This document shows, piece by piece, positions 1-30,261 of a stretch of DNA of 30,261 nt. The DNA lies in the IMG/VR virus record IMGVR_UViG_3300046718_000342, positions 1 to 30,261 of that record. One strand, given 5' to 3'. A model generated the notes under the pieces. It searched no databases, was not told the origin of the DNA, and saw nothing but the letters and a program-made list of their open reading frames with translations. The DNA comes from a virus. Numbering within the stretch: position 1 is the stretch's first letter; each line of letters opens with the position of its first letter. The position numbers and the translations under genes are program-made.

Positions 1-1210
1 CGTCTCCGAATTTCACGGAGTCGAAGCCTTCGATGTTGCGTGCTTCATTGGGCGCGAAAATGCCTCCTTGCACACCGCGGGCCAGCGCCTCAATGCGTTC
101 CTTTTGCGACGACCGCAGCAGAGCTGCAGTGTCGAACTCGACATATTCATCAGGCTGCCCTTCAAGATCGAACAGCACTCCGATTGCTTCCTCAATATGA
201 TTGAGGGCAAAGCCTAAGCCTGAAGCAATCCAGCTTTGCATCAGCAGCTCGGTGGATGAATAGGTCGTGCCACCGATGCCGAGAATTTGCAGAGGGATGC
301 GAAACGCCAGGGCGATGTGTTCATTGGTCAGCTTGAGGATGTCAGCTGTGGCAGCATCCTTGCTGGGTGTTGACCAGGGCATGACCTTCAAGCCAGAGGT
401 CAGGATGGGAGTGCCGCCCTGCTTCAAACCTTTGGCCTGGTCATTCCATCTATCGCGCAACTCCTGCGTCTGGTCCCGGCTCAAGTTTAAGTCTGTTGAC
501 AGCACCGCGCTGGGGCGCGCTTCATTGCGATAGAATGAAGTCTGCTGAGCTGCGATGGCTGCACCGATGCCGATGTCCGAATAGGCAGCCACCAGCGGGC
601 TTTCACCCATCAGCGGTCGCGGGAAGCGGCGCGAAACATGCAGGCGCACGTGCAGCACATCGCGCATGGGCACTGGTGTTAGTGCTTCGCCGTTGAGCCT
701 TCTGGCAATGATGTCATTGCCTTCCAGGGAATAGAAAATCTCGCCGTTTTCCGCAATGCGCGGAAAACTCGTATTGCTGTCCATCAAGTGCAGTTCATCA
801 ATTTCATAGCGGGCATTGCGCAAAGCCAAGGCATAGCAATTGCCATCCAGGTAGAGCATGCGCGTGGCGTTGAGCAGGAAATCGGAGGCCGATTGGTAGT
901 CATTGGGGTGACGCAGCAGCCGCGCCAGCGATGAGTTATCAACGCGATCGCGGCCGCCCTTGGTATTCAATCGCCAGTGATCACCGGGGCACATGGCCAC
1001 TGTCTGCGCATAAGCCGACACGCAGGCCTCAACCATGGCTGACTGTGCACCGTTGACCGGCGTGTAACCCTTCTGCCACCAGTTATCGCCAACACCATCA
1101 GGCAGCCACCCTCCGGTGATCGGCAAATAATACGGGCCAGGTCGGTAATCGCCTTCGCCTTTACCGATAAGCTGGCCCGCAACGCGCGACAGAAATCCGC
1201 GAACCGTCAC
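1..1210 (-). CDS. HK97-family phage portal protein (C-terminus beyond window)
   Basis: Portal proteins form the twelve-subunit ring at one capsid vertex through which DNA is packaged and to which the tail attaches. The reverse-strand reading frame is open from a GTG at 1210 to the window edge, 403 codons. It carries portal-family signatures: a GWLPDGVGDNWWQKG-like N-terminal stretch, LMDSNT followed by a beta-rich clip-like segment, a MRDVLHVRLH motif, and GIGGTTYSST near the end of the visible part. The GTG overlaps the stop of the upstream small gene in a GTGA arrangement, which supports this start. It lies after capsid in the leftward head operon; terminase, capsid, portal is not the commonest order, since portal usually precedes protease and capsid. 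The true C-terminus is not visible. Confidence 0.93.
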   Translation of the reverse strand, partial: MTVRGFLSRVAGQLIGKGEGDYRPGPYYLPITGGWLPDGVGDNWWQKGYTPVNGAQSAMVEACVSAYAQTVAMCPGDHWRLNTKGGRDRVDNSSLARLLRHPNDYQSASDFLLNATRMLYLDGNCYALALRNARYEIDELHLMDSNTSFPRIAENGEIFYSLEGNDIIARRLNGEALTPVPMRDVLHVRLHVSRRFPRPLMGESPLVAAYSDIGIGAAIAAQQTSFYRNEARPSAVLSTDLNLSRDQTQELRDRWNDQAKGLKQGGTPILTSGLKVMPWSTPSKDAATADILKLTNEHIALAFRIPLQILGIGGTTYSSTELLMQSWIASGLGFALNHIEEAIGVLFDLEGQPDEYVEFDTAALLRSSQKERIEALARGVQGGIFAPNEARNIEGFDSVKFGD

Positions 1211-1485
1211 GAAGTGGCAGCCCGCGTTGAATAGCCAGCCTTCGGCTTGTTGGCCTCAGCTTGCTTGCTGTCTTTGGTCTGTGGTGCATTTGGATCAGGC
1301 CCGCTGCCGTCATCCTCATGCTCAGTCACAGGCACACCGGATGCAGCAAGATCATTTTCCTCCTGCGTCGGTGTCGGTGTGGTTTCGCTCGCAGTCTTTT
1401 CGCGTTCCTTGCTTGCCTTCTCGCGGGCTGCCTTTTCATCCGCGAGCCTCTTTTTTGTCGCGGTGACTTGTTCGCTGTCGGTCAT
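1207..1485 (-). CDS. Small charged hypothetical protein between capsid and portal
   Basis: This encodes 92 residues I do not recognise as a named family. The first ~30 residues are Lys/Glu/Ala rich (KKRLADEKAAREKASKE) and should form a helix. The rest is acidic, Pro/Thr/Asp rich and probably disordered. It starts with ATG behind AGGAG (9-nt spacing) and its TGA overlaps the GTG of the portal gene, so the two are probably translationally coupled. The position suggests a minor head or assembly factor, but that is only inferred from context. Confidence 0.7.
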   Translation of the reverse strand: MTDSEQVTATKKRLADEKAAREKASKEREKTASETTPTPTQEENDLAASGVPVTEHEDDGSGPDPNAPQTKDSKQAEANKPKAGYSTRAATS

Positions 1486-1518
1486 TTGCTTTGTCTCCTG
1501 TTTTCAAAAACGGTGGTT

Positions 1519-1545
1519 CTGGCCCGCTGGGATACAACGGGCCAG
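1519..1545 (-). other. Hairpin between capsid gene and downstream small gene
   Basis: CTGGCCCG (1519-1526) pairs perfectly with CGGGCCAG (1538-1545) around an 11-nt loop, directly after the capsid stop codon on the transcribed strand. A run of five T follows on the minus strand only after eight further bases, so it is not a textbook terminator. It could act as a leaky terminator or as an mRNA 3'-end stabiliser that keeps capsid expression above portal. The structure is seen; the role is inferred. Confidence 0.5.
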
Positions 1546-1553
1546 CTTGACAA

Positions 1554-3647
1554 CTACCAGGTGACGCCTGCCAGCCAGGCCACGGTGCCAGTGCGCCGGA
1601 TAAGCCAGTTGATAGGCAGGATCAGCCGCAAGGCCAGCATGTCAGTCTGGAACATGGACTTGGCCGGATAGGCCACCACAGCCGGGGTGCCAGCCGTGCT
1701 GATGTCGGTCGGGCTAGTATCATCAAAATGTAGCGTAGCCTGATCCGAAATTTCGAAGCGCGGCCCATCACCAGTGACGCTGACGAAATCAGCGGCATCG
1801 ACCACGATGACCGTGCCTGCTGGCACTGTGCCGCTGTCGATGACCGGCCAGCCACTCAAGGTGCCTCGCCCAATTTCATCGCGGAACGGAAACACACCAG
1901 CTCCTGGTGCTGCCACCAGGCCAATGCTGTTGACCTGGGCCGGGTTCATCAACCAGACCGGATTTCTGATGTTGCCCAAAGTGCCGGTCAGCAATGCATT
2001 GGTCAGCTGCTTGATGTCACCGGTCAATGCATTGAAGCCACCGCCAGCGGTTGGCGTCAGTCCTGACACGCCGTTGAGGATACCGGCAGGCCGGATGGTG
2101 GTGGATGCGTTGGTGTCCAGCAGCACGCTGTCGAGTGACACCGCCGTATCCATCTGGATGGCTTCGCGCAACAGACCCTCGATGGCCGGGATTGAATGCT
2201 CATCAATTTCCCTGGTCCATGTGGTGATCACCGCCATTTTTTTCGGGGTGAGTGTCTGCGAGGTGAAGGCACCTTGACGAACCGGGATTGGCAAACCTTC
2301 ACCGACGAACGAACCCGCGATAGTTGGGGTGCGGCTCCTGGTCGGAATGACAATCTTGCCATTGCGGCCAAAGCTGAGCGTCAAGCCGTAGCCGGAAAAG
2401 CGCGGGAACACCGATTTCGGCATCAACGTTGACATGAAATCGACAACGATCTGCTGCACCAGCTCGGCGGCCCAGCCCACAGTTGTCGTCATGGCAGGTG
2501 CACTTGCTGCCTTGGTCTGCCACTCCACCACAGCCCTGGTTGCTTCATCATCGCCATAGACCGCGCGTGTCACATCGATGACCGACTTGCGTTGGCTTTG
2601 TGCCAGTGCCAGCAAGGCACCGGATCGGCACAGCAATTCAAGCGGTGAGACTTTCTTTGCTGCAACACTGAATGGCCGAGGCGATGGCACTATCGCTGGC
2701 GAAGCGATCGCGCGCGGCACCAGGGCGCGGCCGCCATCATCACTGGCTGCACCAATGTTGCGCTCGGAGTCGCGCAGGGCTGCCAGCAATCTTTCATCCT
2801 TGGTGATTTCAGCATTGCTGGTGTTGATCTTCTCGATGTCCTCATCGCTATAACCGGCATCACCTTTGCCAGCATGGAAGGCAGCAAGCTTGTCTTTCTT
2901 TTCAAGCAGTTGCTTTTCGCCATCAGTAATTCTTTGAGCCAACGACATTGTCGTGCCCTTTCCGTTCATCTTTTTGGGATCGGCATGCCCGCCGGTTAAC
3001 CCGCGTTGCAGCAGCTCATTTCTTTTGCCATGCCCGGCGAAAATGAGACGCTGCGTTTCGGGTGAAATCTTCAGAGACTTGGCCACAGCCAATGCATTCG
3101 GATTGGCCGGAACAGAAACCAGTGAACACTCGAACAATTTCTGCTTGGTGAATTTGTAGCCGCTGAATGGGTTTTCCTTATCCAGCGGTTCATATTCCTC
3201 CGGCCGGAAGCCGACACTGACCGCGCGCAAAAATCCCTGCTCGACCAGGCTGATGATTTCATCAACGCGCGGTGATGTTCCTTTTTTTGCCAGCTGTAAT
3301 GTGCCGCGCAGCTGCTTGTTTTCCACGCGCACATTCTTCCAGCCGCCGATGACGAAATCACTTTTGTGGCCGAACAATGCAATGGGGTTTTTCTCGGACT
3401 TAAAATTGTCCAGCCCCCATCCGTCCTGTATGATGATGTCGCCCATCAGGTCTTTCGTTTCGTCACTCATGACGAACTCGAGGCCGTCAACCTTGTCCTG
3501 CAGATGCTGTTTGCGAATGAGGCCGCCTGCGCTGCGTTCCTCATCCCAGATTTCCTGGCAATCATCCTGGTCCAGCTCCAGGGTGCAGCGGTCCATGAAA
3601 TCGGAATAATCCTCATCATCATCCGGTGGCGGCATTTTCTGGTTCAT
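1554..3647 (-). CDS. Prohead protease-major capsid protein fusion (HK97 fold)
   Basis: One 697-residue frame carries two head functions. Residues ~55-200 are an HK97 gp4-like prohead protease: FGHKSDF contains the candidate catalytic His94, AVSVGF the candidate Ser144 (about 50 residues apart, as in the family), followed by ECSLVSVPANP. Residues ~230-300 (LAQRITDGEKQLLEKKDKL and on) are a coiled-coil delta/scaffold-like region. Residues ~320-697 are an HK97-fold coat domain, with VKWQ-like helix, WLMNPAQVNSI and the P-domain strand near the end. I chose ATG 3647, preceded by AAGGA; the frame stays open upstream to 3695 without a better start. Cleavage by the protease domain probably releases the mature coat. 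The 713-codon maximal frame has no internal stop, so the fusion is not a sequencing error visible here. Confidence 0.92.
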   Translation of the reverse strand: MNQKMPPPDDDEDYSDFMDRCTLELDQDDCQEIWDEERSAGGLIRKQHLQDKVDGLEFVMSDETKDLMGDIIIQDGWGLDNFKSEKNPIALFGHKSDFVIGGWKNVRVENKQLRGTLQLAKKGTSPRVDEIISLVEQGFLRAVSVGFRPEEYEPLDKENPFSGYKFTKQKLFECSLVSVPANPNALAVAKSLKISPETQRLIFAGHGKRNELLQRGLTGGHADPKKMNGKGTTMSLAQRITDGEKQLLEKKDKLAAFHAGKGDAGYSDEDIEKINTSNAEITKDERLLAALRDSERNIGAASDDGGRALVPRAIASPAIVPSPRPFSVAAKKVSPLELLCRSGALLALAQSQRKSVIDVTRAVYGDDEATRAVVEWQTKAASAPAMTTTVGWAAELVQQIVVDFMSTLMPKSVFPRFSGYGLTLSFGRNGKIVIPTRSRTPTIAGSFVGEGLPIPVRQGAFTSQTLTPKKMAVITTWTREIDEHSIPAIEGLLREAIQMDTAVSLDSVLLDTNASTTIRPAGILNGVSGLTPTAGGGFNALTGDIKQLTNALLTGTLGNIRNPVWLMNPAQVNSIGLVAAPGAGVFPFRDEIGRGTLSGWPVIDSGTVPAGTVIVVDAADFVSVTGDGPRFEISDQATLHFDDTSPTDISTAGTPAVVAYPAKSMFQTDMLALRLILPINWLIRRTGTVAWLAGVTW
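2946..2963 (-). promoter_or_regulatory. Possible internal ribosome-binding site and ATG inside the protease-capsid fusion
   Basis: On the minus strand GGAAAGGG (2963-2956) sits 7 nt before an in-frame ATG (2948-2946) at the protease/delta-domain junction. Initiation here would give a separate ~464-residue scaffold-plus-coat polypeptide beginning MSLAQRITDGEK. Another in-frame ATG lies 21 nt upstream with poorer spacing. The sequence match is direct; use of the site is inferred. Confidence 0.45.
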
Positions 3648-3660
3648 GGATTTGTTTCCT

Positions 3661-3753
3661 TCAGCAGCAGTCACCAATGCCGGATAGCCAAACACCCAGG
3701 ATCACGGCACAGATCATCAGCAGGATCAGCACCAGCCATGAGCCATTATTCAT
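3661..3753 (-). CDS. 30-residue single-helix membrane peptide
   Basis: This is a very short gene. The peptide begins MNNGSWLVLILLMICAVI, continues LGVWLSG and ends in GDCC. Residues 6-26 form one clear transmembrane helix, and the two C-terminal cysteines could be lipidated or form disulfides. ATG 3753-3751 overlaps the TGA of the upstream gene (ATGA), and the stop lies 13 nt before the protease-capsid ATG. The tight overlap on both sides and the hydrophobic composition argue for a real gene. A longer in-frame extension upstream would be an out-of-frame shadow of its neighbour. Function is unknown; a membrane peptide inside a head operon is unexpected. Confidence 0.6.
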   Translation of the reverse strand: MNNGSWLVLILLMICAVILGVWLSGIGDCC

Positions 3754-4130
3754 TTTTTGCGTGAGGGTGTGGATGCACCAGCTGCGCCTAGCGGTGTCTC
3801 GATGGCGATGGCGAACTTGCAGGCTTCGCGCTGCTCCACCGGATGCTCGCGCGTCCCTGATCTGAATTTTATGAAAGCAATGGAGCGCGTCCACAATCCA
3901 TGGATGGCAATGCCGCAGTCAGGCTGCGCGGTGATGGTGATTTCATCGCCGTCACTGTCGTACAGGTCGTTATAAAGATTGCCGTCCGTGGACACCTGGA
4001 ATGTCAGGTTGGCCTCGGTAAATTCCTGCGGCACAGTGATCCTGACAATTTCCCCAGCACTGCAGTCAGCTCCATCAGACAGGCTTTCCCCAGCTTCGAT
4101 GGTCGGCCCGTCAATGATTTCCAGCGGCAT
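3750..4130 (-). CDS. Beta-rich hypothetical head protein between terminase and capsid
   Basis: This encodes 126 residues. Alternating hydrophobic stretches (EIVRITVPQ, NLTFQVSTDG, DEITITAQPD, IAFIKFRSG, KFAIAIET) predict a beta-sandwich, and a basic disordered tail (TPSRKK) ends it. I chose ATG 4130, preceded by AAAGGAG at 8 nt; an upstream in-frame ATG at 4151 lacks a site. I do not recognise a named family. The position between large terminase and capsid, with a jelly-roll-like pattern, would suit a capsid decoration or stabilisation protein, but that is inference. Confidence 0.75.
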   Translation of the reverse strand: MPLEIIDGPTIEAGESLSDGADCSAGEIVRITVPQEFTEANLTFQVSTDGNLYNDLYDSDGDEITITAQPDCGIAIHGLWTRSIAFIKFRSGTREHPVEQREACKFAIAIETPLGAAGASTPSRKK

Positions 4131-4147
4131 GTTGATAGCTCCTTTGT

Positions 4148-5794
4148 TCAACCAATAAGTGCTTCGATGTCGACTTGGCGGATGCGATCGCGCGAGCGCA
4201 GGCCCATCAGCATGGCCAGGGTCACGGCACCGTCGATGCGCATCCTGGATTTTTCTTTGTCGAGTTTGCGATTGCCGACCGGGTCCATGACCGCAATCGC
4301 ATTCGCCATATTCCAGCTCAGGCAGGGATTGTTGGGATGGATTAGCTTGCGATCTTTGATTGCGATTTCCAGGGCATCAATGGCCGGAGCCATATCCTTG
4401 AAACCTTGACCCCAGGGCACCAGCCTTAGCCCGTCACCCTTGTCACCATCCTTGTGCGTGGCAAAGCCGATGCGGTCAAACTCGCGCAGCAAATCATCAA
4501 TGCGCCATCTATCATAAGCCAGGGCGCGCACGTTATAGACCTGGCTCAGCTCAGCAATGCGGCTGGCAATGACTTGCTTATCGACTGACTTTCCGGGTGT
4601 GGTTTCAATGTGCCCGGCATTTTTCCATTCCAAGTAGCGATAATTGCCTGAGCCAAAATCCCTGAAGCTTTGTTCACCTAACGGGTCATCCGGCTTCCAG
4701 AAATATGGCTGGATGCGCGCCACATCATCGGTTGAACACATCAGCAGCGCGGTCAGGTCCAGCACATTGGACAGGTCAAGCGCCAGGTACACTTCTTCGC
4801 CTGGTGTGAATTGAACTGCCCCGGCGCAAGCCATCCATTCGGCGCGGCTGATCAAGGTTGCTGCTGGTGACACCCTTTGATTGAGCAGCAGGTTCCTGAC
4901 TTTCGGTTCCTCGGCAGGCATGCGCTTTGCCTTGTCGATGGATGCCACGAAGTCATCACGGTCTCTAAAAATTCCCAGGGCCGGGTTGGCTTTTTCCCAT
5001 TGCTCCTGGTCATCCAGGTCACAATCCTCATCAGCTGCGAACAGGTGGCAGACGATGGTCGGATCCTCACCCAGCCCATCATCAATCAATTGGCTCAGAA
5101 CATGCTCAGGATCATTGCTCTGCGTGGAAATGACAATGAACAGCGGCTCGCGCGCAGCACCGAAAGAAGTATCCAGCACATCATAGAGGTCGCGATTTTT
5201 GGCCTGGGCCAGCTCATCATAAATCACCAGGGTGGGCAGGTATCCATGCTTGGTCCCGGCCTCGGCAGATATGGCGCGGTACATCGACCCCATGCTCCTA
5301 ACCAGCATGGTCTTGGTGGAGGTGATGATTTCCACCTTGCGGTGCAGCTCGGGTTCGAGCTCAACAATCTGCTTGGCAAATTTGAAGATGATGCCAGCCT
5401 GGTCGCGATCATTCGCTGCTGAATAGATTTCACTGTTGTGCCTGGCTTCAGGGCCAACCAGGTGCGCCAAAGCCAGGCAGGCAATCAATGCGGTTTTGCC
5501 ATTCTTGCGCGCCATCGACAGGATGGCTCGCCTCACCACACGTCTGCCATCCGGCAGCGCGGGTTCATAAATGTCGCGGATAAAATCTTTCTGCCACTTC
5601 TGCAGCTTGAACAGCTCACCCTGGCCGTTGCCGCTGGGCACGGTCAGACATTCGATGAAATCAATAACATCCTTGGCGCGCTGCCTGCTGTCCTTGGTGC
5701 GCTTAACCCGCGAGGATGAGGTTGCCAAACTTGCTTTCCGCCACTTCGCTGTTGCTGGTGGAAATGCGTGACCTGGCTGCAGGGGTGAAGCCAA
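4148..5794 (-). CDS. terL: Terminase large subunit (Terminase_1 type)
   Basis: This is the ATP-driven DNA packaging motor and nuclease that cuts concatemers and pumps DNA through the portal. The 548-residue frame shows a Walker A-like SMARKNGKT (residues 93-101), Walker B LVIYDE (189-194), the coupling motif STQSN (223-227), and RNase H-like nuclease acidic residues Asp340 (LALDLS), Asp428 (AYDRW) and Asp521 (RIDGAV). Length is normal for the family. The ATG at 5794 overlaps the small-subunit gene by 92 bp and has a weak ribosome site; a TTG at 5728 behind GGAAAG is a credible alternative. It follows the small subunit in the usual order. Confidence 0.96.
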   Translation of the reverse strand: MASPLQPGHAFPPATAKWRKASLATSSSRVKRTKDSRQRAKDVIDFIECLTVPSGNGQGELFKLQKWQKDFIRDIYEPALPDGRRVVRRAILSMARKNGKTALIACLALAHLVGPEARHNSEIYSAANDRDQAGIIFKFAKQIVELEPELHRKVEIITSTKTMLVRSMGSMYRAISAEAGTKHGYLPTLVIYDELAQAKNRDLYDVLDTSFGAAREPLFIVISTQSNDPEHVLSQLIDDGLGEDPTIVCHLFAADEDCDLDDQEQWEKANPALGIFRDRDDFVASIDKAKRMPAEEPKVRNLLLNQRVSPAATLISRAEWMACAGAVQFTPGEEVYLALDLSNVLDLTALLMCSTDDVARIQPYFWKPDDPLGEQSFRDFGSGNYRYLEWKNAGHIETTPGKSVDKQVIASRIAELSQVYNVRALAYDRWRIDDLLREFDRIGFATHKDGDKGDGLRLVPWGQGFKDMAPAIDALEIAIKDRKLIHPNNPCLSWNMANAIAVMDPVGNRKLDKEKSRMRIDGAVTLAMLMGLRSRDRIRQVDIEALIG

Positions 5795-6197
5795 ATTCGC
5801 TTGCGAACCTCACCATGTCCTGGGCAGCCTGCCTGGCTGTCAGCAGCACAGGATTTTGCAAGGGTGTGCCATTGGCAGCTTTGATCATTAGGCCATGCAT
5901 CTGCGGATCACGCGCCGATATTTCGGTGAAGGCTTCAACGGCCATGCGCCACACGGCATAGGCCTGGCAGTAAGCAGCCAGCGGCTTGGTATCAACACGG
6001 CTCAACAATTTGAGGCGGTGCAGCTCCTGCGCCACCTCAATCCATTCCTCTTTGGCATAGCCAACCAGGAAGGGCGGCGGCTCCAGTGTTTGCGCAATGG
6101 CAGGCTGTGGCTCATCCCTGGGCAATGTTTGATGGCCTGGGTTGCCGCGCAACAATCTCAGATGCGTCGGCACCCGACGCGGCCCGCGTTTGCCCAT
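5703..6197 (-). CDS. terS: Terminase small subunit, P27 family
   Basis: The small terminase binds the packaging-initiation site and recruits the large subunit. The 164 residues have the family's characteristic start: a basic MGKRGPRRVPTHLRLLRGNPG, then PPFLVGYAKEEW, a helix with YCQAYAVWRMAVE, and the LTARQAAQDMVRFASEFGFTPAARSRI C-terminal block (quoted in parts) that marks P27/Terminase_4 proteins. Its 3' end overlaps terL. It lies directly after the glycosyltransferase gene with a 3-bp gap, so the modification and packaging genes share one transcript. Confidence 0.93.
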   Translation of the reverse strand: MGKRGPRRVPTHLRLLRGNPGHQTLPRDEPQPAIAQTLEPPPFLVGYAKEEWIEVAQELHRLKLLSRVDTKPLAAYCQAYAVWRMAVEAFTEISARDPQMHGLMIKAANGTPLQNPVLLTARQAAQDMVRFASEFGFTPAARSRISTSNSEVAESKFGNLILAG

Positions 6198-6200
6198 TGG

Positions 6201-7103
6201 TCAACTCACTGGTTGCAGCTTCACGGCAGAGTAGCGTTGCTGCTTGAGCTGCAAGCCATATTCATTGATGCCATCAGGCACAGCCACACCAGGTTTTTTG
6301 AGCAGCTTGTTATTGGCAAAAGGCCTGTAGTCAACAAAGTGGTGCCAGCGGCCAAATTTCCAGACCACCTTGGCCACATCAGGATGCATTTTCACCAGCA
6401 GCTGCGACTTCGGCAACGTGCCCTCTTTGACATAAAATTCATCGGTATTGCCACCGGTCATCCTCTGTGTGCCGATCTTCTTTTGCAGGAAGGCATTGAA
6501 TTGGATGGTGCACCAATGCTCTTTCAGCATGCGCAGTGAAAGGTCGGTGTCCTCGTTGTATCTGCCGCGCCATTCAAACGGCACATCGTTGCGGATCAGG
6601 CTGCAGCTGTAGATGCGGGAATTGAGAATGATGGGAAGGTGCTTTTTCTTGCGCGGTGTAAACAGCTCATAGGCAGGACCAGCCATGGCCACGTTTTTGT
6701 AACGCAGACAGAAATCTTCCATGCATCTGAAAATGGTGCCGTCGCCTGCGGCAGTCTTGTGGTTCTGGTTGAGCCTATAAAAGCCAGCAATGTTGTCATC
6801 CATGATCCAATGCCAGGCATGGCCCTGGCCAATGGCATGCGCCCAGGCAAAATTCCTGGCTGGGCCTGGTCCTTTGCTCAAGCCCTGGTCATCACCAGCA
6901 GGATCACAGGTTTGATATTTCTGCTGGTACTGCTCAGGCAGCACCAGCAGCCTTGATGGATCAATCACTTGGGAATAGGCAGCCAGCTCCTGGTGCTCGA
7001 CTATCACCAGGTAAGGAACACCCATTGCATCGAGGTGCCTCATGGTGAGGCGGCTGGCTGCTCTGCCCTTGGAGCAAATATAAACTGGAAATTGCGGGTT
7101 CAT
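6201..7103 (-). CDS. TET-associated glycosyltransferase (TAGT family)
   Basis: TAGT enzymes are GT-A-like phage glycosyltransferases found in clusters with TET/JBP dioxygenases and thought to add sugars to 5-hydroxymethylcytosine in phage DNA. The 300 residues contain the family's run of motifs: VYICSKGRAASRLTM at the N-terminus, LLVLPEQY (52-59), GPARNFAWAHA (80-90), the metal/nucleotide-sugar motif WIMDDN (99-104), NVAMAGPAYELF (137-148), WRGRYNEDTDLSLRML (178-193) and KIGTQRMTGGNT (209-220). Length is typical and the motifs look intact. It sits between a ParB-like gene and terS, with the ATG next to the ParB stop. The exact sugar and base are not readable from sequence, and no dioxygenase or cytosine methylase lies in the window. 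Confidence 0.88.
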   Translation of the reverse strand: MNPQFPVYICSKGRAASRLTMRHLDAMGVPYLVIVEHQELAAYSQVIDPSRLLVLPEQYQQKYQTCDPAGDDQGLSKGPGPARNFAWAHAIGQGHAWHWIMDDNIAGFYRLNQNHKTAAGDGTIFRCMEDFCLRYKNVAMAGPAYELFTPRKKKHLPIILNSRIYSCSLIRNDVPFEWRGRYNEDTDLSLRMLKEHWCTIQFNAFLQKKIGTQRMTGGNTDEFYVKEGTLPKSQLLVKMHPDVAKVVWKFGRWHHFVDYRPFANNKLLKKPGVAVPDGINEYGLQLKQQRYSAVKLQPVS

Positions 7104-7739
7104 TCATTCCGCGGCGGATTGAAATTGCTGCTCAACATAACTTTCATCATCGACAGGTGGCACCCAAATGAATTTCGTCTTGTCGGTGAGCTGCTGGCCA
7201 ACCTGCTGACAGAATTGCTGCACAGCTTCGGCATCCTTGAAATGAACAATCAGAGTGCGGAAGGCATTTTTGGCGTTCTGCTGAAACTCAGGCATGCCCA
7301 CCCATTCAGCCAGCGGGTTATTTTCCGGCAGGCCGAAGGCTTCAATCTCGTTCTCGGTGAAGCCGGTGAGCAGAGCATCAAAGCCAAGCGTCTTGAGGTC
7401 GGCCATCTCCAGCTGCAGCAATGACTGATCCCAGCTGGCATTTTCTTGCAGCTTGTTGTCGGCAATCAGATAGGCGCGCTTCTGTGCTTCTGACCAGCCG
7501 CGAGCGACGATAACCGGCACCTCAGCCAGCTCCATCCTCTCGGCAGCCATCACCCTCCCATGGCCAGCAATGATAACCCCACGCTCATCCACCAGCACCG
7601 GAGTGGTCCATCCCCATTCACGGATGGATGCCATGATTTGCTGGATTTGCGCTTCCGAATGCAGACGAGCATTGCGGGCTGACGGGACAAGCGACAGCGT
7701 TGCCATCCTCTCAACTTTGTCAGCAGGCCAAGGCTTCAT
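7104..7739 (-). CDS. ParB/sulfiredoxin-fold protein paired with TAGT
   Basis: This encodes 211 residues. Residues ~15-100 form a ParB N-terminal-like domain: LVPSARNARLHSE, ASIREWGWTTPVLVD, then GVIIAGHGRVMAAERM (ligand-binding GHGR at 59-62) and RAYLIADNKLQENASWD. The C-terminal part (FRTLIVHFKDAEAV, LTDKTKFIWVPP) is a separate small domain seen in phage ParB-like proteins. ParB-fold domains bind CTP in classical ParB, and related ones accompany phage DNA-modifying enzymes. I chose ATG 7739, which has GAGAGGGG about 11 nt upstream; the frame stays open to 7901, including an in-frame ATG at 7829. The stop abuts the TAGT start, so the two are likely co-translated. Confidence 0.85.
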   Translation of the reverse strand: MKPWPADKVERMATLSLVPSARNARLHSEAQIQQIMASIREWGWTTPVLVDERGVIIAGHGRVMAAERMELAEVPVIVARGWSEAQKRAYLIADNKLQENASWDQSLLQLEMADLKTLGFDALLTGFTENEIEAFGLPENNPLAEWVGMPEFQQNAKNAFRTLIVHFKDAEAVQQFCQQVGQQLTDKTKFIWVPPVDDESYVEQQFQSAAE

Positions 7740-7761
7740 TGCAGTTTTGACCCCTCTCAAA

Positions 7762-7773
7762 AACCCTAGGGTT
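7762..7773. promoter_or_regulatory. Perfect 12-bp palindrome in ParB leader
   Basis: AACCCTAGGGTT is a perfect dyad lying 22 bp upstream of the chosen ParB-like start, in the ~100-bp gap after the two-helix membrane gene. It could be an operator, for example for autoregulation by the ParB-like product. If translation starts further upstream the site is inside coding sequence. Seen directly; role unknown. Confidence 0.4.
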
Positions 7774-7842
7774 CTAATGCAAACGCTGGGGGCGCTCGGT
7801 AGTCCAGGCTCCCCTTTTAGATTTGCCATCCCCCCTGGCTGG

Positions 7843-8076
7843 CTAATGGATGGCACCCAGCCTGATGAAGCCTGGCGATGGCAGTCCGAACAGCATTGCA
7901 ACGATCATGTAGAGCGCGATGAGTGCCACGATGACCATGTACACGCGCTGTATCTGTTGCGGGATGGCAAAGCCAAGCCATTCAGCAAACCAAACGATGA
8001 TCAACCCGATTAGAACAAGGATTGCGATGTAGATGGCGATATTGATAACGCCCAAGAGAACGCCTGATAGGCTCAT
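7843..8076 (-). CDS. Small two-helix membrane protein (holin-like candidate)
   Basis: This encodes 77 residues with two hydrophobic segments, about residues 9-32 (INIAIYIAILVLIGLIIVWF) and 45-64 (YMVIVALIALYMIVAML), separated by a short loop with FAIPQQIQ. AGGAG lies 8 nt before the ATG. Size and topology suit a class II holin, but it sits between an HNH nuclease and a ParB-like gene, not beside the endolysin at 22.1-23.05 kb. I would call it a membrane protein and treat holin as a guess. Confidence 0.75.
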   Translation of the reverse strand: MSLSGVLLGVINIAIYIAILVLIGLIIVWFAEWLGFAIPQQIQRVYMVIVALIALYMIVAMLFGLPSPGFIRLGAIH

Positions 8077-8079
8077 GGC

Positions 8080-8400
8080 TTAACTCCTGTTTGCTGGATG
8101 GCGTGGGTCAGTAGGCCATCCGCTTGCATCAATGTCGGTGGTGTAGCCGCGCAATTCCTCAAAGCGTTTGTGATGGTTGTGGCATGGCACACACAAAGAC
8201 TGCAGCTTGCCGAACCAGAAGGCATGCTGATCACCCTTATGCGGGATGATGTGGTCGGCCACTGTGGCAGGGATGACCTGACCACGCTGTAAGCACATCA
8301 CGCACAGTGGATGGTCACGCAGCTGCGCTTTGGCCATGCGCCGCCAACGCATCTTGCCATACCAGGGGCAAGGCTCTTGCCCGTAAGCATAAGCAGCCAT
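8080..8400 (-). CDS. HNH endonuclease
   Basis: This encodes 106 residues with a compact HNH nuclease. CVMC (residues ~33-36) and CVPC (~72-75) are the zinc-binding pairs. VADHIIPHKGD supplies the first HNH histidine (DH) and SLCVPCHNHHK the distal Asn/His. Phage HNH proteins of this size often lie near terminase and are needed for cos cleavage or packaging in some phages. Here it is separated from terS by three genes. Its start is the ATG at 8400; the region upstream holds a large hairpin. Confidence 0.9.
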   Translation of the reverse strand: MAAYAYGQEPCPWYGKMRWRRMAKAQLRDHPLCVMCLQRGQVIPATVADHIIPHKGDQHAFWFGKLQSLCVPCHNHHKRFEELRGYTTDIDASGWPTDPRHPANRS

Positions 8401-8424
8401 CGTGCGTTCCGTTTTTGGGATTAT

Positions 8425-8463
8425 CGTGAATTGCGGGCGCGGCTCCGCCCTGAAAAATTCACG
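8425..8463. other. Two-tier hairpin upstream of HNH gene
   Basis: CGTGAATT (8425-8432) pairs with AATTCACG (8456-8463). Inside it GGGCG (8435-8439) pairs with CGCCC (8446-8450). It fills most of the 94-bp gap between the HNH start and the upstream gene. No T run follows on either strand, so it is not an obvious terminator. A consensus-like TTGACA lies on the minus strand at 8498-8493 but lacks a good -10. An mRNA processing or protein-binding site is possible. Confidence 0.5.
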
Positions 8464-8494
8464 CGCGTAGAGTTCAGTGATTTGCAGTGTGTTG

Positions 8495-9157
8495 TCAATT
8501 GCCCTTGCGCTTGTGCTTGCGCATACGGATCAGCGGCGGCTTCGTAAACCACGGAAATGCCTGACGGATTTCAACCAGCATGCTTGATGGCACAAGTCGG
8601 TTTCTCGGGTCATTGACCAGGCTGCGGATGATCACCGCGCGCAATTCAGCCATCACAGCCCAATACGGTTGCACTGGCTCATTGCGCTTGACCAGCTCGA
8701 GCCGATGTTCCTTGTAGGCCTGGTTGAAGGCAGCAAATGTGCCGTTGCGCTGCATGCCTTCCAGCGCCTTATCCAAATATCCGGCATAGGTTTCGGCGCG
8801 TTCCAGGGCGCGCGAATGTGGTGTCAGCACACAACCCTTGGCCGTTGCCATCATGGTGATGCGCACCGCTATTTCATCCAGCGGCACTAATTTGGCAGGA
8901 CCATCAAGTTGATAGTCATAGAGCAGGTCACGCAGCTGGGCGATTTCTGCCAGCTTGGCATAGTTCATTCCCCAGGCCGCCCAATCAATCGCCGCAGTTG
9001 GCGAGATAATTTTTCGCAAGTGGCGCAGCGCCTTGTCCAGATCCCGCGCCACACCGATGTTGACCGGTTTGCCTTTGTCAACGCAGATAAAGATTGCAAC
9101 CGCACCGATGGCCGAGAGATAGGTTTTCGCCGCGGTGCTGACATTCTCAACCGTCAC
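8495..9157 (-). CDS. Hypothetical protein, possibly GIY-YIG-like N-terminus
   Basis: This encodes 220 residues beginning with GTG, overlapping the upstream gene by 11 bp. The N-terminal AVAIFICVDKGKPVNIGVARD followed by LRHLRK (quoted in parts) resembles the opening strands of GIY-YIG-type phage proteins (FI.. G.PVKIG.A..), but the conserved tyrosines and later catalytic residues are not evident, so nuclease activity is doubtful. The middle and C-terminal parts are helical, with a basic tail rich in Arg/Lys. I do not recognise it with confidence. Confidence 0.65.
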   Translation of the reverse strand: MTVENVSTAAKTYLSAIGAVAIFICVDKGKPVNIGVARDLDKALRHLRKIISPTAAIDWAAWGMNYAKLAEIAQLRDLLYDYQLDGPAKLVPLDEIAVRITMMATAKGCVLTPHSRALERAETYAGYLDKALEGMQRNGTFAAFNQAYKEHRLELVKRNEPVQPYWAVMAELRAVIIRSLVNDPRNRLVPSSMLVEIRQAFPWFTKPPLIRMRKHKRKGN

Positions 9158-9347
9158 TTGTCGCTGCCGCAGCCTGGAATTGTTTATCGTGAAACACTTT
9201 CAGATCGGTGCCAAGAAATTCCTCGATGCGCAGGATGCGCTTTGCTAGAGCCCGCACAGAGTCATCCAGGCACGTCAGCCTGTTGGGTGTTGTCGATGCA
9301 CCGCCTCTGCGCTTTGCCTTTGCCCTTTTCTTCGTTCGTTTTGCCAT
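9147..9347 (-). CDS. Small basic hypothetical protein
   Basis: This encodes 66 residues with a strongly basic N-terminus (KRTKKRAKAKRRGG), then a predicted helix (CLDDSVRALAKRILRIEEFLG) and a short polar tail. GGGAGG precedes the ATG by 6 nt. Its 3' end overlaps the next gene. The basic arm suggests nucleic-acid binding; no family is recognised. Confidence 0.65.
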   Translation of the reverse strand: MAKRTKKRAKAKRRGGASTTPNRLTCLDDSVRALAKRILRIEEFLGTDLKVFHDKQFQAAAATSDG

Positions 9348-9373
9348 CGTTTGCCTCCCGTTTTTGACTTAGA

Positions 9374-9904
9374 TCAAAACACCACGATGCGCCGGCCGAT
9401 GAGCTGGTCAGCGATGCTGTCACAGAATTGCCAGTTCATCTGCTGCCATTGCTCGGCATCACCACCATAGTTGCGCCGCTTGATTTCCCTGGCCAGGTCA
9501 CCATCGAAGGATGCCACCCGCGCGCAGACATTGACGATCAGGACATGACGCGGCTCGGTGAGGAATTGCAGCGGCCAATCAATGGCCAGCTCCATGCGGG
9601 TAATTTCCTGAGCTGATGGCAGAACGCGGGTGCGGTTGGCCTCGCGTTGCAATTCCTCGAGTTCGCCACCACCGAGCATGGCCAATAGGTCGGTCCATTC
9701 AACCCGATAAGGTGGCCACCAGCGGCCAAAGGCTCGCGGGTATGGTGATCGCCATGGCATCTTGGACAGGATGCGCCAGGCATCAGCCAGCCTGAGTGCC
9801 ACATGCGGACCTGTCCAATGCTGTGGGACAAATTCAGGTGCAGGCACACCGTCCAAGGGGCACCAATTATCAATGATTTCCTCGCCGCTATAGAGCCGCG
9901 CCAT
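9374..9904 (-). CDS. Hypothetical phage protein, DUF6362-like
   Basis: This encodes 176 residues behind GGAAAGG at 6 nt. The core (ADAWRILSKMPW, PRAFGRWWPPYR, then EITRMELAIDWPLQFL) resembles the phage proteins grouped as DUF6362, where a helix with RxLxxLP and an AxxxWP motif precede a helical region. Assignment to that family is from memory and tentative. Function unknown; such proteins often sit in the early or pre-terminase part of alphaproteobacterial phages, as here. Confidence 0.7.
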   Translation of the reverse strand: MARLYSGEEIIDNWCPLDGVPAPEFVPQHWTGPHVALRLADAWRILSKMPWRSPYPRAFGRWWPPYRVEWTDLLAMLGGGELEELQREANRTRVLPSAQEITRMELAIDWPLQFLTEPRHVLIVNVCARVASFDGDLAREIKRRNYGGDAEQWQQMNWQFCDSIADQLIGRRIVVF

Positions 9905-9906
9905 GG

Positions 9907-10272
9907 TCAGCCTTTCCTCTGCCTCTGATCCAATGCGCTGCGGCCTGGCAGTGGATCGCCCAGCAGCTCAGCTGTGGGTGAGCGCGGCTTTAGCCGCAGC
10001 TCCAAAGCCAGCTCAGCTTCACGCAACACCTCGGCTGGCGGTTGGTGATTGCGATACCGCACCTCATGACCCACGGAGCTGTTGACGGTCACTCGTTTGT
10101 CTTTCGGTGGATTTCTCACGCAGTTCCTCCGAAATTCCCGAAAGTGTGGCTCCACTGCGCAATGGATGTGCCATTCGGAAACATCCAGCCGCATGGCGAT
10201 GCTGCGCCAGGACAGATGATTGCGGCGTAGCAGCTTGGCTTGCTCGATCAAATTGGGTGTCACTGGTTTCAT
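9907..10272 (-). CDS. Helix-turn-helix DNA-binding protein
   Basis: This encodes 121 residues. NLIEQAKLLRRNHLSWRSIAMRLDVSEWHI (residues ~8-37, quoted from the visible frame in parts) has the spacing of a homeodomain-like helix-turn-helix, with LSWRSIAMRL as first helix and VSEWHIHCAV as recognition helix. The rest is basic and Pro-rich. I chose ATG 10272, preceded by GGAGA at 9-10 nt; the frame is open to 10332. It ends 3 bp before the next gene. A transcription factor or small terminase-like DNA binder are both possible. Confidence 0.75.
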   Translation of the reverse strand: MKPVTPNLIEQAKLLRRNHLSWRSIAMRLDVSEWHIHCAVEPHFREFRRNCVRNPPKDKRVTVNSSVGHEVRYRNHQPPAEVLREAELALELRLKPRSPTAELLGDPLPGRSALDQRQRKG

Positions 10273-10410
10273 GGTGTGGTGTCTCCATGAGTTATCCCCG
10301 CTTTCCTCGGTTGCCCCTTTGAGAGTTGGCATGATGTTTGCGCTTAGACTTGTCTTGGTTCTTTATTCTGTAGGTCGCGGTAAGGTTCGGTTCATTTCCT
10401 TTCAATGACT

Positions 10411-10457
10411 TAGGAAAAAAGTTTGGCGTTGTTTCACCCAAAGTTTCGCCAAACTTT
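10411..10457 (-). terminator. Terminator with competing hairpins (attenuator-like)
   Basis: Read on the minus strand, AAAGTTTGGCG pairs with CGCCAAACTTT over an 18-nt loop and runs into a tract of six T, a rho-independent terminator shape after the DUF1376-like gene. The first arm can instead close on itself: AAAGTTT-GGCG-AAACTTT (10440-10457) is a perfect 7-bp hairpin that would prevent the terminator. Mutually exclusive structures of this kind are the hallmark of attenuation. It lies in a 193-bp gap, so it would gate transcription into the late genes. Confidence 0.6.
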
Positions 10458-10465
10458 GCCCATTC

Positions 10466-10792
10466 CTATTTCACCACCCTCAACCTTTTGCGCGCGCGCT
10501 CTGCAGCCTTCTCGTGTGCATAGCGAATTTCACGGTCAGTGCGGTCGTTGCGGATATGGCCTGCCAGCACATAGAGTTTTTTCAGCTTGAGCAGCCTGGC
10601 GCGAATGCGCTTCCATCCGCGCGAGTTAGTGCCGAGCCATTTGCAGACTGCCGCAGGCTCATCTGGCAGTGAGCCATCATGCACATAGAGCAGGTCGAGG
10701 ATGGTGTTATAGGCACCGCGTTCCTCTAGCGTCATGCCCTGCATGCCGGTAAGAGCTGCGCGCGGGTCACGTTTGTACCAAGGCATTCCCAT
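10466..10792 (-). CDS. DUF1376-like phage replication-associated protein
   Basis: This encodes 108 residues. The N-terminus MPWYKRDPRAALTGMQGMT followed by LEERGAYNTILDLLY (quoted in parts) is the recognisable DUF1376 signature (WYKRD...LT.EERGAY..LLD..). These proteins are YdaU-like and often lie near phage replication functions. It is short compared with longer DUF1376 proteins that carry a C-terminal DNA-binding region; here only a basic tail remains. TGATG links its ATG to the upstream stop. Confidence 0.85.
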   Translation of the reverse strand: MGMPWYKRDPRAALTGMQGMTLEERGAYNTILDLLYVHDGSLPDEPAAVCKWLGTNSRGWKRIRARLLKLKKLYVLAGHIRNDRTDREIRYAHEKAAERARKRLRVVK

Positions 10793-11124
10793 CAGCAGAA
10801 CACCCTGGCTGCCTTGATGCCTTCTGGCGTGATGGTCCAGACAATGCGATTGCTGCCGCGCTGGGCGATGCGCTCTCCGCTGTCTGCGACGTAACCCATT
10901 TTTTGCAGCTCAGAGCGCCTGGTGCGAAAGGTTGAGCCGTGGTCACTGCACAGGCCCTGCAGGTCCAGGTCGGTCATCCTGGTGAATTGCAGGAAATGCC
11001 GCAGCACGATCCTGCGCCGCTCCGTCATCCTGGGTGCAGCTTGCTCAGCAGCCTTGCGTGAGGTGTCGGGGTCGGTCCTGCGCGCCCTGGTGCGCGGCGG
11101 GAACATATCGAGCTGCTGGGTCAT
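10792..11124 (-). CDS. Winged-helix DNA-binding protein
   Basis: This encodes 110 residues. After a basic N-terminal arm (PPRTRARRTDPDTSRKAAEQ), the segment RRRIVLRHFLQFTRMTDLDLQGL, FRTRRSELQKMGYVADSGER and RIVWTITPEGIKAA (quoted in parts) has the helix-helix-wing order of a winged helix. The TDPDTSRKAAE motif recurs in phage proteins placed next to DUF1376. It overlaps both neighbours (ATGA upstream, TGATG downstream). It may act in replication initiation or regulation. Confidence 0.75.
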   Translation of the reverse strand: MTQQLDMFPPRTRARRTDPDTSRKAAEQAAPRMTERRRIVLRHFLQFTRMTDLDLQGLCSDHGSTFRTRRSELQKMGYVADSGERIAQRGSNRIVWTITPEGIKAARVFC

Positions 11125-11642
11125 GTGTTGACCCCGCGAGGGATGTAGTCCGTCAGCGGCCGATAGGCTGACAAAGCGTGATGCGTCAGTTGGTGGTGAT
11201 ACTGGCAGTACGATGAGCCGTCCTGCTTGGCCTGACCGCAGAAGGAAAACGGCGCAGCCTCGCCATGCGGGTATCGGCAGCTGGTGGCTGTCAGCTCAAT
11301 CAGGGGCAGGCCCAGGAAATCAGGCGGCAGCGGTGCTGGCTCATCCATGATCGGCATGACAAGCGGCAAGGTTTTCAATGGCCTGTAGGTCAGCGGCAGC
11401 GGCTTGCGCGGCTTTGCCTGCTTGACCTTGCGGTGTGTTGTCAGGCCGAGGCGATGCGCCTTGCCCAGGACTGCACCGCGCGAAATGCCGAGACGCCCTG
11501 CCATTTGCGAAGCCGATAGTTTGTTTTCATTCCACAGGGCCAGGAAGCTTTGCAGCAGGTCACAGGGCCAGCGTTTGTTCCGTGATGTTCGGGGCGGGCC
11601 TCGCCCAACTGCAGGGGTGCTGGTTGGTGGCAGCATTGCCAT
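11121..11642 (-). CDS. GcrA-family cell-cycle regulator homologue
   Basis: GcrA is an alphaproteobacterial sigma70 cofactor that activates promoters depending on adenine methylation at GANTC. This protein has the N-terminal DNA-binding signature FLALWNENKLSASQMAGRLG followed by SRGAVLGKAHRLGL, and the C-terminal zinc-like block SCRYPHGE, FSFCGQ, SYCQYHHQLTHHALS typical of the family. The start is uncertain: ATG 11642 gives 173 residues; a TTG at 11678 extends it by 12. The upstream spacing is 49 bp. In a phage it may reprogram host or late phage promoters. Family assignment is firm; the role is inferred. Confidence 0.88.
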   Translation of the reverse strand: MAMLPPTSTPAVGRGPPRTSRNKRWPCDLLQSFLALWNENKLSASQMAGRLGISRGAVLGKAHRLGLTTHRKVKQAKPRKPLPLTYRPLKTLPLVMPIMDEPAPLPPDFLGLPLIELTATSCRYPHGEAAPFSFCGQAKQDGSSYCQYHHQLTHHALSAYRPLTDYIPRGVNT

Positions 11643-11691
11643 GAGCGCGGACCCGCCCTTTCGTTCGTGAACAAACAAACGCTGACGCTAC

Positions 11692-12006
11692 TCACACCGA
11701 TGACTGCGCCCCCTCACGCAGTGCACCTTTGGAACGCGGAACTCGCTTGCGCTTGCGTGATGGCCTGGCGCGGACAACTGGTTTCGGTTTCCGGCCGACC
11801 TGGCCCCACAGACTGTCCGGCGCGTCATACCCAATGACCAGCAGAGCTGCCTTCATCACCGCATGGGTGTTGCTGGGAAAGGCCTTAAAGCGCCGCCAAT
11901 TGGAAACGGTCTGCCGTGAGGCAGCATCAGTGATTTCCTTGACGGGCTGGTTGCCGCCCAGGGCATCAATGACGGCTGTGGTGGTGGTCAGGGTGCGGCC
12001 ATTCAT
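11692..12006 (-). CDS. Cro-like helix-turn-helix protein
   Basis: This encodes 104 residues. TTTTAVIDALGGNQPVKEIT, then ASRQTVSNWRRFKAFP and AALLVIGYDAPDSLW, match the small Cro/YdaS-like regulators common in alphaproteobacterial prophages, with DAASRQTVSNW as the likely turn and recognition helix. I chose ATG 12006; only TTG starts lie upstream. The -10 box of the leftward promoter ends about 11 bp upstream, so the transcript is nearly leaderless. The C-terminal tail is very basic (RARPSRKRKRVPRSK). It is divergent from the XRE repressor, as expected for the lytic switch. Confidence 0.82.
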   Translation of the reverse strand: MNGRTLTTTTAVIDALGGNQPVKEITDAASRQTVSNWRRFKAFPSNTHAVMKAALLVIGYDAPDSLWGQVGRKPKPVVRARPSRKRKRVPRSKGALREGAQSSV

Positions 12007-12016
12007 GGCGGCACCG

Positions 12017-12045
12017 ATAATAGTCAAAGAAGTTTGGACTTTCAA
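12017..12045 (-). promoter_or_regulatory. Leftward promoter of Cro-like gene
   Basis: On the minus strand TTGAAA (12045-12040) and TATTAT (12022-12017) are spaced by exactly 17 bp, each one mismatch from the sigma70 consensus. The spacer is the 17-bp operator described separately. Expected start of transcription is ~12010, only about four bases before the ATG. Confidence 0.7.
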
Positions 12046-12066
12046 TAGTCCAAGATATTTGGGGAC
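12023..12066. promoter_or_regulatory. Operator pair in the divergent immunity region
   Basis: Site 1 (12023-12039) reads GTCAAAGAAGTTTGGAC on the plus strand, an imperfect dyad GTC.AA...TT.GAC that fills the spacer of the leftward promoter. Site 2 (12048-12066), GTCCAAGATATTTGGGGAC, has the same half-sites at slightly wider spacing. Between them TTGGACT and AGTCCAA (12034-12053) form a perfect inverted repeat. A near copy of site 1 lies at 12806-12822 in the rightward promoter. The arrangement suits cooperative binding by the XRE repressor. Confidence 0.65.
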
Positions 12067-12070
12067 TTGT

Positions 12071-12086
12071 GTAAAAATAATTTTAC
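12071..12086. repeat. AT-rich dyad GTAAAA-N4-TTTTAC, copy 1
   Basis: GTAAAAATAATTTTAC is a perfect 6-bp-arm palindrome just upstream of the repressor start. Similar dyads lie at 19926-19942 and 21753-21769, each in a short non-coding gap. It may be a regulator or IHF-like site, or part of the repressor promoter. Confidence 0.45.
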
Positions 12087-12116
12087 CAGTAAAGGCAAAA
12101 TGCTAGTCTGTTCAAC

Positions 12117-12464
12117 ATGAAGACTTGGTATGCTGTTATGAACCCCGGCCGCAGGGCTATTGATCCCACTGCAGAGCGGCTAAAACGCCTGCGCACAGCC
12201 TTGGGTTTAAGTCAGGCTGAATTCGCCAGGTTTTTAGGGGTTTCCAAAGGGCGCTGGAATAATTTCGAGCGCGGCTATCCGCTGCCGCGCGAGATCATTT
12301 TTTTGCTTTGCGATAAGGTGCACGGCCTGACAAGCGATTGGCTTTATTTTGGTTACCATACCCACTTGCCTTTGGATTTAGCGAAGAAGTTGGGTGAGCT
12401 AGATGGCCCGACGCCGAACGGCCCCGCTTCGAAGGTTGTGAAGCGGCGGAAGCACCGCCTTTGA
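12117..12464 (+). CDS. XRE-family phage repressor (CI-like, short)
   Basis: This encodes 115 residues with an XRE helix-turn-helix at ~20-75: LKRLRTALGLSQAEFARFLG, SKGRWNNFERG and DWLYFG. It has no peptidase/dimerisation domain of the LexA-like type, so induction would not be by RecA-stimulated self-cleavage. A second in-frame ATG at 12138 is possible. No good ribosome site precedes the ATG directly; AAAGG lies before a six-codon upstream ORF (12100-12120) whose TGA overlaps this ATG. Divergent from the Cro-like gene, it probably represses both promoters through the shared operator. Confidence 0.85.
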   Translation: MKTWYAVMNPGRRAIDPTAERLKRLRTALGLSQAEFARFLGVSKGRWNNFERGYPLPREIIFLLCDKVHGLTSDWLYFGYHTHLPLDLAKKLGELDGPTPNGPASKVVKRRKHRL

Positions 12465-12660
12465 CCCCTGTGGATAACGTGGACCGATGGTGGCATTTCC
12501 ACCACTGCATTATATAGGCCACATGATCAACCGATGGGCGTAGCCGTTTTGCCAATGGTGTTTTGGTAGTTCGGACAAGCATCATCAACCCTGGTGTTGC
12601 CGATCCCAGCTCTTGCAAAAGCTCTAAAATCGCCTGTGCTTCCACAGAGTTAAGCAACAT
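12295..12660 (-). CDS. Possible small protein antisense to repressor 3' end
   Basis: This 121-codon frame opens with an ATG behind GAGAGG at 4 nt, and its first ~55 residues (MLLNSVEAQAILELLQEL and on, to HVAYIMQWWKC) look like a normal amphipathic protein. The last ~55 codons run antisense through the repressor gene and have the low-complexity composition of a shadow. Either a real gene overlaps the repressor convergently or only chance keeps the frame open. The gap 12465-12757 otherwise shows nothing. Confidence 0.3.
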   Translation of the reverse strand: MLLNSVEAQAILELLQELGSATPGLMMLVRTTKTPLAKRLRPSVDHVAYIMQWWKCHHRSTLSTGVKGGASAASQPSKRGRSASGHLAHPTSSLNPKASGYGNQNKANRLSGRAPYRKAKK

Positions 12661-12757
12661 GTACCCTCTCTTGATTGAGAGGCTTTGTTATTAAACACGC
12701 TCCCCAGCGTTTCCATCCCGTCCTGGTGATTAAAATTCTGACACAATTTTTACAACC

Positions 12758-12804
12758 TGCAAGCTGAAAGTGGCGGCCAAGATAATTGGCCGCCGTGGCT
12801 TGCA
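12758..12804. other. Long two-tier inverted repeat upstream of early promoter
   Basis: TGCAAGC (12758-12764) pairs with GCTTGCA (12798-12804). Nested inside, GGCGGCCAA (12772-12780) pairs with TTGGCCGCC (12786-12794) over a 5-nt loop. There is no T run. Its right arm reaches into the -35 region of the early promoter, so it could be a protein-binding site, an insulating hairpin or part of a replication origin. Sequence is seen; role unknown. Confidence 0.55.
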
Positions 12805-12829
12805 AGTCAAAACTTCTTGGACTTATAAT
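12800..12829 (+). promoter_or_regulatory. Rightward early promoter with embedded operator
   Basis: TTGCAA (12800-12805) and a perfect TATAAT (12824-12829) are 18 bp apart. The spacer contains GTCAAAACTTCTTGGAC (12806-12822), nearly identical to the operator in the leftward promoter. The first gene of the early operon starts 27 bp after the -10 box. This is the best promoter in the window. Confidence 0.75.
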
Positions 12830-12856
12830 TTGCCCTGCCATTTGGGAGACAGACCC

Positions 12857-13129
12857 ATGTCAGTGGCCGCCACCATCATCAGCCTGGATGCCCACAGAAG
12901 GCCAACGGTGCGTGTAGAGCGCAAAGTCCGCCCCCACAGACCAAACTGCACCGAATATCGACTCTACGGCAGCCGCAGCCAGGATGTGCAGGATCATATC
13001 GACAGCCTGGTGGCTGAATTGGAAAGCCACGGCATCAATTTCTACAGCAGCTTTCGTGGCCCGCACTCCATCGGCAACGGCTGCTACGCGGCCTTCGGTG
13101 AAATTGTCCTAATCACGGAGACACCATGA
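12857..13129 (+). CDS. First early-operon gene, small hypothetical protein
   Basis: This encodes 90 residues. I chose ATG 12857, preceded by GGGAGA at 7 nt; the longer open frame to 12770 runs back through the promoter and cannot be translated from it. Sequence shows a short strand (ATIISLDA), a basic middle (RKVRPHRPN) and a C-terminal alpha/beta part (HIDSLVAELESHGINFYSSF then NGCYAAFGEIVL). Not recognised. Being first behind the early promoter and overlapping the recombinase gene (ATGA), it may be an accessory of recombination or an anti-host factor. Confidence 0.75.
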   Translation: MSVAATIISLDAHRRPTVRVERKVRPHRPNCTEYRLYGSRSQDVQDHIDSLVAELESHGINFYSSFRGPHSIGNGCYAAFGEIVLITETP

Positions 13130-13920
13130 GCATCCCAGCAAAAAAGGCTGACGACAGCATCCCGGCCATCAATGCCGCTCTGTTCAAGGGCGATCTGTCG
13201 AAACTGACTGAGCAACAAAAGCTGGAATACCACGATGCAGTTTGCAAGATGGTCGGCTTAAATCCACTCACCAAGCCTTTCGATTATCTGTATCTCAACG
13301 GAAAGCTGGTGCTCTATCCGAACAAATCCTGTGCCGAGCAGCTGCGCAAAATCCACGGCATTTCGCTTGAAATTGTCAGCCAGGATTTGAGTGCCGATGG
13401 TCTTTACACCGTCCATGCCAGGGCGAAGGACAACACAGGCCGCACGGATGAGGATGTCGGTGTCGTCACGTTTGGTCAGCTGCGCGCTGGTGAAGCCGTC
13501 GCGAACATGATCCTCAAATGTGTGACCAAGGCCAAGCGCCGGGTCACGCTTTCAATTTGCGGGCTCGGTTTTCTCGACAGCGAGGGTGATGATGCACCCC
13601 GCATTGCCGAGAGACAGCAACCCCATCGGCTTTATCCGGCTGACGACAAGGCTCCCGAAGAAACACCTGGCGAACAAGTCACACCACTCACGGCTGCTGA
13701 TGTTCCGGCACATGCCTTTGCAGTGCCCAAGCTGGCCGATGGATCGGATGATTGGCGCACATGGAGCATCGAGCTGCTGACCATGATCCGCGCCAATGGT
13801 GAGCGCGGCCCCTGGCTGCAGGCCAACCGGGCAACCCTTGAAGCCATGCGCAAGGCCGAGCCGAAGGAACATGCAAAGCTGCTGGATGCCATCCATCAGT
13901 CCGATGAGGTTCAAGACTGA
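13126..13920 (+). CDS. Putative single-strand annealing recombinase (RecT-like)
   Basis: This encodes 264 residues. The N-terminal ~165 residues carry a pattern seen in RecT/Red-beta-like phage proteins: YHDAVCKMVGLNPLTKPFDY, LNGKLVLYPNKSCAEQLRK, VHARAKDNTGRTDEDVGVV, and EAVANMILKCVTKAKRRVTL with SICGLGFLD. These annealers act in phage replication and recombination. The C-terminal ~95 residues are Pro/Glu-rich linker and helices. GGAGA precedes the ATG. It is followed by Gp157, a common pairing. Family identity is from motif resemblance, so moderate certainty. Confidence 0.75.
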   Translation: MSIPAKKADDSIPAINAALFKGDLSKLTEQQKLEYHDAVCKMVGLNPLTKPFDYLYLNGKLVLYPNKSCAEQLRKIHGISLEIVSQDLSADGLYTVHARAKDNTGRTDEDVGVVTFGQLRAGEAVANMILKCVTKAKRRVTLSICGLGFLDSEGDDAPRIAERQQPHRLYPADDKAPEETPGEQVTPLTAADVPAHAFAVPKLADGSDDWRTWSIELLTMIRANGERGPWLQANRATLEAMRKAEPKEHAKLLDAIHQSDEVQD

Positions 13921-14414
13921 TGCGCCTCGACCCCGCTGCCATCAAACACCAGATCGAAAGCCTGCTCATTTCCTATCCTGAGCTGGCTGATGATGAGGTG
14001 CTGCGCGCGGACATGATCGAAGGCTCAACCGACCTGGTTGAGTTTTTGCGAAAGCTGGAAACCGCCAGACAGCAGGCCACAGCAACGGCGGCCGCGATCG
14101 GCACCTTGATCGACAACTGGCGGCAGCGTCAGTCACGCTTTGAGCGGCGCGACCAGGCCATCCGCGACCTGATGCTGCAGCTGTTGCAGGCCGCACACTT
14201 GCGAAAATTGGAGTTGCCGGAATGCACGCTGTCAATTCGCATCGGTGTGCCGCGCGTGATCATTGTTGATGAGACAGAAATCCCCGATGAATATCTGCGC
14301 ATCGTTTCGTCGCCGGATAAAACAAAAATCAAAGCGGCATTGTCTGAATTTAAGCCGGTGCCCGGTGCCACACTTTCAAACGCCGAAGACAATCTCACCG
14401 TGAGGATCAAGTGA
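13920..14414 (+). CDS. Siphovirus Gp157-like protein
   Basis: This encodes 164 residues typical of Gp157: a long helical N-terminal half (LVEFLRKLETARQQATATAA, then TLIDNWRQRQSRFERR), then RDLMLQLLQAAHLRKLELPE and the conserved C-terminal TLSIRIGVPRVIIVDETEIP plus YLRIVSSPDKTKIKAAL. Gp157 homologues occur beside recombinases and have been linked to phage resistance in streptococci. TGATG links it to the recombinase. A coiled-coil partner role is likely. Confidence 0.88.
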   Translation: MRLDPAAIKHQIESLLISYPELADDEVLRADMIEGSTDLVEFLRKLETARQQATATAAAIGTLIDNWRQRQSRFERRDQAIRDLMLQLLQAAHLRKLELPECTLSIRIGVPRVIIVDETEIPDEYLRIVSSPDKTKIKAALSEFKPVPGATLSNAEDNLTVRIK

Positions 14415-14509
14415 TGCGGGTTTTCAGCTCATGTTCCCCAACAGGGACATCGGCGGGCAACTCGCCCGAACCGGTTGCGGGAGCCGTCAATTCCCGAAAG
14501 GAGTCGTGA
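14414..14509 (+). CDS. 31-residue candidate ORF with P-x-GTS..NSP motif
   Basis: ATG 14414 shares its A with the Gp157 stop (TGATG), and the ORF stops one base before the next gene. The peptide starts MRVFSSCSPTGTSAGNSP and is polar. Its SPTGTSAGNSP core matches PSGTSLNSP in another tiny ORF at 16838, with differences mainly at third codon positions. A second overlapping frame (ATG 14431, 27 codons) also ends on the next gene's ATG, so which frame is translated is open. Two short inverted repeats lie here as well. Confidence 0.35.
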   Translation: MRVFSSCSPTGTSAGNSPEPVAGAVNSRKES

Positions 14510-14510
14510 C

Positions 14511-15521
14511 ATGAGTGAAGCCAGTGAAGATAAAGTTGTTCCGATCAAGACATCGGCAGCCGATCTGTTGCGAGCCAAGATCACGGAAATTGCAGCAGGT
14601 GCTGGCGAAGTTGATCGCAATGCGGTTAGCAAGCTCGTCAAGCGGGCAGAAAACTCTGGTTATAGCGCCGAGATTTCGACGCTTACACCGGGAATGTGTG
14701 CGCTGTTGTTTCTGTTTCACAACAGCCATAACCGCCCCTGGTCAGCTGGGTGGAGCGAGGAACTGGCGCGCCGCATGAAAGCCGGGGCATGGAAACAAAA
14801 TTCCATGTCTGCTGGCTTTTACAAGGATGGATTGCTGGAAGATGGTCAGCATCGACTGGCAGCAGCAGCAATCTCAGGCACCACATGGACCATCGTTGTG
14901 GTTTTTGGTGTTGAGCAAGGAAGCGTTGACACCATTGACGGCGGACGCCGCCGGTCCGGCGCTGACCATGCCTTACTTGATGGCATTGCCGACCCGTCCA
15001 AAAAACAGGCCATCGTCAAAACTGCTGCGAACTACTTTGTTCGCAGTGGCAATAATGCAGCTGCGCTCAGGTCCGAGGCAGAGGTGAAAACTGCAATTGA
15101 GGCGAATGATGCACTCTTAGTGCAAGCCATCGAAATCGGTGCACAGTCGCGGGAGCGGGTTGGCTCTCCGCAATTGAAAGAAAGCACGGCATCAGCCATT
15201 GCCTACATCATGATGAAAAGTGGCTGGCCCATGCAGAGCATCCGGGAAAAGCTGGCGTATATGCAGCAGTCGTCCGGCTCAACGGTAAGCGACAATGATC
15301 CGTTCTTTGTCACCGGCCAAATGCTTATTGCCAGCAGAGCAAAAACAGCCAGAGGTGAAAAGCTGACCACCAATAAGGAAATTGGCTACGTCCTGTTTAC
15401 CTTTATAGAAACCGAAAGGGGCGTCAAAGCTCTACAGAAAAAGCGCATCGTGGATGCGGTGAAAAAATCGCTTCCTGATCCGCGCTATCCAATCGACGTG
15501 GCCCGCGAGGTTGCGGCGTAG
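14511..15521 (+). CDS. ParB/Srx-fold-like phage protein
   Basis: This encodes 336 residues behind AAAGGAG at 7 nt, so I prefer ATG 14511 to an in-frame ATG at 14475. The core LLEDGQHRLAAAAISGTTW, then VVFGVEQGSVDTIDGGRRRS, is a ParB-like nucleotide-binding motif (DGQHR) followed by the IDxGRRR signature of a phage protein family. The rest is helical, with a basic C-terminal region (KKRIVDAVKKSLPD). It is the second ParB-fold protein in the window and may bind DNA during replication or partition. Function is inferred from fold only. Confidence 0.78.
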   Translation: MSEASEDKVVPIKTSAADLLRAKITEIAAGAGEVDRNAVSKLVKRAENSGYSAEISTLTPGMCALLFLFHNSHNRPWSAGWSEELARRMKAGAWKQNSMSAGFYKDGLLEDGQHRLAAAAISGTTWTIVVVFGVEQGSVDTIDGGRRRSGADHALLDGIADPSKKQAIVKTAANYFVRSGNNAAALRSEAEVKTAIEANDALLVQAIEIGAQSRERVGSPQLKESTASAIAYIMMKSGWPMQSIREKLAYMQQSSGSTVSDNDPFFVTGQMLIASRAKTARGEKLTTNKEIGYVLFTFIETERGVKALQKKRIVDAVKKSLPDPRYPIDVAREVAA

Positions 15522-15527
15522 GTTTGC

Positions 15528-15566
15528 GCGGGGGCGGCAGGTGCAATCCTGCCGCCCGCTTTTATT
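15528..15566 (+). terminator. Rho-independent terminator inside early operon
   Basis: GCGGGGGCGGCAGG pairs with CCTGCCGCCCGC (12 pairs, a two-base bulge) over TGCAAT and is followed by TTTTATT. It lies 6 bp after the ParB-like stop and should reduce transcription into the distal early genes, unless antitermination occurs. Confidence 0.8.
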
Positions 15567-15583
15567 GGTTGCCCTGGGCAACC
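15567..15583 (+). other. Second hairpin directly before a ribosome site
   Basis: GGTTGCC-CTG-GGCAACC is a perfect 7-bp stem, starting immediately after the terminator T run and ending a few bases before GGAGG of the next gene. With the terminator it forms a tandem hairpin pair. It may protect or occlude the ribosome site of the downstream mRNA. Confidence 0.5.
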
Positions 15584-15599
15584 TATGTTGGAGGTGGCT

Positions 15600-16823
15600 A
15601 TGTCAGACAACATTTTAAAATTTGAACCATTGACGCGGATCGCTGAGCGCATTCGCGCTGCCTACAAACGCACCCAGCAAGGCCGGTGGGAATGGATTGA
15701 GGGAACGCTAGAGTTGGCTGCAGCTCTTGCAGATGGGCGCGCCCGATATTCATCCAATCAGGAATTTGCTCACTGGCTTGTCGATATGGAGCTGGATGAC
15801 ATCGGTCATCAGGATCGCGCCGCGCTGATTGCGATGGCGGCCAATCTGGCACTGGCTAGGTCAATTTTAGAGGACAGCCAGCGCAGCTCATGGCAGCTGA
15901 TTTGGGATCATGAAATGCAGATGCGTTTTACTAACGCTAGTAAGAAGGTCGATCTTTCCGAAAATGCGCAAACAGTCGGTGCAGTTGCACCAGAACAGAC
16001 AAGTCCGCAAACGGATGCTCCGAAAACCGAGACATCGATCTCACTACCGAGAAAACGACTCGATGCACGCCATTCGTTTTACGGCCTGTCACGGGCTGAT
16101 GAAGTTGCCGCGCTCTATTTAAACAAGGCGATCATTCCTAAAATTGCTGATGCGCTCGGCCGCAAAGGTATGAAGCACAGGATTTGGCAGCTCATTCTGA
16201 CAGCGATGGACAATGGTTTCCTTGTGCCAAATTCAGTCTCACCAAAGGAAGCCAACATCGGTGTTCTGTTTCCGTCGGCACCACACCGTTTCAGGTCACA
16301 ATATAGTCTGCTGAAAAGTGCGGATGTTGCTGTCATTGAAACTGACATCATGCCCGCAGCCTTGGCTAACAGACACGCCATTGTTTCAATTCCACAGGAT
16401 ATCGAGGAAACCATTGCTGCTCATATGCGGCAGTTGCGCAATGCAATCACGGCGCAGAGACAAATCATAAAGCTGGAAGCTGCCAGAGCTGTAATGAAGG
16501 CAAAGGAAACCGATGTCGTTGTGTTTGGCCGCCGCTTCTGGCCGATCATCGACCTGGATCATCCAGACCTGGCCTATGACTATGAAACATTGCGCCATGC
16601 AGTCTGGACCTTTCGCGAGTTGCATCAGGTATCGCGCCTCGGTTCGGACAGCTCACCAAAATCTTGCGCAGTGCGAATCCGCCACGTCATCAAATTTCTG
16701 ACCGGATACATCGACAAGAAAATAATGCGCCTGCTTCACGACATGAGCCGCGCATTACAAGAAACTCCGGACGGTGAAGAGCGGCTGCCGGACATGCCCA
16801 ACATGGATCGACCATACGAGTAA
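15600..16823 (+). CDS. Large hypothetical early protein
   Basis: This encodes 407 residues; ATG 15600 has GGAGG at 5 nt, better than ATG 15585. The N-terminal ~90 residues (RIRAAYKRTQQGRWEWIEGT, then FAHWLVD and IGHQDRAALIAMAANLA) resemble the DUF3102-type start of phage and plasmid replication-associated proteins. A Pro/Thr/Gln-rich linker (~115-145) follows, then a helical C-terminal domain (LNKAIIPKIADALGRKGMKH, FRSQYSLLKSAD, RHVIKFLTGYI). No catalytic motif is obvious. It is the first gene after the terminator. A replication or partition role is only a guess. Confidence 0.75.
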   Translation: MSDNILKFEPLTRIAERIRAAYKRTQQGRWEWIEGTLELAAALADGRARYSSNQEFAHWLVDMELDDIGHQDRAALIAMAANLALARSILEDSQRSSWQLIWDHEMQMRFTNASKKVDLSENAQTVGAVAPEQTSPQTDAPKTETSISLPRKRLDARHSFYGLSRADEVAALYLNKAIIPKIADALGRKGMKHRIWQLILTAMDNGFLVPNSVSPKEANIGVLFPSAPHRFRSQYSLLKSADVAVIETDIMPAALANRHAIVSIPQDIEETIAAHMRQLRNAITAQRQIIKLEAARAVMKAKETDVVVFGRRFWPIIDLDHPDLAYDYETLRHAVWTFRELHQVSRLGSDSSPKSCAVRIRHVIKFLTGYIDKKIMRLLHDMSRALQETPDGEERLPDMPNMDRPYE

Positions 16824-16837
16824 ACGGAAATTCTCCA

Positions 16838-16912
16838 ATGTTATTCGCTGATGCATTCCCTTCGGGCACCTCGTTAAACTCACCAGTGACCTTCCTATTG
16901 GGTCGGCCATGA
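16838..16912 (+). CDS. 24-residue candidate ORF with P-x-GTS.NSP motif
   Basis: ATG 16838 opens a 24-codon frame starting MLFADAFPSGTSLNSPVTF whose TGA overlaps the ATG of the next gene (ATGA). The core PSGTSLNSP matches the tiny ORF at 14414. No strong ribosome site precedes it. It fills the only gap in this part of the operon and could be a leader peptide that couples translation of the next gene. Confidence 0.35.
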   Translation: MLFADAFPSGTSLNSPVTFLLGRP

Positions 16913-17091
16913 AAGAAATCGAACACATCGTCCACATGGTCACTGATGCCATCGCCAACACGGCCGAGGTGTGTGCGGCCAGTCTGGATGCCAGCGGCAG
17001 CACCATTACCGGTGCCCAGGCTTTGCGGAATTTCGCGGCCTCTATTCGTGAGACCAACCGCGAGCACCGGCGAAGTGAGACGGTGCATTGA
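16909..17091 (+). CDS. Small helical hypothetical protein
   Basis: This encodes 60 residues, mostly one or two helices (IEHIVHMVTDAIANTAEVCA, ALRNFAASIRETNREH). It lacks its own clear ribosome site and starts on the stop of the tiny ORF before it; its TGA overlaps the next ATG (TGATG). Function unknown. Confidence 0.65.
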   Translation: MKEIEHIVHMVTDAIANTAEVCAASLDASGSTITGAQALRNFAASIRETNREHRRSETVH

Positions 17092-17525
17092 TGATCAAGC
17101 AGCCCATGTCACTGGCGATCCTGGCTGTGTTCGCGGCCGTCGCTATTCTCATCATTGCAGTCATTGCTGCGCGCGGATCACCGAGCTGCATGACGCGAGC
17201 TGAGGCCAGGGAAAAATATCCGCGGGCTCATCTGTGGTGGCACACGCTGCATCATTGCTGGGATAACCACGCAGCGCGCGTCATGCGGGCACGCAAAACC
17301 AACCGCGCACCAAGCCGTGAGCCTGACGGTAACATTGTCAACGTGCATTGGTATGCGCGCGGGTTCGACGGCGGTGCTGCAATTGATCCACCCGTCATGC
17401 TCAACGTCATCGACCACCGTTGGCCTGGCAGCAATGTCATCGACGCACCTGTGCTGATCATTGACCCAATTACTGTAACGGCTGAGCTGCAATTTAATGA
17501 ACTGGATGAGGGAGCATCACAATGA
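17091..17525 (+). CDS. Membrane-anchored hypothetical protein
   Basis: This encodes 144 residues. Residues ~7-28 (SLAILAVFAAVAILIIAVIAA) form an N-terminal membrane anchor. The outside part has a Cys-containing motif CMTRAEAREKYPRAHLWWHT followed by HHCWDNH, a combination I associate with small exported proteins of Bradyrhizobium-type genomes. A TTG three bases upstream is possible, but ATG 17091 fits the TGATG overlap. It ends in an ATGA overlap with the next gene. It may act in the periplasm; role unknown. Confidence 0.72.
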   Translation: MIKQPMSLAILAVFAAVAILIIAVIAARGSPSCMTRAEAREKYPRAHLWWHTLHHCWDNHAARVMRARKTNRAPSREPDGNIVNVHWYARGFDGGAAIDPPVMLNVIDHRWPGSNVIDAPVLIIDPITVTAELQFNELDEGASQ

Positions 17526-17944
17526 CTGAAACCGAAACATTCGAGGTGCCGCAGGTTGCAGAAATCCCGCTACCGGAAAAGACAGCAGCAGGTGCCGTAA
17601 GTCCGCCGCTACCTGCTGATGATGCAGATGACGGGCGCGAAGTCATGGTGCGGGCTGCGGCACTCTATGATCAATATGAAAAGCAGCGCCAGCAGCTCGA
17701 GGTGATGCTGACCGAAGCCACGCTCGGCATCGAGGCGCGCAATCGCACCATTGAAAACTGCAAGCTGGAGCTGGCTGAGGCGCGCAACAATCTTTGCACC
17801 GTGCAATCAACATGCGAAGCACTGCGCCAGGAGGTTTCCGACTGCCGGGCCCTCTTTAGCAGCCTGCGCGCGCAGCTCGATCACTTTGAAATCCCGCTGC
17901 CGGTACGGCGCAAGGTCAAGAACGGAAAGCAGATCGCGGCATGA
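17522..17944 (+). CDS. Coiled-coil hypothetical protein
   Basis: This encodes 140 residues: an acidic Pro-rich N-terminal ~40, a long predicted coiled coil from ~43 to ~120 (YDQYEKQRQQLEVMLTEA, NCKLELAEARNNL, EALRQEVSDC), and a basic tail (RRKVKNGKQ). Three Cys residues fall in the coil region. It overlaps both neighbours by 4 bp. No family recognised; oligomeric accessory protein likely. Confidence 0.7.
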   Translation: MTETETFEVPQVAEIPLPEKTAAGAVSPPLPADDADDGREVMVRAAALYDQYEKQRQQLEVMLTEATLGIEARNRTIENCKLELAEARNNLCTVQSTCEALRQEVSDCRALFSSLRAQLDHFEIPLPVRRKVKNGKQIAA

Positions 17945-18111
17945 CGCAGCTTTCATTACTGGACAGTAGACTCAATGCGCCAGCCCATTGCCTTGATTGC
18001 AAATGGGAAGGTCGCGCTGGTGAGGTCAAGGATAATTGGACATGCCCCCGATGCGGACGCGCGGCCTACTTAGCGGAGTGGGCGCATCCTACACACGGAA
18101 CGAAACAATAG
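17941..18111 (+). CDS. 56-residue zinc-ribbon protein
   Basis: This short gene starts on the upstream stop (ATGA at 17941). The 56 residues contain CLDC (17-20) and CPRC (35-38), a four-Cys zinc ribbon with 14 residues between pairs, then AAYLAEWAHPTHGTKQ. Two intact CxxC pairs and the overlap make this a confident small gene. Such ribbons usually bind nucleic acid or act as adaptors. Confidence 0.75.
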   Translation: MTQLSLLDSRLNAPAHCLDCKWEGRAGEVKDNWTCPRCGRAAYLAEWAHPTHGTKQ

Positions 18112-18151
18112 GCATATCTGCGCCCTCTCTGAGTGACCGGAGGATTTTGAA

Positions 18152-18346
18152 ATGCCGAAAGTAAACAGAGGCAAGACTGTGGTTGTCGAATTGTCTGCCG
18201 AGGAAGTTCGGGCCGCCATTGAACACGCGGCGTGGTGCGCGGCTGTCGATGATGACCCGTCGATTGCCGTCAAGGAGTCGCCGCCGATCATGGTGCGGGA
18301 TGTCGAGGGCGGCTATCGAGTCCAGTATACTAGGGTCACGCGCTGA
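18152..18346 (+). CDS. Small hypothetical protein
   Basis: This encodes 64 residues behind GGAGG at 8 nt. TVVVELSAEEVRAAIEHAAW suggests a strand followed by a helix, and the C-terminal part (PIMVRDVEGGYRVQYTRV) two strands. It is preceded by a 40-bp gap with nothing notable. Not recognised. Confidence 0.7.
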   Translation: MPKVNRGKTVVVELSAEEVRAAIEHAAWCAAVDDDPSIAVKESPPIMVRDVEGGYRVQYTRVTR

Positions 18347-18367
18347 CCGCCGCAATGGGGACGACCG

Positions 18368-18664
18368 ATGGATAAGATAATAGAATATCTTGAGATGCGA
18401 CTTCGCATAACCGGGGCGGCATACGAAAAGTCTAAATCTGTCCAATGGCTGCGACGGCACCAAGAGGCCAATGTCATTTTGGACGAAGCCAAACGGATTC
18501 AACGAAAGCAAAAGAGGGATAAGGCGCGCCTGCCGCCGCATAGTGAAATTCCGCGCCCTCTGGATAACGAGGGCTTTATGGGGGGAGGGCCGAGAGACAT
18601 GGAAACGCAAACACGGTTTGCCGGTCCTCCCGCATTTGCCGCCGCTATACAGACAGGAGGATGA
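18368..18664 (+). CDS. Small basic hypothetical protein
   Basis: This encodes 98 residues. The first ~60 are helical and basic (IIEYLEMRLRITGAAYEKSK, EAKRIQRKQKRDKARLP); the rest is Gly/Pro-rich. GGGGAC lies before the ATG. Not recognised. Its end overlaps the ribosome site of the next short gene. Confidence 0.65.
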   Translation: MDKIIEYLEMRLRITGAAYEKSKSVQWLRRHQEANVILDEAKRIQRKQKRDKARLPPHSEIPRPLDNEGFMGGGPRDMETQTRFAGPPAFAAAIQTGG

Positions 18665-18665
18665 T

Positions 18666-18788
18666 TTGGCACATCCGCACACATGGGACTGCGACTGCCG
18701 CTTGTGCCGGGAGGAACGAATCTTGGAAGAAGCAGCAAAGATTATTGCCCGCAGGTACGCAGAAAAGAACAAACCAGACGAACGCTAA
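18666..18788 (+). CDS. 40-residue protein with TTG start and Cys cluster
   Basis: GGAGG lies before TTG 18666 at ~6 nt spacing, so I read a 40-residue protein starting (M)AHPHTWDCDCRLCREERIL, followed by a helix with AAKIIARRY. CDCRLC could bind zinc. A competing ATG at 18661 in another frame sits directly on the ribosome site and gives a less protein-like sequence. The frame stays open upstream to 18471, but that part overlaps the previous gene. Confidence 0.5.
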   Translation: MAHPHTWDCDCRLCREERILEEAAKIIARRYAEKNKPDER

Positions 18789-18798
18789 TGGCTAGAAA

Positions 18799-19014
18799 AT
18801 GACTGACGTATCGCTGCGCGAACAAATCCAGGAAGTCGAGCGTGAGCTGGCGCTGCGCGATCGCGTCTATCCCGGCCAGGTGCGCATGGGCAAAATGCGG
18901 CAGTCGATTGCCGACTATCACATGAACCGGATGCAGGCCGTGCGCGAAACTTTGCTGCAGCTCAAGACCCAGCGCGAACGGAAAAAAGAGAGGGCAGCCG
19001 ATGTTGGAGATTGA
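18799..19014 (+). CDS. Small coiled-coil phage protein
   Basis: This encodes 71 residues. REQIQEVERELALRDRVYP, then KMRQSIADYHMNRMQAVRET, matches the pattern of small phage proteins (LR.QI.EV.RE...R..VY...V..G.M....A......M..V...L) common in alphaproteobacterial phages. Predicted helical hairpin. It overlaps the next gene by 14 bp. Function unknown. Confidence 0.7.
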   Translation: MTDVSLREQIQEVERELALRDRVYPGQVRMGKMRQSIADYHMNRMQAVRETLLQLKTQRERKKERAADVGD

Positions 19015-19285
19015 TGACATGACACGCCGCCGACTGCGCAAGGCACCGCGCAAGATGGAAATGGAACGGGTGAGGCTATTCGACAAGCCACCAGGAGTGC
19101 GCCGCCTGGTCGAAGTCAAGGAGGCATGCCGCTACGGTCATATGTCCCCGGCCACGCTCTATCGCAAAATGAAGGCCGGGCGCATCAAGGCTTACAAGGA
19201 TGGCAGGCGCACCTTGATTGATTTGAATACGATGGACGCCGACCACAATTCACTGCCCGAAATCAGGCTGCAGGCTAGACGATGA
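19001..19285 (+). CDS. Excisionase-like helix-turn-helix protein
   Basis: This encodes 94 residues. The C-terminal half, VEVKEACRYGHMSPATLYRK followed by KAGRIKAYKDGRRTLIDLNT, is a MerR/excisionase-type domain (HTH_17): CRYGHMSPATLYRKM is the turn and recognition helix and IKAYKDGRRTLID the wing. Excisionases bind attP arms and turn the integrase towards excision. ATG 19001 has AGAGG at 7 nt; ATG 19019 is a second option. It precedes the integrase by ~0.9 kb. It could also be a plain transcription factor. Confidence 0.7.
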   Translation: MLEIDDMTRRRLRKAPRKMEMERVRLFDKPPGVRRLVEVKEACRYGHMSPATLYRKMKAGRIKAYKDGRRTLIDLNTMDADHNSLPEIRLQARR

Positions 19286-19488
19286 TGGACATTGTTGAAC
19301 GCCTCATCGTCTACCGAGACAGGCCAGGTCGGTCACGCGAAGGCCGCGAGCTGCTGGCTGAGGCAGTTAATGAAATTGACCGGCTGCGGAAGGCAATGGA
19401 CGAGGCGAGGGATCACCTCAACCAAGGCATCGGCATGCTCAAAATTATTCAGTCCCAGCGAACCTCATCCTCATCCACTGGCTCATAA
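19282..19488 (+). CDS. Last gene of early operon, small helical protein
   Basis: This encodes 68 residues (GRELLAEAVNEIDRLRKAMD and on), predicted all-helical, with a Ser-rich tail. It starts on the excisionase-like stop (ATGA) and ends inside the 3' end of the convergent zinc-knuckle gene, a 40-bp tail-to-tail overlap. The Ser-rich tail is the antisense of that gene and may be a by-product of the overlap. Function unknown. Confidence 0.65.
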   Translation: MMDIVERLIVYRDRPGRSREGRELLAEAVNEIDRLRKAMDEARDHLNQGIGMLKIIQSQRTSSSSTGS

Positions 19489-19673
19489 GCACCCGGCAGG
19501 ATCACAATGGGTGGCAGGCCGTTCTTAATGCGCTTTGGATTAACCAGGGTGACGCAGGCCTGGCAGATCGGCCGGCGCTCACCCTCAATTGGAATGCTCG
19601 GCACCTTGTTCGGATGATAGCTGAATATCTTTCCGCAGCCGAAACATGAGCTGGTGACGAGGACGTAAGCCAT
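19449..19673 (-). CDS. Zinc-knuckle-like small phage protein
   Basis: This encodes 74 residues. CFGC (~10-13) and CQAC (~39-42) form a four-Cys zinc site, and the C-terminal LPPIVILPGAYEPVDEDEVR is a conserved-looking acidic end. It resembles small proteins common in Bradyrhizobium-type prophages. I chose ATG 19673, behind GGAGG at 6 nt; the open frame to 19751 is less likely. It is transcribed against the early operon and converges on its last gene. Function unknown. Confidence 0.75.
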   Translation of the reverse strand: MAYVLVTSSCFGCGKIFSYHPNKVPSIPIEGERRPICQACVTLVNPKRIKNGLPPIVILPGAYEPVDEDEVRWD

Positions 19674-19741
19674 TTTGATCCTCCGGTTGTATTCTGCTGG
19701 CCCAACGCGGGCCAGCAGTTCAGCGCGGTCACTCCAATTCA

Positions 19742-19864
19742 TTAGTTGCAAGTGGTGTAGGTGGTGCCGCCAACCGTGTAGCTGCGGCAGCGCATTGTCT
19801 GGGCATCTGCAGTAATCGCAGATACAAACAATCCAAGGGCGGCAAGTGCTAGGACAATCTTCAT
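19742..19864 (-). CDS. 40-residue secreted peptide
   Basis: This short gene sits behind GGAGA at ~7 nt. It encodes MKIVLALAALGLFVSAITAD then AQTMRCRSYTVGGTTYTTCN: a clear signal peptide (basic start, hydrophobic core, cleavage after ADA or ITA) and a ~20-residue mature part with two Cys that could form a disulfide. It lies 68 bp before the zinc-knuckle gene, and the two may form a small lysogenic cassette with a promoter in the AT-rich region upstream. Small secreted peptides of this type recur in alphaproteobacterial genomes. Confidence 0.65.
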   Translation of the reverse strand: MKIVLALAALGLFVSAITADAQTMRCRSYTVGGTTYTTCN

Positions 19865-19925
19865 AGGTAGTCTCCGTTGAGTGGGATCATTCCCGAAGGC
19901 CTTTCTGCAGCGTCCCCCGTTAATA

Positions 19926-19942
19926 GTAAAATATATTTTGAC
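19926..19942. repeat. AT-rich dyad, copy 2
   Basis: GTAAAATATATTTTGAC contains the perfect 12-bp palindrome AAAATATATTTT (19928-19939). It resembles the dyads at 12071 and 21753. On the minus strand it overlaps possible promoter elements of the secreted-peptide gene. Confidence 0.45.
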
Positions 19943-20169
19943 CCCTCTTGTAATGGTACAGGGCGAGGACCATGGGATTTCGCCAATCTGGAAAAACGAT
20001 AGTCTGACAATGCGTTAAGTCAATTTGTCTGCTTTACCCCCAGGGGCGGACACTCTCTCTCTGACTGCATCCTATTAACTCCCACTCGCCGCACCGCTTC
20101 TCTCCCAGCGGCTCACGCTCTATGCCTATGCCTGGTCGTGTCTGCTTGTCTCAAGCACCGACACCCAAA

Positions 20170-20187
20170 TTGTCACCCAATGGTACA
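20170..20187. repeat. Direct repeat left of integrase
   Basis: TTGTCACCCAATGGTACA lies 23 bp before the integrase ATG. Its first ten bases recur at 22007, and its last nine at 19952. Possible integrase-binding arm or core site. Confidence 0.4.
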
Positions 20188-20210
20188 TCTTAAAAAACAA
20201 AGGAAAAGAA

Positions 20211-21533
20211 ATGTTGACCGACCCCGAAATCAAAAAGGCCATCACCAACGGCTACTTCATCGTGACCGATGATGCAGGCAATGAAACCCAGGTTTCACAA
20301 AAGCATGACAGTGACAACCTGGCCCTGGAAATCACCGAGGGAAAGACTGGCTGCTGGCGCTTTCGCTTCACCAGCCCTGTCACTGGCCAGCGCACCCGCA
20401 TGTCGCTGGGCATCTATCCCAAGACTGGCCTGGGCCTGGCGCGTGAAAAATCAATGGCAGCTCATCAGCAGGTTGCTGCTGGGAAAGACCCCATCCTGGA
20501 GCGCAAAAAAGAAAAGGCAGCCGTGCGCGCCAAGCGCACATTCGAGTCCGTCATCATGGAATGGTTTGCAGCCTTCCGCGAAGGCGATACCAACCGCACA
20601 CAAAAAACCAGGGACATGGATGCCACCAAGCGCGACCAGCTCATTGACCTGTTCGGCAAGCAGCTCATTGCCGACATCAGCATTGGGGATGTGCAACAGG
20701 CACTGCTCAAGATTGCCAATGGTGATGGCCACAATGCCAAGGCGCGCCAGCTGCGCGGCATGCTCAGGGAGGTTTTTGAGTATGCTGTCCCCAATAAATA
20801 CTGCAGCGACAACCCGGCCGAGATTAAGTGCTTCAAGCTGCCGCCGCGCAAGCCTGAGCCGCTGCCTGCTATCATTTCATCCAGCCAGGTTGGCGAGCTG
20901 ATGCGGCGCGTCCAGGCTTACGATGGCCGCATGCTGGTGACTGCCGCGCTCGAGGTGCTGGCCCGCACCTTCCAGCGGCCTGCCAATGTGGCAGCCATGG
21001 AGTGGAGTGAAATTGATGGCAACACCTGGAGCATCCCGCGCCACAAAATGAAAATGGCCCGCATGATGAAGCCAGGCACCTTTCACCGAGTGCCGCTGTC
21101 GGCCCAGGTGCTGGCCATCCTGGAGCTGGTCAGGCCGCTCACCGGCAACGGCAAATATGTGTTCACGACTGCCAACAAGCCGATGACACCCAAGACGCTC
21201 AACCGTGCCCTGCAGCAGCTTGGCTATGGTGGTGAGCTGCACTGTGCCCATGGCTTTCGCAGCACTGCCAGCACCCTGTTGAATGGTGAGTACCGCTGGC
21301 CGTCTGACCTGATCGAAATGCAGCTGGCGCATGGCGATGAGGATGTGGTTCGCAAAACCTATAACCGCATGGCTGCTGCTGATGCCATCATGTCAGGCAA
21401 GGAAATCCAGGACGGACTGGACCGCCAATGGGAAATCCGCGTGAAGATGATGGCCCACTGGTCAACCAGGCTGGATGAGCTGCGCGACAAAGACACCACC
21501 AGCAATGTGGTCCAGCTCAGGCAGGTGGCGTGA
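20211..21533 (+). CDS. int: Tyrosine-recombinase integrase
   Basis: This encodes 440 residues. The N-terminal ~110 residues (CWRFRFTSPVTGQRTRMSLG, LGLAREKSMAAHQQVAAGKD) form a P4-type arm-binding domain, ~110-210 the core-binding domain, and ~220-390 the catalytic domain with Arg256 (FQRPANVAAMEW), His347 and Arg350 (AHGFRSTAS), His374 (LAHGDED) and Tyr384 (RKTYNR). All catalytic residues are present, so it should be active. AAAGGA precedes the ATG by ~8 nt. It catalyses integration into and, with an excisionase, excision from the host chromosome. Confidence 0.95.
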   Translation: MLTDPEIKKAITNGYFIVTDDAGNETQVSQKHDSDNLALEITEGKTGCWRFRFTSPVTGQRTRMSLGIYPKTGLGLAREKSMAAHQQVAAGKDPILERKKEKAAVRAKRTFESVIMEWFAAFREGDTNRTQKTRDMDATKRDQLIDLFGKQLIADISIGDVQQALLKIANGDGHNAKARQLRGMLREVFEYAVPNKYCSDNPAEIKCFKLPPRKPEPLPAIISSSQVGELMRRVQAYDGRMLVTAALEVLARTFQRPANVAAMEWSEIDGNTWSIPRHKMKMARMMKPGTFHRVPLSAQVLAILELVRPLTGNGKYVFTTANKPMTPKTLNRALQQLGYGGELHCAHGFRSTASTLLNGEYRWPSDLIEMQLAHGDEDVVRKTYNRMAAADAIMSGKEIQDGLDRQWEIRVKMMAHWSTRLDELRDKDTTSNVVQLRQVA

Positions 21534-21697
21534 TGAAAATATTGTTCGGCCTGTGGGGTTTTCTTGGCTTCTTTGTCTGTGGCTTTGCAACCCTGGCCTA
21601 CTCAACACCGTTGACCGTGGTGCCTTGCATCCTGCTGCTGTGGATCGGCGGCATGGTTATGCTGGCTTCGGCCTACATGGTTGACCGCATGCAGTAA
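21533..21697 (+). CDS. 54-residue two-helix membrane protein
   Basis: This small gene is coupled to the integrase by TGATG at 21531-21535. The 54 residues hold two membrane helices: about 3-24 (ILFGLWGFLGFFVCGFATLA) and 28-48 (VVPCILLLWIGGMVMLASA), ending DRMQ. A terminator follows 22 bp later, closing the integrase operon. It may be a superinfection-exclusion-type or lysogenic membrane protein; that is inference from position. Confidence 0.7.
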   Translation: MKILFGLWGFLGFFVCGFATLAYSTPLTVVPCILLLWIGGMVMLASAYMVDRMQ

Positions 21698-21719
21698 CCC
21701 TAACTGCTGCCCTGAAAGC

Positions 21720-21749
21720 AAAACCCCGGCCTTACCTCCGGGGTTTTTT
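21720..21749 (+). terminator. Rho-independent terminator after integrase operon
   Basis: AAAACCCCGG and CCGGGGTTTTTT form a strong stem over an 8-nt loop with six T. It ends the integrase and membrane-protein transcript. Confidence 0.9.
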
Positions 21750-21752
21750 AAT

Positions 21753-21769
21753 GTAAAATGTTATTTTAC
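21753..21769. repeat. AT-rich dyad, copy 3
   Basis: GTAAAAT-GTT-ATTTTAC is a perfect 7-bp-arm palindrome between the terminator and the next small gene. It resembles the dyads at 12071 and 19926 and would sit in that gene's promoter. Confidence 0.5.
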
Positions 21770-21804
21770 CCCGCAGCAATTGGGAAAGCATGGAGCATAA
21801 ATAA

Positions 21805-21984
21805 ATGCCGCGCTGGGCACACCTTGATGAAGCGATACGCTACATCATGCGCGAATTTGGCTACTCCGAGAAAGAGGCCAAACGGCTTCTCTGGAAGGGC
21901 ATCGAGGAAAAGAAAATCATCACAGCCCTTGAAGGTGAGCCCATCACTCGCCGCAAATCAAAAAAGAAAAAAACAAAAAAATAG
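21805..21984 (+). CDS. 59-residue basic helical protein
   Basis: This short gene sits behind TGGAG at 9 nt. The first ~40 residues (LDEAIRYIMREFGYSEKEAK, RLLWKGIEEKKI) look like a compact helical DNA-binding fold, and the last ~12 are nearly all Lys/Arg (RRKSKKKKTKK). The A-rich codons of this tail form, on the other strand, the T run of the leftward late terminator, so one stretch serves both purposes. Function unknown; it may be a regulator near att. Confidence 0.65.
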   Translation: MPRWAHLDEAIRYIMREFGYSEKEAKRLLWKGIEEKKIITALEGEPITRRKSKKKKTKK

Positions 21985-22003
21985 GCCCCGCCGAAGCGGG
22001 GCC
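21974..22003 (-). terminator. Late-operon terminator with UUCG loop
   Basis: On the minus strand GGCCCCGC-TTCG-GCGGGGCC is followed by TATTTTTTTG. This is a strong rho-independent terminator that ends the leftward tail and lysis operon 88 bp after the endolysin stop. The run of A on the plus strand codes the Lys tail of the convergent small gene. Confidence 0.9.
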
Positions 22004-22006
22004 AAG

Positions 22007-22021
22007 TTGTCACCCATGTAC
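22007..22021. repeat. Direct repeat right of integrase
   Basis: TTGTCACCCATGTAC shares TTGTCACCCA with 20170-20179 and then TG.TAC with a four-base difference. Together the copies flank the integrase region (about 1.84 kb). Candidate integrase-binding or att-related site. The rest of 22004-22091 shows nothing. Confidence 0.35.
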
Positions 22022-22091
22022 GAAATTGCCCGCTCACCAGGCGCGGGCCACCTATCGTCCTGGCCGGAGGTGCGAGGCAGGACAATTCATT

Positions 22092-23051
22092 TCAGACAGC
22101 CAAGGTGGATTGCACACCACCCAGCACACCAGCGATAGCCTCACAGATGGCGTCAAACTGATCTTCATAAACGGCAGCATCGGCCGAGCTGTCAACGAAG
22201 CACACCTCAATCAGGACGGCCGGGCCTGTCGTCTGGTTGAGGAAGAATAAATCGGTGCGCTTTTTAGCACCGCGGTTGATGAAGCCGCAGGCGGCCAAGG
22301 CTGCAGCCACATGGTCAGCCAATGCACTCTGCGTCACATAGAGGCATTCGCTGCCCATCGGGCTGGTGGTTTCCACATAGGCATTGAAATGCACCGACAC
22401 ATCCAGGTCGCGCTGCTGCGCATTATGGAAATCGACAATGCGATTGAGATTTTCATTCTGCGTTTTGCTCACATCGTCATGATAGGTTGTCACCTTGACG
22501 CCTCGATCACGCAGTGCATCGGCCAGGCTCTCGACCACCTTGCGCGCCTCATCCACCTCATCAAGGATGCCGGATGCGCCGCGCACATACTTGCCGTGAC
22601 CGGATGAAATGACGATGCGGTTATAACCAGCTGATGCAACAGCACCGCGCGAGGTGAAGGGAAATTCAACCACCACCTCATCATCGGTGGTGATGCCCAG
22701 GGCCTGCATGGCACCAGGGGAAATGTCTGCCACGCGATTGGTGTCTTGATGCGGCCCCCAATCGGCTGGATAGAGTTTGAGTGAGCGCCCTGTCTTGGGT
22801 GCATGCACCAGGGCCATTTCCTCAAGCAGCATGTAGGCAGGGGTTTCATCATAGTCCCAGCGACAGGCGATGTAATAGGCCTGCGGGTTGAGCCTGCGCG
22901 CCAGGCCGGTGGTGCCTTCCGGCTGGTAGGACAGGAATAGATGCGGAGCCTGGTCAACAGCACTAATGAAAGCCAGGCCTTCATCAGGTGCCACGCCATC
23001 ATCATTGGGCCCGCCGAAATGCGACACCTTGCCTTTGAGGGTGAGCATCAT
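22092..23051 (-). CDS. Endolysin: N-acetylmuramoyl-L-alanine amidase with extra N-terminal domain
   Basis: This encodes 319 residues. Residues ~145-310 are an Amidase_3 zinc enzyme that cuts the bond between MurNAc and L-Ala: His152 (ISSGHGK), Glu165/Glu168 (DEVDEAR), His221 (VSVHFNAY) and Glu282 (VLIEVCFVDS). Residues ~10-130 form a separate beta-rich domain (DGVAPDEGLAFI, LNPQAYYIACRWDY, then KLYPADWGPHQDTNRVADIS and LGITTDDEVVVEF) that resembles a double-psi barrel; its role may be wall binding. No signal peptide is seen. It is the last gene of the leftward operon. Confidence 0.9.
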   Translation of the reverse strand: MMLTLKGKVSHFGGPNDDGVAPDEGLAFISAVDQAPHLFLSYQPEGTTGLARRLNPQAYYIACRWDYDETPAYMLLEEMALVHAPKTGRSLKLYPADWGPHQDTNRVADISPGAMQALGITTDDEVVVEFPFTSRGAVASAGYNRIVISSGHGKYVRGASGILDEVDEARKVVESLADALRDRGVKVTTYHDDVSKTQNENLNRIVDFHNAQQRDLDVSVHFNAYVETTSPMGSECLYVTQSALADHVAAALAACGFINRGAKKRTDLFFLNQTTGPAVLIEVCFVDSSADAAVYEDQFDAICEAIAGVLGGVQSTLAV

Positions 23052-23064
23052 TTGCGGTCCATCC

Positions 23065-23385
23065 TTAGCAGGCTGCTGGCGACCATTTCAGCGCCTGGTC
23101 ACGCGCTCGCTGATAGGCAACAATTGAACTTTGTATTCCAGCTGAGGCCCGTTCCGGTTGACCGTGCGTATCCTTGAGCCAGCTGGTGAACAGGTGCTTG
23201 GCTTGTTCTTTCCACGCCTCATCAACCGCCGCGAGCAGCAACGCGCGAATGTGGACGCGGTCCTCATCGGTGACGCATGTAGGCACTGCCGGTTGTGCCG
23301 AACTCCTTGTGTAGTTTACGCCGACGGTCACCAGCGCCGCGACAACTGCCAGCGCGGCCCACTCGACTGCTTGGTGATTTGTCAT
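23065..23385 (-). CDS. Membrane-anchored lysis-associated protein (spanin-like candidate)
   Basis: This encodes 106 residues. Residues ~7-25 (VEWAALAVVAALVTVGVNY) are an N-terminal membrane anchor; the remainder is helical and ends in Cys. Size, single N-terminal anchor and position just upstream of the endolysin suit an inner-membrane spanin (Rz-like), but no coiled coil is strong and no nested outer spanin was found. It overlaps the upstream gene by ATGA. Confidence 0.65.
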   Translation of the reverse strand: MTNHQAVEWAALAVVAALVTVGVNYTRSSAQPAVPTCVTDEDRVHIRALLLAAVDEAWKEQAKHLFTSWLKDTHGQPERASAGIQSSIVAYQRARDQALKWSPAAC

Positions 23386-23687
23386 TTGCGTTTGCGCTTT
23401 TGCTCCGGCGCGGGTTGTGTGGCCTTGCTCAGAAACTCACCGATGGTCAGTGGTGGCTGCCCTTCCAGCGCGCGCAATCTGTTCTCGTGATCGTAGAGAA
23501 GCGTCGTTTCCGGCGCGGGCTCGGGTGGTGCTGTCTCGGGCGGCACATATGGATCAGGCACACCACCATCATCGAGCCATTTCTGATATTCGATCCAATC
23601 GCGGTTGGCTGGATCGTTAGGAATTGTTGCGCCATCTTCTGTGCGGATGACGGCATCGGTGGCAGTGAGTTGATAGTCTGCCATCAT
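23382..23687 (-). CDS. Small protein after tail fibre (fibre-assembly-like)
   Basis: This encodes 101 residues. The N-terminal part ([20 protein letters not shown], then [17 protein letters not shown]) is the pattern of small phage proteins that accompany tail fibres. A Pro-rich linker, a short helix ([10 protein letters not shown]) and a basic tail follow. Two adjacent ATGs are possible (23687 or 23684). It overlaps the fibre gene. A chaperone or tip role is inferred. Confidence 0.75.
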
Positions 23688-25426
23688 AGCCTCGCGTCAT
23701 TGGTGATGCCGGTATTGATCACAAACGTGCCCGTCGCTGTGACGTTGACGACGACAGTAACTGCTTTTGTATCGCCACCAAAACTATTGAAAGTACAATT
23801 GTTGAACGACGAACCAACCAACGTCCTTGTCGGGGTGGCCCGTTTCTCGACCGAAAATGACGTGAGTGCAGCCCCCGACCCTGTTCCAGCAGTGCCGGAA
23901 GCTGCAAGAAACACGGCACATTGTTCCCAATATCGCTTGCAGGTTTGTAATTCCTGATCGTAGGACCGCATGATGAATGGCGAGCGCGCGGCGGATGGTG
24001 CTTCGTTGCCGGGGAGGACGGTGACGCCGGTCAGGCGGAAGACATCAGATGTCGCTGCGACGGCGTTGATCTGGCCGGGGGCGGCGGCATAACTTCCTGC
24101 CAGCCAAGCATTGGCTGACGGCGCAATGTTGCTGCTGCCACAGGCCATTGCAAAGACAAGACTCAATCCAGCCGTGTTGTCGGTGGTCCACGTTCCTGTC
24201 GTGTCGCCGGGGATGGTGATGACGTTGTACTGAGGGATGTCGGCAGTAACCTGCGTATAGGCGAAGGCATAAGTGCGATTATTGGCTCCGTTGCGAACAA
24301 CACCAGTGTAAAGTCCTGTCCGGTGATGATTGGACCAGAACGCAACCGTGATCGGCTGTGCGTTGGCAGTGCCCCACTGCAAACGCGCAACACGGTAGCC
24401 CTCGATTGCGTGTGAAAGGATAGCATAGTCGCTGGCACCGATTGACGCCTGAGCCACGGCAGCACTCATGTAGAGGCCACTAGGGAAACCGGGGGCAAAA
24501 ACCGCTGCAAGACATGCCGCGCTAATGCTCATCGTGCCGCTATAAAACTGTCTCCAACCATCACCAAGATATGACCCCGTTGTCGGGCTTGCGCCTCTCT
24601 CCTGACTAACCTCCATGCCGCCATTGATCTGCAATCCGCTGTAGGCCATCGCATCGAACGGCGCAGCGTAAATATTTTGCTGCGCTTGTATCAGTTGCGG
24701 CGTCGTTAACGTCTGCGGCGCATCGTACCGCACGGCCCCGGCTGCACCGCCAGCAGCGACCGCCGCGCTCACAAACGCGGTTGTCGCAATGCTGGTGTCG
24801 TTATCGCCAGCAGTCGGTGTCGGCGCTTTCGGATCGCCGGTAAAGGTTGGCGATGCAAGCGGCGCGCGCGACGTATCGGATGGATGGACGTGATCCTGCC
24901 GCGCAAACAGCATCGACGTGCCGACCGCCGCCGTGCTGTCCATGAGCGGCGGAACGGTCGCGGGCGCGCCCGCGCCATCGGCTCCCGCCGGACCTGTCGG
25001 CCCGGTCGCGCCAGTCGGACCCGGCACGCCTTGCGGCCCTGTTGGGCCGGTCGGACCCGGCACCGTACTGTCGGCACCGGGATCGCCCTGGTTGCCCTTC
25101 GGTCCTTGCGGCCCGGTTGGCCCGGTTGGTCCCGGCACGCCTTGCGATCCGGTCGGGCCGGTCGGCCCGTTCGGCCCCGCTGGTCCGGTGATGCCGGTTG
25201 AGCCTTTCGGTCCTTGCGGCCCGGTCGGCCCCGGATCACCTTTATCCCCTGGTGGCCCTGGCACACCTTGCGGCCCTGGTGGCCCGCCTGCTGCACCAGG
25301 CGGCCCAGGCGGCCCTTGCTCGCCGGTGATGATGGTTTCCACATCATCGGGTGACAGCACCACAACCGGGGGCAGCGGATCGGTGATGGCAACATCGTAG
25401 GAGGTTGAGACTTCGACCGTGCTCAT
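23684..25426 (-). CDS. Collagen-like tail fibre protein
   Basis: This encodes 580 residues. After a ~34-residue head, residues ~35-153 are Gly-X-Y repeats ([18 protein letters not shown]) that fold as a collagen triple helix, with short breaks near 46-49 and 118-124. A hinge follows with [14 protein letters not shown] and [11 protein letters not shown], a motif common in phage fibres, then a ~350-residue beta-rich receptor-binding region that includes CKRYWEQC. The protein should be a trimer at the tail or baseplate. It starts in an ATGA overlap. Confidence 0.9.
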
Positions 25427-25770
25427 CGCGTCGGTCCTGCATTGTTGACCAGCGTACCGCTCCAGATTTTTGTCTTGTCAGGTCCGCGCGTCATAATGTT
25501 GGAATGGTCATAGCTGCCGAGCGGAAGCCGGGCCAACGTGTCCTGCGTAATCTTCACTGTGAATAGGCCGTTGACCGGATCGGTTAAGACCATCTCGCCG
25601 GTATCGGTTCCGAGCCGCAATAACGCCTCCGCATCCTCGGCATGATGACGCAGCATCATTTCCAGCGACGCGCCGGTCATGTCGATGGGCGTACCCGATG
25701 ACGACATGACGTATTGAAACGTGCGGTAGAAGTCCGCGTCGTTTTCGACGGTGATATTGACGGTCGCCAT
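25423..25770 (-). CDS. Small tail/fibre-associated protein
   Basis: This encodes 115 residues. The start ([20 protein letters not shown]), then [20 protein letters not shown] and [16 protein letters not shown], is beta-rich and resembles the N-terminal baseplate-attachment domains of fibre or upper-baseplate proteins. It is coupled by overlap to the collagen-like fibre gene, so it may link that fibre to the baseplate. Confidence 0.75.
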
Positions 25771-25772
25771 TG

Positions 25773-26327
25773 TCAGGCAAGCACGTTGGAAATCGCGGCA
25801 AAGGCGGCATCGACTTGCGCGCGCGTGGTGATGGTGCCACCGCCGATGCTAGCGACAGTGTTGCTCTCACAGGTGAAGCAGGCCTGCACGAACGTCGCCA
25901 TTTGCTGCAACACATGCGCGAGCTGTACTTCATTCAATTGGATGAAGGTGCCGTCAGCCAGTTTCCAGTCAGTGATGTGGCCTGGGTTGGCCACTGCATA
26001 ATCATGTGCACTGGCAACCGTGTTGCGTGAGACAGGATCAGTTAGGTACGGCTTGCCGCCGATGGTGCAGCCGCCGCTCGCGCGATTAAAGCGAGCATAG
26101 CCTGCGTAATAGGACAGACTAACAAACTGGCCGTATTGCCCGGCCACCGCTTGCATCGCGGCGTCGGTCTGGTTGTTTGCATTGTCGCGCGGCCAGGGCG
26201 TCGCAACATTGCCCGCACCGGTCCATGCCGCATAATCGGGGTCGGTGTCGGTGGTGATGGTCTGCTTGGCGCTGCCATAGACGCGCGCGTCGTCGGCCAG
26301 CCAATAGTTATCGGATGGATTCGGCAT
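25773..26327 (-). CDS. Tail-associated protein with DUF4376-like C-terminus
   Basis: This encodes 184 residues. ATG 26327 is the first start that does not overlap the upstream gene; the open frame extends further as a shadow. Residues ~115-180 (HITDWKLADGTFIQLNEVQL, AHVLQQMATFVQACF, then TITTRAQVDAAFAAI) resemble DUF4376 found in phage fibre or assembly proteins. The N-terminal part is polar with several YA/YW motifs. GAGAGG lies ~12 nt before the start. Confidence 0.7.
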   Translation of the reverse strand: MPNPSDNYWLADDARVYGSAKQTITTDTDPDYAAWTGAGNVATPWPRDNANNQTDAAMQAVAGQYGQFVSLSYYAGYARFNRASGGCTIGGKPYLTDPVSRNTVASAHDYAVANPGHITDWKLADGTFIQLNEVQLAHVLQQMATFVQACFTCESNTVASIGGGTITTRAQVDAAFAAISNVLA

Positions 26328-26344
26328 TTGGATGGTTTGCCTCT

Positions 26345-27646
26345 CTAGCTGTATTGACCGCCGCTTGTGGTGCCGCCGGCCGCCGTGCCGGGGAGATAAT
26401 TCACGCCTTGGCCGGTGCTGATAACGCCATTGAGAAAAGCGGAAAATTTTTGCCCGGTGACGCTGCCGCCGAGGTTCTGCGCGGTGTAAGAACCGTTGAT
26501 GACCGCGTTCGCGAGGCACTGCCACCACACACCGATATTGCGATTGCCGGTGGTGAATAAATTTGCCTGCCCGGTTTCGACCAACGAATTTTCCGCGCAA
26601 TAGATATGGAGTGGCGTATCCCCCGAGACATAGATGGCATCACTGGCAAAGGCCGGACCACCTTGCGGCCCACTGATTGCGAGGATCGAGCTACCGGCAA
26701 TGAACATATGCGCGGACGCGCAACCGCCGAACGCAATGTTTCTGACCGGCAGATAGCTGCTGATAAGCCGGATGCCTGCGCCAACGTGCGGCGACGCCCC
26801 CGCCGCATCCGATATCATCATCATGCCGTTGAGCGAGTAGCCGTTTGCTGACTGAAAGAGTGCCGCCTCGCCAGCGGTTGCGTGAACCTGCACAGATGCC
26901 GGGGTCGCCAGATTTCCCGTCAGGATAATTTGCCCCGCGCCGTTGGGCGGTTGCACCGCCTGAAACGGCGGATAGCTGCCGTCAGCAATCTGAATTGTTA
27001 TTGCAAAACCGTTCTGGTTCCAGGCATAGGCTGCCGTGAGGCCGCGCTGAATGGTGCGAAACGGCCCATGCGTTCCTGACACTGTTGCGGTGGTGCCGTC
27101 ATAGAGACTGTCATCGCCGGTCGCCGCGTTGATGTAGTAAATTTTCGGCGCGGTCAAAATGCTGCCGGTGACGGCTGCGACGTTGGTCAATTGTAAATTC
27201 GTGCCGTCATCGACCAGCGAGGCAAGACCGTTCGCTGCTAATTCACCGCCCTTCATCTGCGAGCCATCCGGATAGACGATATGGCGCGCACCCAGACTGT
27301 TGATATTGATGACTGATGGGCCGGTGTTTGTAGCAAGGACTTTAACCGTCCATCGCTGACCGGCAGCATAGGCAAGCAGTGGAGGAACAACATTGATGGC
27401 GAGTGCGTTCGCTGTCCCGGCATCGACGGCATAATTCATATGCTGGCTTTGTACGCCGCGCGCCAACTGATGCAGATCGGTGTCGGCAGGAACGATCCCG
27501 GCATCGGCAATCAGGTTGACGATTTCACGCTGCGGATTTTCAATCGATGCCGCTGGAGGAATTGACCCCATCGTGCCGGTCGAGGGATTGCCGTTGATAT
27601 AGCTGCCGTTCGGATCGGACACGCCATAGGGCTGGTTATATTTCAT
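26345..27646 (-). CDS. Beta-helix tail fibre/spike protein
   Basis: This encodes 433 residues. The N-terminal ~70 residues (MKYNQPYGVSDPNGSYINGN, then ASIENPQREIVNLIADAGI) are the baseplate-attachment start typical of phage fibres. The centre (YYINAATGDDSLYDGT, GPFRTIQRGLTAAY) opens a right-handed beta-helix of the pectate-lyase type, with repeated short strands and Asn/Gly turns. No polysaccharide-lyase residues are assigned. AGAGAGG lies before the ATG. It probably recognises or degrades surface sugars. Confidence 0.82.
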   Translation of the reverse strand: MKYNQPYGVSDPNGSYINGNPSTGTMGSIPPAASIENPQREIVNLIADAGIVPADTDLHQLARGVQSQHMNYAVDAGTANALAINVVPPLLAYAAGQRWTVKVLATNTGPSVININSLGARHIVYPDGSQMKGGELAANGLASLVDDGTNLQLTNVAAVTGSILTAPKIYYINAATGDDSLYDGTTATVSGTHGPFRTIQRGLTAAYAWNQNGFAITIQIADGSYPPFQAVQPPNGAGQIILTGNLATPASVQVHATAGEAALFQSANGYSLNGMMMISDAAGASPHVGAGIRLISSYLPVRNIAFGGCASAHMFIAGSSILAISGPQGGPAFASDAIYVSGDTPLHIYCAENSLVETGQANLFTTGNRNIGVWWQCLANAVINGSYTAQNLGGSVTGQKFSAFLNGVISTGQGVNYLPGTAAGGTTSGGQYS

Positions 27647-27719
27647 CGACGCAATTCCTCTCTCTAGGACAGCCGGTGACAGCCGCCCGAGGTTTTCAGA
27701 TCAAACGCAGGTGAGTGAT

Positions 27720-28490
27720 TTACGGAGTGCCAGCCATCGGATCGCCGGGATTGCTCAAGCCGGAATAGTCAAAGATGATTTGCGTGTGCGCTGGCTTCCA
27801 GCGGTTGAGCAGGCATTCCAGATCATCGGCAATGCCGATACGCAGGTGTGGATCAACACCGCACTGACCAGAGGCGCAGCGAAACCAGGTCAGCTTGGCC
27901 TGGTCAACATGCACGGTCCAATAAAAGCGGTTCGTGTCTGGTCCTAAGCCGTAGTAAGGCCATTCGCTCAGCGCACCGTCTGCAACAGGTGCATCACCGC
28001 GCGCGTTCATAATGGGAACGCCCCATTCATTGCGCATGGGATCAGGCGGCAAGTCACCATAGACGCGCGCATCACCGACATGATCCAGGCCGACCACGAA
28101 GGTGCGATACTCAGTGATGGTGATGGTGTAGCCAATCTGTGCTGCGACACCGATAAAGAACTCGCGCGACTGTGCGCCCTGCATAGTCATGCGCATGATC
28201 AGCGCCAGGTGGCGCTCATCAATGGTTTGCGGCGCGGTGTAACAAGGATCGGGGAGCCCGAAATTCCTCTCCCAATCCGGCAGCAGCTCTATGGTCTGGC
28301 GCGGGTCACTCTCGCGCTCGAGCAGGTCGGCGGCGCGGCCATCCACAAACCCCCAAAATTCGCAGAGGCCTCTGCAGACTTGCACCAGCAGGCTGTCGAA
28401 CTGGCGCGGCCATGCCTGACCTTGTGGCAGCAATGCCAGGAAGGCTTGCGTGTAGTCGGAGCCCGACCTGCGCACATGCCGGTCACTCAC
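27720..28490 (-). CDS. Baseplate/tail protein, Mu gp48-like (DUF2313)
   Basis: This encodes 256 residues. DYTQAFLALLPQGQAWPR at the start and RAADLLERESDPRQTIELLP plus DWERNFGLPDPCYT are clear DUF2313 (YmfQ/gp48) signatures, and the C-terminal ECLLNRWKPAHTQIIFDY closes the domain. The Mu homologue is a wedge or tail-fibre-attachment component. The protein is slightly longer than usual, with an insert around 140-200. It follows the baseplate J gene as in Mu. Confidence 0.9.
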   Translation of the reverse strand: MSDRHVRRSGSDYTQAFLALLPQGQAWPRQFDSLLVQVCRGLCEFWGFVDGRAADLLERESDPRQTIELLPDWERNFGLPDPCYTAPQTIDERHLALIMRMTMQGAQSREFFIGVAAQIGYTITITEYRTFVVGLDHVGDARVYGDLPPDPMRNEWGVPIMNARGDAPVADGALSEWPYYGLGPDTNRFYWTVHVDQAKLTWFRCASGQCGVDPHLRIGIADDLECLLNRWKPAHTQIIFDYSGLSNPGDPMAGTP

Positions 28491-28496
28491 TGATGC

Positions 28497-29567
28497 TTAC
28501 TCAAAAAGGATTGTTTCCAGCACTGCCATGTGCCCGAGGGATGGCATCACATAATCAGTGGTGGTGACAAGATTGAACGACTGCACGCTGGGCGCATTCA
28601 TAATCGCGTAATTCACCCAGCTCGCATAGATGGTCTGCCCCGGCGCGGCCTGGGCGAACAGCATGTCGCGAATGCTCTGCTCAATTTGCGCGCGCGACTC
28701 GGCATTGTCAGGAACAAGATTGACAATAGTGATGTCAATAAATTCCTTGATCGGTGCCAGCACATAGCAATCCTTCACCGTCACCGGCCGCTTGGTTTCG
28801 ATGTAGGTGTCAACTGCAATGATGTCGTCCGGCGTCGGCCAGCCATCATCAGAGGCGCGCAGGTCATCCATCAGGAAACGCACCGTGATGGTGCCGACAC
28901 CTTGCTCAGGGGCAGCCCAGGCGCGGGTCACGCCATTGACTGCCAGCGCCCACTGCTCATAGTCGGCCTCGGAGCCACCCATCGGAGGGTTTTGAATACG
29001 CCGCAGGATGCGCTGGCGCAATTCATTGTCTGTCTCGGCATCAGCTCCCCCGGTCAGCGTGACCACGATGGCCGTGCCATCAACACCCGGCAGAGCCGCT
29101 ACAAAATCCAATGCATACCCGACCTCGTGATTTCCAGCCGCACCAGGATCAACGGCGCGGATGTCAGCAGGCACCGGGCTGTTATCAAGCGTCGTGTCTG
29201 CGGTGGTCTGATAGGTTATGGCACCATCGGACAATTGCGTTGCAGTTGGCACAACGATGCCCGGTGTGCCGGTCATGGTCACTGAGCCTGCTGCTGTGGC
29301 TGCAGCCTTGCGCCCTGTGGTGCCATCAGCATTGACCAGCCAAATGTCGCCGTGCCGGTCCAGCCATTCAGTTTCGGCGGTATCGGGCAGGAGCTGCAGG
29401 GACAGCCAATCAATGTAGCGCAACACCAGATGCGTGAGTGCTGCTGTGGCATCGGCCATGACCCGCAGCACACTGTTGCCGACAAAGGTGGCGCGCCCCA
29501 GGGCTGTGGTGATTTCCCCGCGCACGGTCTGGCGAACAGCACTCAGTGAGGGTGTTGTCCAGGGCAT
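28497..29567 (-). CDS. Baseplate J-like protein (Mu gp47)
   Basis: This encodes 356 residues. LSAVRQTVRGEITTALGRAT, then PDTAETEWLDRHGDIWLVNA, GSVTMTGTPGIVVPTATQLS and GGADAETDNELRQRILRRIQ match the baseplate J family, which forms the wedge around the hub. The C-terminal part (NPPMGGSEADYEQWALAV, VTRAWAAPEQGVGTITVRF) is also typical. Complete; the start overlaps nothing. It sits in the order gp46, gp47, gp48 seen in Mu. Confidence 0.95.
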   Translation of the reverse strand: MPWTTPSLSAVRQTVRGEITTALGRATFVGNSVLRVMADATAALTHLVLRYIDWLSLQLLPDTAETEWLDRHGDIWLVNADGTTGRKAAATAAGSVTMTGTPGIVVPTATQLSDGAITYQTTADTTLDNSPVPADIRAVDPGAAGNHEVGYALDFVAALPGVDGTAIVVTLTGGADAETDNELRQRILRRIQNPPMGGSEADYEQWALAVNGVTRAWAAPEQGVGTITVRFLMDDLRASDDGWPTPDDIIAVDTYIETKRPVTVKDCYVLAPIKEFIDITIVNLVPDNAESRAQIEQSIRDMLFAQAAPGQTIYASWVNYAIMNAPSVQSFNLVTTTDYVMPSLGHMAVLETILFE

Positions 29568-29570
29568 GGT

Positions 29571-30062
29571 TTAGTTCTCGATCCCGAGCCAGAGGTTTTG
29601 AAAGCGCAACTCGATCTGCGGCAGCGGGCCGCGATAGACCACGATACTCACATCAATGCGTTCAAGACTGCCGCGCGTGGCATTGACAGTGAAGGCTGTG
29701 CACAGCCCAATGTCGATCATCGGCTGCAAGGCAATCTGGCAATACTGCTCGGCGCGCACCAGGGTTGAGCCTTCGCGTGCTTCAGCTGGCGTGATCTTGG
29801 CGCGCTCCAACAGCCACAGCTTGCAGCCTATCGGCCAGCCATCCCAAAGGTCGGCCTCAAGATCACCCCACCAGCCGCGCCGGTCGGTGCTGTCAGGGTC
29901 GGGCAGAATATCACTCGGGTCAGCCAGGGCATGCGTCAGCAGCGCCACCTTGGCGATGTTGACCAGCTCCTGGCTTTCATCCAAGGCACCATTCGGCTTG
30001 AGCAGCCAATCGGCCCAGATGCCGTTGAGGTTGGTGACATTGATGATGCGAATATCACTCAT
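29571..30062 (-). CDS. Baseplate protein, Mu gp46-like
   Basis: This encodes 163 residues with the gp46 signature RRGWWGDLEADLWDGWPIGC followed by KLWLLERAKITPAEAREGS and, near the C-terminus, VVYRGPLPQIELRFQNLW. This is a baseplate wedge protein, T4 gp25-related. Its ATG overlaps the stop of the upstream gene (ATGA) and it ends 3 bp before baseplate J. Confidence 0.93.
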   Translation of the reverse strand: MSDIRIINVTNLNGIWADWLLKPNGALDESQELVNIAKVALLTHALADPSDILPDPDSTDRRGWWGDLEADLWDGWPIGCKLWLLERAKITPAEAREGSTLVRAEQYCQIALQPMIDIGLCTAFTVNATRGSLERIDVSIVVYRGPLPQIELRFQNLWLGIEN

Positions 30063-30261
30063 GCGCTCAACGCAATGATGTCGCGTTGCATGAATGCTGG
30101 ATGCACGGTTTTATTCTCTGCAATCAGCTCGTCGCTGCGCGAGGCATCACCGTAGATGCGGTTGGCCAAGGCCAGCGCCGGGTAATTGATTGGCATCTGA
30201 TAGCTGACAATCTGCGGCAGCAGCCGCTCCGTGGCCGACAGGTGATAGATCAGTGAAGCCG
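30059..30261 (-). CDS. DNA circularisation/tail protein, Mu gp43-like (N-terminus beyond window)
   Basis: Only the last 66 codons are visible, open to the right edge. They include NYPALALANRIYGDASRSDE followed by LIAENKTVHPAFMQRD. This LA.R.YGDASR.DEL...N...HP.F pattern is the C-terminal signature of the phage DNA-circularisation (gp43/N) family. In Mu the spike and hub genes (gp44, gp45) lie between this gene and gp46; here it abuts gp46 directly with an ATGA overlap. The hub and spike genes must be elsewhere, merged or absent. Confidence 0.75.
   Translation of the reverse strand, partial: ASLIYHLSATERLLPQIVSYQMPINYPALALANRIYGDASRSDELIAENKTVHPAFMQRDIIALSA

Follow-up and report, generated by a model that had tools for sequence, protein, structure and literature searches.

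A small constant partner domain, optionally joined to ParB, accompanies a phage TAGT glycosyltransferase encoded beside the terminase genes

Here, we show that a TAGT glycosyltransferase encoded beside the terminase genes of a phage has a small domain, X, as its constant partner, and not ParB, whose ParB_N module is optional. The enzyme is encoded in the window, a 30,261-base linear IMG/VR fragment that spans the whole record (Table 1). With a probability of roughly one half, we propose that the two adjoining genes specify a TET-independent, ParB-X-assisted glycosyltransferase of two chains, ParB_N-X and TAGT, which acts on phage DNA late in infection.

Table 1. Features of the ParB-TAGT cassette and the adjoining terminase genes in the window
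Feature	Position	Strand	Description
Terminase large subunit (TerL)	4148..5794	-	PF20441 (6e-29) and PF03354 (1.5e-22); ATPase and nuclease domains
Terminase small subunit (TerS)	5703..6197	-	next gene in the TAGT operon; PF05119 (Terminase_4), E=1e-24
TAGT glycosyltransferase (PF20691), predicted GT-A fold	6201-7103	-	300 aa; PF20691, E=3e-41
TGG motif, residues 215-217	6453..6461	-	G216 and G217 invariant in 25 aligned members
NEDTD motif, N182-D186	6546..6560	-	N182, E183 and D184 invariant, T185 and D186 nearly so, in 25 aligned members
DDN motif, D101-D102-N103	6795..6803	-	invariant in 25 aligned members
ParB-like gene	7104-7739	-	ATG start, 211 aa; the mechanically called ORF already begins at TTG 7901
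Domain X, ~65 aa, residues ~144-211	7107..7310	-	signature W.GMPEF.Q...VHF...F..L..Q..T.KTK.IW.P
ParB_N domain, residues 1-135	7335..7739	-	PHROG 620 (5e-50); PHROG 498 (DNA methyltransferase, 1e-46)

The first-pass annotation of this DNA had placed a TAGT gene against a ParB-like gene, directly upstream of terminase, and the coordinates bear this out exactly. The TGA stop of the ParB-like gene stands directly against the ATG of the TAGT gene (..GAATGA followed by ATGAAC..), the TAGT stop is followed after 3 bases by the TerS ATG at 6197, and the cassette lies immediately upstream of terminase. Since the ParB-TAGT pairing is found again in many unrelated viruses, it is not a matter of chance. 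The window also encodes integrase, amidase, and baseplate genes, recognized by Pfam, together with a partial frame taken as portal by inspection, which synteny with the relative L008 supports, and a homolog of GcrA, an alphaproteobacterial cell cycle regulator carried here by the phage (11121-11678, minus strand; PF07750, 1e-20). These genes mark the phage as temperate-type, with an alphaproteobacterium as its probable host. A single 713-amino-acid frame (1554-3695, minus strand; PF04586 and PF05065) joins the prohead protease to the major capsid protein. Another protein, of 348 amino acids (14475-15521, plus strand), contains a ParB-like DGQHRLAAA motif and matches no Pfam family convincingly; it is possibly a second ParB/Srx-fold protein of the early region.

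The assignment of the glycosyltransferase as a genuine TAGT with DDN, NEDTD, and TGG motifs proved sound. In a Pfam profile search, it matched PF20691 with 142 bits against a curated cut-off of 27.5, and it also matches PHROG 842, "beta-glucosyl-HMC-alpha-glucosyltransferase" (E=7e-44). The DDN motif is the probable metal/nucleotide-sugar site, and NEDTD probably provides the catalytic acidic residues. A GT-A fold is supported by the model of the relative L125 (pLDDT 90), which matches GT-A enzymes such as COLGALT1; for the window's TAGT, the fold assignment rests on this model and the invariant motifs. A search of PDB sequences with the TAGT profile gave no credible match, and PADLOC returned no defense-system match for TAGT. 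Human GREB1 has a TAGT domain (PMC6163654), and the family is therefore not confined to phage DNA.

The ParB-like protein consists of two modules, ParB_N and, at its C-terminus, domain X. An AlphaFold model of the whole protein (pLDDT 87) has the ParB-CDP structure 6sdk as its best PDB match in Foldseek (8e-8), and the Pfam ParB_N score on the window protein is sub-threshold (23.4 versus 26.3 bits). In ParB_N, N23 and G59 are invariant over 34 diverged members, R25 and G43 are also conserved, and the pocket motif of the window's protein reads GHGR. Residues 3-133 match the PADLOC model MTase_II (3e-35); we took this match to a type II methylase model as a shared domain and rejected it as a defense system. 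A plasmid partition (ParABS) ParB was likewise rejected, considering that the C-terminus is X and not a ParB dimerization domain and that no ParA family was seen among the Pfam-scanned proteins of the window, the record being a fragment. X itself has no convincing match in Pfam, PHROG, or NCBIfam, where it returned noise only, and no description of it was found in the open-access literature searched.

TAGT relatives were gathered from IMG/VR and GTDB genomes and dereplicated at 90% identity to 91 loci. TAGT was adjoined by or fused to X in 86 of these, comprising 43 loci with ParB-X followed by TAGT, 31 with X only and TAGT, 11 with X and TAGT in one open reading frame, and a single one, L125, in which ParB, X, and TAGT form one frame of 673 amino acids. 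ParB_N was present in 44 of the 91 loci. ParB, earlier proposed as a cofactor of the TAGT, is thus linked to it physically, but the constant partner is the domain at its C-terminus. In reverse scans with X and with ParB-X, taking the best 80 loci per scan, TAGT was present at each of the 153 X loci whose flanks were long enough, and 4 further X loci were cut off at a contig end. A role of X as a general DNA modification domain was rejected, because within the same best 80 loci per scan every sufficiently flanked X locus carries TAGT. With a profile built from relatives, X was also found fused in front of TAGT in the cultured phages Aeh1, PTm1, and Kuja and in the Vibrio phages 1.076.O and 1.124.O; X alone as a tblastn query against named phages gave no match, probably because it is so short. 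The single-chain L125 model (pTM 0.81) has PDB matches to both ParB and GT-A structures. By the usual fusion argument, the X-TAGT fusions suggest that ParB-X and TAGT, two proteins in the window, would assemble into a single complex.

Some relatives carry additional genes in the cassette. A gene for a radical SAM/SPASM protein, a potential source of an unusual sugar or base acceptor, lies between ParB-X and TAGT in L008 (8774-9877). Four other loci (L066, 1775-5291; L042, 2479-3288; L099, 9938-11853; L022, 10001-11691) include GT1 with NAD epimerase, SAM methyltransferase, or tandem TAGTs, an indication that the glycans may be longer or decorated.

ParB_N of the window is also related to modules in methylase, Mom, and TAGT cassettes (41-68% identity). 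It shares 68% identity with the N-terminal part of a ParB-N6/N4-methylase fusion in phage ctOK67, encoded directly before terminase, and homologous modules occupy the same slot in the methylase fusions of ctOK67 and pOW20-A (47-68%) and in Psychrobacter phage Y8A, where ParB (41%) is accompanied by Mom (PF25680, E=1.8e-55). In these phages, unlike in the window, the slot encodes an N6/N4 methylase or Mom as the writer rather than a glycosyltransferase, and X is missing. The Y8A Mom homolog, encoded by the gene after ParB (L149, 4593-5246), is labeled "hypothetical protein" in its record. Gordonia phage CaiB has ParB, TET, a pyrophosphorylase, and other modification genes in this slot (PMC9302106). 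Its operon resembles that of the window in beginning with the ParB gene and lying immediately upstream of terminase, whereas the window has no TET and CaiB uses other writers; the presence of X on the CaiB ParB was checked and rejected. Serratia phage eta has a ParB homolog and no modified bases (PMC3918226). The open-access literature searched yielded no account that treats the ParB/writer slot as a general scheme.

Among testable loci of the X-TAGT family, 29 of the 34 with the ParB form have a terminase gene within 4 kb, compared with 5 of 32 for the ParB-less and fused forms (Fisher p=1.5e-8, with kinship handled by 90% dereplication only). One ParB_N family with varied C-termini and writers in the same slot, and missing from half of the X-TAGT units, might be no more than a conserved recombination joint for swapping modification genes before terminase, without a role in modification, such that only X would matter to TAGT. 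We give this little credence in view of the conserved ParB_N positions and of in-frame fusions of ParB_N to writers, including the single-chain ParB-X-TAGT. Such a joint would in any case be compatible with X-TAGT as a DNA glycosyltransferase.

ParB also precedes members of a second TAGT clade, about 25-30% identical to that of the window, in E. coli Rac-type prophages, Lactobacillus phages jlb1 and c5, archaeal HHTV-2, Nocardia NTR1, and a Porphyromonas phage. As in the window, this ParB and TAGT unit sits before terminase in most cases, and within a few kilobases of it in HHTV-2. The ParB of this clade differs in that another conserved C-terminal domain, recognized when the sequences were inspected by eye, replaces X, and the adapter thus appears to be writer specific. 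At least 80% of the E. coli Rac-type unit is present in 885 of 5,426 complete genomes. In the Rac-type prophage of E. coli E28 (L154, 20001-21717), it consists of ynaK, flagged as partial, and a TAGT annotated as "GREB1-related protein," before terminase; K-12 type strains retain only 254 bases of the ynaK-TAGT unit.

Iyer and colleagues are said to have described TET/JBP-TAGT hypermodification operons in 2013. The first-pass annotation named one route for known relatives, in which TET/JBP acts after cytosine methylation to provide hydroxymethylcytosine as the acceptor. This is a known route but not the sole one: the TAGTs of T2 and T6 extend glucosyl-hmC built from a dCMP-hydroxymethylase pool (PMC13216743, PMC2993671). 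The T2/T6 beta-glucosyl-HMC-alpha-glucosyltransferase is, like the window's TAGT, a phage enzyme of PF20691 and PHROG 842 with a GT-A fold. It depends on dCMP hydroxymethylase and alpha-GT, whereas no PF00303 enzyme was seen in the window, and the window's TAGT is accompanied by ParB_N-X beside terminase in a temperate-type phage. Solitary TAGTs are not rare: PMC13216743 counts 288 of 753 phage genomes that have a TAGT but neither alpha- nor beta-GT, describes no partner in the passages concerned, and in 2026 singled these TAGTs out as possible new transferases whose substrate is not known. Those of Aeromonas phages Aeh1, 65, and phiAS5 are about 50% identical to the TAGT of the window, and PMC8056088 lists the Aeh1 glucosyl transferase as presumably DNA-modifying, with "unknown base" and no partner described in the passage concerned. 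Aeh1 has X, but differs from the window in that X is fused to TAGT, ParB_N is missing, and the gene does not lie beside terminase.

As the first-pass annotation had noted, TET/JBP and a cytosine methylase are missing from the window: none of its 30 Pfam-scanned proteins matched TET/JBP, a DNA methylase (C5-cytosine methylases included), or PF00303, and alpha-GT was not among their Pfam matches, obtained without a dedicated alpha-GT profile. Among 50 relative records, none had TET/JBP over the cut-off; one sub-threshold TET-like match (E=5e-6) occurred in L076 (record L082), an X-X-TAGT virus, and lacked confirmation from the CaiB TET query. TET was likewise found in none of 22 cassette-bearing host bacterial genomes and 5 phages (0/27), in a search without a positive control of its own, and in none of 7 named TAGT phages, where the CaiB TET control was detected at 6e-6. 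The best tblastn match of CaiB TET to all collected loci had an E value of 0.46. A C5-methylase was present in 4 of the 50 relative records and in none of the 7 named phages, and the thymidylate-synthase/hydroxymethylase family (PF00303) was found only in the four large phages Aeh1, PTm1, Kuja, and pv27. Phages c5 (31.8 kb), jlb1, HHTV-2, and NTR1 and an E. coli phage record contain no TET, C5-methylase, or hydroxymethylase family member; such small complete genomes weigh most, because many IMG/VR records are fragments. In summary, most of the records searched lack TET, C5-methylase, and hydroxymethylase.

That the partner genes lie in the part of the genome not covered by the window, one of the explanations first offered for the absent writer, was rejected as unlikely, since a relative covers this segment. 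On the L008/G003 contig, the two ends of the window fall at 13.8 kb and 26.0 kb, and the syntenic stretch of about 12 kb between them carries genes for tail tube, sheath, baseplate, and connector proteins. Supply by the host, a second explanation, is unlikely for TET given the 22 host genomes, although the host might provide a methylase. What remains of those options is that the writer is replaced or not needed. A classical pathway, in which an undetected, diverged, or host enzyme makes 5hmC or 5hmU and TAGT only glycosylates it, could draw on the thymidylate-synthase-family enzymes of the four large phages, which may include hydroxymethylases, on the C5-methylases in a few records, and on the L076 match, which is as strong as that of the true phage TET of CaiB. 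We judge this pathway improbable, considering the small complete ParB-TAGT phages without any of these families, the negative host search, the structural nature of the missing segment's counterpart, and the poor tblastn scores of CaiB TET.

Under the proposed DNA-directed mechanism, a single glycosyltransferase would be divided over the two chains, the complex being deduced from the fusions. X would be an obligate docking or accessory subunit of this TAGT clade and ParB_N an exchangeable module, employed by DNA methylases, Mom, and TET as well in the pre-terminase slot. The position of the genes suggests that the complex may be produced with the late operon, together with the packaging genes, and it would move sugar from a nucleotide sugar onto bases of phage DNA that has been replicated and is about to be packaged, in a reaction guided or licensed by ParB_N. 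The packaged genome might thereby resist host nucleases. DNA is the presumed target because of the company of ParB_N and of the T2/T6 TAGT biochemistry (PMC13216743). Since the usual enzyme for a hydroxyl acceptor, TET or hydroxymethylase, is not encoded, the acceptor would be something else, perhaps a base reached by another route or an exocyclic amine directly. A stricter version, in which ParB_N-X-TAGT is self-sufficient and places sugar straight onto a canonical base, e.g., at an exocyclic amine, with no prior hydroxymethylation and with sites chosen via ParB_N, seems to us quite unlikely. No chemical evidence of modified DNA was found for any X-TAGT or ParB-TAGT phage. Many T4 relatives without gene 42 were considered to have no major cytosine modification, and Aeh1 is among the phages for which gene 42 is not listed (PMC2993671); any modification may therefore be sparse.

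Further observations count against the proposed mechanism: about half of the X-TAGT loci have no ParB, the TAGT domain of human GREB1 lies outside phage DNA modification, and the second TAGT, GT1, sugar epimerases, methyltransferases, and radical SAM protein of relatives would also fit protein or other glycans. The TAGT might thus glycosylate a capsid, tail, terminase, or host protein, its neighborhood of terminase, portal, and head genes reflecting virion decoration, and the nearest solved GT-A folds include the protein glycosyltransferases COLGALT1 and POMGnT1. However, ParB_N is common to the slots of N6/N4 methylase, Mom, and TET, all of which modify DNA bases, the biochemically known phage TAGTs of T2 and T6 act on DNA (PMC13216743), and ParB-less X-TAGT mostly does not adjoin TerL. 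On this balance, we regard a protein target as unlikely.

Our analysis provides one clade of solitary TAGTs with a constant partner, X, and with a shared ParB module that ties it to cassettes built around methylase, Mom, or TET. The E. coli Rac-type prophages and the 31.8-kb Lactobacillus phage c5 emerge as tractable systems. Glycosylation of a base that has not first been hydroxymethylated would, if it proves true, add a new step to the known biochemistry, and a protein target, if this is what the enzyme modifies, would redraw the TAGT family.
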